DNA from: Methylococcales bacterium
GTDB taxonomy: Bacteria; Pseudomonadota; Gammaproteobacteria; Methylococcales; Methylomonadaceae
Direction: 5' to 3'
NCBI GenBank assembly: GCA_030693155.1
Contig: JAUYBJ010000204.1
Coordinates: 1-64,000, forward strand
DNA: 64,000 bases
The notes below the pieces were generated by a model. The model worked only from the letters and a program-made list of their open reading frames with translations, searched no databases and was not told where the DNA came from. Below are positions 1-64,000 of this stretch, piece by piece. Made by a program: the position numbers and the translations under genes. The first letter of the stretch is position 1; every line of letters begins with the position of its first letter.

Positions 1-102
1 GGCTACGCCAATGCCAAAACGCACTGCCGTTTCCATCACTGTCAGCTTTTCTTGTTCTTTTATCAATAATACTTTTTGTCGGAAATCTATTGAGTAGGTC
101 AT
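1..102 (-). mobile_element. IS630-family transposase, N-terminal fragment cut by window edge
   Basis: Reverse complement of 1..102 reads MTYSIDFRQKVLLIKEQEKLTVMETAVRFGIGVA, a typical IS630-type N-terminal HTH start; open to window edge. Confidence 0.75.
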
Positions 103-166
103 TGCAATATAAATAATCAAATTATACTACTTTAGCTATACTCTGGTTGTTAGCGAATTAAGTCGT

Positions 167-540
167 ATGACGCGCTCTTTGATGGATTTACTGACAACAG
201 CAAAACTGCTGGAACAGAGACAAATTAATCTGGTGTCATTGCGCGAAAATATAGATACGACTACAGCTACTGGGCGTTGCTTCTTATCGATGATGGGAGC
301 CATTCATCAAATGGAACGTGAACTACGCGCAGAACGAGCAGCGGCTGGTCGCTCTTCCGCTAAAGCGCGTGGTAAAACGGGGGGAAGACCTAAAACCGCC
401 CCGAAAAATTGGAAAATGCCAGAATCTTATATGAAAACACTGATAAAACAGCCGCCGAAGTTTGTGAAATTGCTGGAGTAGGGAGGCGGAAATTCTTTTC
501 CTACATTGCAGAATTACGAAACAATTCAAGCGAAACTTAA
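167..540 (+). pseudogene. Serine recombinase (resolvase/invertase) remnant, 5' truncated and frameshifted
   Basis: Frame 1: RSLMDLLTTAKLLEQRQINLVSLRENIDTTTATGRCFLSMMGAIHQMERELRAERA...GGRPKTAPK; then after the A5 run the next frame gives KLENARILYENTDKTAAEVCEIAGVGRRKFFSYIAELRNNSSET*, the expected C-terminal HTH. Catalytic N-terminus absent. Confidence 0.75.
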
Positions 541-741
541 ATCATAAAACATCATGGATTTTATGAATTTGTTAACAACGCTAATTCGCATATCATTCAA
601 CAGGTTATAAAAAATATAACGGGCGAATTTGAAATCGATATTTCGCCTGTAAGCCTCTAATACCAAGGGCTAGAAGGGTGTCGTGAAACAAACCGTTCTT
701 TTGGTTAATTAACCCCAAAAACCTCGCAGGTCTCAGCTGAA

Positions 742-1605
742 TCATTCACGGATACCCAAATACGGTACATTGGATTTGAATATCATCCACACCGCTTTGC
801 CAACTGACAGTGTCAGATTGTCCACACTCTGCTCCGCTATGCTCTGCTCCGCTATGTTGGCAATCAATGTTTCGCCACTCGGTAGCAATACAGTAACGTC
901 AGTATGAGTAGCGGTTTGTTGCATTAAAAGTACCTGACCAGCCAGCTGATTACGCCCCGAAAATTGATAACGTCCCTTATCAATGACCAAGGTAATGTCC
1001 GCACTGCTTATTAACAATACAGCATCGACACCGACTGTTAAGTCTAGTTCAGCCAATACAGTGAGGTCTGTGCTGGTTACGATAGTTTCTCCACCTTTCA
1101 ACTGCACCATGACTTCAGCATTCACACTGCTCGCGCGAATATCAGTCACGCGCCCAAAGAGTTGATTTGGCGCACTGGTTTTAACCACCAAGCGTTGTAA
1201 TAGCAGCACCATATCGGGGTTATCAGCCAGATTACGATTCAGTTGTTCAATAAAGTGCTGATGTTGTTGTTCCAGATGAGTAAAAAGGGTGAGCAATGCC
1301 TGTCCAGCGTCCGTTAAACAACTGCCGCCGCCTTTACTGCCGCCCGTCGCCGTGGTCACTAATATTTTCGGTGCACTGTTATTGGTGCGTTCTAAAATTT
1401 GCCACGCGCCTTTATAACTCAAGCCCAGTTGTTTAGCGGCCTGATTGAGTGAACCCGTTTGTTGAATAGCGGTTAGCAAGCCAATAATACGGTTATCCAA
1501 TGCGCCCGCTAACCGTAATTCACCTTCCACCCATACGGGCGGTGTATTGCCATTTTGTTTTTTTGTCATAGTAAACGCTGTGAAGTATTGATAGTTTATT
1601 TCCAT
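742..1605 (-). CDS. modE: Molybdate-responsive transcriptional regulator ModE (HTH + two Mop domains); alternative start at 1569
   Basis: LysR-type HTH (GSLNQAAKQLGLSYKGAWQILE), TOBE/Mop repeats (NQLFGRVTDI..SSVNAEVMVQLKGGETIVTS; RNQLAGQV); adjacent mod operon. Confidence 0.92.
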   Translation of the reverse strand: MEINYQYFTAFTMTKKQNGNTPPVWVEGELRLAGALDNRIIGLLTAIQQTGSLNQAAKQLGLSYKGAWQILERTNNSAPKILVTTATGGSKGGGSCLTDAGQALLTLFTHLEQQHQHFIEQLNRNLADNPDMVLLLQRLVVKTSAPNQLFGRVTDIRASSVNAEVMVQLKGGETIVTSTDLTVLAELDLTVGVDAVLLISSADITLVIDKGRYQFSGRNQLAGQVLLMQQTATHTDVTVLLPSGETLIANIAEQSIAEQSVDNLTLSVGKAVWMIFKSNVPYLGIRE

Positions 1606-1608
1606 AAT

Positions 1609-1632
1609 CGTTATTTACTTTAGTACATAACG
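1609..1632. promoter_or_regulatory. Putative ModE operator
   Basis: CGTTATTTACTTTAGTACATAACG: CGTTAT...ATAACG palindrome with the 24-bp length of the known E. coli ModE site; between modE and the mod operon. Confidence 0.8.
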
Positions 1633-1675
1633 AATTATAATGCACAAAAGGTCATTTTACAGCGAGGCAACTTAA

Positions 1676-3172
1676 TTGATTTCACAAAACCATCCTAACA
1701 CGGCTAGTTTCAAGCCGATATTCAGTTTGATGATTGCCGCAGGTTCTTGTACTGGTATCGCTGATGCGGCAGAAGAAAAGAAAACTTACACCAAACCACC
1801 TGTTGCCGCTTTTTCCAGTCAAATGAATGATGCGCTATTAGGGTCGAGTAAGTATGAAAAACCTGTCTGGAATTTGCATGACGCGCTGAAATTGCCCGAA
1901 TGGCTGTCCGTGTCAGTAGAGCAACGTACCCGTTATGAAACCATGGACGGTCATTATAAAGCAGGAGCGAAAGGCGGCGATCAACAAATACCCTTGCAAA
2001 CCGATGTGTTTATGGAAGCGCGTTTTAAGCATTTTCGTCTTGGCGGTGAATTCATGGATGCACGGCAATTCGGTGCAGATTCGGGTTCTGGTGTGAATAA
2101 CACCCATGTTGATAGCATCGACCTGATTCAAGGCTATGTAGCGTGGGCAGATCAAAACACCTTGTTTAGCGGTTTAGGGACAGAAATAATTGCAGGACGA
2201 CAATCGTTAAATTTGGGCAGTCGCCGTTTGGTCGCTAGAAATGTGTTTCGTAATACCATTAACAGCTTTGACGGTGTGCGCTTTCGGGTTATTGATTATG
2301 ATCATTGGCAATTCAATGCGTTTGTGACCATGCCTGTCAATCGCTATCCAACATCTAGTGCCGATATTCTCGATGACCAATCCCAATTCGACCGCCCACA
2401 AGGGCATACCTGGTTTTCTGGTGGTTTTTTGGAAATGACTAACATCGGCTGGGGTGTCAACAGCGACGTGTATTTATATCATCTTGATGAAGGCGATACA
2501 CCTAAGAATCAAACCACTAATCGCCGTTATTTCACACCTGGACTGCGTTTTTATAGCAAGCCCGCTAAAGCGGCGTTTGATTTTTCCCTAGAAAGCATCG
2601 GTCAATTCGGTACAGTGCGTGCCAATACGACAACAAGTAATGGCAAAAATTTATCGCATACCGCATGGTATCAACATCTGGATATGGGTTATACCTTTGA
2701 TGTACTGTGGCAACCGCGTTTTGCATTTGAATACGATTATGCCAGTGGTGACAAAAATCCGAATGATGGCAAAGACCAACGTTTTGATACGTTATATGGC
2801 GCACGGCGGTTTGATTATGCCCCGACGGGTATTTACGGTGCATTTGCGCGGAGCAATATTAACAGTCCCGCCTATCGACTGAGTTTTTCACCGCTTGCCA
2901 ATGTGCAGACCACGCTGAGTCATCGGTTTTTCTGGTTGGCACAAAGTAAAGATGCGTGGACGACGGCGAATTTGCAAGATAAAACGGGCAATAGCGGTGA
3001 TTTTGTCGGTCAGCAACTGGATTTATCAACCCGCTGGGATGTGAATAGCAGTGTAAATCTGGAAACAGGCTGGACGCATTTATTTAAAGGGCGATTTGCA
3101 AAAACTGCCCCGAATGCACCGAATAGTCAGGATATTAATTATTTTTATGTGCAGAGCCAATTACGTTTTTAA
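1676..3172 (+). CDS. Outer-membrane porin, alginate-export-like beta barrel, first gene of mod operon (TTG start)
   Basis: Signal-like N-terminus, alternating beta-barrel pattern, C-terminal YFYVQSQLRF; resembles alginate_exp family; directly upstream of modA. Confidence 0.75.
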   Translation: MISQNHPNTASFKPIFSLMIAAGSCTGIADAAEEKKTYTKPPVAAFSSQMNDALLGSSKYEKPVWNLHDALKLPEWLSVSVEQRTRYETMDGHYKAGAKGGDQQIPLQTDVFMEARFKHFRLGGEFMDARQFGADSGSGVNNTHVDSIDLIQGYVAWADQNTLFSGLGTEIIAGRQSLNLGSRRLVARNVFRNTINSFDGVRFRVIDYDHWQFNAFVTMPVNRYPTSSADILDDQSQFDRPQGHTWFSGGFLEMTNIGWGVNSDVYLYHLDEGDTPKNQTTNRRYFTPGLRFYSKPAKAAFDFSLESIGQFGTVRANTTTSNGKNLSHTAWYQHLDMGYTFDVLWQPRFAFEYDYASGDKNPNDGKDQRFDTLYGARRFDYAPTGIYGAFARSNINSPAYRLSFSPLANVQTTLSHRFFWLAQSKDAWTTANLQDKTGNSGDFVGQQLDLSTRWDVNSSVNLETGWTHLFKGRFAKTAPNAPNSQDINYFYVQSQLRF

Positions 3173-3181
3173 ACGTTAGTC

Positions 3182-3244
3182 GTAGGGTGCGCTGTGCGTA
3201 CCATGGATCAGACTCACCAAAAAGGTACGCACAGCGTACCCTAC
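3182..3244. repeat. Inverted repeat GTAGGGTGCGCTGTGCGTACC...GGTACGCACAGCGTACCCTAC
   Basis: Arms read directly; one mismatch. Confidence 0.8.
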
Positions 3245-3306
3245 AATTACAACGTAGCGCGTTGAAACGCCGCGCGTGGGAATGAGAACTTATTTTAGGG
3301 GTTACC

Positions 3307-4068
3307 ATGTTCAATAAAATCATTCGTTTGCTAACCGTCACCGCATTACTGACCGTCAGCAGCATTAGCAAAGCCGAAAACACCATAGTCGCGGTGGCGG
3401 CTAATTTCACCAAACCAATGACTGGTCTTGCCGAGTTGTTTGAAAAAACCACGGGGCATAGTGCAAAACTGTCTTTCGGTTCGTCAGGCAAATTTGTTGC
3501 CCAAATAGAAAACGGCGCACCGTTTGAAGTGTTTGTATCGGCTGATGATAAAGCACCTGCTAAATTAGAACACTCTGGATTTTCGGTTGCTGGAAGTCAT
3601 TTTACTTACGCTATCGGCAAATTAGTGTTGTGGTCGGTAACGACTGACTTAGTTGACGCTCAAGGAGAAATTCTCAGCAAAGGAGGGTTTAAACATATTG
3701 CACTCGCTGATCCTAAACTCGCGCCTTATGGTGCGGCGGCAATGGAGGTCTTAAAAAGTAAAAACCTGCTGACTAAATTACAACCCTTGTTCGTGCAAGG
3801 TGAGAATATCGCGCAAACCTATCAATTTGTCAGCACGGGTAATGCTGAACTGGGTTTTGTTGCACTGTCACAAGTCATTGATAACGGAAACACACCAACA
3901 GGTTCAGCGTGGCAAATTTCTGAAAATCTTTATACGCCGCTACGACAAGAGGCGGTGTTATTGAAAAAAGGTGAGGGCAATCCTGCCGCGACTGCGTTGA
4001 TGCAGTTTTTAAAATCACCTGAAGCAAAAGCCATTATCAGTAAATATGGTTATGGTTTACCTAATTAG
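3307..4068 (+). CDS. modA: Molybdate ABC transporter substrate-binding protein
   Basis: Signal peptide, VAVAANFTKPMTGLAELFEKTTGHSAKLSFGSSGKFVAQIENGAPFEVFVSAD. Confidence 0.95.
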   Translation: MFNKIIRLLTVTALLTVSSISKAENTIVAVAANFTKPMTGLAELFEKTTGHSAKLSFGSSGKFVAQIENGAPFEVFVSADDKAPAKLEHSGFSVAGSHFTYAIGKLVLWSVTTDLVDAQGEILSKGGFKHIALADPKLAPYGAAAMEVLKSKNLLTKLQPLFVQGENIAQTYQFVSTGNAELGFVALSQVIDNGNTPTGSAWQISENLYTPLRQEAVLLKKGEGNPAATALMQFLKSPEAKAIISKYGYGLPN

Positions 4069-4128
4069 ATGCAATGAAATCAAAAATTATGATTTTTGAC
4101 TCCGTAGCACTATCAAATCTGGTGATTT

Positions 4129-4812
4129 ATGCTAAGTGCCGCTGATATGGCTGCGATATGGCTGACCGTTCAGGTTGCCAGTCTGACAACCTTGATTTTA
4201 TTGTTGCTGGGTACGCCGCTGGCATGGTGGCTGGCGCGTACGGAGTTTCGCGGCAAAAGTATTTGCAACGCACTGGTAGCGTTGCCTATCGTATTACCGC
4301 CCTCGGTACTGGGTTTTTATTTATTGGTACTCATGGGGCCTAACGGTGCAGTGGGGCGATTGACCGCTGAATTAGGGCTGGGAACATTGCCGTTTACCTT
4401 TGCGGGTTTAGTGGTCGCCTCCGTGCTGTATTCCTTACCGTTTGTGGTGCAACCCTTGCAAACCGCATTCACCGCTATCGGTAATGCACCGTTAGAAGCA
4501 GCGGCAACATTACGCGCTAGTCCATTGGATAGCTTTTTCACCGTGGTGATGCCGTTATCAAGGTCTGGCTTTTTAACGGCAGCAATTTTAGGTTTTACCC
4601 ATACCGTCGGTGAATTTGGTGTGGTGTTAATGGTGGGCGGCAATATTCCTGAAAGAACCCGCGTGGTTTCTGTGCAGATTTATAATTATGTTGAAGCCTC
4701 GGAATACCCGCAAGCCCATGGCTTAGCGGGTGGCTTATTGGTATTTTCGTTTTTGGTGTTATTGCTGTTGTACAGCACACTTAAAACCAATCCTGTCTCC
4801 CCGCTAAAATGA
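4129..4812 (+). CDS. modB: Molybdate ABC transporter permease
   Basis: BPD permease motif [55 protein letters not shown]. Confidence 0.95.
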
Positions 4813-4819
4813 CAATGTA

Positions 4820-4850
4820 GACCTGCGAGGTTTTAAAAACCTCGCAGGTC
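4820..4850. repeat. Palindrome family 1 (GACCTGCGAGGTTTT-A-AAAACCTCGCAGGTC)
   Basis: Perfect 15-bp arms; recurs at 7232, 13896, 21175, 48654 and as half sites. Confidence 0.9.
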
Positions 4851-4865
4851 TTTTGAGGAAGTTAA

Positions 4866-5942
4866 ATGACTGAAATCATTGCCCAATTTAAACTCGATTA
4901 CGGTGCGTTTTCTTTAGACGTTGACCTGCGTTTGCCCAGTTCTGGTATTACCGTGTTATTCGGGCATTCAGGCTCAGGAAAAACCACCTTATTACGTTGC
5001 ATTGCTGGCTTGCAACACGCGCCGCACGGCTTGTTAGCCATCAACGGCACAACGTGGCAAGACAGTGAAAATAGGCTGTTTTTACCGACGCATAAACGTT
5101 CACTGGGTTATGTGTTTCAAGAAGCCAATTTATTCGCTCATTTAACCGTGCTGAGCAATTTATGTTATGGCTTAAAACGTATCGGACACACTGCAAAAAC
5201 CGCACAGTTTGACCAAGTTGTTGAACTACTCGGGATTGCGCATTTGATGGAACGGCTACCAGAACGCTTATCAGGCGGTGAACGGCAACGGGTCGCTATT
5301 GCCCGCGCTTTGGTATTAAATCCAGACATATTACTGATGGATGAACCGCTCGCCTCACTGGATGCCAAGCGGAAACAGGAAATTCTGCCGTTTCTGACGC
5401 GCTTGCACAGTGAACTGAACATCCCTGTGTTGTATGTTACCCATTCACAGCAAGAAGTCGCGCAATTGGCGGATTATTTAGTGCTGTTAGCCGATGGCAA
5501 AGTCCAAGCGGCGGGTTTGTTATCCGAAACGCTCAGCCGTATAGACTTACCACAAGCCCAAGACAGGCAAGCCGCCAGTGTGTGGCAAGTGACGATTATT
5601 GAACATGAAACCGCTTATCACCTGACGCGCGTGGCGTTTGCAGGCGGTGAATTGAGTTTACCTGCGATTAATGCCGCGCTAGGCACAGCATTACGCATTC
5701 AAATTTATGCGCGTGATGTCAGCATTACCCTTGAAGTCTCAAAGGCAACCAGCATCCTCAATGTGTTACCCGCTACCATCAGCGATATTATCGACGATGA
5801 AGAAGGGCAGAGCGTGGTGCGTCTACAAGTGGGCAGCCAGCCCCTGTTAGCGCATATTACCCGCAAATCAGCACAGTTGCTGGCTTTGCACACTGGCATG
5901 ACCGTTTATGTGCAGATTAAAGGCACATCATTATTAAATTAA
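4866..5942 (+). CDS. modC: Molybdenum ABC transporter ATP-binding protein
   Basis: Walker A GHSGSGKTT, signature LSGGERQRVAIARAL, Walker B ILLMDEPL, C-terminal TOBE domain. Confidence 0.95.
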   Translation: MTEIIAQFKLDYGAFSLDVDLRLPSSGITVLFGHSGSGKTTLLRCIAGLQHAPHGLLAINGTTWQDSENRLFLPTHKRSLGYVFQEANLFAHLTVLSNLCYGLKRIGHTAKTAQFDQVVELLGIAHLMERLPERLSGGERQRVAIARALVLNPDILLMDEPLASLDAKRKQEILPFLTRLHSELNIPVLYVTHSQQEVAQLADYLVLLADGKVQAAGLLSETLSRIDLPQAQDRQAASVWQVTIIEHETAYHLTRVAFAGGELSLPAINAALGTALRIQIYARDVSITLEVSKATSILNVLPATISDIIDDEEGQSVVRLQVGSQPLLAHITRKSAQLLALHTGMTVYVQIKGTSLLN

Positions 5943-5959
5943 GCAACTGGAGATTTATC

Positions 5960-6388
5960 ATGAAAGCAAGTGCGCGTAATCAATTTACGGGAACCGTTAG
6001 TGAAGTGCTAGTCGGTGCAGTGAATGCCGAAGTTCATATCAGTTTAAAAGGCGGTGAAACCATTGTTGCCTCTATTACCAAAGAGTCCGTTGAAGCATTA
6101 GCGATTAAAGCAGGTATTGAAATTGTTGCCTTGGTCAAAGCTCCGCAAATCATTATTGTCACTGATTTTGGCGGTTACAAATTTTCAGCGCGTAATCAAT
6201 TGAAAGGCACAGTGGCTCAAGTGAAACAGGGCGCAGTCAACGCCGAAATTGATATTGACACCGTAGGCGGTAACCAAATCGCCGTGACTGTCACTAATGA
6301 CAGTGTTGACACCTTAGGCTTGCATGAAGGTCAAGCCGCGACGGCAATCTTCAAAGCAGGTGCGGTTATTTTACCGGTCGCTATGTAG
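5960..6388 (+). CDS. mop: Molbindin, tandem Mop domains
   Basis: Two repeats: SARNQFTGTVSEVLVGAVNAEVHISLKGGETIVASIT and SARNQLKGTVAQVKQGAVNAEIDIDTVGGNQIAVTVT. Confidence 0.93.
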   Translation: MKASARNQFTGTVSEVLVGAVNAEVHISLKGGETIVASITKESVEALAIKAGIEIVALVKAPQIIIVTDFGGYKFSARNQLKGTVAQVKQGAVNAEIDIDTVGGNQIAVTVTNDSVDTLGLHEGQAATAIFKAGAVILPVAM

Positions 6389-6405
6389 GTTAGGGTGCGT
6401 TTGTG

Positions 6406-6450
6406 AACCCCAACAAGAACAATCACCTATTTGTAAATGTTGGGGTTTTT
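6406..6450 (+). terminator. Rho-independent terminator-like hairpin after mop
   Basis: AACCCCAACA ... TGTTGGGGTTTTT. Confidence 0.6.
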
Positions 6451-6466
6451 GCTAGAAACGTAACAT

Positions 6467-6769
6467 CTAAGAAAACAAATGCGATTCCAGAATAGAGATT
6501 ATCTGTTCCAAACGCTGCTCTTCATGTTCACCAACAATATTATGCGTGGCAATGGGATATTTGAGATCTATGCCATAACGTCCTGCTTGTTGCCCGAAGG
6601 TGTAAATATAGGCGCGTAGTTTCGGATGCCCAGGTGTGAATATTTCGATGGCTTGTTGATGCTGTTCCGCGCTGTTGAGCATGATGGCGTTTTCGCCGTA
6701 ACGGTGAACTAATTCAATCAGCAGGACTTTAAGCGGTGCGTCCTTGTCAATAGCCCATACGTTCATCAT
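6467..6769 (-). CDS. Conserved hypothetical protein
   Basis: 100-aa ORF co-oriented with and 3 bp from the downstream end of the rseC-like gene. Confidence 0.6.
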   Translation of the reverse strand: MMNVWAIDKDAPLKVLLIELVHRYGENAIMLNSAEQHQQAIEIFTPGHPKLRAYIYTFGQQAGRYGIDLKYPIATHNIVGEHEEQRLEQIISILESHLFS

Positions 6770-6772
6770 GAT

Positions 6773-7213
6773 TCAGCATTTTTTAACGACCACAGGGGGG
6801 CGGGCGTAGTAGTTGAGAAAGGCGTATTTTTGGATGGTGTGCATGATAAATAATGCCAGCGCAAGACCTGTCAGCGCACCCACTGCGACCCACACATCCC
6901 CATAAGGTGCGGTATCGCTGATTAAACTGTCGGTAATACCCGCACCGATAAATAATGCGCATAAGGGTAACAAGTACATGAGAAACGCCGCGCGTAGTAA
7001 TACGCTTTCATCTACAGCAACCATAACCGTATCGCCAATCTGTAACATCAGTTCATTATCAACGGGTATGGGCTTTTTTTTCAACACGCTCGCTAGAGCA
7101 TTAGAGCTGCATCCCGCTTGTTGCGCACAAGCCGCACAGGCGTTGCTTTGCGTACCGACCACCCACGTCTGACCGTTCTCTATTTTTACCACAATGGCGC
7201 ATTCTTCTAGCAT
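6773..7213 (-). CDS. SoxR-reducing/RseC (MucC)-family membrane protein
   Basis: CAACAQQAGC cysteine cluster, then two TM segments; typical RseC layout. Confidence 0.8.
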   Translation of the reverse strand: MLEECAIVVKIENGQTWVVGTQSNACAACAQQAGCSSNALASVLKKKPIPVDNELMLQIGDTVMVAVDESVLLRAAFLMYLLPLCALFIGAGITDSLISDTAPYGDVWVAVGALTGLALALFIMHTIQKYAFLNYYARPPVVVKKC

Positions 7214-7231
7214 TTGTGATTCCTTGTTGGA

Positions 7232-7262
7232 GACCTGCGAGGTTTTAAAAACCTCGCAGGTC
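7232..7262. repeat. Palindrome family 1
   Basis: GACCTGCGAGGTTTTAAAAACCTCGCAGGTC. Confidence 0.9.
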
Positions 7263-7270
7263 TTGGTGGT

Positions 7271-7867
7271 TTACAAGCCAATTTGCAATAAACCAGCCGC
7301 ACTGTTCACAGGTCGAGCCTGCCATTCATCAGGCGTGTAAGTCTGCACACTGACGGCATGAAGTTTACCGCTGCCTAAGACATCGGCTAAGGTCGCCATC
7401 ACCATTTGCTGTTTTTTAACAGCGGTTAAATCAGCAAATTTTTCGCTAATCACCGTCACGGTAAAATCACAGCCTGCACCTTCAATAAATACTTGGCTAT
7501 CGACTATGCTTTGTTTCACTAATTGCTCAATATCGTTATTACTCAAACCGTCGGTTTTTTTAGTAGATTCCAGTAAGGTCAATAACGATCCATTATTAGA
7601 CATCGCTTCCACAATGTCACAACCGCCGACTAATTCACCATTGACGAATAATTGCGGAAAGGTCGGCCAATGGGAAATTTTGGGTAATTTTTCACGGATA
7701 AACGGTGCAGCTAATACATTGACGTAGGCGAAGGGAATGTTAGTGGCATTCAATAGTCCGACGGTTTTAGCAGAAAATCCGCATTCAGGATTGGTCGGCA
7801 CGCCTTTCATGTACAGAATAATGGCGTTATCAGCGAGTTGTTTTTTAATTTTTTCTTCGGTTGTCAT
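7271..7867 (-). CDS. Monothiol glutaredoxin (CGFS) fused to a C-terminal BolA/IbaG-like domain
   Basis: N-terminus: ILYMKGVPTNPECGFSAKTVGLLN...WPTFPQLFVNGELVGGCDIV; C-terminus: IEQLVKQSIVDSQVFIEGAGCDFTVTVISEKF...KLHAVSVQTYTPDEW. Confidence 0.85.
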   Translation of the reverse strand: MTTEEKIKKQLADNAIILYMKGVPTNPECGFSAKTVGLLNATNIPFAYVNVLAAPFIREKLPKISHWPTFPQLFVNGELVGGCDIVEAMSNNGSLLTLLESTKKTDGLSNNDIEQLVKQSIVDSQVFIEGAGCDFTVTVISEKFADLTAVKKQQMVMATLADVLGSGKLHAVSVQTYTPDEWQARPVNSAAGLLQIGL

Positions 7868-7901
7868 TGGGTATCTCTTTGGTTTTAAAATTTATAAAAA
7901 T

Positions 7902-8052
7902 AGTCCACGAAAAACACGAAAGGCACGAAAAAATTCAGTACTTTTATAAAGTAAGTGGATGGAGTTAACACCTAGGTTTGTACTCCTGTGTATTAACATC
8001 GAAAACTACTAACAATTCAACTTTTCGTGTTTTTCGTGCCTTTCGTGGACAA
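7902..8052. repeat. MITE-like element E1 with CACGAAA-rich terminal inverted repeats
   Basis: Left AGTCCACGAAAAACACGAAAGGCACGAAA; right TTTTCGTGTTTTTCGTGCCTTTCGTGGACAA. Confidence 0.75.
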
Positions 8053-9324
8053 TTATTCACCTGCTTGTTGCCTACGCGCTTCCGCGTCTTTATAAAGCAA
8101 ATCCACATCACCGCCGCGTACGGTTTCTGCGGTCACCGTACACTGCTCAATGTCCTCACGCGACGGTATGTCAAACATGGTTTTGCGTAATAAATGTTCC
8201 AGTATGCTGCGTAAACCGCGCGCGCCTGTTTCGCGCTCGATGGCTTTTTGGGCAATTTCTATCAGTGCATCATGGTCAAAATTCAGCATCACGCCGTCAT
8301 AGGCAAACAGTTGTTGATATTGTTTCACCAGCGCGTTTTTCGGCTCGGTTAATATCTGAATTAGCGATTCAACGTCCAATGGTTCTAAAGGCGCGAGAAT
8401 AGGAAAGCGTCCGATAAATTCAGGAATCAAGCCGAATTTGCGTAAATCGCTGGGTTGCGTGGCGTTTAACATGGCTTCTAAAGACGGTTTGTCAGGGGTG
8501 TTGCGCTCTGCATGAAAACCAATTGAGGTATTGGTTGGTACTAAACGTTTTTCAACATATTTTTCTAAACCAGGGAAAGAGCCGCCTGCGATAAATAAAA
8601 TATTGCGCGTATCCATGATGGTTTCGCCGTCCTTATTGCGTGGCCCTTTGGCGGATACTTTGACTTGTGAACCTTCTACCAACCGTAACAATGCTTGTTG
8701 TACGCCTTCGCCTGAAACATCGCGCGTGCCTGTTTGTTGTTCGGGACTACGCGCGATTTTATCCACTTCGTCTAAATAAACGATGCCCCATTCCGCTTTG
8801 GAAATATTGCCTTCTGCGACATCCAGCAAGCGCACTAAAATATTTTCCACGTCATCGCCGACATAACCCGCCTGCGTTAAGGTCGTGGCATCGGCAACCA
8901 CAAACGGAACACCGACCACTTTGGCAAGCGTACTGGCTAACAAGGTTTTGCCCGTTCCCGATGGGCCGATTAATAAAATATTGGATTTACCGATTTCAAT
9001 ATCATGATCGAATTCGCCTAAGCCCGCGTCGCCGCTTTCATGTTTCAGGCGTTTGTAGTGATTATATACCGCCACCGACAGAATTTCTTTCGCCAGATGC
9101 TGACCGATGATGTATTGATCCAAATGCGCCTTGATTTTTGCAGGTTTGGGCAACGCGCCCTGCATATCGACCAGTTCTTTTTTCTTGCTCCAACTGGTCA
9201 CTACCTGACTGGCAAGCAGTACGCAGGCTTCACAAATATAACCTTCCGCACCCGCAATTAAAGGCACACTAGCCGATTGGGGGATGCCGCAAAAAGAGCA
9301 GTGTTTGCTGTCGTTAGTCGTCAT
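8053..9324 (-). CDS. clpX: ClpX-family ATPase, nif-linked paralog
   Basis: N-terminal zinc-binding CSFCGIPQ...[25 protein letters not shown]; located next to nifM. Confidence 0.93.
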
Positions 9325-9351
9325 GAGAACCGTCCGTTATTTAGGTAAATG

Positions 9352-10179
9352 TTATTCTTTAGGCAAACCCGCTAACCACTCGCGGATACAGTTTTGTCTG
9401 GTGCGTTCTTCCATTAACGCACGGATTTTTGGGGTGGCTTTGGCGAGTGACAGAGTTTCGGCTTTGTGTATCTGTTTGCAGAGCAAAATATGCAAGCCAA
9501 TTTCTGATTCAACGACCGCGCTGATGTCGCCCGTTTTCAGGGTGAACAACACGGCATCCAGTTCAGGATACAACGTGCCACGCGGTACGATACCCAATTC
9601 ACCGCCTTGTAATGCGGTTGGGCATTCGGAATGTCGTAATGCCAAATCGGAAAATTTATAGGGTTTTTTCAGCAGTTTAGCGTGTAGTTCATTGGCTCTT
9701 TGCAAGGCCGCCTCACGGGTATTTTCCGCATAGTCGGCGTTGATGCTGATAAAAATATGACTCACGCTGCGCCGTTCGGGAACAGCAAATTTTTCGTGGC
9801 GTAAGTGGTAATACAGCCCGATGTCCACGTCATTAATACTCGGCGCACGACTGCCAACCCGATCCAGTACCGCATTGACTTTGCACTGCCGCGCCAACGC
9901 ACTGCGTAAGCTGGTTTCGTCCAGCGCATTTTTCGCCAACTCGGCTAAAAAATGGCTGTCATCATCGTAACGCGCTTGAATTTCTGCGTAAGCGTGTGCG
10001 ATTTCTTCGTCGCTGATAATCACGCCTGTGGCTTCAAGCGCATTTAACACGCGGTTTTCAATCACTAATTCATTACGCGCTTGTTTTTGCACTTGTTGTA
10101 ATTCAGCGTCGCCCAATTCGGTGGGTGCTTTTTTAAACAGCCCTAAGGCGGCTCTGAGCAAAATATAGGGTTCACTCAT
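9352..10179 (-). CDS. nifM: Nitrogen fixation protein NifM (PPIase-type)
   Basis: Parvulin-like domain RRSVSHIFISINADYAEN...SECPTALQGGELGIVPRGTLYPELDAVLFTLKTGDIS; next to nifZ/nifW. Confidence 0.9.
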   Translation of the reverse strand: MSEPYILLRAALGLFKKAPTELGDAELQQVQKQARNELVIENRVLNALEATGVIISDEEIAHAYAEIQARYDDDSHFLAELAKNALDETSLRSALARQCKVNAVLDRVGSRAPSINDVDIGLYYHLRHEKFAVPERRSVSHIFISINADYAENTREAALQRANELHAKLLKKPYKFSDLALRHSECPTALQGGELGIVPRGTLYPELDAVLFTLKTGDISAVVESEIGLHILLCKQIHKAETLSLAKATPKIRALMEERTRQNCIREWLAGLPKE

Positions 10180-10655
10180 GACTCTGGCTCGGTAAAAGTG
10201 TCTGGATTAGCTGGATTTAATGCAGGTTCTGGCACTTGAAATACGCGATCTCTAAATAAAACGTGATACAACACAGGTTCGGTGTCGCGGATAACTTTGA
10301 CTATTTCGCCTTGGGTGTCTTGCGGCACTAAAATGTTACCTTGTACGCCAAGATTAATTGCACAGCGCACTTGATCGCGAAATTCAAAGCGACTCGGTTG
10401 CCAAGGTTCATCCAGCCCCAATAATTCTTCTAAACGACAACCGACCATGCGCCCGTGTTGCAGAAAATGCACGGTAAAAATAACCTGATCTTGTAAAAAT
10501 GTCCCGACTTCGACGACGTTGCCGACACTGCCACGGCGTATTAATAACTCACCCACATCCATCCCTGGATAAGTACCGTCGTTGCGAATGTTGCGGGTGA
10601 CGCGCACGTCTTCGCCAAATTCAAAACGACCTTCGTCAAAGCGTTCGGGTTTCAT
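10176..10655 (-). CDS. nifZ: Nitrogen fixation protein NifZ
   Basis: VTRNIRNDGTYPGMDVGELLIRRGSVGNVVEVGTFLQDQVIFTVHFL. Confidence 0.93.
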   Translation of the reverse strand: MKPERFDEGRFEFGEDVRVTRNIRNDGTYPGMDVGELLIRRGSVGNVVEVGTFLQDQVIFTVHFLQHGRMVGCRLEELLGLDEPWQPSRFEFRDQVRCAINLGVQGNILVPQDTQGEIVKVIRDTEPVLYHVLFRDRVFQVPEPALNPANPDTFTEPES

Positions 10656-10972
10656 AACTTGATATCAGTTAAAGGCACAAAAGCGGTTTCAGGTTCGCCT
10701 ATGCCCATGTTAAACACTTTAAATACTTTTTCGGTTTGCGCATCGGATTCGACAAAATCCTGATACGCCCGTTCCAGCAGTTTGGTGTACACCGCGCGTT
10801 TTGCCTGTTCGTCTTCTGGCATGGTGTCAGAGGCTTGCAGCAAATAATCATGAAAGCGTTGCAGGATGTGCAAACGATTAACATGGACTACGCTGGGTTC
10901 ATAAGGAACAGCGAAGTATTGCAAAAAGTCTTCGGCGGATTCCATATCATCTAAATCGTCTTCAAAACTCAT
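10652..10972 (-). CDS. nifW: Nitrogenase-stabilizing/protective protein NifW
   Basis: DLDDMESAEDFLQYFAVPYEPSVVHVNRLHILQRFHDYL; overlaps nifZ. Confidence 0.92.
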   Translation of the reverse strand: MSFEDDLDDMESAEDFLQYFAVPYEPSVVHVNRLHILQRFHDYLLQASDTMPEDEQAKRAVYTKLLERAYQDFVESDAQTEKVFKVFNMGIGEPETAFVPLTDIKL

Positions 10973-10988
10973 GGGTTTTCTCCAGTAT

Positions 10989-11099
10989 TTACAAAGGGCC
11001 GATGGCAGAAGAATCCTGCACCGTTAAATAAACAACCAGCACAACGAATAGTAACGCGGCCGCTATTGCCAGAATAGAATCAGTTTTTTCTTTTAACAT
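10989..11099 (-). CDS. Small single-TM protein (36 aa), nif operon
   Basis: ATG..TAA reading MLKEKTDSILAIAAALLFVVLVVYLTVQDSSAIGPL; below the length cutoff of the supplied ORF track. Confidence 0.5.
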   Translation of the reverse strand: MLKEKTDSILAIAAALLFVVLVVYLTVQDSSAIGPL

Positions 11100-11204
11100 G
11101 ATATTGCTCTCGGTTTTTTAAAATATTTTTTGTCTAGTTGTCTAGTTGTCTAGTTCCCATGCTCTGCGTGGGAATTCATTCGCGCAGTGCGGATAAATCC
11201 GCAC

Positions 11205-11693
11205 CTACAAATTTTTCAGTAAATCCATTAACGCCTGCGCTCCAATACGATTCTTACTATCCAGACTGATTAATTTTTCAAAAATCTGCTCACTCAGTTC
11301 TAATCTGTGCAAACGCATATTCAAAAAACCAACCGCTTTAAGGGTAAATAAATACAACCGCACTTCGGTTAAATTGGGCGTGCTGTCTAAATGCTGTTGC
11401 TGTAAATCCTGCCAGTGTTCGGGAAAATCAATGCTGGCTCTTATGACCGCCAACGCTTTATAGGTTGCTGATAACGCATCTTCCAAGCGGTGCTGGTAAT
11501 AATAAAAACGGTTTAATGCGACTAACACATTCAGCGATTCTGGCGCGAGAAAATAGGCGCGTAATAGCGGAAATTCGGCATTACCGTTGCTGTAATCTTC
11601 AGCGGCTTGGGCAATTAATTCTTTTACGCCCGCCACATCGGCTTGTTCAAAATACAAACCTTCCGCTTCAAAATCTAATAAATCCATACTCAT
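11205..11693 (-). CDS. TPR-like nif cluster protein
   Basis: Helical TPR-like pattern (ALNRFYYYQHRLEDALSATYKAL; AVGFLNMRLHRLELSEQIFEKLISLD); co-directional with cysE and nifW. Confidence 0.65.
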   Translation of the reverse strand: MSMDLLDFEAEGLYFEQADVAGVKELIAQAAEDYSNGNAEFPLLRAYFLAPESLNVLVALNRFYYYQHRLEDALSATYKALAVIRASIDFPEHWQDLQQQHLDSTPNLTEVRLYLFTLKAVGFLNMRLHRLELSEQIFEKLISLDSKNRIGAQALMDLLKNL

Positions 11694-12464
11694 TTATATC
11701 GCCGCCGTGTTGGTTGCTTTACTGCCGCACAAGGTTTCTGCATCGCAAGCGCCACAGGATTCTTCATGCTTGTTTGCCGCCTGATTAGCTTCTAATTCAT
11801 CAATGCGTTCTAACAAACACGCAATGGCTTTGCCGACAGGATCGGGAATTTCATGATGATTTAAGTTAATACCTGAGGGGTGCTGTATCTGTGTGCCTTT
11901 GCTTTGAATAATACGACCGGGAATACCGACTACGGTGCAGCACGGCGGTACGTCTTTCACCACCACTGAATTTGCACCGACGCGGACGTTATTCCCCAAA
12001 GTAATCGGCCCTAAAATTTTTGCCCCCGCACCGACTAAGACGTTATCGCCCAGTGTCGGATGACGTTTAACTTTATGCCACGTTGTGCCGCCCAAGGTGA
12101 CACCGTGATACAGCGTGACATCGTTGCCTATTTCGGCGGTTTCACCAATCACCACGCCTAGCGCGTGGTCGATAAATAATCGCCGTCCGATAATGGCGGC
12201 GGGGTGTATATCAACAGAGGTCATCCATTTAGTGAATGCCGACAGTATGCGGGCAGTCAGTTTCCAATCGGCTTTCCATAAGCGATGACTCAGCCGATGC
12301 AGCAACAAGGCATGAACCCCCGAATAGGTCAGTAAAATTTCCAATACGCTACGCGCGGCAGGGTCACGCGCAAACACACAATGCACATCTTCATGCCATT
12401 GCGCGAACAGCGATTGTGATGCAGGTATCTGACGTAAGGCATCGTTGGGCATGACCATAACCAT
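11694..12464 (-). CDS. cysE: Serine O-acetyltransferase
   Basis: Hexapeptide repeats, [43 protein letters not shown]. Start set to 12464; longer ORF start (12578) lies in repeat DNA. Confidence 0.9.
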
Positions 12465-12485
12465 TGTGATAACTCCAAATAGGTT

Positions 12486-12611
12486 TTTGTCCACGAAAAG
12501 CATATATTGTTTTTGTGCGTGAAAGTAGGTGTGTGGGAGGGGCTTTAGCCCCGATGTCGAGGCTAAAGCCTCTCCCACAAGGTTTTTACTTTCGAGTCTT
12601 TCGTGGGCAAA
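12486..12611. repeat. MITE-like element E2 (degenerate TIRs) containing palindrome family 3
   Basis: TTTGTCCACGAAAAGCA ... TCGAGTCTTTCGTGGGCAA. Confidence 0.65.
12533..12578. repeat. Palindrome family 3 (GTGGGAGGGGCTTTAGCC...GGCTAAAGCCTCTCCCAC)
   Basis: Near copy at 48815..48860 and a truncated relative at 63964..64000. Confidence 0.85.
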
Positions 12612-12746
12612 CTAATTCAAACTCCAGCCATCGTTAACACCAGGACGAGATGGAATACAAAAAAATGACGCGGGATTTTCATCATTGGGTTCAGCAATGA
12701 CTGAATCTTCTTCGCGTTCTTTACTTTCATCGTTTACTTCGTTCAT
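12612..12746 (-). CDS. Small acidic ORF (44 aa), start overlaps nifV stop (ATGA)
   Basis: [47 protein letters not shown] at 12744-12746 overlaps nifV TGA. Confidence 0.45.
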
Positions 12747-13879
12747 GACAACACCTCAAGATTTTGGTGAAAACGGTTTAAGTCTATGGCTAAGGGTGTG
12801 CGTTTAGTCGCGCTCACAAAGCCTCTGACCTGAGTTAATAACGCTTGTGCTTGACTGCGATTAACGGGAATACCTAATTGACGGTAGGCATGAATCACCC
12901 CTTGCGTACCCGAATGTTTGCCCAGCACTAATTGATGACTACGCCCAACTATCGCAGGATCTACACCTTGATAATTGTTGGGGTCTTTTAATAAACCATC
13001 GACATGAATACCCGCTTCATGACTGAACACGGATTTGCCGATTAAACTTTTACGACTGCCAATCGCATCACCCGACGCGCGGGCGACTTGTTCTGATAGG
13101 GCAGGGAACTGGTGTAAATTCACCCCAGTTTGCAGATTGTAAAGTTGCGTTAAACCGACCACGACTTCTTCTAATGCTGCGTTGCCCGCCCGTTCACCCA
13201 AGCCATTAACGGTGGTATTCACATGAGTTGCCCCAGCGACAGCGGCTGCAAGGGTGTTGGCAGTTGCCAGCCCTAAATCATCGTGGGCGTGCATTTCAAT
13301 ATCTAAATCGGTGGCGGAGCGAAGTGTTTGTATCGCGGCGAATACGCCGAACGGTTCACTGATACCGACGGTATCCGCGTAACGAATGCGACTTGCGCCT
13401 GCCGCTTGCGCGGTTTCGGCAATCGCTAAAATAAAATCCAAGTCTGCGCGTGACGCATCTTCCATACCCACACACACGGTTAAACCCAAGGCGCGGGCTT
13501 CCTGAACACAGGTGGTAATGGTGTTTAACACCCATTGCCTATCGCGTTTCAGTTTATGTTGGATGTGTTGATCGGACGCAGAAATCGACAAATCAATCAT
13601 ATCGACATTCAGCCCGATACACGCCGCCAAATCATCACGGCGCATTCTTGACCACACCAGCAACTTACTGGGCAGTTTTAACGCGGCAATGGCTTGAATT
13701 TCTTCACGCTCCACCGCGCCCATTGCAGGAATACCACACTCTAATTCAGGCACACCCAACGCTGCCAATTGCGTGGCAATGTCCAGCTTTTCTTCCAGAG
13801 TAAATGCAACACCCGCCGATTGTTCACCGTCGCGTAGGGTGGTGTCGTCAATAATAATGTGGCGGTTTTGGGTTTTCAT
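12743..13879 (-). CDS. nifV: Homocitrate synthase
   Basis: [17 protein letters not shown]...[44 protein letters not shown]. Confidence 0.95.
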
Positions 13880-13895
13880 ACATCACCGTGCGGTA

Positions 13896-13930
13896 TAAAC
13901 CTGCGAGGTTTTTAAAACCTCGCAGGTTTA
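13896..13930. repeat. Palindrome family 1 variant
   Basis: TAAACCTGCGAGGTTTTTAAAACCTCGCAGGTTTA. Confidence 0.9.
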
Positions 13931-13933
13931 GGA

Positions 13934-15142
13934 TTAAGAATAAGTCGGTGAAAACGCTTGTTCAGGATTCGCCACAGGGGCATCACCTGACCAATACGGC
14001 GATAATTTCCGCAAGGTAGCGGCAATACCGGGCATTACTTTCAACACTTCATCCACGTCTGCCATGCTGTTATAGCGCGAAAACGAAAAGCGTATCGTGC
14101 CGTGCGCGGCGGTGTAGGGAATATCCATCGCCTGCATAACATGAGACGGTTCTAATGAGCCTGAAGTACACGCCGAGCCGCTGGAAGCCGCAATGCCTGC
14201 TTTATTGAGCAACATCAAAATAGATTCGCCTTCAATGTATTCAAAGGCAATATCAGTGGTATTCGGTAAACGGTTGTTTAAATCGCCTGTCACAAAACTG
14301 TGTGGAACGGCTTCAATAATGCCGCGTTCCAATTTATCGCGCAGGGCTTTGACTTGGGTGTTTTCGTATTCAATGTGTTGCAACGCCAGTTCACAGGCTT
14401 TGCCCAAACCGACGATGGAAGCGGTGTTTTCAGTACCTGCACGACGACCGCGTTCTTGATGACCGCCGCGTAATAACGGGCGATAACGCACACCACGGCG
14501 CAGATATAACACGCCGATGCCTTTCGGGGCGTGCAGCTTATGCCCTGAAATCGACAACATATCAATTTTGGTATCTGCCAACATCATGGGAATTTTACCG
14601 ACTGCTTGTACCGCATCAGTGTGAAACATCACACCAGCGGCATTCGCCATGTCTGCCATTTCCACCACAGGGAAAATCGTGCCTGTTTCATTATTCGCCC
14701 ACATCACGGTCACTAAAGCGACATTTTCCGAGAGCATTTTTTGGTAGCTGTCTAAATTCAAGCGACCACATTTGTCCACGGGTAAACGGTGGATGGTGTA
14801 GCCTTCTTTTTCCAGTTGCACACACACGCCAAGAATTGCAGGATGCTCAACGGTGGTAGTGATAATTTCTTTACGATTCGGTTGGCATTTAATGGCGGAT
14901 AAAATCGCGGTAGTATTCGATTCTGTGCCACATGAGGTGAAAATAATTTCCGAATCATGCTCACAACCGATTAGGGCTTGCACTTGCCCACGCGCTTGCT
15001 TAATGCCCCGTGCTACGCCATCGGCGAATTTATGAATCGAAGACGGATTGCCATATTGTTCCAAGAAATAAGGAATCATGGCATCAACCACCGCGTGGTC
15101 TACTTTGGTGGTGGCGTTGTTATCTAAGTAAATGTCAGTCAT
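13934..15142 (-). CDS. nifS: Cysteine desulfurase NifS
   Basis: MTDIYLDNNATTKVD...HTDAVQAVGKIPMMLADTKIDMLSISGHKLHAPKGIGVLYLRRG...SGSACTSGSLEPSHV. Confidence 0.95.
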   Translation of the reverse strand: MTDIYLDNNATTKVDHAVVDAMIPYFLEQYGNPSSIHKFADGVARGIKQARGQVQALIGCEHDSEIIFTSCGTESNTTAILSAIKCQPNRKEIITTTVEHPAILGVCVQLEKEGYTIHRLPVDKCGRLNLDSYQKMLSENVALVTVMWANNETGTIFPVVEMADMANAAGVMFHTDAVQAVGKIPMMLADTKIDMLSISGHKLHAPKGIGVLYLRRGVRYRPLLRGGHQERGRRAGTENTASIVGLGKACELALQHIEYENTQVKALRDKLERGIIEAVPHSFVTGDLNNRLPNTTDIAFEYIEGESILMLLNKAGIAASSGSACTSGSLEPSHVMQAMDIPYTAAHGTIRFSFSRYNSMADVDEVLKVMPGIAATLRKLSPYWSGDAPVANPEQAFSPTYS

Positions 15143-15167
15143 GACTCACTCCTTACGGGTTTATCTA

Positions 15168-15228
15168 GTTCCCACGCGCTGCGTGGGAATTCATAGTGAC
15201 CGCGTTACACAACGCGGCGCGTGGGAAC
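15168..15228. repeat. Palindrome family 4 (GTTCCCACGCG...CGCGTGGGAAC)
   Basis: Arms read directly; related copies near 3275, 11154, 24364, 44100. Confidence 0.8.
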
Positions 15229-15234
15229 GAGAAA

Positions 15235-16143
15235 TTACGCCATTTCAATATTGACCAATTTCTTCATTTCCGAAGCAGGCACAACTTTTATAAATTCGCC
15301 CATCACTTCCATCAATCTTTGTTGAATCCCTGCAATCGTCATTGCCGCCATGCTGCAACCATTACACGCCCCAGTCATATTGACATAAGCAGTGTTACCG
15401 ATGACTTCCACCAACTCGGCATCACCACCATCAGCCATCAGGGCAGGGCGTAGCGATTCCAATACTTCTTCAATTTTTTTGATGCGTTGCAAATTGGTTA
15501 ATGGCGTTTTGACGGCGGCAACAGTTTCCACTGGTTTTTTCACAGGGGCGGCAGCGGCATCAAATTTCTCGCCTTTTTCTGCCAACACTTTTTCTAAAAT
15601 CGCTTCAATGTCTTCATGACAGGCTGCACAACCGCCGCCCGCTTTGGTGAAGTTGGTGACATCTTCCACGGTGCGCAATTTATTTGCCCACACCATTTCT
15701 TCAATCATCACTGCATCAATCGCAAAACATTTGCAGATTAACGCGCCTTCTTCGTGATCGTCGCGCCATTCTTCGCCGCGATAATTGGCAATTGCCGCTT
15801 GTAAGGCTTCGCGTCCCATGACGGAGCAGTGCATTTTTTCGGGTGGTAAACCTTCCAAATGGTCGGCAATGTCTTGGTTGGTGACTTGTAAGGCTTCATC
15901 CAAGGTCATGCCTTTGATGATTTCGGTTAAGACCGAAGAAGAGGCAATCGCAGAACCACAACCAAAAGTTTGAAAGCCTGCTTCTAAAATAATTTCGCTC
16001 TCGTCATCAACTTTTAATGTTAAACGTAGAGCATCTCCACAACTGATAGATCCGACTTCGCCTGTGGCATTGGCATCCACCACTGCTCCCGCGTTTTTCG
16101 GGTTGAAAAAATGTTCTTTAACTTTATCTGAATAATCCCACAT
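15235..16143 (-). CDS. nifU: Fe-S scaffold NifU (IscU-like, [2Fe-2S], C-terminal Nfu)
   Basis: [19 protein letters not shown]...; [14 protein letters not shown]...[34 protein letters not shown]. Confidence 0.95.
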
Positions 16144-16162
16144 GGTTTAATCCTCGTATTTC

Positions 16163-16243
16163 GTAGGTTGGGTTGCCGCCTTTTGGGTAACCCAACATTT
16201 TTTGGTATTTGTTGGGTTGCGAAAGAGTCGCAACCCAACCTAC
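16163..16243. repeat. Inverted repeat GTAGGTTGGGTTGC...GCAACCCAACCTAC
   Basis: 14-bp terminal arms with further internal complementarity; related sequence near 41385-41421. Confidence 0.8.
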
Positions 16244-16245
16244 AT

Positions 16246-16608
16246 TTAATGGGGTGTGCAAGTTTTAGCGTCGCCGCCGTTTTCACTGGTGGTAAACGAT
16301 GTGCCGCACGCACAACTTTTGATTGCGTTTGGATTGGTAAACTTAAATCCTGAGCCTTCGATGCTGTCGATAAAATCGACTGACATACCGTCCAGTGCTG
16401 GCAAACTGCTTGCCGCGATAAATACTTGTACAGTGCCGCAATCAATCACGGTGTCGTCTGCGCTTTTAACGGCTTCCAGCTTTAAACCGTATTGCAGACC
16501 TGAACAGCCACCGTCGGTGACTTCGATACGCAAACCCGCTGCGGGCATTTCTGAATTGGCAATAAAGCGACCAACTGCGCTGATTGCTTTGTCTGTTAAG
16601 GTAATCAT
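16246..16608 (-). CDS. IscA/HesB-family Fe-S carrier
   Basis: MITLTDKAISAVGRFI...GLRIEVTDGGCSGLQYGLKLE...CACGTSF. Confidence 0.92.
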   Translation of the reverse strand: MITLTDKAISAVGRFIANSEMPAAGLRIEVTDGGCSGLQYGLKLEAVKSADDTVIDCGTVQVFIAASSLPALDGMSVDFIDSIEGSGFKFTNPNAIKSCACGTSFTTSENGGDAKTCTPH

Positions 16609-16652
16609 TAGTAACTCTCCTGAAGAGTGGCATTGTTCTTGTTAATACTTAT

Positions 16653-16668
16653 AGCAACCTGTATGCCA
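16653..16668 (-). promoter_or_regulatory. Sigma54 (-24/-12) promoter for iscA-nifU operon
   Basis: Minus strand TGGCATACAGGTTGCT; GG and GC at canonical spacing. Confidence 0.75.
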
Positions 16669-16752
16669 GTTTAATAACACCTTGTTTTATAGGCATTAAC
16701 GGGCAACAGACGACCAACAATCTACTTTATGTACACACGAACAACAACGTTT

Positions 16753-16768
16753 TGTAGGCTTTACGACA
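16753..16768. promoter_or_regulatory. NifA-type upstream activator site
   Basis: TGT-AGGCTTTACG-ACA (TGT-N10-ACA), about 85 bp upstream of the sigma54 element. Confidence 0.7.
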
Positions 16769-16788
16769 ATTTAACTGGAGCAAATACG

Positions 16789-17046
16789 ATGAAAGTAACT
16801 GATTTAGACATAGGCGATATGGTTTACGCGGCTCATAGCATTATTGATGATGGTTCTATGCCAGAAGGTCATGAAGGAGAGGTGTTAGCAACAGCAGGCA
16901 CACGCGGCGTGATTACCATGATAGGGCATATAGAAGAACAACCCGAACGGGCGGTTTTTTTGGTGCGTTTTGAAGATGAACAATTAAATTTAAGCGAACC
17001 GATAGGTTGCTGGGTAGACGATTTGAGCGTTGAAGCGATTTTGTAG
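16789..17046 (+). CDS. Small NifZ-like nif cluster protein
   Basis: GGAG before ATG; MKVTDLDIGDMVYAAHSIIDDGSMPEGHEGEVLATAGTRGVITMIGHIEEQPERAVFLVRFE; resembles NifZ domain. Confidence 0.6.
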   Translation: MKVTDLDIGDMVYAAHSIIDDGSMPEGHEGEVLATAGTRGVITMIGHIEEQPERAVFLVRFEDEQLNLSEPIGCWVDDLSVEAIL

Positions 17047-17092
17047 GTTTTCCATCATACGCCAAGGATGGCGTGTGTGCGGTTCGTTTAGG

Positions 17093-17494
17093 TTAAACGC
17101 ACAGTGTCAGGTGTTTTTCAGCAAAATACAGGATGCCGTCAATTTCTTCCAGACGTAGCGATTGCAAGCGTTGCCCTAAACACACAGGGCTTTGACATTC
17201 GCCTGTTTTGGGATCAAAAATAAAGCCGTGCATCGAACAACGCAGGTATTGTCCTGTTTCATCAAATACCGCATCCTGTTCGCAATTTAACGGGCGGTGC
17301 ATGTGCATACAATGGTTTACATACGAGTAGGCAACGCCGTCAAAGGCAAAAATAATCGCGTAAGTGGGCTGCTTTTTAAATTCAATGGCACGAATTAAAA
17401 ACCGCGCTTCATCCAATTCAAGACGAGTGCAAACAGGATAACGTTGCCGATTGGGTATTACTATTTTGACTTTTAAAGTGCCTGAATTAGTCAT
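17093..17494 (-). CDS. Rieske-type [2Fe-2S] protein
   Basis: CMH...CSMHGFIFDPKTGECQSPVCLG. Confidence 0.85.
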   Translation of the reverse strand: MTNSGTLKVKIVIPNRQRYPVCTRLELDEARFLIRAIEFKKQPTYAIIFAFDGVAYSYVNHCMHMHRPLNCEQDAVFDETGQYLRCSMHGFIFDPKTGECQSPVCLGQRLQSLRLEEIDGILYFAEKHLTLCV

Positions 17495-18029
17495 CCCACA
17501 CCTCCGCCAACTTAGTCAACCAAGTCGCCAATCGGTCTGCGGTCAGGTCTTTTTGATTTTCCTGATCCAACACCAGCCCGACAAACTGGTCATTAACAAC
17601 GGCTTTAGAGGCTTTGAAAGTATAACCATCAGTCGCCCATGCACCAATGAGAGTGGCATTGCAGTGTTCAAACTGCTCGTATAAATAAAATAGGGCATCG
17701 ACAAATTCGTCAGGATAACTTTTTTGATTACCCAGCCCATAAATCGCCACTTTTTTACCGCTAAAATCCTGACCTGCGAGGGTAGGTAAAAATTCTTCCC
17801 AACTTTCCGTGGCGTTACCCGTTGATAAACCAGGTAATGCGCCTTCGCCATAAGTGGGCGTACCTAAAATCAATATGTCATATACCAGCATATCGCTGAC
17901 GGTAGCGTTGCGCACATTGACGGGTTTGGCGGCAATGGTTGAGCCTAACGCGGTGAAAATGTCTTTTGCAATGCGCCGCGTATTACCCGTATCAGTGCCA
18001 AAAAAAATACCTATTTTAGTCATTATCAT
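17487..18029 (-). CDS. nifF: Flavodoxin NifF
   Basis: KIGIFFGTDTGNTRRIAKDI...ILGTPTYGEGALPG...YGLGNQKSYPDEFVDAL; nif context. Probable start 18023. Confidence 0.9.
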   Translation of the reverse strand: MIMTKIGIFFGTDTGNTRRIAKDIFTALGSTIAAKPVNVRNATVSDMLVYDILILGTPTYGEGALPGLSTGNATESWEEFLPTLAGQDFSGKKVAIYGLGNQKSYPDEFVDALFYLYEQFEHCNATLIGAWATDGYTFKASKAVVNDQFVGLVLDQENQKDLTADRLATWLTKLAEVWDD

Positions 18030-18059
18030 TTCCTCGCTTAAGCAGGAGCAAAAAAGAGT

Positions 18060-18923
18060 TCACGCCATTTTTCGATACTCTGCACCAAAACCCACAGCAT
18101 TTAATAAATCCAGTACATCGGCATCGACAATGTCCAGACCGATTTTTTTACAGTAGCGTATTTCTTTCGGCGTGGGATTTTTGTTTAACACCCAGCCTCT
18201 AGGTTGTGTGGCATCGTAGGTAATATCACTCATTACCATGCGTTCTGAATCGCGGTTTAACGGCATACCAATCAGCAGATAACGTTTATCTTTGCGATAC
18301 GCTTTGAGAAAATCGGGGATAGCAAAACCGCCCATGAGTTCAGTGATGTAATCGACATAATCCGCATCGGAGGCGATAAAATTGGGTTCGGGTTTGGCTG
18401 TACCCATCGGTTTAAACAAAATGGGCAGTTGCGGATCAACTTGATCGTGCGTTACAGGAAAGTAGTCGCTGGCGTCAAAATGGTAGCACTGAAAGCGAAA
18501 ATTACTGGCGGTTATCCGCGCTACACCCACGATTAACGTGTGTTCTTCGTCCGCGTAGCTGTCTTGTAACTGACCGTCACGGTTGATGTCGATAACGTAA
18601 GCGGGCTTCCATTCGGCAAGCCAGTCATGCACGGCGGCGCGTGTCCATTCGGTTTCACCATACAGTTTGGTGAGAAACTGACCAAGAAAATTTCTGCCCC
18701 GCTTTAATTCAAGATTCATTGCCGCACGCGGAAATTCATACATGAGTTTGGGAGCCATCGGGTTGCCGTTATTCATGGCTAAAATCAAACTGTTGCTATC
18801 GGCGGGCATTGCTGCGCCTGTTTGTTTGTTTTTGGCATCAAACAAGACACCAGAACCTAAATACGGCACGATGGTGTTATCGTACAATCCTTCAAGGATT
18901 TCTGAAAAAACGGTGGCAGACAT
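18060..18923 (-). CDS. SIR2-like domain protein, nif cluster
   Basis: N-terminal NTIVPYLGSGVLFDA, FLTKLYGETEWTRAAVHDWLAEWKPAYVIDINRDGQLQ; resembles SIR2-like families seen with nif genes. Confidence 0.6.
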   Translation of the reverse strand: MSATVFSEILEGLYDNTIVPYLGSGVLFDAKNKQTGAAMPADSNSLILAMNNGNPMAPKLMYEFPRAAMNLELKRGRNFLGQFLTKLYGETEWTRAAVHDWLAEWKPAYVIDINRDGQLQDSYADEEHTLIVGVARITASNFRFQCYHFDASDYFPVTHDQVDPQLPILFKPMGTAKPEPNFIASDADYVDYITELMGGFAIPDFLKAYRKDKRYLLIGMPLNRDSERMVMSDITYDATQPRGWVLNKNPTPKEIRYCKKIGLDIVDADVLDLLNAVGFGAEYRKMA

Positions 18924-18949
18924 AACAACTCCCTAAATGGTGTGATGAT

Positions 18950-19026
18950 GTAGAGACGTTGCACTGCAACGTCTTTGCACCACAATGTTTTCTTGCAGTG
19001 AAAGACGTTGCGATGCAACGTCTCTA
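18950..19026. repeat. Palindrome family 6 (GTAGAGACGTTGC...GCAACGTCTCTAC)
   Basis: Nested inverted repeats; related to 36341..36368. Confidence 0.85.
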
Positions 19027-19037
19027 CAAAGGTAGTA

Positions 19038-19256
19038 TTAAACTCTAAGCAAGGCTTTTGCCATTTTTTCTGACAATTGCTCTTCGGTAAATTGCGGCTC
19101 ATTAGGTGGATAAAGTTCAACTTCGTCCAGTTCAAAACCGTATTCTTTCGCCAAATTAAGAATTTCTCTTAGTTTCATACAGGCTACTAATTTTTCTTTT
19201 AATTCAGCATCAGTTTTGGCTAGTTCTGAAAAAGCTTTGATGTCGGCAATTGCCAT
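19038..19256 (-). CDS. Nif11-domain protein
   Basis: MAIADIKAFSELAKTDAELKEKLVACMKLREILNLAKEYGFELDEVEL matches the Nif11 pattern. Confidence 0.85.
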   Translation of the reverse strand: MAIADIKAFSELAKTDAELKEKLVACMKLREILNLAKEYGFELDEVELYPPNEPQFTEEQLSEKMAKALLRV

Positions 19257-19295
19257 TGTGGTTCTCCTGTTGGTTGTGAAAAGTTTTTTAAATTT

Positions 19296-19462
19296 TTGTC
19301 CACGAAAAGCACAAAAGACACGAAATACATTTTTTTGAATATAAACCTAGTGGTCATTAAAGACCTCGCAGGTCTACAACGTTACCCGTCATAATTATTC
19401 CTGATTTTCAGCTTCATACGTCTAATCAATATTTTCGTGCTTTTCGTGTCTTTCGTGGACAA
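19296..19462. repeat. MITE-like element E3
   Basis: TTGTCCACGAAAAGCACAAAAGACACGAAA ... TTTTCGTGCTTTTCGTGTCTTTCGTGGACAA; contains a half-copy of family 1. Confidence 0.85.
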
Positions 19463-19466
19463 TTGC

Positions 19467-20411
19467 TTAAACGCTGTACGGTGTGTTAATCCAGTCTTTT
19501 AATACTGCAATATCGCGTTCTGGTAAGTAAGAAAAATCCCCGCTGATGTCTTTAAATACTGCTGCTCCCGTTTGTGAGGTGACTAATTTGCCTTTGAGCA
19601 GATAAAAAAACCATGCGAACGGATAACCTGCCTGCCGATCAAAACGGGTCAGTAAATTGTGTAATGCCACGCCTTTTTTGCCTGCAATATCATCCAAACG
19701 CGGAATATTTTTGCTTTGGGTATTAATCAGTTCAATGTTAATAATTTGTTCATTGAAACGTCCGATATGGCGATACGGATGCACAATCCAGTCATCACAC
19801 AGAACGGCATTTTTGCCCGCAGTGGAGCGATTCCAGTCATCCATAAAACGCTGCACGGGATGTTCTTCAAGGTGGTGTTTATTGATTTCATCCATGAAAA
19901 CCGCTACGTCAGTTTTACGTCGATAAGTGTAACGCGCAGTCCCGATACAGAAACTTTCAATACAATCTGGTTCTAACGGATCAATAAATTCTTCTAAATC
20001 TTCGGGCGGCTGATGGTCATTGACCAGCAGACGGTCGGATATTTCGTGCGTTTTATCTATGTCGATTTGAATAAAATCTTCGGCTTTATCGCCCGTCTGC
20101 ATCACAAAATACAGCGTGTTGCCTGTTTGTCGCGTGGCGATTAATTGTGAGTCACGCGAATGATCAATCAGGGTTTGCAGATTTTTACCGCATTCAATGT
20201 AAGTGCGTTCCGTCCATTCAATCAGATCGTTGGCAATGCGTTTGCCATTCATATCCACCACACCGCCCAAGCGATACCATTCGTCACCCGTCCGCGCTAA
20301 ACGCACGGTGTGTTCAGGTGCTAAGGCTTGAATTTTTTTTAATAACACCTCATCGTGTTGCGTCGGCAGGGTGTTTTTACAAATCTTTGCTAATTGTTGT
20401 CCATCCAACAT
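19467..20411 (-). CDS. nif cluster conserved hypothetical protein (314 aa)
   Basis: Long ORF co-directional with the nif genes; family not recognised. Confidence 0.65.
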   Translation of the reverse strand: MLDGQQLAKICKNTLPTQHDEVLLKKIQALAPEHTVRLARTGDEWYRLGGVVDMNGKRIANDLIEWTERTYIECGKNLQTLIDHSRDSQLIATRQTGNTLYFVMQTGDKAEDFIQIDIDKTHEISDRLLVNDHQPPEDLEEFIDPLEPDCIESFCIGTARYTYRRKTDVAVFMDEINKHHLEEHPVQRFMDDWNRSTAGKNAVLCDDWIVHPYRHIGRFNEQIINIELINTQSKNIPRLDDIAGKKGVALHNLLTRFDRQAGYPFAWFFYLLKGKLVTSQTGAAVFKDISGDFSYLPERDIAVLKDWINTPYSV

Positions 20412-20413
20412 TA

Positions 20414-21160
20414 TTAATCCTCCGCGTGTTGCGAGGCGTTTAACCGCTCGCGGGCGATAGCTTGTACGTCAGGTTCAGGGTCATTGAGCAAACAGCCTAA
20501 CTCAGTAACGGCAATGCGTTCAGCCACGGCATAACGTACCAGCCAATCATCATCACCCAGCAATAGTGCTAAATCGCTGGCGGGTAATAGCTGGGCAATA
20601 ATGCGCCGTACTTCGGGAGCATCGTCGTTCATCATCAGCCCTAAACTGACTTCGGGTAAGCGGGTCGCGACCAATTTTCTGACTTGTAAATCTTTGTCGC
20701 GAATCATGCGAAACAATCGCCCTTCGGGTAATCGTTTAACCACGGTTAAGCGCACAATGTAATCTTTGTCGTTCGCCAATTGTTCCAGTTCGTTCAGCGC
20801 GATACGGTCAGCGACCGTCATACGCACTTCGCGGTCTTCGTCATGTAAAAAATATTGCAATTGGTTAGCGGGTATACGGTAAGCAACTGCGCGTCTGACT
20901 ACTTCGTCTTCATCGTCTATTAATGCCAGTAGGGCTTTTTGCGGTGCGTAACGCGCGGCAATCGCGCGGCGTTCCCAAAAAGCATCCTGCAAATACTGCT
21001 CGGCGTAGACGGGATTAACCCGAAAAAAACGGTCAATTTGCCGTCCGCTTTGTGCCATTACGCAAGTATCGGCTGGCATACAACGCCCCATTAACAGGGT
21101 TTTGCCACGAAACGGGCAAAGGCTGCAATCGGCAATCGGCACAGTAACGGAATCGTTCAT
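20414..21160 (-). CDS. LRV-type repeat protein with N-terminal 4Fe-4S cysteine cluster
   Basis: CSLCPFRGKTLLMGRCMPADTC then repeats LLALIDDEDEVVRRAVAYRI, QLANDKDYIVRLTVVKRLP etc.; as in the Azotobacter nif-linked LRV protein. Confidence 0.88.
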   Translation of the reverse strand: MNDSVTVPIADCSLCPFRGKTLLMGRCMPADTCVMAQSGRQIDRFFRVNPVYAEQYLQDAFWERRAIAARYAPQKALLALIDDEDEVVRRAVAYRIPANQLQYFLHDEDREVRMTVADRIALNELEQLANDKDYIVRLTVVKRLPEGRLFRMIRDKDLQVRKLVATRLPEVSLGLMMNDDAPEVRRIIAQLLPASDLALLLGDDDWLVRYAVAERIAVTELGCLLNDPEPDVQAIARERLNASQHAED

Positions 21161-21174
21161 AATTCACCTATGAA

Positions 21175-21205
21175 GACCTGCGAGGTTTTAAAAACCTCGC
21201 AGGTC
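21175..21205. repeat. Palindrome family 1
   Basis: GACCTGCGAGGTTTTAAAAACCTCGCAGGTC. Confidence 0.9.
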
Positions 21206-21247
21206 TCAACATTGTGCAGGAATGATGAAGCAGGCGTATTCATGGCA

Positions 21248-21517
21248 CTAATCGTCAGCAATTACTTCGGCAACGACAATGCCCGTAGCGGCTTCATAAT
21301 CGTCAGTCATTTTCAAACAGTGTTCGCGTCCGTCAATCAGATACAAATTAAATGTGTCGGTTTCTATGGCAGGTGTGCGTCCGCTGATGTCATCATCGTA
21401 GCAATAGGTAAAATGCAGCGGTGCGAATTCAGCGCGTAATTGGGTGATTAATGCGTCATCCAAGTAGGCTGAGGAAATGCGTTCCGTTACCGCTTGTAGT
21501 TGTGCCTCGGCAATCAT
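21248..21517 (-). CDS. Small nif cluster protein of unknown function
   Basis: 89 aa, stop-start overlap with upstream nifY. Confidence 0.65.
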   Translation of the reverse strand: MIAEAQLQAVTERISSAYLDDALITQLRAEFAPLHFTYCYDDDISGRTPAIETDTFNLYLIDGREHCLKMTDDYEAATGIVVAEVIADD

Positions 21518-22233
21518 TCGACCACCTCTTCTTCCTCATGCGCAACAAAACGCGCTTCTGGATTGATGCCCATAACTTTCGCCAACCAAGGCGGTGGTTT
21601 GGCGGCTAATACCCGTTGCAATTCGGCTAATACCTCGGTAATGTGGGTTACTTCGGGTAATTTAATCGGATGTATGCCCAGTTTAATAATTTTTGCCGCC
21701 GCAGGGCCGCCTACCGACACCAAGTACAACACTTGGCAATCGCGTATCAATTCAGACCGAAAACGGTTTTTATCTTCTTCAAATTCACTGAATTGTGCCG
21801 TATCACGCACGTCTATCAAGCGTGCTTCATTGGCAGAGACTTGATAAATCATGAATTGTGTACACGAACCAAAATGCCCATCGACTTTCTGGACATCATC
21901 ACTGGCACAGGCAATGCGTATGGAGTTGGGTAAATCTCCTTCGTTATAAGGTGCGATAACGGGTACGCTTGAATCGCTGCGGTCTTCTGACGCAGGATGT
22001 TTCAGCACATGAACCGCTTTTTTCAATAACGGTTCTTCAATTTCTGAAAATTCGCCGTCGCCTGCGGCTTTCAGGGTTTTCAGGTTCAGCGTTGCTAATT
22101 TGTCTTCGGTTAATGGCAAGCCCAACTCAGCCGTTAAGACGGTCATTAAGCGTTGGATGGTCGTATCGGGCAAAGCGCGTGCCGCCAGCCCGATACGCAG
22201 AGCCAGTTCCCGTGATAGCGCGTTCTGGCTCAT
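21514..22233 (-). CDS. nifY: NifY/NafY-type FeMo-cofactor carrier (C-terminal NifX/dinitrogenase cofactor domain)
   Basis: SIRIACASDDVQKVDGHFGSCTQFMIYQV...VLYLVSVGGPAAAKIIKLGIHPIKL; downstream of nifT and ferredoxin. Confidence 0.85.
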   Translation of the reverse strand: MSQNALSRELALRIGLAARALPDTTIQRLMTVLTAELGLPLTEDKLATLNLKTLKAAGDGEFSEIEEPLLKKAVHVLKHPASEDRSDSSVPVIAPYNEGDLPNSIRIACASDDVQKVDGHFGSCTQFMIYQVSANEARLIDVRDTAQFSEFEEDKNRFRSELIRDCQVLYLVSVGGPAAAKIIKLGIHPIKLPEVTHITEVLAELQRVLAAKPPPWLAKVMGINPEARFVAHEEEEVVE

Positions 22234-22237
22234 GACT

Positions 22238-22438
22238 TCAAGCTCCTATCGGTAGTATGCAGTTGTCAATAGGACAAACGCGCACACATTGGGGTTTATC
22301 AAAATCACCTTCACATTCGGTGCAGGTTTTTCTATCAATTTCAAAAACTACTTTACCTTCGGTGATTGAGTCGGTGGGGCAGACAGGTACACAGTCCCCA
22401 CAGGAAATACATTCGGCTGCAACAATATAAAGTGCCAT
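22238..22438 (-). CDS. 2[4Fe-4S] ferredoxin
   Basis: CISCGDCVPVCP...CTECEGDFDKPQCVRVCP. Confidence 0.92.
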   Translation of the reverse strand: MALYIVAAECISCGDCVPVCPTDSITEGKVVFEIDRKTCTECEGDFDKPQCVRVCPIDNCILPIGA

Positions 22439-22662
22439 TATTCTTCTCCTGAATCTAAGCGTTTTGCGCGTAAGGTAACGGGAAAATCGGGTTGTACCTG
22501 TGGTTCAAAATAATAGGTGGAGCCGTCACTGAGTAACACTTCACCGCCCCATTTATCGGGGCTGTCGAATTCAACGGTTTCCGCTATTTCTTCCAAGTCT
22601 TTCTTGGGAACGTAGAAGATCAATTTGCCTTCGGCGTTTTTTTTCAGCATGACACTAGGCAT
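22438..22662 (-). CDS. nifT: NifT
   Basis: MPSVMLKKNAEGKLIFYVPKKDLEE...WGGEVLLSDGSTYYFEP. Confidence 0.93.
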   Translation of the reverse strand: MPSVMLKKNAEGKLIFYVPKKDLEEIAETVEFDSPDKWGGEVLLSDGSTYYFEPQVQPDFPVTLRAKRLDSGEE

Positions 22663-22704
22663 GAGGATTCTCCGTTATGCGCATTAAAATGGGGAGGTAG
22701 GGCA

Positions 22705-22723
22705 GGGTGGGTATTACCCACCC
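22705..22723. repeat. Short palindrome GGGTGGGTATTACCCACCC between nifK and nifT
   Basis: 9-bp perfect arms. Confidence 0.7.
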
Positions 22724-22729
22724 CACACA

Positions 22730-24301
22730 TTAACGAACCAAATCGTAGTTATAATCCGTTGTTCCCATACCACGAGTATCTTTATCCAACTGTGTCAGCA
22801 CTTCGTTGACCAAAGTAGTCAAGATGTACATTGCACCTTCATAACCCAAGGTAGTCATGCGGTGTAAATGGTGACGGTCGAAAATCGGAAAGCCGATACG
22901 GATTAATGGCACTTCAAATTCTTCACCTTTGTACAAGGTGTCACGTTGAATAAATTTTCCGTAAGAGTTACCAATCATGAAGTCTGGTTTGTTGGTGAAC
23001 ATTAACGAACGGAAATGCCACAAATCTTTGCTCATGTGGATTTGCGTGTTTTGACCATAAGGCGAATCTGCACACAGTTTGACCATCGCTTTTTGCCAGC
23101 GTTTGTTGGCATGGTTACATAACACATCACTCGGTTCTGCGCCCAATTCCAACAAGAATTGCGTCATACCCATACAGAAATCAGCATCACCGTACAACGC
23201 GAATTTCTTGCCGTGTAACCAAGTATGTGAGTCAGTCATCATGTCAACCAAACGACCGCGTTCTAGTTCCAACGAGGCAGCAATCGGTTTACCCGTGAGT
23301 TCAGAAATTTTCATCAAAAACGCATCTGTCCACGCCAAGCCCATGGGGATATTGATAGCAGAGACAGGTTGATTCCAGGTTGTTTGAATATACTTTTTGG
23401 TTTTATCCAGCTGCCAAGGTTGCAACAACAAGGTATCAATCGCGTTAGGCGCGTCTTTGATTTCGGCTTGGGTTGTACCACCTGCATACAGACGGAATGA
23501 ACCATCGGCTGGGGTATCCAGCACTTCAGACGGATCGCTTAATAAGCTGTAACCTACGCCCATTTCTTTCATCATGCGGTGCATAACGCGGTAGTTGCCC
23601 AAGTAAGTTTCAAAACCAGGAACGAGGTTGATTTTACCGTTTGAACCAACGACTTTATCGTCCATCGTGGTGCGGGTGAAATACTTAATCATGCCTTCGA
23701 ACATATTGTCCCAGCCTGTGGTATGGCTACCGACAAAACTAGGGGTATGGGCGAATGGCGTTGGAAAATCCTGTTCGATATGACCCGCATTTTTTGAGTT
23801 ATTGATGAACGCATTTAAGTCGTCACCGATAACTTCCGCCATACAGGTAGTTGATACCGCGATAATGTCTGGTTTGTATAAGGCTTTGCAGTTTTCCAAA
23901 CCTGCCATCATATTTTTTTGACCACCAAACACCGCCGCATCTTCAGTCATTGAATCCGATACACAGGCAACGGGCTCTTTAAAATGACGGTTAAAGTAAG
24001 TACGAAAATAGGCAACGCAACCTTGTGAACCGTGGACATAGGGCATGGTTTTTTCAAAACCCAAGGCACATAACACCGCGCCTAAGGGTTGACAGGCTTT
24101 AGCGGGATTAACGGTCAGGGCTTCACGGTTAAAATTGACTTCTTGGTATTCTTTGGTGGTTGTCCATTGAAATACTTCATCAATTTTTTCTTGCTCGTGA
24201 CGCTCTTCGTAATTGTCGCGTTTGTTTTTCAAGCTATCTTTGTATTCATCAGTACGGAATAACGGATAACTCGGTTGTATGTTATCGACGTTTTGGCTCA
24301 T
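22730..24301 (-). CDS. nifK: Nitrogenase MoFe protein beta subunit
   Basis: NPAKACQPLGAVLCALGFEKTMPYVHGSQGCVAYFRTYFNRHFKEP...STTCMAEVIGDDL. Confidence 0.98.
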   Translation of the reverse strand: MSQNVDNIQPSYPLFRTDEYKDSLKNKRDNYEERHEQEKIDEVFQWTTTKEYQEVNFNREALTVNPAKACQPLGAVLCALGFEKTMPYVHGSQGCVAYFRTYFNRHFKEPVACVSDSMTEDAAVFGGQKNMMAGLENCKALYKPDIIAVSTTCMAEVIGDDLNAFINNSKNAGHIEQDFPTPFAHTPSFVGSHTTGWDNMFEGMIKYFTRTTMDDKVVGSNGKINLVPGFETYLGNYRVMHRMMKEMGVGYSLLSDPSEVLDTPADGSFRLYAGGTTQAEIKDAPNAIDTLLLQPWQLDKTKKYIQTTWNQPVSAINIPMGLAWTDAFLMKISELTGKPIAASLELERGRLVDMMTDSHTWLHGKKFALYGDADFCMGMTQFLLELGAEPSDVLCNHANKRWQKAMVKLCADSPYGQNTQIHMSKDLWHFRSLMFTNKPDFMIGNSYGKFIQRDTLYKGEEFEVPLIRIGFPIFDRHHLHRMTTLGYEGAMYILTTLVNEVLTQLDKDTRGMGTTDYNYDLVR

Positions 24302-24363
24302 GGTAAAAGCTCCTACGCACCACTAATCTGTGGATGACGTGTAAGTTAAAATGTGGTTGGCTG

Positions 24364-24457
24364 GTTCCCACGCTCTGCGTGAGATGCCGCCTTAGACGCT
24401 CTGCTTCTCGCACCGCTAACGGTGCAGTATTTCATTCCCACGTTGGAACGTGGGAAC
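24364..24457. repeat. Palindrome family 4 composite between nifD and nifK
   Basis: GTTCCCACG...CGTGGGAAC with internal stems (e.g. CACCGCTAACGGTG). Confidence 0.75.
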
Positions 24458-24471
24458 TATAAGTGCGAAAA

Positions 24472-25953
24472 TTACGCGCTGGCAGCCACTGCCACTGGGT
24501 TATTTTCAGCCTTTTTCCAAGGCACTTGAACCTGTTTCCAGCAAGGGTTGTTAAGCGTCATATCCATATCGCGGGCAAAAATAGCAAAGCCGTCATAACC
24601 GTGATAAGGGCCTGAATAATCCCAAGAGTGCATTTGACGGAAAGGAATGCCCATTTTTTGGAAAATGTACTTTTCTTTAATGCCTGAACCGATTAAGTCA
24701 GGTTTGACACGTTTTACAAACTCTTCAAATTCATAGCCAGTGACATCGTCATAAATCAACGTGGCATTGCCCATTTCTTTGATAGTACGGTCGTAATCGT
24801 CGTTATGACCAAATTCATAACCGGTACCGACCACTTCCATACCTAAATCTTCATACGCACCGATAACATGACGGGGACGTAAGCCACCGACATACAACAT
24901 GACGCGTTTGCCTTGTAGACGTGGTTTGTATTTAGCGATTACAGCCTCGTATTCGGCTTTGTAACGCTCGATAACACGTTCCGCACCCTCTTGGATGGTT
25001 TCATCGAATAACGCGGCTATTTTGCGCAAGGATTCAGCAATTTTGGTTGGGCCAAAAAAGTTGTACTCAATCCAAGGAATTTTGTATTTTTCTTCCATGT
25101 GTCGGGCGATATAGTTCATCGAACGATAGCAATGGATAAGGTTTAATTTAACTTTCGGGGTTTTTTCCATTTCGGCAATCGTGCCATCCCCAGACCATTG
25201 GGCAACCACTCGTAAACCCATTTCTTCTAACAAAGTACGCGAAGCCCACGCATCACCGCCGATGTTATAGTCACCGATAACCGCTACGTCATACGGTGTG
25301 GTTTGGAAACTTTCATCACCGTCACGGTTTTCTAACACCCAGTCCCGAATCGCGTCATTAGCAATGTGATGACCTAACGATTGTGATACACCACGGAAAC
25401 CTTCACAACGCACAGGCACAACGGGTTTACCGATTTCTTTGTTGGCTTTTTTAGCGACCGCTTCAATATCGTCACCAATCAAACCAATCGGACATTCCGA
25501 TTGAATACTGATGCCTTTATTCAGCGGAAATAATTCTTCAATTTCGTGCATAATTTTGGCGAGTTTTTTATCGCCACCAAATACGATGTCTTTTTCCTGA
25601 AAATCAGAGGTAAAGTTCATCGTACCAAACGCATTGATACCTGTAGTACCGACGTAATAATTACGACGACCTGCACGCGAATACTGACCACAACCGACAG
25701 GGCCGTGAGAAATATGAATCATGTCTTTAATCGGGCCCCACACCACGCCCTTGGATCCTGCATAAGCACAGCCACGAATAGTCATGACACCAGGTAAGGA
25801 TTTACGGTTAGAGGTAATACATTTGTTTGATTTTTCTACCGATTGATCATTGACCGCTAAATGTTTAGCACGGTCTTTTTTTGCTGCATCTGGATAGACT
25901 TCAAGCACTTCTTGAATAAGGGCTTCAGTCTCTTCTCTTGTTAAAGCGGCCAT
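24472..25953 (-). CDS. nifD: Nitrogenase MoFe protein alpha chain
   Basis: [45 protein letters not shown]...; start at 25953 preceded by AGGAG. Confidence 0.98.
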
Positions 25954-26012
25954 AATAATGCTCCTACTATAATGTCGTGAGTAATCCCTCACAGACAGGT
26001 TTTAGGATGGAA

Positions 26013-26043
26013 TGATAGGGTACGCAAAACGCGCACCCTATCA
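26013..26043 (-). repeat. nifH-nifD intergenic stem-loop
   Basis: Minus strand TGATAGGGTGCGC-GTTTT-GCGTACCCTATCA, 13-bp stem including one G-U. Confidence 0.8.
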
Positions 26044-26047
26044 GTGG

Positions 26048-26932
<885 letters not shown>

Positions 26933-26972
26933 TTATCTCCTCTTGAGGACGTTGTTAGGACAACTTGAATAA

Positions 26973-26988
26973 AGCAATGGCTGTGCCA
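26973..26988 (-). promoter_or_regulatory. Sigma54 (-24/-12) promoter of nifH
   Basis: Minus strand TGGCACAGCCATTGCT; matches TGGCAC-N5-TTGCW. Confidence 0.88.
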
Positions 26989-27087
26989 AACTACAAAATA
27001 AATTTTAAACTATTGATTTATATTAATTTTTATTTATTGTGGGTTAATAAACCAGCGTTATGTTTACAACATTTTGTGGATAGCCTT

Positions 27088-27103
27088 TGTAGGCTTAGTG
27101 ACA
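27088..27103. promoter_or_regulatory. NifA upstream activator site of nifH
   Basis: TGT-AGGCTTAGTG-ACA, about 100 bp upstream of the -24 element. Confidence 0.82.
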
Positions 27104-27429
27104 GCGAAGAATTTATTTCCCATCACAAGAGGGGGAGATGTTGATTAAAATTACGTTTCGAATGATCATGATATTTTGGATAAGCTATTGAATATATCGC
27201 GATTATCACCAACAAAAATTCTTAACTACCCAATAAATAGTAACGCCTTTAGCGTATAACTTATTACTTGAGGTGTTTTTATTATATTGCCTTTAATTCA
27301 TTTAACAGACTAATTTTTTAGTTTATTTAAGTTAAAAATCCTTATTTTTTATTTCGTATAATATATATTATGTTAAATAAATAATAACATCTAGTTATAA
27401 GCGTTGAAAATATGACACCTCCTGTTGTT

Positions 27430-27466
27430 TTGGCTTTTGGAGGAAATATCCCAAAAGCCAATTTTT
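27430..27466 (+). terminator. Hairpin downstream of the PilT-like gene; T-run on + strand
   Basis: TTGGCTTTTGG-AGGAAATATC-CCAAAAGCCAATTTTT. Confidence 0.4.
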
Positions 27467-27470
27467 AAAT

Positions 27471-28919
27471 TTAACCAAACGTAAGTTTTGCTTCTAAATC
27501 ATTACGGGAGTCAGCATTTTTTAATGCTTCTTCCATACTGATGTGTCCTGATTTATAAAGATCATGTAGCGCATCATCAAAAGTTTTCATGCCTTTGCTG
27601 CCACTGCTTTTCATTGCTTCTTTAATCTCATTGAGCTCGCCTTTTAAAATTAAACTCGACACATGAGGCGTATTAATCATAACTTCAATTGCTACACAAC
27701 GTTTACCTTGCAAATCAGAAATTAAGCGTTGCGAAACTACGGCTTTTAAGTTGGTGGCAATATCCATAAATAATTGCCGATGTTGGACGTGTGGAAACAT
27801 ATTGATAATACGCTCCATCGCTTGGTTAGCATTGTTCGCGTGTAGTGTTGAAATACATAAATGCCCTGTGTTGGCAAGCTCCAGTGCCGCTTCCATTGTT
27901 TCTCTGTCTCGGATTTCACCAATTAAAATAACATCAGGAGCTTCGCGCAAACTAGCTTTTAATGCTTTTGCATAAGAAGCCGTATCAACACCAACTTCGC
28001 GTTGATTCATAATAGACATTATATTGGGATGAGAAAACTCTACGGGGTCTTCAATGGTTAAAATATGCCCTGCTGAATTGGAGTTACGATGATTAATCAT
28101 TGCCGCTAAAGTGGTCGATTTTCCAGAGCCTGTGCTACCGACCATCAGTAATAAACCGCGTTTTTCCATGATAAGTTCTAACAAAACTTCTGGTAAACCT
28201 AGCTGTTCAGCGGTAGGAATAACCGATGGAATCAATCGCATTACTAAACCGATAGTTTTACGCTGATAAAAAGCATTAGCTCGAAAACGTGCACTGCCAT
28301 CAGGCATCGCGATAGCAAAATCCAGATCTTTAGTAGATTGAAAATCATCAATCTGTTCTTGGGTCATAATCCCTAACGTAGCTGATTTTGTTAACTCAGG
28401 CGTTAGCAGAAACTCATCCAACTTAACAACTTTACCGAACACTTTAGCTTTAACAGGCGAGTCAACTGTTAAAAATAAATCAGAAGCACCAAGTTCAATT
28501 ATTTTTTTCAAATAAGGCATGATATTCAAATCACCTATCGGAGCCTTACCTAATACTTCAATCGGTTTATTGTCTTTAAAAAACTGTATTTCTTCGCTAG
28601 TACAGGGTCGAATAAATAACGCTAAACCCTGATCTTCTACTTCGATATGTATGTTAAAATAGTCGTTATCAGGCGAAACGTAATCAATCGTTAATTTATT
28701 TGCCGTAATCAAAGCATTTTTTTGTTTATCAGTGAGCAGACTAAAAGCAATTTGATCCGTCATCGTATCAGTCAGCTCAGCTTTTCCCAGCGGTTTATTT
28801 TCACCCGCTAAACAGAGCATAATCGGAGATCCTACTTTTAAAGACAGGTTATCAGCCTTCTTTTCCAGCAGTAATTTCAGGTAGGGTTTTAAATCTATGG
28901 TACTAACTGGCTTAAGCAT
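27471..28919 (-). CDS. PilT-family twitching ATPase with duplicated N-terminal domain
   Basis: GSTGSGKST, EIRDRETMEAALELANTGHLCISTLHANNANQAMERIINMFP; N-terminal LKPYLKLLLEKKADNLSLKVGSP mirrors IMPYLKKIIELGASDLFLTVDSP. Confidence 0.88.
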   Translation of the reverse strand: MLKPVSTIDLKPYLKLLLEKKADNLSLKVGSPIMLCLAGENKPLGKAELTDTMTDQIAFSLLTDKQKNALITANKLTIDYVSPDNDYFNIHIEVEDQGLALFIRPCTSEEIQFFKDNKPIEVLGKAPIGDLNIMPYLKKIIELGASDLFLTVDSPVKAKVFGKVVKLDEFLLTPELTKSATLGIMTQEQIDDFQSTKDLDFAIAMPDGSARFRANAFYQRKTIGLVMRLIPSVIPTAEQLGLPEVLLELIMEKRGLLLMVGSTGSGKSTTLAAMINHRNSNSAGHILTIEDPVEFSHPNIMSIMNQREVGVDTASYAKALKASLREAPDVILIGEIRDRETMEAALELANTGHLCISTLHANNANQAMERIINMFPHVQHRQLFMDIATNLKAVVSQRLISDLQGKRCVAIEVMINTPHVSSLILKGELNEIKEAMKSSGSKGMKTFDDALHDLYKSGHISMEEALKNADSRNDLEAKLTFG

Positions 28920-28975
28920 AATGAATAGAGAAAACTGAGTAAAAGTGACTTTAAAGGTTATGTTTGTGCAGGGCT

Positions 28976-30115
28976 TTACGGTTCATCGTCCTCGTCTTTG
29001 TCTTCTAATGCAAGCGAGCCCTGTCCTAAATCCCCGCCTTTCGCTAACTTGATTTGCAGACGTAATTCGTTGGTAGAATCTGCATTTCTCAACGCCTCTT
29101 CATAACTTATCTTACCGATGTGATACAAGTCAAATAAGGCTTGGTCAAAGGTTTGCATACCTAATTCCCGCGATTTTTTCATAATGGGCTTGATGCTGGA
29201 TGCTTCGCCTTTAGCAATTAAATCTGAAATCAACGGTGTATTTAATAAAATTTCAATCGCCGCACAACGTCCGCCATCGACTGTTTTAACCAATCGTTGC
29301 GAAATAATAGCGCGTAAATTAACGGAAATATCCTGCATTAATTTAGCGTGCGAAGATATTGGAAAAAATCCCAACACCCGATCAATTGCCTGATTAGCAT
29401 TATTCGCGTGTAAAGTAGCCATTGCCAAATGCCCGGTTTGCGCAAATTCCAATCCGAAATTCATGATTTCCGCATCACGAATTTCGCCCAGTACAATCAC
29501 ATCAGGAGCTTGCCGCAAAGTGTTATGCAGTGCAATTTCCCAACCTTTGGTATCAACACCAATTTCTCGCTGCATCATCACGCAATTTTTATGCGGATGT
29601 ACATACTCGATGGGATCTTCGATGGTAATAATATGTCCGTAACTGTGTTCATTACGATAATCTATCATTGCCGCCATTGACGTTGACTTACCTGAACCCG
29701 TACCACCTACCATGATAATCAGACCGTTTTTTGCCATTATCACGTCTTTCAATACGGTTGGCAGTCCTAATTTATCAAAATTAGGTATTTCCGCTGCAAT
29801 TACCCGCATGACCAAACCCTGACAGCCCTGTTGTACAAAGGCATTAACACGAAAACGTCCCAAATTTGGCGGAGCAATAGCAAAATTACATTCTTGCGTA
29901 GATTCAAATTCTTTAAGCTGCTTATCATTCATAATGCACTGCGTGAGTGCTTTAGCATCATTGGGCGATAACACCTGCTTCATCACAGGCATCATTTTGC
30001 CTTTGATTTTTACCGCAGGTGGAAATCCTGCGGTAATAAATAAATCAGAACCTTCCTTTTCCAACATTAATTTAAGCAACTTAATGATTAAGGACATTGC
30101 TTCATTTCTTTCCAT
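28976..30115 (-). CDS. pilU: PilT/PilU-family type IV pilus retraction ATPase
   Basis: MLEKEGSDLFITAGFPPAVKIKGKM...GGTGSGKST...GEIRDAEIMNFGLEFAQTGHLAMATLHANNANQAIDRVLGFFP. Confidence 0.88.
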   Translation of the reverse strand: MERNEAMSLIIKLLKLMLEKEGSDLFITAGFPPAVKIKGKMMPVMKQVLSPNDAKALTQCIMNDKQLKEFESTQECNFAIAPPNLGRFRVNAFVQQGCQGLVMRVIAAEIPNFDKLGLPTVLKDVIMAKNGLIIMVGGTGSGKSTSMAAMIDYRNEHSYGHIITIEDPIEYVHPHKNCVMMQREIGVDTKGWEIALHNTLRQAPDVIVLGEIRDAEIMNFGLEFAQTGHLAMATLHANNANQAIDRVLGFFPISSHAKLMQDISVNLRAIISQRLVKTVDGGRCAAIEILLNTPLISDLIAKGEASSIKPIMKKSRELGMQTFDQALFDLYHIGKISYEEALRNADSTNELRLQIKLAKGGDLGQGSLALEDKDEDDEP

Positions 30116-30208
30116 TAGCGTTTCCTTTGTGTACCATGATTAATGTGTACAACTCGTAATGATAGCAATTTAGGAGCCTAAACGTGTTTTGGACTCCTTA
30201 TTATTGGC

Positions 30209-31429
30209 TCAACTGCCCTGCTCTAACTTAAATGCTGCGTGTAACGCCCTGACTGCCAGTTCTAAATATTTTTCATCGACCACCACTGAAATTTTAATTT
30301 CAGAGGTAGCAATCATACGGATGTTAATACCTTCAACAGCAAGCGTTTGAAACATGGTACTGGCAATACCTGCGTGTGAACGCATACCGACACCAACAAT
30401 GGATACCTTAACAATATTATCATCGCCCGTCACTTTTCTAGCGCCCAACGTCGCACACGTTTGTTCCAATAACGATTTAGCCCGTTGGTAATCATTGCGA
30501 TGCACGGTAAACGTAAAATCAGTGGTCGCATCATCAGCAATATTCTGCACAATCATATCGACTTCGATATTAGCATCTGCAATCGACCCTAAAATTTTAA
30601 ACGCCACACCTGGTAAATCTGGCACGCCCGTAATAGTTAATTTCGCCTCATCGCGATTAAAAGCAATGCCAGAAATTAAAGCACTTTCCATTTGTGATTC
30701 CTCGTAAGTAATGAGTGTGCCACACCCTTCTTTAAATGATGATAATACCCGCAACGCAACATTATATTTGCCTGCAAATTCAACTGAGCGGATTTGTAAG
30801 ACTTTTGAACCTAAACTGGCCATTTCCAGCATTTCTTCAAAAGTGATTCTTTCCAAACGGCGAGCTCTAGGTTCGACTCTGGGGTCAGTGGTGTAAACAC
30901 CATCGACATCGGTATAAATATGACATTCGTCTGCTTTCAATACGGCAGCTAAGGCAACAGCTGTAGTATCTGAACCGCCACGCCCTAAGGTTGTGATGTT
31001 TCCCTGTTCATCAATACCCTGAAAACCTGCCACAACCACGATTTTACCCGCATTTAAATCCGCATGAATGCGTTCATCGTCAATGCTGCGAATCCGTGCT
31101 TTCGTGTAACTGCTATCGGTTAAAATTTTGACCTGACTGCCCGTATAAGAACACGCCGCACAGCCTAATTCATGCAAAGCCATACTTAATAATGCGACTG
31201 TTACCTGCTCACCCGTAGAAATCAATACATCCATTTCCCGTTCCGTCGGATGCGCTTGCATTTCTTTTGCCAAACCGATTAAACGATTAGTTTCGCCGCT
31301 CATTGCTGACAAAACCACCACAATCTGATTGCCCAACTCATGAGCTTGTTTTACTTTTTCAGCGACGGCTTTAATGCGCTCGACATTACCAACCGATGTA
31401 CCGCCAAATTTATAGACATAAAGTGCCAT
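30209..31429 (-). CDS. lysC: Aspartate kinase
   Basis: MALYVYKFGGTSVGNVERIKAVA...LGRGGSDTTAVALAA; two ACT domains. Confidence 0.97.
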   Translation of the reverse strand: MALYVYKFGGTSVGNVERIKAVAEKVKQAHELGNQIVVVLSAMSGETNRLIGLAKEMQAHPTEREMDVLISTGEQVTVALLSMALHELGCAACSYTGSQVKILTDSSYTKARIRSIDDERIHADLNAGKIVVVAGFQGIDEQGNITTLGRGGSDTTAVALAAVLKADECHIYTDVDGVYTTDPRVEPRARRLERITFEEMLEMASLGSKVLQIRSVEFAGKYNVALRVLSSFKEGCGTLITYEESQMESALISGIAFNRDEAKLTITGVPDLPGVAFKILGSIADANIEVDMIVQNIADDATTDFTFTVHRNDYQRAKSLLEQTCATLGARKVTGDDNIVKVSIVGVGMRSHAGIASTMFQTLAVEGINIRMIATSEIKISVVVDEKYLELAVRALHAAFKLEQGS

Positions 31430-31557
31430 TTTTAAACCTGTTATCTGTTATTACTTACGTTACTGTTTTCAAGTACGCTATGGTAAAAGGTTTTTGTGTT
31501 TTGATAAACCATTAATAACAGAAGTGAATGGTTATATAAGGGTGAATTTGGCATGAA

Positions 31558-33165
31558 TTATCCATGTGGAGCAATATCGCCCATTGAATGCTCTTCCAGT
31601 GCTGACTCAATCATAGTGGTTGGTAATGATTTACTGGGCTTAATACCCATGTCTTTCAGCATTTGCGCCTGTCGAATGACATTACCATTGCCAATCGTCA
31701 ATTTTCTAAACGCATCATCATAGCTGTGTTGCGCTTGCTTAAGTCTGCCGCCTATCTTTTCAAAATCAACCACAAAACCGACCAGTTTGTCGTACAACTC
31801 CCCTCCCCGCTTGGCGATGTCCTGTGCATTGCGCGTTTGTTGTTCTTGTCGCCATAAATTAGCCACCGTGCGCACCACAAACAACAAAGTGCTAGGACTC
31901 ACCAGCAGCACATTTTTTGCCCACGCCTCTTGCCACAATTCACTGTCTTCCGTAATAGCGAGCATAAAAGCAGGTTCGACTGGCACGAACATAATGACGA
32001 AATCCAGCGATTTAAGCTGATAAAGTTCCTGATAATTTTTGCTAGACAGCCCTTTAATATGGCTACGAACCGAATCAAGATGACGTTTAAGCGCGACATT
32101 TCTGGCTAACTCACTGTCCTCATTGGCATAATCGTTATACGCCACAATCGACACCTTGGCATCAACCACTAAATGTCTGCCTTCGGGCAAATAAATAATC
32201 ACATCTGGCTGGGCGCGTGAGCCATCCTCGCGACCATGATTTTCCTGCGTTTTATAATGCTCGCCCTTATTCAATCCCGAATTTTCCAGCACCCGTTCCA
32301 GAATAAATTCGCCCCAGTTACCCTGCGTTTTCGCCTGCCCTTTCAACGCACTGGTCAGATTATGCGCATCCTGTGACATCTGCTTATTGAGCGACATCAA
32401 CTGCTTCACCTGCTCAGCCAAGGTACTGCGCTCCTTGCCTTCCTGAACATAAACCTCTTCCACCTTGCTTTGAAATTCGTGTAACTTCACTTTCAGCGGA
32501 CTTAAAATCTGATCCATATTAGACTGATTTTGTTCGGTAAAACGCTTGCTTTTTTCTTCTAAAATATCATTCGCCAATGCTTTGAACTGATCGCTCAACT
32601 GTGTTTTAGCATCATTAAGCAAAGCAATTTTTTCGCCGCTTTGGGCGCGTTCTGCATCCAATTGTGTAGTGAGTTCAGCAATTTTTGCCGTTAATTGTTG
32701 CTGATAATTGATAAGTTCCGATTTACTGGCAGTAAGACTGTCTTTTTCCTGCCCAAGCTGCTGTATGTGCGCCAATTGATGACTGATTGCCGTTTCAGAT
32801 GCACCGATTTTTTCCCGTTGATCGGCTAGAGTGTGCTTGAGTTGCGCCTGTTCAGCTTCCAGCCTATTCACTTTTTCCGCTAATTCAGGCAGATACACCA
32901 CCTGTTCCGCCAAGGTAGCACTACGATTGCTTTCTTCCTGTAGCCTAGTTTGCAGCAACTCCGCTTTTTCCCGAATCATCTTGATAACTTGTTGATTACG
33001 CGAATTTTCTTCCTGCGTCACCAACAACCGCTCATTAAGCCGCACCGCTTCCAGTTGGCTGTCATTAACTGAAGCAATACGACCACGCAATAGTAACCAT
33101 ACGGCTATCGCACCAACGGTAAATCCAATGATTAAAAATGCGAGTAGCGTTATTGGTTGTTCCAT
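31558..33165 (-). CDS. rmuC: DNA recombination protein RmuC
   Basis: Coiled coil then GNWGEFILERVLENSGLNKGEHYKTQ...PDVIIYLPEGRHLVVDAKVS. Confidence 0.95.
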   Translation of the reverse strand: MEQPITLLAFLIIGFTVGAIAVWLLLRGRIASVNDSQLEAVRLNERLLVTQEENSRNQQVIKMIREKAELLQTRLQEESNRSATLAEQVVYLPELAEKVNRLEAEQAQLKHTLADQREKIGASETAISHQLAHIQQLGQEKDSLTASKSELINYQQQLTAKIAELTTQLDAERAQSGEKIALLNDAKTQLSDQFKALANDILEEKSKRFTEQNQSNMDQILSPLKVKLHEFQSKVEEVYVQEGKERSTLAEQVKQLMSLNKQMSQDAHNLTSALKGQAKTQGNWGEFILERVLENSGLNKGEHYKTQENHGREDGSRAQPDVIIYLPEGRHLVVDAKVSIVAYNDYANEDSELARNVALKRHLDSVRSHIKGLSSKNYQELYQLKSLDFVIMFVPVEPAFMLAITEDSELWQEAWAKNVLLVSPSTLLFVVRTVANLWRQEQQTRNAQDIAKRGGELYDKLVGFVVDFEKIGGRLKQAQHSYDDAFRKLTIGNGNVIRQAQMLKDMGIKPSKSLPTTMIESALEEHSMGDIAPHG

Positions 33166-33260
33166 TATTTACCTACTGGGTTATAAATATTTATTTTTAT
33201 CGCACATAAAAAAAGTGCATTGCCTGTCTCTAGCAATGCACTTCTTCTCAATAGGAATAA

Positions 33261-35873
33261 CTACGCGCCTAATTTTTCTTGCACCCACGCAGTAACACCC
33301 GCCAACGCAGCCGCTAATGCCGCAGGATTCGTCCCGCCTGCTTGCGCTAAATCAGGTTTTCCGCCGCCTTTGCCGCCGACTTGGGTAGCGACGAAGTTGA
33401 CTAATTCGCCTGCTTTGACTTTGCCCATAGTGTCTTTAGAGACACCTGCGACTAGGCTGACTTTATCGCCGTCCACGACCGCTAATACGATAGCGCAAGT
33501 GCCGAGTTTATTTTTCAACTGGTCTGCCATGTCGCGTAATGAGGAAGCGGCGACATCGTTGAGTTTAACAGCTAACACTTTTACGCCATTAATTTCAACG
33601 GCTTGTGAAATCAGTTCATTACCTGCCGCGCTGGCGAGTTTGGCGGTTAAGCGTTCCAGTTGTTTTTCTAGGCTACGATTTTTTTCCAGCAGTTGCTCCA
33701 CTTTTCCAGCGGTTTTATCGGCGGGGCTTTTGAGTAGACTGGCGATGCTGGTTAATGCCTTATCACGCTCGGCTAACCAGTCGATACAGCCTTGACCTGT
33801 AACGGCCTCAATACGACGGACACCTGCGGCAACGCCTGTTTCACTGATAATTTTGAAACAACCAATATCCCCTGCTCTATCAACGTGGGTACCGCCGCAC
33901 AGTTCAGTTGAAAATTCGCCGATTTTTAATACTCGCACTTCCGCGCCGTATTTTTCACCGAATAACGCCATTGCACCTGCTTTTACTGCGTCATCTTTTG
34001 CCATGACTTGGGCAGAAACAGGGTTGTTTAAGCGGATTTGTTCATTCACTAACCGTTCAAGAACGGCGATTTGTTCATCGGTGACAGGTTCAAAATGCGA
34101 AAAGTCAAAACGTAAACGGTCAGGATTCACTAATGAACCTTTTTGGGTAACGTGCTCGCCTAAGGTTTGCCGTAATGCGGCATGGAGTATATGCGTGGCA
34201 GAATGGTTGAGTTCGGTGGCTTTACGCGCAGTGGCGTTGACCGTAGTAAGTGCAGTTTGCCCTGTACTTAATGCACCTGAAACCAGCTTGCCTTTGTGAA
34301 GAAATAACGTGCCGCCTTGTTTTTGCGTGTCGCTAACTTCAAACACCGCACCCGCGACGACAATTTGTCCGCTGTCGCCGACTTGTCCGCCTGATTCGGC
34401 ATAGAATGGCGTTTTATCCAACACGACTAAACCTTCTTCACCTGCATTCAAATGGTCAACCGCTTGCCCTTGTTGATACAACGCGACGATATGCGCGGTG
34501 TCGTCAAGGTGGTCATAACCTGTGAATTCGGTTTGGCTGTCGAGTTTAATGTCTTGGTGATAATCGCCGCCAAAACTACTGGCGGAACGCGCTCTGTCAC
34601 GCTGGGCGTTCATCGCGATTTCAAAACCTGCGTGGTCAACGGTCAAGTTATTTTCCCGCGCAAAATCAGCGGTTAAATCCACTGGGAAGCCGTAAGTATC
34701 ATACAGTTGGAACACCACATCACCTGAAATAACCGTGCCGTGTAACTTCGCAACACAGGCTTCCAGTATTTTCATGCCCTGCCCTAGCGTTTCGGCAAAA
34801 CGTTGTTCTTCTTTTTGTAAGACTCGTTCAACTTGCGCTTGGTTGGCTTTTAATTCAGGGAACGCTTCGCCCATTTCTTCAACTAACGGCGCGACTAATT
34901 GATAGAAAAATACTTCGTGGATACCTAAACGGTAGCCGTGACGAATGGCGCGGCGAATGATACGGCGTAATACATAACCGCGCCCTTCATTAGACGGCAT
35001 GACACCATCGGCAATCAAAAACGCACACGAGCGAATGTGGTCGGCAATCACGCGCAACGAGCTTTGATTCAAGTCGGTGGTGTTGGCTAATTTTGCCGCC
35101 GCTGTCAGTAGTTTTTGAAATAAGTCGATTTCGTAGTTGCTGTGTACGCCTTGTGAAACGGCGGCAATGCGCTCTAAGCCCATGCCTGTATCAACAGAGG
35201 GTTTGGGTAACGGTGTTAATGTGCCATCAATATCACGGTCATACTGCATGAACACCAGATTCCACACTTCAATATAACGGTCGCCGTCTTCATCGGGTGT
35301 ACCTGGCGCACCGCCTGCAATGTGTTCGCCGTGGTCGTAAAAAATTTCGGTGCAAGGCCCGCACGGGCCCGTATCACCCATTGACCAGAAATTATCTTTC
35401 GCGCCGATTTTGGATAAACGGTTTTTATCAACCCCGATGTCTTCTAGCCAGATTTGTTCGGCTTCCGCGTCTTCTTCAAACACCGTCACCCATAATTTTT
35501 CAGCGGGGATTTGCATTTCTTTGGTTAAAAAATCCCACGCAAAATGAATTGCGTCTTTTTTGAAATAATCGCCAAAGCTGAAATTGCCCAGCATTTCAAA
35601 AAAGGTGTGATGCCGTGCGGTATAGCCGACATTTTCCAAGTCATTATGCTTACCGCCCGCTCGCACACAGCGTTGGCTGGTGGTAGCTTTGGTAAAATCG
35701 CGCTGTTCACGCCCTAAAAATACGTCTTTAAACTGCACCATACCCGCATTAGTAAATAATAACGTGGGATCATTGGCAGGAATTAGTGAGCTGGAGGCTT
35801 CCACTGAATGTCCGCGTTGAGCAAAGAATTCAAGGAAAGCAGAGCGCAACTCTGCGCTAGTCATTTTTTTCAT
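33261..35873 (-). CDS. alaS: Alanyl-tRNA synthetase
   Basis: [22 protein letters not shown]...[15 protein letters not shown]...; editing and C-Ala domains. Confidence 0.98.
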
Positions 35874-35895
35874 AAAGGTAGGTGAGGTTAGAAAC

Positions 35896-36393
35896 TTAGG
35901 AAAACTTAATATTCAAGTGTTGAAATAAAGCGTTAATTAGGGTGCTGGAAAAACCGCGCTGCATTAAAAAACGGCTGCGTTTTGCCCATTCTGAACGGCT
36001 TAAACGGGTGTCATGCGGGTATTTTTTGAAATAAACTTGCTCAAGATGTTCCAGCCAACTGTCGGCAAACGCTGACAAACTATTATCAATATCAAAGGCA
36101 GGCACACCATTTTGTTTGAGCTCATAAGCAATGGCAATCGCTCCATAACCTTTTTGTAACCGATGCCGCGCATAACTTTCTGCATAACGGCTATCGCTTT
36201 GCCAGCCTTGATTGGTTAATTCTTCAATAACGGGCAAAACGGCATCCTTATCAAACCCTTTTGCCATTAATTTAGTGAGCAGTTCTTTTTGGCTATGCTC
36301 TCGCCGCGTTAATAAACGTAAGCAACTGTTTTTGATGTCCGTAGAGACGCATTTATCCGCGTCTCTACGTTCATTAACAGCATTCAACCCCAT
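35896..36393 (-). CDS. recX: Regulatory protein RecX
   Basis: [61 protein letters not shown]; next to recA. Confidence 0.92.
36341..36368. repeat. Palindrome family 6 copy inside recX 5' coding region
   Basis: GTAGAGACGCATTTATCCGCGTCTCTAC. Confidence 0.85.
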
Positions 36394-36399
36394 AGAGTC

Positions 36400-37437
36400 T
36401 TAGACATCCACTTCACTAGGATCAAATTCAGGCGCAGCCGTTTGTAGTTTACTAAAGGCTTCGGCTCTGATTTTAGCTTCAATTTCTTTGGCTTTTTCAG
36501 GATTTTCTTTCAGGAAGGTTTTAACATTGTCCTTACCCTGCCCAATTTTGTCATTGCCGTAGCTGTACCATGAACCTGCTTTTTGAATAAACCCGTAAGA
36601 CACGCCTAAATCAACCAATTCGCCCGCAAACGAAATGCCTTCGCCGTATAAAATTTCAAATTCAGCTTGTTTAAACGGTGGCGCAACTTTGTTTTTTACT
36701 ACTTTAACGCGGGTTTCACTGCCGACAATTTCGTCACCTTTTTTCACTGAACCGATGCGGCGAATATCCAGACGCACGGAGGCATAAAATTTCAGTGCGT
36801 TGCCGCCTGTGGTGGTTTCAGGTGAACCGAACATCACGCCGATTTTCATACGGATTTGGTTGATAAAAATAACCAGCGTATTAGACCGTTTGATATTAGC
36901 CGTCAGTTTACGCAACGCCTGTGACATAAGACGCGCCTGTAAACCCATGTGCGAATCGCCCATATCGCCTTCAATTTCCGCTTTAGGCGTTAGCGCGGCA
37001 ACTGAATCGACCACCACAATATCAACAGCACCAGAACGCACTAACATATCAACAATTTCCAAGGCTTGCTCACCTGTATCAGGTTGAGAAACCAGCAAAT
37101 TATCAACATCAACGCCCAATTTTCCCGCATACCCTGGATCTAATGCGTGTTCCGCATCAACAAACGCTGCCACACCGCCCAGTTTTTGCATTTCGGCAAT
37201 GACTTGTAACGTCAGCGTGGTTTTACCTGACGATTCAGGGCCATAAATTTCAACCACGCGACCGCGCGGTAAACCGCCGACACCTAAAGCAATATCCAAG
37301 CCCAATGAACCAGTGGAAACAACATCAATATCACGCGACGCAGCGACATCGCCCATACGCATGACTGAGCCTTTGCCGAACTGCTTTTCTATTTGCATTA
37401 ATGCCGCGCTTAGTGCCTTCTTCTTATTGTCATCCAT
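36400..37437 (-). CDS. recA: Recombinase A
   Basis: [29 protein letters not shown]...[13 protein letters not shown]; start set to 37437. Confidence 0.98.
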
Positions 37438-37593
37438 TGCTATTGCCCTGTGTGTGAAAAATGCTCTTATTATCACATACCGATAGGGCTTCTGGTAGTG
37501 TTCATTTAGCCTGATTCAGGCAATTAAAATGCTGAATCACGTCTTGAAAAATAGTCTTGAATGTTCACGCTGCAAAAGTCAATCTAATGGCAT

Positions 37594-37836
37594 TTACATC
37601 CTGCGATCGGGACAATATCTCCGTATATTTCCATTATCCCGAAAACAGTCAGTTAGCCGATACTGATAACACAAAACACAGCGATTTAATCGACGCTGAT
37701 AACGACAATAAGCGCACATTGCCAAACGATCAAGTCGATCAAACTGAATTTTGTTTTTTATAGATCGTCCGAATTGCTTGACGTGTAATGTGGCATAAAG
37801 TTGCCGTGCCTGATTGATGAGAGTGTCATTATCCAT
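37594..37836 (-). CDS. Small Cys-rich hypothetical protein
   Basis: 80 aa with CAYC...CVLC; + strand ORF overlaps, so call is tentative. Confidence 0.35.
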   Translation of the reverse strand: MDNDTLINQARQLYATLHVKQFGRSIKNKIQFDRLDRLAMCAYCRYQRRLNRCVLCYQYRLTDCFRDNGNIRRYCPDRRM

Positions 37837-37907
37837 TTCTATTTACCTGTGAGCTTACTTGTTAAGTGCGTTGGGAGAGATGGGTTGCGTACCAATGACT
37901 ACCGTTT

Positions 37908-38858
37908 TTATTTCTCCCGATTTAACCAATCCAAATACCGTTTAACGCCTTGTTGAACGGTCAAAAATTCGTGGTCACACCCTGCGGCTCTTAAGCCTGA
38001 AATATCAGCTTGGGTGTAGCTTTGATATGCGCCTTTTAGATGATCTGGAAAGGGAATGTAGTTAATTTCACCCGCTTTATGCCAGTCAATAACCGCATTA
38101 GCCATTGTATTAAAGGTTTCCGCACGTCCTGTGCCGACGTTAAAAATGCCGCGCTGGTCTGGATGGTCTAAAAACCACAAATTGACTGCTACCACGTCAT
38201 CCACATTAATAAAATCGCGTTGTTGTTCTCCATCGGCAAAACCATCACAGCCTGCGAATAACCGTACTTGCTTATCGTTTAACACCTGTTGGTTAAAGTG
38301 AAACGGGGTGCTGCTCATTGAACCTTTGTGTTGTTCGCGCGGGCCATAGACGTTGAAATAACGAAAGCCGACAATCGGGCTTTTGGTGTCGGGTAATAAC
38401 GCGCGGACATATTGGTCGAACTGAAATTTTGAATAGGCGTACATATTAATCGGGTGTTCGCATTCGCGTTCGACACGAAAACCGTGTTCGCCATTGCCAT
38501 ACACCGAAGCCGAAGACGCATAAATAAAAGCGGTATTTTTGGCGATGCAGGCTTGTAGCACGCGCTTGGAATATTCGTAATTGTTCTGCATTACATACTG
38601 ACCGTTCCATTCCGTAGTTGCCGAACACGCACCTTGATGAAACACCGCTTTTACTTTGTTTAAAAATTTGGGTAGCGCGAGATTTGTCAAAAACTCGGCT
38701 TTATCCATGTAATCGGCGATATTCAAATCGGCGATATTGAGCATTTTGCGCCCATTTTCCAAGTTATCGACTAACAAAATATTAGTGATGCCGCGTTCAT
38801 TCAGTGCGCGAATTAAATTACTGCCGATAAAACCTGCACCGCCTGTGACGATAATCAT
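37908..38858 (-). CDS. hldD: ADP-L-glycero-D-manno-heptose 6-epimerase
   Basis: MIIVTGGAGFIGSNLIRALNERGI...YASSASVYG...; next to hldE. Confidence 0.95.
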   Translation of the reverse strand: MIIVTGGAGFIGSNLIRALNERGITNILLVDNLENGRKMLNIADLNIADYMDKAEFLTNLALPKFLNKVKAVFHQGACSATTEWNGQYVMQNNYEYSKRVLQACIAKNTAFIYASSASVYGNGEHGFRVERECEHPINMYAYSKFQFDQYVRALLPDTKSPIVGFRYFNVYGPREQHKGSMSSTPFHFNQQVLNDKQVRLFAGCDGFADGEQQRDFINVDDVVAVNLWFLDHPDQRGIFNVGTGRAETFNTMANAVIDWHKAGEINYIPFPDHLKGAYQSYTQADISGLRAAGCDHEFLTVQQGVKRYLDWLNREK

Positions 38859-40279
38859 TCCCCTGCCCTCGCTTTGTTAATCATACGCGTTGTTGATTGT
38901 CCATCAACAAACGATAAAATTCTGACTTCGCCGCCTGCTTTAATGACGCATTCCGCACCAGCTACTTGGTCGGTGGTGTAATCGCCGCCTTTGACAATCA
39001 CATCGGGTAATACACGGCAGTACAAGCGTTCGGGGGTGTCTTCTTCAAATGCAACTACCCAATCGACACACGCCAACGCGGATAACACCGTCATGCGTTC
39101 CTGTAAGCCGTTAATCGGGCGGGTTTCGCCTTTTAAACGTTTGACCGACTCATCGGAATTAACCGCAACAATGAGTCTATCGCCCAAGGCTCTTGCTTGT
39201 TGTAGATAAGTAACGTGTCCAGCGTGCAGTAAATCAAAACAGCCGTTGGTCATAATGACGCGCTCATCATGGGCTTTCGCCCCTGCAATCAAGTGAACCA
39301 GTTCCTCTTCTGAAACCACACCAAACGCAGAGTCACGCTCGCCGTGCATGGCGCGGGTGAGTTCCAGCATGGAAACGGTGGATGTGCCGAGTTTACCGAC
39401 CACAATACCAGCGGCTAAATTGGCTAAATACATCGCTTCGGTGAGCGGTTTTTGAATGGCGATACTTAACGCCATAACGGCAATCACGGTATCACCCGCA
39501 CCTGTGACATCAAACACATCTTTGGCTTGTGCGGGCAGTGAATGCGCTTGCTCGTCCTGTATTAAAGTCATCCCCGCTTCGCCGCGTGTCAGTAACAGCG
39601 TGGGGATTTCGTACTGCTGTAACAAATGCCGTGCTTTTGCCAATAACGCAGCCTCGTCATAACAGACACCAACTACCGCGTGCAGTTCCGATAAATTAGG
39701 CGTGAGTATATCGGCGTGGCTATAACGCTGATAATCCACACCTTTAGGATCAACCAGTGTTGTTAAGCCTTGATATTTAGCCAGTTGAATATAATCGGCA
39801 ACATCGGCTAATGTGCCTTTGCCGTAATCTGAAAACACAATCACATCGTGTTCAGGCAAGTGTTTTTTTAAGCGCGTTAATAACGCGGCATGGTCAAAAT
39901 GCAGCGTGGGTTCTTCAAAATCGACACGGATAAGCTGTTGATGTTGCGCCATGATGCGCAATTTACAAATCGTGCGAATTGCCGCTTCATTGACAAAATC
40001 ACAACTTACGCCGTGCGCTTCCAAAATAGTCTTGAGGGTTTCGCCTTCTGCGTCTGCTCCGACCACACCCAGCAAAGTGACTTGACCGCCTAACTTGGCA
40101 ATATTTAATGCCACGTTACCCGCACCGCCAACGCGCTCTTCGGTATTTTTAACCCGCACCACAGGCACGGGAGCTTCAGGCGAAATACGCGCCGCCGTTC
40201 CAGACCAGTATCTGTCCAGCATCACATCGCCGATGACTAAAATCCGCGCTTTATTAAACTCAGGTGTTGTCGCTAACAC
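38855..40279 (-). CDS. hldE: Bifunctional heptose-7-phosphate kinase/heptose-1-phosphate adenylyltransferase
   Basis: RILVIGDVMLDRYWSGTAARISPEAPVPVV...VIMTNGCFDLLHAGHVTYLQQARALGDRLIVAVNSD. Confidence 0.97.
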   Translation of the reverse strand: MLATTPEFNKARILVIGDVMLDRYWSGTAARISPEAPVPVVRVKNTEERVGGAGNVALNIAKLGGQVTLLGVVGADAEGETLKTILEAHGVSCDFVNEAAIRTICKLRIMAQHQQLIRVDFEEPTLHFDHAALLTRLKKHLPEHDVIVFSDYGKGTLADVADYIQLAKYQGLTTLVDPKGVDYQRYSHADILTPNLSELHAVVGVCYDEAALLAKARHLLQQYEIPTLLLTRGEAGMTLIQDEQAHSLPAQAKDVFDVTGAGDTVIAVMALSIAIQKPLTEAMYLANLAAGIVVGKLGTSTVSMLELTRAMHGERDSAFGVVSEEELVHLIAGAKAHDERVIMTNGCFDLLHAGHVTYLQQARALGDRLIVAVNSDESVKRLKGETRPINGLQERMTVLSALACVDWVVAFEEDTPERLYCRVLPDVIVKGGDYTTDQVAGAECVIKAGGEVRILSFVDGQSTTRMINKARAGE

Positions 40280-40856
40280 TTAATCTCTCCTCAACCACGC
40301 CACACCAATAGTGACCGATTAAAATATGGGCTTCTTGAATACGCGCTGTTACATTCGATGGTACGCACACGCTAAGAGTGGCGTGTTCACGCAATGTGCC
40401 ACCTGTACCGCCTGTTAAAACAATCACTGTCATGCCTTTGGCACGCGCGGCGATAGCGGCTTTTAATACGTTGTTACTGTTGCCTGAGGTGGAAATAGCA
40501 ATCAAACAATCTTTGTCATTACCCAAGGCTTCCACTTGACGGGAAAACACCGTGTCAAAATCAAAATCATTGGCATGAGCGGTTAAAATTGAACTGTCGG
40601 TGGTGAGTGCAATCGCCGCTAATGCCCGTCGCTTTTTCTCATAACGCACCACAAATTCTGCCGCAATGTGCTGACAATCCGCTGCACTGCCGCCATTACC
40701 ACACAGTAAAATTTTTCCGCTTTGCTGCAAAGTGTTAATCAGCAACTCGGCGGCTGCTTCAATCAACGCATTGCAACTGGCTAAATTGTTCATTGTTTCA
40801 CGATGCTGTTCAAGCTCGTCTATAAAGGGTTTCAATACCTGTCTCCGCTGACGCAT
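40260..40856 (-). CDS. gmhA: Phosphoheptose isomerase / SIS-domain protein
   Basis: GKILLCGNGGSAADCQHIAAEFVVRYE...ISTSGNSNNVLKA. Confidence 0.93.
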   Translation of the reverse strand: MRQRRQVLKPFIDELEQHRETMNNLASCNALIEAAAELLINTLQQSGKILLCGNGGSAADCQHIAAEFVVRYEKKRRALAAIALTTDSSILTAHANDFDFDTVFSRQVEALGNDKDCLIAISTSGNSNNVLKAAIAARAKGMTVIVLTGGTGGTLREHATLSVCVPSNVTARIQEAHILIGHYWCGVVEERLSVSDNT

Positions 40857-40978
40857 TTTTATAATGCGTTTATTTTATCATTACTAGTGAGGGTATGAGG
40901 GGTGTTGTGTGTGCGAGGATGTGTAATGCGTAGTTGGTGGTACATTTAGTGAGAATGTGCACACCTAATTGGCTTGAA

Positions 40979-41347
40979 TTACCAATGTTTTTTTGCCTTG
41001 TTCCATTTATACAAGACAGCCGCAAAGGTATTATAAAAAATGGTACTTATTTGACGAATGATGGGGAAGCCGAAAAATTTAGCCTTGCCCTGTTCTTTTG
41101 GAGAATTTCGCCAGATTTCCAGAAAAGCATCAAAACCTATGAGTAGTTTACCGTCTGCATTTATTAAATGTAGACGTTCACGCACAAACTCAAGTTCAGA
41201 ATCAATGTTGTTAACCAACGAATAATCAGAGTGAACATCCTTCCAATCTATAGGACAGTCTTCCATCTTATTTTTTTGCGCTTCTATCCCTGCATTACAA
41301 ACTGGACAGGCGGAATTGTAATAAACCTCAATTTTTTGTTTATCCAC
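40979..41347 (-). CDS. DCC-family thiol-disulfide oxidoreductase-like (DUF393)
   Basis: VYYNSACPVCNAGIEAQ... Confidence 0.8.
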   Translation of the reverse strand: MDKQKIEVYYNSACPVCNAGIEAQKNKMEDCPIDWKDVHSDYSLVNNIDSELEFVRERLHLINADGKLLIGFDAFLEIWRNSPKEQGKAKFFGFPIIRQISTIFYNTFAAVLYKWNKAKKHW

Positions 41348-41434
41348 TGTAGCGACTCATTTAAAAATTGATAATAGTGATAGCCATAGTTGGGCTACTA
41401 AAAAGCGGCAACCCAAGCTACAGACTAAGTTAAT

Positions 41435-41926
41435 TTATTTCGGATAAACAGGCTGTTGATAATTTTGTTGTTGCGGATAACCTTGCTGTTGCGGGTAGCC
41501 TTGTTGCTGAGGATAACCCTGCTGTTGTGGGTAGCCTTGTTGCTGGGGATAACCCTGTTGTTGCGGGTAGCCTTGTTGTGGTTGTTGATAGCCTGTCGGT
41601 CTTGTGGGCGGCAACTTGCTGCCTGTGACAGTTTTCTTCAAATAGCCTTTGTTCTGCATACAACCATCAATTTGATTAGGCGGGACTAAGGCTTTGGTAG
41701 CGACGTTTTTAATGATACTCAAGGCATCACCGCCTGCCAGCGGGTTGCTGTCATCGCCTGTATTGACTTGATCTTCACAAGCGGCTGTTTCACTCGGATC
41801 AGCCAGATAACCGTCACGGTCTACCCAGATGGTTCTTTGTTTAGGTGCGGCGTGGGCGGTGGTTAATCCAAGTGATAATAACAGGCTCACCAGTACACCC
41901 ATTTTTAATGCAGAAGTTGAATTCAT
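41435..41926 (-). CDS. Secreted protein with C-terminal (QQGYPQ)n repeats
   Basis: Signal peptide MNSTSALKMGVLVSLLLSLGLTTAHA; tail YPQQQGYPQQQGYPQQQGYP; start set to 41926. Confidence 0.75.
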   Translation of the reverse strand: MNSTSALKMGVLVSLLLSLGLTTAHAAPKQRTIWVDRDGYLADPSETAACEDQVNTGDDSNPLAGGDALSIIKNVATKALVPPNQIDGCMQNKGYLKKTVTGSKLPPTRPTGYQQPQQGYPQQQGYPQQQGYPQQQGYPQQQGYPQQQGYPQQQNYQQPVYPK

Positions 41927-42027
41927 GATACGTTCTCTTAAGTGGTTAAATAAAATTGTGATTTTCCAATTGCTGACTGAACGGTCGCTGAACAGTATTA
42001 AATGACTGCCAGTCATTTTTAACTTTA

Positions 42028-43785
42028 CTATAAATCAGCGGGATCAGGTTGTTCTTTGAATTGTATGGCGTGTAAACGAGAATATGCGCCATTTTTATCA
42101 ATTAATTCCTGATGTGAACCTTGTTCGACAATGCGTCCTTGCTCCATGACTAAAATCATATCGGCATTTTCGATGGTCGATAACCGATGCGCAATGACTA
42201 ACGTAGTACGATGCCCCATGACTTTTTGCAAGGCAACCTGAATGTAGCGTTCTGATTCAGTATCGAGTGCCGAAGTGGCTTCGTCTAATATCAATAGCGG
42301 CGCATCTTTCAACAAGGCACGGGCAAGAGCTAAACGTTGCCGTTGTCCGCCTGATAATTTTACGCCGTTTTCGCCAATTTCCGTGTCTAACCCTTGCTCC
42401 ATGTTGCTGATAAATTCCATTGCATAGGCATCAATGGCGGCGGCGGTAACGGCTTCACGACTAGCACCCGCCAACGCGCCGTAAGCGATATTATTAAATA
42501 CGGTGTCATTGAATAAGGTCACTTGCTGATTTACCAAGGCAATTTGTTTGCGTAAATTAGTCAATTTATAGTGACTGATTTCTACGCCATCGAGCAGTAT
42601 TTCGCCTTTTTCATGATTATAAAACCGTGATACCAAACTGACCAAGGTGCTTTTTCCGCTACCCGACGCACCCACCAGTGCGATAGTCTGTCCTGCTTCG
42701 GCTTTAAAATTAATGTCTATCAACGCGGGTTCATTCACACCTTCATATTGAAACGTTAAATTTTTAAATTCCAGCGTACCGACACAACGTTCAATTTCAT
42801 AATCGCCTTCGTCAACTTCGCTTCTTTCATCGAGAATTTCAAACAGCGATTCAGCGGCAACAATGCCTTTTTGTATATCGCTATTGGCATCACTCAGCTG
42901 ACGTATTGGTCTGGGTAATAAAAACGCCGCTGTTAAATAACCGACAAAAGCACCTGTTGTGGATTCTTTCATAAAAAACAACGCCATATACATCAAACCC
43001 GATAAGGCGATGGCAATAATAATTTGTAAAACGGGCGTGTGAATAGAAATAGTCGTCGATAGTTTTAACGACTGACGGCGATTAAATAAACTGCTGTCTA
43101 AAAAGCGTTGTTTCTCATAATCTTCGCCGCCGTAACTGCGTACCACGCGATAACCGCCGACTAATTCGGAGGTAATGTGGGTTATATCGCCGATGGATTC
43201 CTGAATTTTTTTACTGATAGTACGCAACCGCTTACTGACATACACCACTAACACGGCAATAATCGGGGCAATGCCGATAAACACTAACGACAATTCCCAG
43301 TTACTGTAAAACAGGTACGCCAATAAACCCAGCGCGGTTAAACCTTCGCGGACAAAAGTACGAATCGCATCGGTTGCCGCATTAGTGACTTGTCCGACAT
43401 TATTGGTAATACGCGAAATCATGTGACCGCTGTTATTGGCATCAAAATACACGGTGGGTAATTCGGTGTATTTATCAAAAATCTCACAGCGCAGGCTATG
43501 CACTACATTACAGGATACTTTGGCTAAAAAATAATTACCCAAAAATGCGCCGATACTGCGCACCACAATCAAGCCGCTGAACCAGATGGGTAGCAGATAC
43601 ATTTTCTCGCGTGAGTGACTTTGTAAGGTATTAATGATGTTCTTAATCAACGCCGCAAATAACGGCTGGGTCGCTGAATAGATTAAAAATCCGAAGATAC
43701 TGACGATAAACAGGGCTTTGTGCGGAGCTAGGTAAGTCAATAATCGTTTGTATATTTTCGCATTACCGCTAAGTTCTTTTTTCAT
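42028..43785 (-). CDS. msbA: Lipid A export ABC transporter MsbA
   Basis: ABC TM domain plus GASGSGKSTLVSLVSRFY, LSGGQRQRLALARALLKDAPLLILDEATSALD; start set to 43785. Confidence 0.9.
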   Translation of the reverse strand: MKKELSGNAKIYKRLLTYLAPHKALFIVSIFGFLIYSATQPLFAALIKNIINTLQSHSREKMYLLPIWFSGLIVVRSIGAFLGNYFLAKVSCNVVHSLRCEIFDKYTELPTVYFDANNSGHMISRITNNVGQVTNAATDAIRTFVREGLTALGLLAYLFYSNWELSLVFIGIAPIIAVLVVYVSKRLRTISKKIQESIGDITHITSELVGGYRVVRSYGGEDYEKQRFLDSSLFNRRQSLKLSTTISIHTPVLQIIIAIALSGLMYMALFFMKESTTGAFVGYLTAAFLLPRPIRQLSDANSDIQKGIVAAESLFEILDERSEVDEGDYEIERCVGTLEFKNLTFQYEGVNEPALIDINFKAEAGQTIALVGASGSGKSTLVSLVSRFYNHEKGEILLDGVEISHYKLTNLRKQIALVNQQVTLFNDTVFNNIAYGALAGASREAVTAAAIDAYAMEFISNMEQGLDTEIGENGVKLSGGQRQRLALARALLKDAPLLILDEATSALDTESERYIQVALQKVMGHRTTLVIAHRLSTIENADMILVMEQGRIVEQGSHQELIDKNGAYSRLHAIQFKEQPDPADL

Positions 43786-43966
43786 ATTATTGTTATGTAA
43801 ATGGAAACGCAAAGGACGCAAAGTATAGGCGTAAAGTAGGTAAAATGGCTATTTTCTTTATGAGATGTGCCGTGTAGCACGCTATCACTGAACACAGTTA
43901 AGCCAGATTGTCGATAACCGCGTAGCGGTGAAATGGTTGTAGCAACAACATATAAATACAATCAAG

Positions 43967-44017
43967 CCCCGTAGGGGTGAAATGTTTGCTTGCATTCAAC
44001 ATTTCACCCCTACGGGG
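43967..44017. repeat. Inverted repeat CCCCGTAGGGGTGAAAT...ATTTCACCCCTACGGGG
   Basis: Perfect 17-bp arms; degenerate relatives flank at about 43913-43935 and 44045-44065. Confidence 0.8.
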
Positions 44018-44117
44018 TTATATAGTCTAAACACTGAGGCTACAAATATTTCACCCCGCTGGGGTTTTTTCCTTAACTGTGGGCAGAGCGACGCAGCGCG
44101 TGGGAACTAAATAAGTA

Positions 44118-44333
44118 TTATCGACGAAAAAACAAATTCACAATAATTGTCAGGATAATACTAACGACTATCATCGACGTGATAGGAATAAACAGCATTT
44201 TATGTTCATCTTCAATACGAATATCACCGGGTAATTTACCAAACCAATTAATCAGCCACGGCGCGTAGTTGACAATAATACCCAAGGCTAATAATACAAT
44301 ACCCGCGATGATTAACAATTTACCTGTTGTCAT
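44118..44333 (-). CDS. DUF2905-type small membrane protein
   Basis: GKLLIIAGIVLLALGIIVNYAPWLINWFGKLPGDIRIEDEHKMLFIPITSMIVVSIILTIIVNLFFRR. Confidence 0.85.
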   Translation of the reverse strand: MTTGKLLIIAGIVLLALGIIVNYAPWLINWFGKLPGDIRIEDEHKMLFIPITSMIVVSIILTIIVNLFFRR

Positions 44334-44395
44334 GATAGCCCATGTAATAATGATACGCTCATGCCACACCGCGTGTGGCATGAGACATAACTTGT

Positions 44396-47300
44396 TTATA
44401 ACTTATCGGTTTTAGGCGGCTCTGGCTCTGTCGCTACTGTTTTCTTGTCAACCACCACTTTCTTCCGCCACAAACCATTGCTGGAAAAACACACCCAGCC
44501 CCATTTTAGCCAGTTGAGTAATGCACTTGCCAACCATAATGCCCACGCCAACATCAATAAACGATAAACGATGAGCGGCAGGGACAGCACACTGGCGGCG
44601 GGTAAAGTGGACGCGCTGCGGTCTTGATACCAGTTCAAGGCAAACGGCGATGATTGATTACCTGTGACGTTCATATCAGGGGCATCCAATAACCCTTGAG
44701 CAACGGCAGAAAATAACACGCCCAACGCGCCCAGCGTCAACAAACCGAGACCGACTTGTAGCGCGTTAAAAAAGCGCGTCTGTTCGCTGGACTGACTCAC
44801 GCGCCAGCCTAACAACATCAACCACGCAATGACAATCCCTGCGGCTTCCAGCGGAATTTGACTCAAGCCCACCAGCAATAAAAACCACTGCCAATTTTTT
44901 AACGGTGTCAGTGTGACTTTGCCCAGTCCGAACGATACCAGAAAAATAACAATCAACACGCCCCAGAATAAAATAATCGGCCCAAAGGTCGGGCCAAAAG
45001 CAAACAGCACCCAGCGGTCTTGTCCCAAGTTCAGCGTGAGATTGCTGTTGACGCTGTCCTGCCCTAAATCAACGCTAGACACGCGGCTGATAGTGTTAAT
45101 GCCGACAGGTTCTTGCCATGTGAGCGTGACTTCTTGTTTAGTCGAATTAATGGGTAAGGTGAGTTTTCTGCCTTCTTGGCGTAAGGGTTGGCTTCTGCCG
45201 TCTATCAGCACCGATTGTAGTGTCGCGTTTTCGGGTAAAGTCAGCGTGTGCTGCAAGCCTTGTGAACTGCGGATGCTGGCTTTTAACACCACATCACGCA
45301 TCCGCTCACCTTGCGTCACCGTTAAACGGCTGTTGTCTATGGTCAGAGTTTGCCCCGCTACAGGTTCGGGGCGAGTGATGATTAAGCTAATGGTTTCTTT
45401 GGGAAATGGATGCCATTCGGGTAGCCATTGCGATAAATTAACGCTATGAATCATGGCGATGCCCGCTGCGTCAAGATGCCAGATAGGACTGACATCGGCT
45501 TGCCACACTTCTATCCATTGCGCGGTATCAGGTGCGGTTAACTCCAGCTTGTCAGTTTTTTCCAGCACCGATTCCCACTGCATGGTGGTTTGTTGCGCCG
45601 CCATATTGACTTCCACCTTACCGTCTTTCACGCGGATGTTTTCGCTGATGACCGATTCACCTTTCAGTAACGGCACGTTTAACAGCACCGCCGAATCATT
45701 GGGCGACAGGCGGGTAATTTCGGTCACGACGCGCCAGTCTAAGCCCAGCTTTAATGTCCGTTCTACACGCACAAACGGCGGTAACGCGCCTTGTTCCAAG
45801 GTGGTTTTTTTATTGTCTTGTTCGGCAGTTTGCACACGGCTGAATTGCAGTTGCTCGTCTGTCCAGCCGTTTTCTTGCAAGCCGAATACTTCCCAGCCTG
45901 TTTTTTCCACAGTGACACGCTTGGGTTTTAGCGGTAACGGTAAGGTAAATTTGCTCAGTACAGGCGTTACACCGTGCAACACCACGTTATGCTCACCTTG
46001 TTTTAAATGAATCCACAATCCGTTATCGGCACGATACAAGGCTTCGGCGGCTTTGCCATCCACAGTGACCTGATTCGGAAACCACTGCCCATAATCAGCG
46101 GGTAACGGCAATACCACAGATTCTTGCGCGTGAATTTGCAAACTGATTTGAATGTCCTTGTCGTTAATGGTCATAGTCATTTGCTGAATATGCGCACACG
46201 CAGGCAGACAATCAGGTGTGACTTCTTCTTGTAGCTTGTCATGCAGTTGTTTTAACAAAGCATCATTCGGAAAATCATCTGCATAAACGTTTTGGTTAGG
46301 CATGGCAACACACAGCACCAGCAACACCAGTAATAACGGCGTGGCTTTGCTCGCTGAGCCTAAGCGATTGATAAGCGACGGCGGAATTAACGCACTGCCC
46401 ACCATCAATAATACCAACAATGCCACTAACAGCACACGCACAAAGTTAAGCACCATCGTCATGGTGGGTGACAGATACCATAAACTCAATTGCTGATTAG
46501 CATCCACTGAACCATTCCACGACAACATAACTTTATGCCATTGCCATTGCGGTAAGCCCGGCCCTGTTTGTACTTTGGCTTTAGGGTCAACGCGCTGGAA
46601 ATCAGATTTACTTAAACTGTAGTAGTTATTTTGTGTTTGTTGTTGCGGTTCAGCTTCTTTAGGTCTAATCATTTTTCGCATAGCGGGAGCTTCCATCTTA
46701 CGCTCAATGCTGCCCGCTTTTTCTTCAACTATTTCATCCATCACCGCTTCGGCTTGCTGTTCTGCATCCATAGTCATAGGGGCAGGTTCTACTGGCAGAG
46801 CCATAGGCATCACCTGCCCTCTTGCATAACCACCGTCTTGATAAATATCCTGCCAAGGTCTTTCCAATTGCGGATAAATGCCGATACGCACTTGCTGCAC
46901 CATAAACGGCAATACAATCGCCACCAATATCAACCAACAGCCGCGCCGATACCAATTGATGATGCTGAAAAATCGGTTTTGCGGCAACACACTGAGCAAC
47001 GCGGTTGCCGCTAAAATATGCAACCAGATAAACTGCGGCGCGTCGCTTTCATGCCAGATGAGCATTAAGGTCAGCAAGGCCAACCCGCCCCAATAGCGAT
47101 TCCATAATTTACCCACCGTAATGGCAGTAATCAGCACTAAAAATAAATCCAGCAACGTCCAGCGGGCAAGCCAACTGTCGGGGACATTATCCACACCCGT
47201 GGCGGCGATTAATCGCCAACCAGGGGGTAAATTCAGCTCGGCAGTCACCTGATTAAAGGTCTGCTCCCAACCCACCGCGCTCATGCGTCCTATTTTGCCC

Positions 47301-48574
47301 TGTATGCGGCTATCAGCCTCCAGTAACAGCGAACCGTTACGCACTTCCACGCCTTCTTTATTGGTCGCGCCGTGTTTGGTAATCAATTGACTGCTACCGT
47401 TCAAGGTCACTTTACCTAATTGGGTTTCAAGCAAACTGTTCAACCGCCAGCCGCTGGTCATTTTGCCTGAAATGCTGTCATTAACGGTGTAACCTGAGCC
47501 GTTAAAATCCAGCCATAACTTGCGCGTCAGGTTCAGTTGATTCGGTTCGGGTTCAGGATCGCCGCGCCGTATCACTTTAAAATTCATGCTTTGATCGGGA
47601 TTGATTTTATACGCGGGCAAGTTGCGCCACTCATCGGGCAACGTAGTTTGACTGGCATCAATGGTGCTGAGCGAGTCAATTTCCACCACGCGCAAGGCAG
47701 GACGAGCATCAAACACCCAGATTTCAGCATCGGGCGTGTCTTTGGGTAACGCTAACTGCTCCACGTTTTGCGGGCTACGCGCGACTACATCAATCTGCCA
47801 ATGACCCGGCCGCACTTGTACGGTTAAGCGTCCATCAGCTTCTAATCGTGCAGGTAATTGGCTTTTTAATTCCAAGGGAATAAAACCTTCCAGTAGCGCA
47901 CCCGCTAATTTTTCTTCCCGTTGCACACCTGATACTTGTAAATCCAAGCGCGTTAATACCTGCATCGGCACATCATCACTGATTTTTCGAAATACCTGCC
48001 TATCAACACGGTTCTGCACGTTTTCAGGTTTCGCCTGTCCTCGGTCGCTTTCTTTTAACCACAACTGCCCGTCTTTTATCGTCGGTGCGTTGATGGTCTG
48101 ACCGTTCATTTGCAGACTAATCAAGCCTGTATCATTGGGCAAAGTTAAATTATCAGGAATACTATCCCATAAAAATTCACCTTTAATTTCATACGTCCCT
48201 TTGGTCAGTTTGATGGCAGGTTGTCCGTCTTGCTCCATCACCAAGGCGGTTTTACCGTTGGCAGTGACTGACAGCGGCCAGTGTTTTTCATCACCGACCA
48301 ACACCAGCCAATCATCATCCCTATACACCTGCACACTGCTGGTAAATACGCCTTTATTCGCGCTTAATACTAAATTTAATGACGTTGCCCAGCTACAATG
48401 TTTCTGTTCAAAGCTGTTATACAAAAATGGGCAGTCGCGTTCGGGTTGCTCTTGCAACACCCAATTTATCCACGGTTTGAGTTCGTCTGGAACTTTATCA
48501 GGAGCTAATGGCTTAGCCTGTGTAAACGACGTAAAAAATAAAAGACTGACAACCAAGCACCAACACATTCGACT
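44396..48574 (-). CDS. Very large (about 1392 aa) membrane protein of unknown function
   Basis: Signal peptide (MSRMCWCLVVSLLFFTSFTQA), large periplasmic-type beta-rich segments separated by TM clusters; start set to 48574. Confidence 0.7.
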   Translation of the reverse strand, partial: SRMCWCLVVSLLFFTSFTQAKPLAPDKVPDELKPWINWVLQEQPERDCPFLYNSFEQKHCSWATSLNLVLSANKGVFTSSVQVYRDDDWLVLVGDEKHWPLSVTANGKTALVMEQDGQPAIKLTKGTYEIKGEFLWDSIPDNLTLPNDTGLISLQMNGQTINAPTIKDGQLWLKESDRGQAKPENVQNRVDRQVFRKISDDVPMQVLTRLDLQVSGVQREEKLAGALLEGFIPLELKSQLPARLEADGRLTVQVRPGHWQIDVVARSPQNVEQLALPKDTPDAEIWVFDARPALRVVEIDSLSTIDASQTTLPDEWRNLPAYKINPDQSMNFKVIRRGDPEPEPNQLNLTRKLWLDFNGSGYTVNDSISGKMTSGWRLNSLLETQLGKVTLNGSSQLITKHGATNKEGVEVRNGSLLLEADSRIQGKIGRMSAVGWEQTFNQVTAELNLPPGWRLIAATGVDNVPDSWLARWTLLDLFLVLITAITVGKLWNRYWGGLALLTLMLIWHESDAPQFIWLHILAATALLSVLPQNRFFSIINWYRRGCWLILVAIVLPFMVQQVRIGIYPQLERPWQDIYQDGGYARGQVMPMALPVEPAPMTMDAEQQAEAVMDEIVEEKAGSIERKMEAPAMRKMIRPKEAEPQQQTQNNYYSLSKSDFQRVDPKAKVQTGPGLPQWQWHKVMLSWNGSVDANQQLSLWYLSPTMTMVLNFVRVLLVALLVLLMVGSALIPPSLINRLGSASKATPLLLVLLVLCVAMPNQNVYADDFPNDALLKQLHDKLQEEVTPDCLPACAHIQQMTMTINDKDIQISLQIHAQESVVLPLPADYGQWFPNQVTVDGKAAEALYRADNGLWIHLKQGEHNVVLHGVTPVLSKFTLPLPLKPKRVTVEKTGWEVFGLQENGWTDEQLQFSRVQTAEQDNKKTTLEQGALPPFVRVERTLKLGLDWRVVTEITRLSPNDSAVLLNVPLLKGESVISENIRVKDGKVEVNMAAQQTTMQWESVLEKTDKLELTAPDTAQWIEVWQADVSPIWHLDAAGIAMIHSVNLSQWLPEWHPFPKETISLIITRPEPVAGQTLTIDNSRLTVTQGERMRDVVLKASIRSSQGLQHTLTLPENATLQSVLIDGRSQPLRQEGRKLTLPINSTKQEVTLTWQEPVGINTISRVSSVDLGQDSVNSNLTLNLGQDRWVLFAFGPTFGPIILFWGVLIVIFLVSFGLGKVTLTPLKNWQWFLLLVGLSQIPLEAAGIVIAWLMLLGWRVSQSSEQTRFFNALQVGLGLLTLGALGVLFSAVAQGLLDAPDMNVTGNQSSPFALNWYQDRSASTLPAASVLSLPLIVYRLLMLAWALWLASALLNWLKWGWVCFSSNGLWRKKVVVDKKTVATEPEPPKTDKL

Positions 48575-48653
48575 CATGACACGACCCTGATAAATATTGT
48601 GAAGCTCAATTATCGCTAAATTGTCCACGAAAAGCACGAAAGACACGAAAACT

Positions 48654-48686
48654 AGACCAGCGAGGTTTTTAAAACCTCGCTGGTCT
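48654..48686. repeat. Palindrome family 1, compensated variant
   Basis: AGACCAGCGAGGTTTTTAAAACCTCGCTGGTCT; both arms changed relative to the other copies. Confidence 0.9.
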
Positions 48687-48814
48687 TTTTAAAACTCATG
48701 AAGACGCTGGAGCGTCAACGGCTGCATACCAACGCTGGAGAGACTGTGAAACCATTATCAAAACAATCTATGAAACTATTTTTTAATCTCATAACCCATT
48801 GTTTTTATTGTTAT

Positions 48815-48860
48815 GTGGGAGGGGCTTTAGCCCCGAAATCGAGGCTAAAGCCTCTCCCAC
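48815..48860. repeat. Palindrome family 3
   Basis: GTGGGAGGGGCTTTAGCCCCGAAATCGAGGCTAAAGCCTCTCCCAC. Confidence 0.9.
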
Positions 48861-49000
48861 GCGGATACTTTCACAGTCTCTGGAGCGGTGGAACGATATA
48901 ATGTGCTATCTAAAACTTTCGTGCTGTTCGTGTCTTTCGTGGACAAGGCTTTAATCCGTCACCCATGATAAAATGAACTTTTTTTGCTTATGAATATCTC

Positions 49001-49942
49001 ATGCGTTTAATTAGAGGCTTGTGCCATTTAGAACCTTTTGAAAATGGTTGCGTACTCAGCATCGGTAATTTTGACGGGCTGCATTTAGGTCATCATGCGG
49101 TGATTGAAAAACTGGCAGCACGCGGTAGAACACTCAATTTACCCGTGGTGATTATGATTTTTGAACCACAACCCTTGGAATATTTTTTATCTGCCAACGC
49201 ACCGACCCGCTTAATGCGTCTGCGGGAAAAAGTGATTCAATTTAACCAATTGCCTGTTGATAATCTGCTGATTGTAAAATTCAATCGTGAGTTTGCCGAT
49301 TATGATGCCGAAGAGTTTGTTAATGAGATTCTGCTGAAAAAACTCAACGTGAAACATTTGGTTATCGGTGACGATTTTCATTTTGGCAAAGCGCGGCGCG
49401 GTAATTTTGCGTTACTAAAAGAGCAAGGCAAACAGCACGGCTTTAGCGTTGAAGATACGGGTTCTTATTACGTTGATGGCTTGCGGGTCAGCAGTACCCT
49501 GATACGCGATGCCTTGGGTATCGGTGATGTCACGCAAGCCGAACGGTTACTGGGACATAGTTATTCCATTTGCGGGCGCGTGGCACACGGTGATAAACGC
49601 GGCAGAACCATTGGTTATCCGACGGCGAATATCCGCCTGTTCAGAAAAAATACCCCGATTAATGGCGTGTTTGCCGTCACGATGACGGGGATTGATGGAC
49701 GCGAACTCACAGGGGTTGCCAATGTCGGCACACGCCCGACGGTTGACGGTGGTTCTAAAGTGCTGTTAGAAACCCATTTATTTGATTTTAATCAGGAAAT
49801 TTATGGGCGATATGTCGAAGTGCATTTCAAACAGAAAATTCGTGATGAAATGCGGTTTGGTTCTTTAGCCGAGTTGCAAACGCAAATTGATGTTGATGTG
49901 GCGGTTGCCAGAGATTTTTTTGCTACCAAAAACAGTCTTTAA
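49001..49942 (+). CDS. ribF: Bifunctional riboflavin kinase/FAD synthetase
   Basis: LSIGNFDGLHLGHHAVIEKL...GRVAHGDKRGRTIGYPTANI...GVANVGTRPTV. Confidence 0.96.
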   Translation: MRLIRGLCHLEPFENGCVLSIGNFDGLHLGHHAVIEKLAARGRTLNLPVVIMIFEPQPLEYFLSANAPTRLMRLREKVIQFNQLPVDNLLIVKFNREFADYDAEEFVNEILLKKLNVKHLVIGDDFHFGKARRGNFALLKEQGKQHGFSVEDTGSYYVDGLRVSSTLIRDALGIGDVTQAERLLGHSYSICGRVAHGDKRGRTIGYPTANIRLFRKNTPINGVFAVTMTGIDGRELTGVANVGTRPTVDGGSKVLLETHLFDFNQEIYGRYVEVHFKQKIRDEMRFGSLAELQTQIDVDVAVARDFFATKNSL

Positions 49943-49946
49943 ACGC

Positions 49947-49980
49947 ATGACTGCTAGTCCTTTAAAGGACTGGCAGTCAT
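49947..49980. repeat. Palindrome family 5 (ATGACTGCNAGTCCTTT...AAAGGACTGGCAGTCAT)
   Basis: Copy after ribF; second at 59110..59143; partial forms near 42001 and 63883. Confidence 0.85.
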
Positions 49981-49999
49981 TAATACCGATACTTAAATT

Positions 50000-50764
50000 A
50001 TGTTAGAGATTATTCAAATCCCTGTCTTAAGCGACAATTATATTTATCTGCTGCATGATAGCGTTTCAGGTGAAACAGCGGCAGTAGATCCCGCCGTGGC
50101 TGAGCCTGTGTTAGCGATGCTCAAGCAACGCGACTGGCAACTGACTTATATTTTAAATACCCATCATCACAGTGATCATGTCGGCGGTAATCTGGAATTG
50201 AAGCACGAGACGGGCTGTCAGATTATCGGTTCAGCGAAGGATAAACACAGAATCCCTGCAATTGACCGCTGTGTATCGGAGGGTGAGCGGATAACCGTAG
50301 GTTCGCATTCTGCTCAAGTAATAGACACCGCAGGGCATACCAGCGGGCATATTGTGTATTATTTTGCCGAGGATAACGCGCTGTTTTGCGGCGATACGCT
50401 GTTTGTCATGGGTTGTGGACGCTTGTTTGAAGGCAGTGCGGAACAACTGTGGCAATCGTTGCAAACATTAAAAGCCCTGCCCGCTGAAACTCGCGTGTAT
50501 TGCGCTCATGAATACACTGAAAATAATGCCCGCTTTGCGTTGAGTGTTGAATCTGCTAATCTAGCTTTGCACAATAAAATAGCGTTGGTTCAGCAACAGA
50601 GAGCAAAGGGACTACCCGCCGTACCATCAACGATAGCCGAAGAATTAGCAACTAATCCGTTTTTTAGAGAAGACAGCACTGCAATACGCGCCAGTCTTCA
50701 CTGTATGGATAATAAACCCGTAGAGGTGTTTGCTGAATTACGGCGATTGAAAGATAGTTTTTAA
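50000..50764 (+). CDS. gloB: Hydroxyacylglutathione hydrolase
   Basis: DNYIYLLHD...ILNTHHHSDHVGGNLELK...FCGDTLFVMGCGRLFEG...CAHEYTENNARFA. Confidence 0.95.
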   Translation: MLEIIQIPVLSDNYIYLLHDSVSGETAAVDPAVAEPVLAMLKQRDWQLTYILNTHHHSDHVGGNLELKHETGCQIIGSAKDKHRIPAIDRCVSEGERITVGSHSAQVIDTAGHTSGHIVYYFAEDNALFCGDTLFVMGCGRLFEGSAEQLWQSLQTLKALPAETRVYCAHEYTENNARFALSVESANLALHNKIALVQQQRAKGLPAVPSTIAEELATNPFFREDSTAIRASLHCMDNKPVEVFAELRRLKDSF

Positions 50765-50785
50765 TCCGCATAACAAAAATAATTT

Positions 50786-51868
50786 ATGACGCACACCATA
50801 AACAGCAACTATAGTGCCGATATTTTAATCGTTGATGATACCCTCGCGAATCTACAATTTTTAGCTGCGCTTCTCAAAGAAGAAGGTTATAAAGTCAGAC
50901 CTGCCAACAGTGGTAAGTTAGCATTACAGGCAATCACGCAAAAAAAGCCTGACTTGATTTTGCTGGATATTAAAATGCAGGAAATGGATGGCTATCAGGT
51001 TTGTGAAACCCTCAAAAATAATCCAGAAACTAAAGATATTCCGATTATTTTTATCAGCGCATTAAGTGATGTCAGCGATAAAGTACGCGCTTTTTATGTC
51101 GGTGGAGTCGATTACATCACCAAACCGTTCCAGCTTGAAGAAGTTAAAGCAAGAGTGGCTACCCATTTACAACTGAGAGATTATCAGGAAAATCTGGCGG
51201 CAAAAATAACCGCAGGTATTGAAGAAATTAAACTGCTTAATCAAGAAATTATTGATACCCAACACGAAGTCATCGTCATGCTAGGTGCTATTTGTGAAGG
51301 TAAATCGTTTGAAACCGCACAGCACATCAAGCGGGTTTCCGCTTATTCGCAATTATTGGCGCGACACTGTCACTTATCCACTACTGACGTGGATCTCATT
51401 ACACAAGCCTCGCCCATGCACGACCTCGGTAAAATCGCTATTCCTGATGCGATTTTAGAAAAACAGGGGAAATTCACACCAGAAGAATGGGACGTTATGA
51501 AAAACCATGCCACACTCGGTTATCAAATGCTCTGTTTCTCAACGCGCCCCTTGTTTAAAGCGGCTGCCACTATCGCCTTGGAACATCACGAAAAATGGAA
51601 CGGCAGCGGTTATCCACAAGGCTTGAAAGGTGATGAAATTCATATTTTCGGGCGTATTACAGCGGTTGCCGATGTGTTTGATGCCTTAAGCAGTAAACGC
51701 TGTTATAAAAATAGCTGGGAATTGGAGAGCATTTTAGCGTTATTTGAAGAACAACGAGGGCAGCATTTTGATCCGACGCTGGTTGATATTCTGTTTGCTC
51801 ATTTAGATGAATTCTTAAACATTCGCAGTCGATTTTCAGCTGTTGAAAGTCCTCTAACAATAATGTGA
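50786..51868 (+). CDS. Response regulator with HD-GYP c-di-GMP phosphodiesterase domain
   Basis: REC domain (ADILIVDDTLANLQFL...LILLDIKMQEMDGYQVCE) and HD-GYP (HDLGKIAIPDAIL; HHEKWNGSGYPQGLKGDEI). Confidence 0.93.
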   Translation: MTHTINSNYSADILIVDDTLANLQFLAALLKEEGYKVRPANSGKLALQAITQKKPDLILLDIKMQEMDGYQVCETLKNNPETKDIPIIFISALSDVSDKVRAFYVGGVDYITKPFQLEEVKARVATHLQLRDYQENLAAKITAGIEEIKLLNQEIIDTQHEVIVMLGAICEGKSFETAQHIKRVSAYSQLLARHCHLSTTDVDLITQASPMHDLGKIAIPDAILEKQGKFTPEEWDVMKNHATLGYQMLCFSTRPLFKAAATIALEHHEKWNGSGYPQGLKGDEIHIFGRITAVADVFDALSSKRCYKNSWELESILALFEEQRGQHFDPTLVDILFAHLDEFLNIRSRFSAVESPLTIM

Positions 51869-51936
51869 AGCTCAAATAACCCCAGTTAAGTTCCTAACAA
51901 AAAGTCGGCGTGTATATTTAGCTCAAGCTAGAGCGT

Positions 51937-51978
51937 CGTCATTTTGGCAGGGATGCTGGCATCCCTGCCAGAATGACG
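51937..51978. repeat. Perfect-length hairpin CGTCATTTTGGCAGGGATGC-TG-GCATCCCTGCCAGAATGACG
   Basis: 20-bp arms with one G-U. Confidence 0.8.
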
Positions 51979-52011
51979 TGTTTTAATACATCTGAATTTA
52001 TTACGATGAAC

Positions 52012-52947
52012 TTATAACTGATTAATAAGCTGTAATTCCTGCGGATACGGTGACATATAATAAGAGTCTTCGATATACGCATCAGGGCTTTGGCGGAAAT
52101 GATGTTTTAATAAAGTAAGCGGTACAATCAAAGGAATTTCACCGTGGCGGTAACGTTCAATCAATTCGCCCAATTCGGCTTTGTTATCCGCACTGAGGTC
52201 TTTTTTCAAATAGCCTTGAATATGCTGCAACACATTAACGTGACTTTTACGTTTGACAACCACTTTTAACAGCCTCATTAATTGCAAAATATACTGATCG
52301 GCAATCTCTGCCACATTCGCTTTAGTCACGCCCGCTAGTAACTGCCCCAGTGGTTGATAATCACCATGACTCATAATGATTAATTTATGCCGCGCATGAA
52401 AACGGGTTAATGATTGTGGATTCAAACCGTCGGCTAATAATTGTTTCCAGCGATGCAACACATACACCCGCTGAATAAAATTCTCCCGCAAGCCAGCATC
52501 CCCTAATCGACCTTCTTCTTCCATAGGTAATAAGGGATGATTACGCATGATAACCTCAGCGTAAATGCCTACGCCGTTGCGGTGCGGAATATCATTGCTA
52601 AACACTTTCACCCGCGTCATGCCGCAACTGGGCGAGTCTTTTTTGACAATATAGCCGCATAAATCAGCAAAATTTTGTTGCTGGGCATAGTCATGCAGGC
52701 GGTCGGTCACATCAATGCCAGTGTCTTTTATCACCACACAACGCACCGCATCGTCTTTTTTTATCAAGTGCATGGTTGGGCGTGGCGTACCCAAGCCTAT
52801 CGCCATTTCAGGACAGAACGGGCGAAAGTCAAAATAATGCGCCAACGTACCGACAATGTAGGCATCACGTTTATGCCCTTTATCAAAACGGACAGGTTCG
52901 CCCAGTAAACAACTGCTGATGCCAACAGGAACTTTTGTGTTAGTCAT
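52012..52947 (-). CDS. DUF523/DUF1722 protein (YbgA-like)
   Basis: VPVGISSCLLGEPVRFDKGHKRD...KKDSPSCGMTRVKVF...ARHKLIIMSHGDYQPLG. Confidence 0.88.
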   Translation of the reverse strand: MTNTKVPVGISSCLLGEPVRFDKGHKRDAYIVGTLAHYFDFRPFCPEMAIGLGTPRPTMHLIKKDDAVRCVVIKDTGIDVTDRLHDYAQQQNFADLCGYIVKKDSPSCGMTRVKVFSNDIPHRNGVGIYAEVIMRNHPLLPMEEEGRLGDAGLRENFIQRVYVLHRWKQLLADGLNPQSLTRFHARHKLIIMSHGDYQPLGQLLAGVTKANVAEIADQYILQLMRLLKVVVKRKSHVNVLQHIQGYLKKDLSADNKAELGELIERYRHGEIPLIVPLTLLKHHFRQSPDAYIEDSYYMSPYPQELQLINQL

Positions 52948-53126
52948 GTTTTTATATCATCCAATAAGTAACCGACAATGCCGAAACATTGATGTAGTTT
53001 AGTAGCTGCATTATATGTTTATAATAATTTTTCTGTAACGTAAAAAACAAAATTCATTGTGTATATACAAGACTTTTTTTTCGTGGTAATTTTAGTCTCC
53101 ATTAATCATTTTTTAGGTATTTATCT

Positions 53127-53534
53127 ATGAAATCCAAGAAATTAATTCGTGCAATTTTGCTGGTCTCTATTGCTACTTTAACAAACTTAGTAGTCGCTCC
53201 AGCTGTAATGGCAAATGATCATGAAACCCAATGTTTTGAAGATATTCAAGGAAAGTTACCTTGGGCTGATGACAAGATGAATTGGGATCCAGAAAATGTA
53301 AAACAGCTGTGTAAAGGCACGACTAAGCCAACTGAGCCAGGCAAATGTTTTTCTAGCGTTAGAACAGGTCGTGTCAATTGGGGAAAAGGAACTGACTGGG
53401 AATGGAAAAACATTATTAATTTATGCTCAGGAACAAATGATGCAGACAAAACAATAGAATGCTTTACCAAAGGTGTCGCAGCAGGTGCTGATTGGAGAGA
53501 TGTCATTTTATTGTGTCAACGCGCTACAAAATAA
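53127..53534 (+). CDS. Secreted protein with three degenerate CF...LC repeats
   Basis: Signal peptide plus three repeats (CFEDIQGKLPW..NVKQLCKGT; CFSSVRTGRVNW..NIINLCSGT; CFTKGVAAGADW..VILLC). Confidence 0.65.
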   Translation: MKSKKLIRAILLVSIATLTNLVVAPAVMANDHETQCFEDIQGKLPWADDKMNWDPENVKQLCKGTTKPTEPGKCFSSVRTGRVNWGKGTDWEWKNIINLCSGTNDADKTIECFTKGVAAGADWRDVILLCQRATK

Positions 53535-53895
53535 CAAAAATAAATCAGTCACAAGCAGAAAATCACCCTGTTTGTGGCTGATAATTAAAGCTTTAGTTTA
53601 CTATCAACACCCTTTTCTTTGTTAATCAACACACCAAATAATATTACGGTTCCGCCGCTGTATAAATGAATCTTCATTCTTTCTTCATCAATAACTCTTC
53701 ATAATTAATTGTACTGACAAGATTATTAGAAGATTGCCTATAAGTAATAAGTTGGCGTGTATTGGCAGGAGTGCAAGCTCCGCTTGAAGGTAAGCCAAAT
53801 CCTGACTTCCAGTGTTTAGCAATACATCCTCATTTATTACCTAGAACCTACTTTTACCCTTACACAAACCGTCTTATATTGACTTGAATTTTATT

Positions 53896-54156
53896 ATGAA
53901 ACTACTCAATTTATTAGTACTACTGGCTTTATTGACAGGCTGTACGCAAGATAAACAAAACCAGTTATCCAGAACACTCATTGAATTTCTGGATGGTAAT
54001 TATCTGGTGACTTATGCTAATGGCTCGGTCACAAAAACATGGACGATTAAAAACGGTAAAGTAACCACTACTGACAAAGGTTATTACTATTTCTGGGATG
54101 AGAAAAAACATTATGTACAAACGCCTATCGAAAACACCTTTATTGAAGAATTTTAA
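53896..54156 (+). CDS. Small lipoprotein
   Basis: MKLLNLLVLLALLTGCTQDK, lipobox LTGC; 9 bp before the next gene. Supplied ORF uses upstream TTG. Confidence 0.65.
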   Translation: MKLLNLLVLLALLTGCTQDKQNQLSRTLIEFLDGNYLVTYANGSVTKTWTIKNGKVTTTDKGYYYFWDEKKHYVQTPIENTFIEEF

Positions 54157-54165
54157 GGACACACC

Positions 54166-54999
54166 ATGAAAGTTGTACCGCTCATTATGGGATTATGCTT
54201 AGCGACTGCTGTTATTACTGCCAACGCAGAGGAAAAATTTAAAGTCTGCGCTGATCCGTTAAATCCCCCCTATTCCACGCAAAAACAAGACGGCTTTGAA
54301 AATAAAATTGCTGAATTGTTTGCCAAAAAATTAGGGCAGACGGTTGAATATACCTGGTTTGCACAACGCATCGGCTTTATTCGCAATACATTAACCGCGC
54401 CAGTCAACGACAGAGAAGTAGACAGCAAGAATTTTAAATGTGATGTGGTGATGGGCGTACCTGCTGGCTATGATTTAACCCTGAATACTCAGCCTTATTA
54501 CAAATCGACTTATGTGTTACTGATTGCTAAAGGACGCGGCTGGGATGACATTAAAGACGCAACGCAATTACCCAACCTGCCTTTGGACAAACAAGAAACC
54601 TTAAAAATAGCCATGTTTGACCGAGGGCCGGGAACGACGTGGCTACAAAAAAACGGCTTACTGGATCAGGGTATTTCCTATCAATCCATGTCCGGTGATA
54701 GCGAAAACAACGCCGCCATGCAAATAGACGCCGATTTAAAAGCCAAAAAAATTGATATGGTTATGTTATGGGGTCCGATGGCGGCTTACGTTATCGCGCA
54801 AAGCCCTGAAAATAGTTACACCGTGATTCCAATGCAATCCACCGCTGATATAAAATTTGATTTTGCAATGGCAATGGGCGTGCGTAAACCCGATAAAGAA
54901 CGGAAAGAAATACTGGATAAGTTGATTAGCGAGAATTCAGCAGAAATTAAGGCAATTATGGAAAGCTACCATATTCCATTAGTGCCGATAACCAAGTAG
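54166..54999 (+). CDS. MxaJ/XoxJ-like periplasmic protein (quinoprotein dehydrogenase-associated solute-binding family)
   Basis: EEKFKVCADPLNPPYSTQKQDGFENKIAELFAKKLGQTVEYTWFAQRIGFIRNTL...CDVVMGVPAGYDLTLNTQPYYKSTYV. Confidence 0.82.
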   Translation: MKVVPLIMGLCLATAVITANAEEKFKVCADPLNPPYSTQKQDGFENKIAELFAKKLGQTVEYTWFAQRIGFIRNTLTAPVNDREVDSKNFKCDVVMGVPAGYDLTLNTQPYYKSTYVLLIAKGRGWDDIKDATQLPNLPLDKQETLKIAMFDRGPGTTWLQKNGLLDQGISYQSMSGDSENNAAMQIDADLKAKKIDMVMLWGPMAAYVIAQSPENSYTVIPMQSTADIKFDFAMAMGVRKPDKERKEILDKLISENSAEIKAIMESYHIPLVPITK

Positions 55000-55188
55000 G
55001 CGTAAACTTGCTAACAGGCTTTTTTAGCTCCCACCTTGCAGGGTACAGACGTTGAGCAGTGCGTCTTTACCTTCATAATATCGCAATTACCTTAGCTTAA
55101 CACGGCGTGATAGCGTTATTTTTGTTATCCACTTTCTTTATCTGGTATCTTTGTCTTTCGATTAGCTGTTTATGCTTCAAATTAGAAG

Positions 55189-58100
55189 ATGAACACAATC
55201 TCTATGCCTCCATTATCAGAAGCAAGCATGACTATAAACGACAGAAAGCCTACTAAAAAACGCACGGATAGCGGCAGCGCAGACCATACAAAGCCCACCA
55301 GACAGAAGACTGATAGTCACAGGTTTGCTCATTATACGAACAGCGTGCAGCCTGATAAATTGACGCATTCAAACCTTAAACAACTGGCTGTCGCACTGCT
55401 GTATCTGTTGCTCGGCACAGTTATTCATCATTACTTCACCAATGAGGGTATCGGCATTCTCTGGTCGGCTAACGGCCTGGCGTTGGCAGTAGTGTTGATT
55501 GGCGGCAGGCGTTACCTCTGGGCTGTACTGCTGGGTTCAGTGCTGCTTCATGTCCCTTTCAAAGAACCGCTGTTTGCAATTTTTGGCATTTCACTGGCTA
55601 ATATCACGCAAGTTTTTATAGGCAGTTGGTTGCTCACCCATGATGACCGCTCTGTGTTAGCGTTACACACACTCCGCGATTATTTGCGCTTGATTACCTT
55701 GGGCGGTTTTGTTGCCAGTATGCTTGCCGCCATCTTTGCCGCAGGGGTTTTGTTACTGACAGGGCTCATTCCATCCGCTGATTATTTTATAAGCGTATCA
55801 CGTTGGTGGATGGCAAATTCACTCGGTATTGTACTGGTTACACCGTTGATATTGGCGTGGTGGCAGACAAAATCAGAGAAACTCGCAACCAAGCAATACC
55901 TTGAAGCTATATTACTGATCGGCATTACCTTTATATTGGGGCAAATCATTTTTCTGGGCTGGATTAATGAGCATTTACTGCTACCGCCTAAAGCCTTCAT
56001 TATGTTTTTACCCATTACCCTGATTGCCATAAGACTGGGTACGCGTGCCACAACATTAACACTCAATATTGTCGCTATTCAGGCACTATTGGGTGCTTAT
56101 CTAAAAACGGGCTATTTTGCCAATGAAATCGCCGCTTTCAATTTGAACAATTATTGGCTTTATGTACTGATTCTGTCAGGTATCAGTATGGCTTTAACTA
56201 CCTATGTCAATGAACTCAAACAGAAAGAATTGAGTTTACGCAAAAGCGAATCTCAGCTCCGTCTCAGCCAGAACAGTGGTGGTGTTGGCACATGGGAAGC
56301 TGATTTAATCACTAATAAACTGGTATGGTCGGACAGTTGTCGCGCGTTAATCGGCTTGATTCGTGAGCCAAAATGGGATGATTTTATCAACGCCCTGTAT
56401 CCCGAAGACCGACAACGAGTGATTAATGCCATCCAGTCGCATATCAAACACGGAACCAAGTACGAGGTGGAATACCCTGTCATCACCACTACAGGCAGTA
56501 TTCGCTGGATACGTTCTTCTGGACAAGTTGAACGGAATGCACAAGGCAAGCCCATCATCATGCGCGGCATTGCTCAGGATATTACCGAACATCATAAAAA
56601 CCAGCAACGCATCGAGCGATTACTGGAAGAACAACGCGCAATACTGGACAACCGACTGGTCGGCATTGCCACCGTACGGAATCAAAAAATTGTCTGGGCG
56701 AATCCAGCTTGTGAAACCATGCTGGGGTATAAAAAAGGCGAAACTGTCGGTGTTTCCGCGCGACATTTTTATGCCCATGAACAAGACTATCAAGCCGTAC
56801 AACAGTCCTACAAAAATACCGAATCCATTGTCAGCACACAATATGAGTTAATACGCAAGGATGGGCGGCATATCTGGGTCGATGTGAGTCGTAGTTTACT
56901 GCACAAGGAAACAGGCGAAGCTCTGTTGGTGTTCATTGATGTGACTAAAAATAAGCACAGCGAATTAAAACTGATTAACCACAACAAACACCTCAAGGAT
57001 GCTGATAGTCGCTGGTTGATTACCAATGAATTAGCCAAGCAACTGTTTCAATTGCACGATATTCCATGGCAAGGCAAGACAGAAATGGAGCTGGCCAAGC
57101 TGCACCCTGAGTTCAATGACGCACACCAGAAATGTTTAATAGACGATAACGAAACATGGAAAGCAGGTCGGCTGACCTTATTTACCGAACAAGTTGTCGA
57201 TGACAATGGTCAGATATTCGATTTTGAAGTCCGAAAAATCCCCATTTTTGACGATCAGGGACGACGGCAGGGTTTGGTTATCCTTGGTCGTGATGTGACT
57301 GAGCGCAAACAAGTGGAAGCAGAATTACGCATTGCCGCTATTGCCTTTGAATCACAAGAGGGAATGTTTATCACCGATGCCAATAACGTCATTTTACGAG
57401 TGAACAGTGCTTTCACCAACATTACAGGTTACGCACCTGAAGAAGTGGTTGGTAAAGATCCTAAGCTGCTGAAAATGAAATTGAACGGCTGGCATTCTTC
57501 GACCCGCTCACCAGTTTACCCAATCGGCGACTGCTGATGGATAGGCTTAAAAAAGCCTTGGCATCTAGTACCCGCAGCCGTCTGGAAGGCGCGTTACTGT
57601 TCATTGATCTGGATAATTTCAAGACACTTAACGACACCCTTGGTCATAATATGGGCGACTTATTATTACAACAGGTTGCCGAACGACTAACTGCCAGTGT
57701 GCGTGAAGAAGATACGGTCGCTCGTCTCGGTGGTAATGAATTTGTCATCATGCTGGAAAATTTAAGCCCAAATTCGCTTGAAGCGGCAACAAAAGCCGAA
57801 GTCATAGCAGAGAAGATTTTATTCACCCTGAACCAGCCTTACCAGTTAAACACCCACAATTACCACAGTGCCGCCAGTATCGGCATTACCTTATTCAACA
57901 ATCGCAAGCAATCCATAGAAGATGAACGCCCTCCGTAAAATTGACGTGCGCTTTTCGATGGATGACTTTGGCACGGGCTACTCATCACTCGCCTACCTGA
58001 CACAGCTCCCACTCGATCAACTTAAAATAGACCAGTCATTCATACGCAACATCGGCGTAAAACCCGCTGATGCGGTGATTGTGCAAACCATTATCGGCAT

Positions 58101-58263
58101 GGGTAACAATTTAGGCATGGAAGTGATTGCCGAAGGTGTAGAGACTGAAGAGCAACGCAGCTTTTTAGCACTGCACCACTGCCCGCTTTTTCAAGGCTAT
58201 TTATTTGCCAAACCCGTCCCTATTAAGGAGTTTGAAGTGTTATTGACGCAAAATATAAAATAA
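55189..58263 (+). pseudogene. MASE1-PAS-GGDEF-EAL protein broken into three ORFs by apparent internal deletions
   Basis: ORF 55189-57537 (MASE1 + PAS), ORF 57537-57938 (GGDEF, ARLGGNEFVIM), ORF 57922-58263 (EAL C-terminal half, FSMDDFGTGYSSLAYLTQLPLDQLKIDQSFI). Confidence 0.8.
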
Positions 58264-58275
58264 AGGTTCTATTGA

Positions 58276-59103
58276 ATGAAACGATTTTTTTTACTGATTA
58301 TGTCCATCTTGCATCGGCAACTGAAACTTTATCTTACTGTGATGATAACAGGCGCGATGATCGGCGTTTTCATCCTCGCGCCCAGTTACGACTATATCAA
58401 TAAACATGAACAGGAGGCCGATCCGTTATCCTCCATCGGCTATGTGTTTACGCAAGTTGAAGCATTATTGACGGGCAATATTTCCCAAAGCAACCTGATT
58501 ATTTTTTATGCGGAAATCGGCGCAATGATTGGGCTATTATCGTTGGTGCTATACAAATTTATTCATCACCGTATCATTGGCATAGAACACTTAAAAACTG
58601 AACTGCACAAGGATTTGCCGTCGATTATCCGACAAGGCGAAGGCACGTATCTGGAGTTTAAATCATCATTACGCTGGGATATGGTGGAATCACGCACCAA
58701 TCGCAGCCTTGAAGGGGTTATTTTAAAAACGCTGGCAGGATTTTTGAACAGTCATATCGGCGGTACGCTATTAATCGGTGTTGCCGATAATGGCGAGATT
58801 ATCGGTTTGGAAAAAGACTACGCAACCTTAAAAAAACCCAATCAGGACGGTTTTGAACAAGCCTTAATGACCGCTATTTCAGCCAATCTGGGTGCTGATC
58901 TGTGTCAGTTTGTGCATATATTATTTCACGTTATTGACAATAAAGAAGTCTGTCGGCTGATTGTTTCACCCGCCACCAGACCCGTATTTTTAGAACAAAA
59001 TAACACGCCCAAATTTTTTGTCAGGACAGGCGGTGCAACACGGGATTTGAATATTCAGGAAGCACTGGATTATGTGTCTGGACGTTGGAAACGCGGTAAA
59101 TAA
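58276..59103 (+). CDS. Membrane-anchored AlbA_2 (Schlafen-type) domain protein
   Basis: Two N-terminal TM segments; EGTYLEFKSSLRWD...KTLAGFLNSHIGGTLLIGVADNGEIIGLEKDY. Confidence 0.8.
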   Translation: MKRFFLLIMSILHRQLKLYLTVMITGAMIGVFILAPSYDYINKHEQEADPLSSIGYVFTQVEALLTGNISQSNLIIFYAEIGAMIGLLSLVLYKFIHHRIIGIEHLKTELHKDLPSIIRQGEGTYLEFKSSLRWDMVESRTNRSLEGVILKTLAGFLNSHIGGTLLIGVADNGEIIGLEKDYATLKKPNQDGFEQALMTAISANLGADLCQFVHILFHVIDNKEVCRLIVSPATRPVFLEQNNTPKFFVRTGGATRDLNIQEALDYVSGRWKRGK

Positions 59104-59109
59104 GCAGGC

Positions 59110-59143
59110 ATGACTGTCAGTCCTTGAAAGGACTGGCAATCAT
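59110..59143. repeat. Palindrome family 5
   Basis: ATGACTGTCAGTCCTTGAAAGGACTGGCAATCAT. Confidence 0.85.
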
Positions 59144-59153
59144 TAAACGGAGA

Positions 59154-60185
59154 TTAGCGCAACACACCCTTCGGACTGCTATAACTATCCAGCACCTGCA
59201 CATAATTAGCGCGTTCATAGGCACTCGGATCAATCGCGTGTTGCTGACTGACACTACCTTTCAGTTGCTGTATAGATTCATATTCATGCTCAACCAGCCA
59301 TTGCTCCAACTCATCGCGTATTTGCGTGAGTCGTCCCGTGCCTTCTTTCAATAACACGCTGCATAAATGCACCACATCTGCGCCTGCTAATAAGGCTTTG
59401 ATAACATCGGGCGTTTGATAAAAACCACCTGTAACGGCTAGAGATAGATTGACGCGCCCATAAAGCAACGCCGTCCAACGTACGCGTAATAAGGCTTCTT
59501 GCGCGGTGGATAATTCAAGTTTTGGAATCACATCAAGGGTTTCTAAGTCAATGTCTGGCTGATAAAAGCGGTTAAAAATTGCCACACCGTCTGCACCCGC
59601 ATTTTCTAAGCGTTTAATAAAATGAATTGGTGAGCTAAATTGTGGCGATATTTTCATGGTAATCGGAATACTGATGTGGTTTTTTATGGCTTGTAAAATG
59701 TCTACATATTGGTTTTCCACGGTTTCACTACTGTCATTGATATTCGCGGCGAGATGGTAACTGTTTAATTCCAGTGCATCAGCCCCCGCTTGTTGTATAT
59801 GGGTGCTGTAATCTATCCAACCGCTCAATGATGAACCGTTTAAGCTGGCAATCACTGGAATAGATAACGCCGATTTAACGGCTTGTAGATTTTCTAAATA
59901 CTGCTCTTGATACGATTTAATATGGTGAGGGACAAGATGAAACGAATCCGCTTCACCTGTACCGAGTCCTTGTTGATAAAAGAATCTGTCCATTTGCTGC
60001 GCTTCAGATTCGATTTTTTCTTCAAATAGCGAGTGCATAACGATGGCAGACGCGCCAGCATCTTCCAGTCGTTTGGCACTGTCAGCATCTTTACTAAACG
60101 GCGATGCAGACGGCACCAATGGATGCGCCAGTTTTAAACCCAGATAACTTGTCGTTAAATCAACCATTGTTTTGCTCCTTTGCAC
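59154..60185 (-). CDS. Dihydroorotate dehydrogenase-like protein
   Basis: MVDLTTSYLGLKLAHPLVPSASPFSKDADSAKRLEDAGASAIVMHSLFEEKI; probable start 60167. Confidence 0.88.
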   Translation of the reverse strand: MQRSKTMVDLTTSYLGLKLAHPLVPSASPFSKDADSAKRLEDAGASAIVMHSLFEEKIESEAQQMDRFFYQQGLGTGEADSFHLVPHHIKSYQEQYLENLQAVKSALSIPVIASLNGSSLSGWIDYSTHIQQAGADALELNSYHLAANINDSSETVENQYVDILQAIKNHISIPITMKISPQFSSPIHFIKRLENAGADGVAIFNRFYQPDIDLETLDVIPKLELSTAQEALLRVRWTALLYGRVNLSLAVTGGFYQTPDVIKALLAGADVVHLCSVLLKEGTGRLTQIRDELEQWLVEHEYESIQQLKGSVSQQHAIDPSAYERANYVQVLDSYSSPKGVLR

Positions 60186-63100
60186 CGTCAGTTTTTATTT
60201 GCGCTTTGATTGCCGACACGCTGGTAGTGTCATTCCAGCTCAGTTTGGATAATTGTTTGTAATAGTGATAGCGATTTTTTACATCTTGCTGCGCTTGGGC
60301 TAAAAAACGTTCCGCATCTTCGGGATGGCTTTGCCAGAGCATACTGAAACGGGTTTCGGTTTTGACGAAATCGCGGTACGGAATGGACGGTTCAGCCGAA
60401 TCCATCTGCATCGGATTTTTACCCAGTTTGATTTTGTTAGGATTAAAACGGAACAACGGCCAATGCCCGCTTTTCACTGCCAGATTTTGTTGGCGGTGAT
60501 TGTTGGACATATCGACACCATGCGCAATACAGGGCGCGTAAGCGATAATAATCGACGGGCCATCGTGGGCTTCGGCTTCGATAAACGCATTCAGGGTTTG
60601 AATATCTTTACCCGCATACGCCACATGAGCCACATACACATTAGCGTAATCCATTGCCAATAACGCGAGGTCTTTTTTCGCCGTCGATTTACCACCCGCA
60701 GAAAATTTTGCCACTGCACCCAGTGGTGTAGATTTTGACGTTTGTCCGCCCGTGTTGGAATACACTTCGGTATCTAGCACCAGAATATTGACATTACGCC
60801 CACTGGCTAAAACGTGATCCACACCACCAAAGCCGATGTCATACGCCCAGCCGTCACCGCCGATAATCCACACGCTTTTTTTGCAGAGATTATCAGCGAG
60901 ATGGATTAAACTTTTGGCGGCTGGCGTGTCTAGCTTGCTCAATTGTTGCTTAAGTTCAGCCACCCGTTCACGTTGTTCATGAATGCCAGCTTCATTGGAT
61001 TGGTCAGCATTTAAAATAGCCTCCACCAAATCACCATTCAGTGAGTCACGCAAACCAGTCAACAACTCCCGCGCCTGTTCCGCGTGTTTATCAATCGACA
61101 CCCGCATTCCCAAACCAAATTCCGCATTATCTTCAAACAAAGAATTATTCCATGCAGGCCCACGACCTTCGGTGTTTTTCGTCCACGGCGTAGTCGGTAA
61201 ATTACCGCCATAAATAGATGAACAACCCGTAGCATTGGCAATTACCATACGGTCGCCAAATAATTGTGAAGCCAGTTTTAAATACGGTGTTTCGCCACAA
61301 CCGACACACGCGCCAGAAAATTCAAACAGCGGCTGTAACACCATCGCGCCTTTAATGGTATTGGTTTTTATCAGCGTTCTATCGTATTCAGGAATATCCA
61401 AAAAGAAATCCCAGTTGTCGCGTTCAGCATCCACTAACTCAGGTTGCGGACTCATGTTTAACGCTTTACGACTGGCGTTGGATTTATCCCGAATCGGACA
61501 AATATCCACGCACAGCGTACAGCCCGTGCAGTCTTCGGGCGCAACTTGGTAAGTCATCGACAAACCCGCTGGAAAATCTTTCCCCAACATCGGCATGGAT
61601 TTGAAAGTCTCAGGCGTATCGCTTAGTAACTCAGTCGGATAAATTTTGCTGCGAATTGCCGCATGAGGACACACCATCGAGCATTTACCGCATTGGGTAC
61701 ATAAATCGGTTTCCCAGACAGGAATTTCCAACGCTAAATTGCGTTTTTCAAACGCTGCCGTACCGACTAGGAAAGTACCATCAATCGGCATTGCACTGAC
61801 GGGCAACAAATCGCCACGCCCTGCAATAATTTCGCCTGTCACCCGTCTGACAAATTCGGGCGCAGTGTCTTTTATTACCGAGACAATATCAAAGCCACTG
61901 CTAACCTGTGTCGGTACGGTAACTTGATGCAAACTTGCCAAGGTTTCATCAATCGCCTGAAAATTCAGTTCCACAATACGCTGACCTTTTTTACCATAGG
62001 TTTTTTCTACTGCGTGTTTAATAGCAGTAATCGCTTCATCCTGTGGCAACACACCAGAAATCGCAAAAAAGCAGGTTTGCATGATGGTATTAATGCGCTT
62101 ACCCATGCCCGTTTTTTCCGCGACTGCATACCCGTCAATCACATAAAAACGAATGTGTTTCGCCAGAATTTGCGCCTGCATTTTTGCGGGTAACGAATCC
62201 CAAACCGTTTCCACAGGTTCTTGTGAATTGAGCAAAAACACCGCATTATCCGCCGCGTTATCCAGCATATTGTAACGCTGTAAAAAAATCGTCTGATGAC
62301 AGCCGATAAAATTGGCATCGTTGTCGCTGATTAAATAACTGGATTGAATCGGCTGCGTGCCAAAGCGTAAATGCGACACCGTAACCGCGCCCGATTTTTT
62401 TGAGTCATAGACAAAATAACCCTGCGCGTGTAACTCGGTATCTTCGCCGATAATTTTGATGGTATTTTTATTTGCGCCCACCGTGCCATCACTGCCCAAA
62501 CCGTAGAACATCGCTTGAATGGTGTCGCTGTTTGCACCCGTGCGAAAACTCGCATCCCAGTCCAAACTGGTGTGCGTAACATCGTCATGAATACCGATGG
62601 TGAAATTATTTTTAGGCGAATCGTTTTTCAATTCATCGTACACCGCTTTAATCATCGCTGGTGTGAACTCTTTAGACGACAAGCCATAACGCCCACCGAC
62701 TATTTTCGGCAAGGTCGGAAACCTAGCACTGCCGCTGATAAAATCTTGCGCAATCGCGCCTAACACATCTTTATATAACGGCTCGCCGTCTGCACCTGGC
62801 TCTTTGGTTCTGTCCAGCACGGCGATTTTTTGTACCGAAGCAGGTAACGCGGCTAACAACGCGGCAGCATCCAACGGACGATATAAACGCACAATTAACA
62901 CGCCGACTTTTTCACCGTGCGTATTCAAATAATTCAGGGTTTCCGTCACCGTTTCCGCGCCTGAACCCATGATAACAATCACCCGCTCAGCATCCGCCGC
63001 GCCGCGATAATCGAATAAACGATACTGTCGCCCTGTGAGTTCAGCAAAGCGATTCATGGTATTTTGCACAATCTCAGGCAGGGCGTTATAAAACGCATTC

Positions 63101-63798
63101 ACCGTTTCCCGCGCCTGAAAATACACGTCTGGATTTTGTGCCGTGCCACGCAACACGGGATTATCGGGGGTCAGCGCACGGTTACGATGTGCCGCTACCC
63201 AATCTTCATTAATCATGGCGCGGATCACACCATCATCAATATCGACAATTTTCGCCACTTCATGCGAGGTTCTAAAACCATCAAAAAAGTGCATGAACGG
63301 CACGCGGCTTTCTAACGTTGCCGCATGAGCAATCAAGGCAAAATCCATTGCCTCTTGCGGCGAGTTGGAACACAACATCGCAAAGCCCGTCATCCGCGCC
63401 GACATCACATCGCTGTGATCGCCGAAAATAGACAAGCCCTGACACGCCAAAGAACGCGCAGCGATATGAAACACCGCTGGCGATAATTCGCCCGCAATTT
63501 TGTACATATTGGGCAACATCAATAATAAACCTTGCGAAGCAGTGAAGGTAGTTGCCAGTGAACCCGCTTGTAACGCGCCATGAATCGCCCCCGCTACACC
63601 CGCTTCACTCTGCATTTCAATCACTTGCGGCACCGTTCCCCACAAATTCGTTTGCCCTTTCGCCGACCATTCATCCGCCCATTCGCCCATATTCGAGGAC
63701 GGCGTAATCGGGTAAATCGCAATAACTTCATTAAGTTTATGCGCGATACTCGCCGCCGCTTGGTTGCCATCAATGGTAAGTGTTTGCTGCTTGTGCAT
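60160..63798 (-). CDS. nifJ: Pyruvate:ferredoxin/flavodoxin oxidoreductase
   Basis: MHKQQTLTIDGNQAAASIAHKLNEVIAIYPITPSSNMGEWADEW...; ferredoxin domain CTQCGKCSMVCPH, CTGCTLCVDICP; TPP domain. Start set to 63798. Confidence 0.96.
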   Translation of the reverse strand: MHKQQTLTIDGNQAAASIAHKLNEVIAIYPITPSSNMGEWADEWSAKGQTNLWGTVPQVIEMQSEAGVAGAIHGALQAGSLATTFTASQGLLLMLPNMYKIAGELSPAVFHIAARSLACQGLSIFGDHSDVMSARMTGFAMLCSNSPQEAMDFALIAHAATLESRVPFMHFFDGFRTSHEVAKIVDIDDGVIRAMINEDWVAAHRNRALTPDNPVLRGTAQNPDVYFQARETVNAFYNALPEIVQNTMNRFAELTGRQYRLFDYRGAADAERVIVIMGSGAETVTETLNYLNTHGEKVGVLIVRLYRPLDAAALLAALPASVQKIAVLDRTKEPGADGEPLYKDVLGAIAQDFISGSARFPTLPKIVGGRYGLSSKEFTPAMIKAVYDELKNDSPKNNFTIGIHDDVTHTSLDWDASFRTGANSDTIQAMFYGLGSDGTVGANKNTIKIIGEDTELHAQGYFVYDSKKSGAVTVSHLRFGTQPIQSSYLISDNDANFIGCHQTIFLQRYNMLDNAADNAVFLLNSQEPVETVWDSLPAKMQAQILAKHIRFYVIDGYAVAEKTGMGKRINTIMQTCFFAISGVLPQDEAITAIKHAVEKTYGKKGQRIVELNFQAIDETLASLHQVTVPTQVSSGFDIVSVIKDTAPEFVRRVTGEIIAGRGDLLPVSAMPIDGTFLVGTAAFEKRNLALEIPVWETDLCTQCGKCSMVCPHAAIRSKIYPTELLSDTPETFKSMPMLGKDFPAGLSMTYQVAPEDCTGCTLCVDICPIRDKSNASRKALNMSPQPELVDAERDNWDFFLDIPEYDRTLIKTNTIKGAMVLQPLFEFSGACVGCGETPYLKLASQLFGDRMVIANATGCSSIYGGNLPTTPWTKNTEGRGPAWNNSLFEDNAEFGLGMRVSIDKHAEQARELLTGLRDSLNGDLVEAILNADQSNEAGIHEQRERVAELKQQLSKLDTPAAKSLIHLADNLCKKSVWIIGGDGWAYDIGFGGVDHVLASGRNVNILVLDTEVYSNTGGQTSKSTPLGAVAKFSAGGKSTAKKDLALLAMDYANVYVAHVAYAGKDIQTLNAFIEAEAHDGPSIIIAYAPCIAHGVDMSNNHRQQNLAVKSGHWPLFRFNPNKIKLGKNPMQMDSAEPSIPYRDFVKTETRFSMLWQSHPEDAERFLAQAQQDVKNRYHYYKQLSKLSWNDTTSVSAIKAQIKTDGAKEQNNG

Positions 63799-63963
63799 AA
63801 GACGACCTCTGAGATGAAAGAATAAGTAATCACTGCTAAGTGTAGCCCTAATTTTTAAATGGTTAAACCAAAATAGTATGCGATGACTGCCAGTCCTTTG
63901 ACATGGATCAATCGCCAATACCCGAATTGGGTTGCGGCTCTTTCGAGACTGAAAGAATATTAT

Positions 63964-64000
63964 GTGGGAGAGGATTTAGCCGCGAGGCTAATGCCTCTCC
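63964..64000. repeat. Palindrome family 3 relative, cut by window edge
   Basis: GTGGGAGAGGATTTAGCCGCGAGGCTAATGCCTCTCC. Confidence 0.7.

Follow-up and report, generated by a model that had tools for sequence, protein, structure and literature searches.

A glutaredoxin-BolA fusion protein encoded in the nif clusters of methanotrophs: a proposed [2Fe-2S] carrier for nitrogenase assembly

The window analysed here, a 64,000-nucleotide stretch of a draft genome of 281 contigs, carries on its reverse strand a gene for a 198-residue protein in which a glutaredoxin (Grx) domain and a BolA domain share one open reading frame (7271..7867). Its upstream neighbour encodes a second, nif-type ClpX (8053..9324, reverse strand; a separate ClpX is encoded on contig C3), preceded on the same strand by a block of nifM, nifZ, nifW, a TPR gene, cysE, nifV, nifS, nifU and iscA-nif (9352..16608). 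The gene thus adjoins an iscA-nifUSV-cysE-nifWZM-clpX block, as expected from the sequence-only reading, which had placed it inside the nif cluster. Just upstream of iscA-nif is a perfect sigma-54-type sequence, TGGCA-N6-TTGC (16654..16668, reverse strand), with a NifA upstream-activator-like sequence, TGT-N10-ACA (16753..16768, no strand assigned), about 85 bp upstream of it; we infer that transcripts from this sigma-54 box read through to the fusion gene. The nifK, nifD and nifH genes lie at 22730..26929 on the same strand, with NifD scoring over the cut-off at 24517-25920 and nifK and nifH named from their ORF sequences. Upstream of nifH there is also a perfect sigma-54-type box (26974-26988) and a NifA-type activator site (27088-27103).

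Where the flanking sequence of a methanotroph locus extends far enough, the fusion gene nearly always follows nifW-nifZ-nifM-clpX. The gap between clpX and the fusion has a median length of 93 bp in 46 loci and is 185 bp in the window, where it holds a repeat element. This element is an inverted repeat (7896-8057) with 36-nt arms (CCACGAAAAACACGAAAGGCACGAAAA) and strong predicted folding (z -6.6); the genome contains about 72 partial matches to it, often paired, indicative of a MITE- or REP-like family. Right past the fusion stop codon, at 7231-7263, there is a perfect 16-nt palindrome (AGACCTGCGAGGTTTT/AAAACCTCGCAGGTCT) that could be a terminator or a repeat element. Two other genes of the region deserve mention. 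The TPR-like protein encoded between cysE and nifW (11205-11693) has no Pfam or NCBIfam match, and is conserved at this position across the majority of the nif clusters examined, those of Pseudomonas and Stutzerimonas among them. A SIR2_2-domain protein is encoded inside the nif region at 18060-18923; a zetaproteobacterium (L103) and a gammaproteobacterium (L111) encode close relatives of it (about 370 bits) in the vicinity of rhdN-grx-bolA or nif genes. Elsewhere in its genome, the window organism has a housekeeping CGFS Grx (contig C117) and a canonical BolA_H protein (contig C45). A stand-alone IbaG was not found in this genome or in three related genomes with the fusion; in none of the four was an IbaG-type domain detected other than the fused one.

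The fusion frame begins with ATG and has no internal stop codons. The protein has a Glutaredoxin Pfam match at residues 16-80 (65.3 bits, above the gathering cut-off) and a BolA match (PF01722) at residues 131-181 (43.8 bits against a cut-off of 25.7). The Grx domain (residues 1-103; 7559..7867, reverse strand) scores 127.3 bits against the TIGR00365 (Grx4 family) cut-off of 117.1, which makes it a class II monothiol CGFS glutaredoxin; its closest solved relative is E. coli Grx4 (4e-32). A linker of about residues 101-109 (7541..7567, reverse strand), apparent from the alignment and from lower pLDDT, is variable in length and mostly longer in relatives than in the window protein. It connects to a BolA domain (residues 110-184; 7316..7540, reverse strand) whose best solved relative is E. 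coli YrbA/IbaG, 1ny8 (1.3e-12 with the full-length query, 3e-13 with just the C-terminal part), and whose profile, fold and invariant C-terminal His are those of the IbaG/YrbA type of the BolA family. An AlphaFold2 model based on an alignment of 20 relatives (mean pLDDT 80, pTM 0.52) contains both folds; in Foldseek comparisons, the N-terminal half matched Grx4 of E. coli (2wci_B) at 0.6 Å over 101 columns, and the C-terminal half matched a BolA protein (3tr3_B) at 1.3 Å over 76 columns. The Pfam domains, solved relatives and modelled folds therefore confirm that this is a Grx-BolA fusion with a BolA fold at its C-terminus. The sequence-only reading had proposed exactly this, offering structure prediction as a check and naming a stop between the domains, or a missing BolA fold, as reasons to give it up; no such stop was found in any of the 20 family genomes with a full-length fusion, the window's included. 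The fusion also occurs, at 95% identity, in a second genome of the window's genus. Both halves are under purifying selection, with dN/dS values inside the genus of about 0.03-0.06 (Grx) and 0.05-0.2 (BolA).

Every known cluster ligand position is filled in both domains, and all are invariant in an alignment of 50 fusions. On the Grx side, the predicted ligand is Cys29 of the CGFS active site (residues 29-32; 7772..7783, reverse strand). On the BolA side, the predicted ligands are Cys133 of the [H/C] loop (GAGCDF; 7469..7471, reverse strand), which is also present in adjacent nif-BolA proteins, and His170 (KLHAV; 7358..7360, reverse strand), the invariant BolA His. According to the published rule, the BolA-side ligands are the invariant His together with a His or Cys of the loop (PMC7538681, PMC6558291). 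The corresponding loop of E. coli IbaG reads GDGSHF, and because Cys133 aligns with its Ser-His, we predict a ligand set of Cys29, glutathione, Cys133 and His170, the BolA_C pattern. By definition, a BolA_C protein has Cys rather than His in the [H/C] loop between strands beta1 and beta2; the subtype is reported to be seldom found in prokaryotes (PMC7538681). The loop Cys is universal among the nif-linked BolA proteins in our sample; we rejected it as a nif-specific mark, since it also occurs in 6 of 25 stand-alone IbaG/BolA proteins sampled and in the stand-alone IbaG of Azotobacter.

The earlier observation that the invariant His and the loop Cys are kept was thus correct. Its suggestion that cluster ligation may differ fares less evenly: ligation is predicted to be unlike that of E. 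coli IbaG, but to follow the same pattern as in eukaryotic BolA2/Fra2/BOLA3. The accompanying argument, that KKQ in place of an RHQ-like helix motif points to altered ligation, falls because E. coli IbaG has VKKQQ at the same place. KKQ (residues 151-153, within KKQQ at 151-154; 7409..7417, reverse strand) is therefore the normal IbaG motif rather than an anomaly, and it does not coincide with the published ligand positions (PMC7538681).

We searched 37 genomes of the window's family, including its own, and found a full-length fusion in 20. NifD or clear nif genes are present in 19 of these 20 genomes and in none of the 17 without the fusion. Within the window's genus both states occur, with four genomes having the fusion and nif genes and four having neither. 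For two fusion genomes (G011 and G029) the nifD evidence is incomplete. For a third (G024), which is rated 100% complete, nifD was not found; this genome counts against a nif-dedicated role. In a scan of 85k species, at least 52 of the best 80 loci have a fused frame; rarer fusions elsewhere are possible. The hosts include Crenothrix sp. D3 (a near relative), Methylobacter, Methylovulum, Methylomonas and Methylotuvimicrobium, among others; some of them, such as Methylotuvimicrobium buryatense 5G and Methylomonas sp. LW13, are isolates whose genomes are complete or in a single scaffold. A search of 399 genomes of the phylum at E 1e-38 gave no fusion beyond the methanotroph group. In one methanotroph bin (L087:8042-8713), the fusion is broken within its Grx domain by an in-frame TAA codon and clpX is split too, reflecting decay or assembly errors.

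In other nif clusters, mostly from Gamma- and Zetaproteobacteria, the two halves are encoded by adjacent genes with grx first, often as rhdN-grx-bolA; these unfused pairs often lie after rhdN, near nifB/nifQ. The order in Sessilibacter, nifA-nifB-fdxN-nifO-nifQ-rhdN-grx-bolA, is that of the A. vinelandii minor cluster (PMC9866876) with BolA added, and variants of the adjacent arrangement occur in Oceanobacter, Parathalassolituus, Glaciecola, Methylococcaceae and Zetaproteobacteria. In several unfused homologues, grx and bolA are in the same frame with a single stop codon between them, such that loss of this stop would suffice for fusion. In a tree of BolA proteins, fused and adjacent nif-BolAs form one clade (98/94), which also takes in two stand-alone proteins whose genomic context is unclear. 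In the Grx tree, a nif clade (99/98) that includes the Azotobacter homologues is separate from housekeeping Grx proteins; the place of the window gene in a nif cluster and its grouping with Azotobacter Grx-nif identify its Grx domain as Grx-nif. The fused sequences form one clade of the Grx tree, and the disrupted copy falls within it. Hence co-occurrence, synteny and nif clades all bear out the dedication to nitrogenase that the sequence-only reading had assumed.

No BolA gene was found within about 10 kb of Grx-nif in Azotobacter, Pseudomonas, Stutzerimonas or Billgrantia (loci L104, L106, L109, L110, L112, L114, L116, L118 and L119), and the BolA-less Grx-nif proteins of Azotobacter and Pseudomonas group with BolA-paired ones (84/92, a node that is not starred). 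The simplest reading of these trees would be one old nif pair, one fusion and one loss of BolA. Loss of the BolA half in the Azotobacter lineage is likely rather than proven, because the trees span about 100 columns.

The C-terminal tail of the fusion holds a GLLQI element (residues 192-196; 7280..7294, reverse strand) that is predicted to be disordered (pLDDT < 50). LLQI is at or close to the C-terminus, behind a variable stretch, in all 50 aligned fusions. A strict form of the tail, L[LVTF][QRH][IL], is present in 52 of 52 fusions, 20 of 30 adjacent BolAs and 0 of 25 stand-alone BolAs. LVQ[IL]-like ends prevail among the unfused nif-BolAs from Gamma- and Zetaproteobacteria, and most of the Methylococcus-type proteins have no tail. 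The case for GLLQI as a nif-only signature is weakened by a looser [LV][QR][IV] end in 13 of the 25 stand-alone proteins; since many stand-alone IbaGs share such an ending (KLQ[IV]), the tail is probably an inherited IbaG element under unusual constraint. That it serves docking is a guess. A role as a ClpX degron is unsupported, given that tail-less Methylococcaceae genomes keep the nif-type ClpX and that some tail-bearing genomes (G321, G430) have just one ClpX.

We propose, as the reading that we consider probable, that the fusion is a nif-dedicated [2Fe-2S] carrier that holds its BolA partner in cis. Grx-nif and a nif-type IbaG/BolA, an old gene pair, would have merged into a single protein when Methylomonadaceae-type methanotrophs shared an ancestor. 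Most likely, the two domains would hold one [2Fe-2S] cluster between them, with Cys29 and glutathione as ligands from the Grx domain and Cys133 and His170 from the BolA domain, and would pass it to the nitrogenase assembly machinery. Fusion would raise the local concentration of a partner otherwise bound with micromolar affinity, the Kd of known Grx-BolA pairs being about 3-30 uM (PMC7538681). As acceptor, the best candidate would be the core domain of NifU with its permanent [2Fe-2S] site; the A-type IscA-nif of the same operon is an alternative partner. As a precedent, transfer of [2Fe-2S] from A. vinelandii GrxD to the core domain of NifU runs in one direction, Grx-nif has been proposed as an alternative route to the NifU cluster beside GrxD, and nitrogenase activity is reportedly reduced in a Grx-nif mutant (PMC13382767). 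More broadly, though we regard this as doubtful, a nif-specific Grx-BolA_C pair may be an ancestral, as yet uncharacterised, nitrogenase-maturation part in Gamma- and Zetaproteobacteria that supplies or protects the [2Fe-2S] sites of NifU or IscA-nif, was lost as a pair in Azotobacter/Pseudomonas, became one protein in methanotrophs, and uses its LxQ[IL] tail to dock a Nif partner.

A simple donor role fits awkwardly with a reported effect of BolA, which is to switch Grx from cluster donor to net acceptor (Mapolelo 2013, as cited in PMC3721309). For this reason a different function stays open, albeit an unlikely one, in which BolA would stabilise the Grx cluster and the protein would thereby act as a [2Fe-2S] store or signal Fe-S/O2 status to nif regulation. 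Grx-BolA pairs act in fungal iron sensing, and Cys133 is of the BolA_C type of fungal and animal partners (PMC7538681); moreover, heterodimers are usually more stable than Grx homodimers (PMC6558291), and A-type proteins are able to load Grx-BolA, with transfer going the opposite way when BolA is absent (PMC3721309). Nonetheless, the genes that accompany the fusion or its homologues are those for assembly (nifU, nifS, iscA, nifB, nifQ and rhdN) rather than regulators alone, and transfer from class II Grx to NifU is one-way (PMC13382767).

Pairing may also occur in trans, the linker being a mere tether, the functional units being intermolecular (Grx-Grx, or Grx with the BolA domain of another chain), and fusion serving mainly to equalise expression. 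The AlphaFold2 models have no confident domain arrangement (pTM 0.52 and 0.51, with no improvement from the 50-fusion alignment), and hence do not separate cis from trans pairing. The differing linker lengths among relatives, the poor order of the linker in the models, and the fact that other diazotrophs manage with separate adjacent genes would all suit pairing in trans, which we nevertheless consider improbable: all sampled nif-bearing family members keep the fusion, save the disrupted copy, and this exceeds the need for translational coupling. It is far less likely that the BolA half is a dispensable passenger on a Grx-nif that works alone. Azotobacter fixes nitrogen with a Grx-nif that lacks a neighbouring nif-BolA, which also counts against the carrier proposed above, and the loci of Pseudomonas, Stutzerimonas and Billgrantia likewise have no BolA nearby; purifying selection on the BolA half and the invariance of Cys133 and His170 argue that the domain is not idle in the fusion. 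Lastly, an artefactual joining of two genes, conceivable in a draft genome when a single same-frame stop separates them in several homologues, is already refuted by the full-length fusions in 20 family genomes and at least 52 of the best 80 loci, complete or single-scaffold isolates included.

The route by which iron-sulfur clusters arrive at nitrogenase assembly is an open question, and one that matters for putting nitrogen fixation into plants. A 2026 study identified class II Grx as one donor for the [2Fe-2S] site of NifU, with Grx-nif as a possible second route (PMC13382767). Our analysis suggests that Grx-nif usually works together with its own BolA, which is absent beside the Azotobacter gene. 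As a ready 1:1 unit of Grx and BolA, the fusion that we describe could also serve structural studies of an otherwise weak complex.

Natural Grx-BolA fusions have been noted before (Couturier et al., 2009, cited in PMC3721309; PMC6558291), so the architecture as such is known; these mentions, in the available text, concern the same domain combination and name no nif link, phylogeny or species. We found no methanotroph or nif Grx-BolA fusion in the literature searched, most subscription papers being outside its scope, and no account of a nif-dedicated Grx-BolA_C pair or of its loss in the Azotobacter lineage in the searchable literature. Hence, Grx-nif and Grx-BolA fusions are known, and the nif-dedicated pair, the methanotroph fusion and the Azotobacter-lineage loss appear to be new. 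One close known counterpart is A. vinelandii Grx-nif (grx5-nif, Avin51060), likewise a CGFS Grx encoded in a nif cluster, in this case the minor one. It follows nifB-fdxN-nifOQ-rhdN (PMC9866876), whereas the window fusion follows clpX; Grx proteins at the rhdN place in A. beijerinckii and A. chroococcum belong to the same Grx clade as the fusion. Azotobacter Grx-nif has no BolA domain and no adjacent nif-BolA, whereas the window gene is fused. The E. coli Grx4-IbaG (YrbA) pair consists of the same two domain families, with the same KKQQ helix motif, but as separate proteins without a nif link, and its IbaG is a BolA_H protein (GDGSHF) where the window protein has a loop Cys. Conversely, the eukaryotic BolA_C partners of class II Grx, Fra2/BolA2 and BOLA3, match the fusion in using Cys and His on the BolA side, but they are separate proteins with roles in iron sensing or mitochondrial Fe-S maturation, while the window domain is IbaG-like by sequence.
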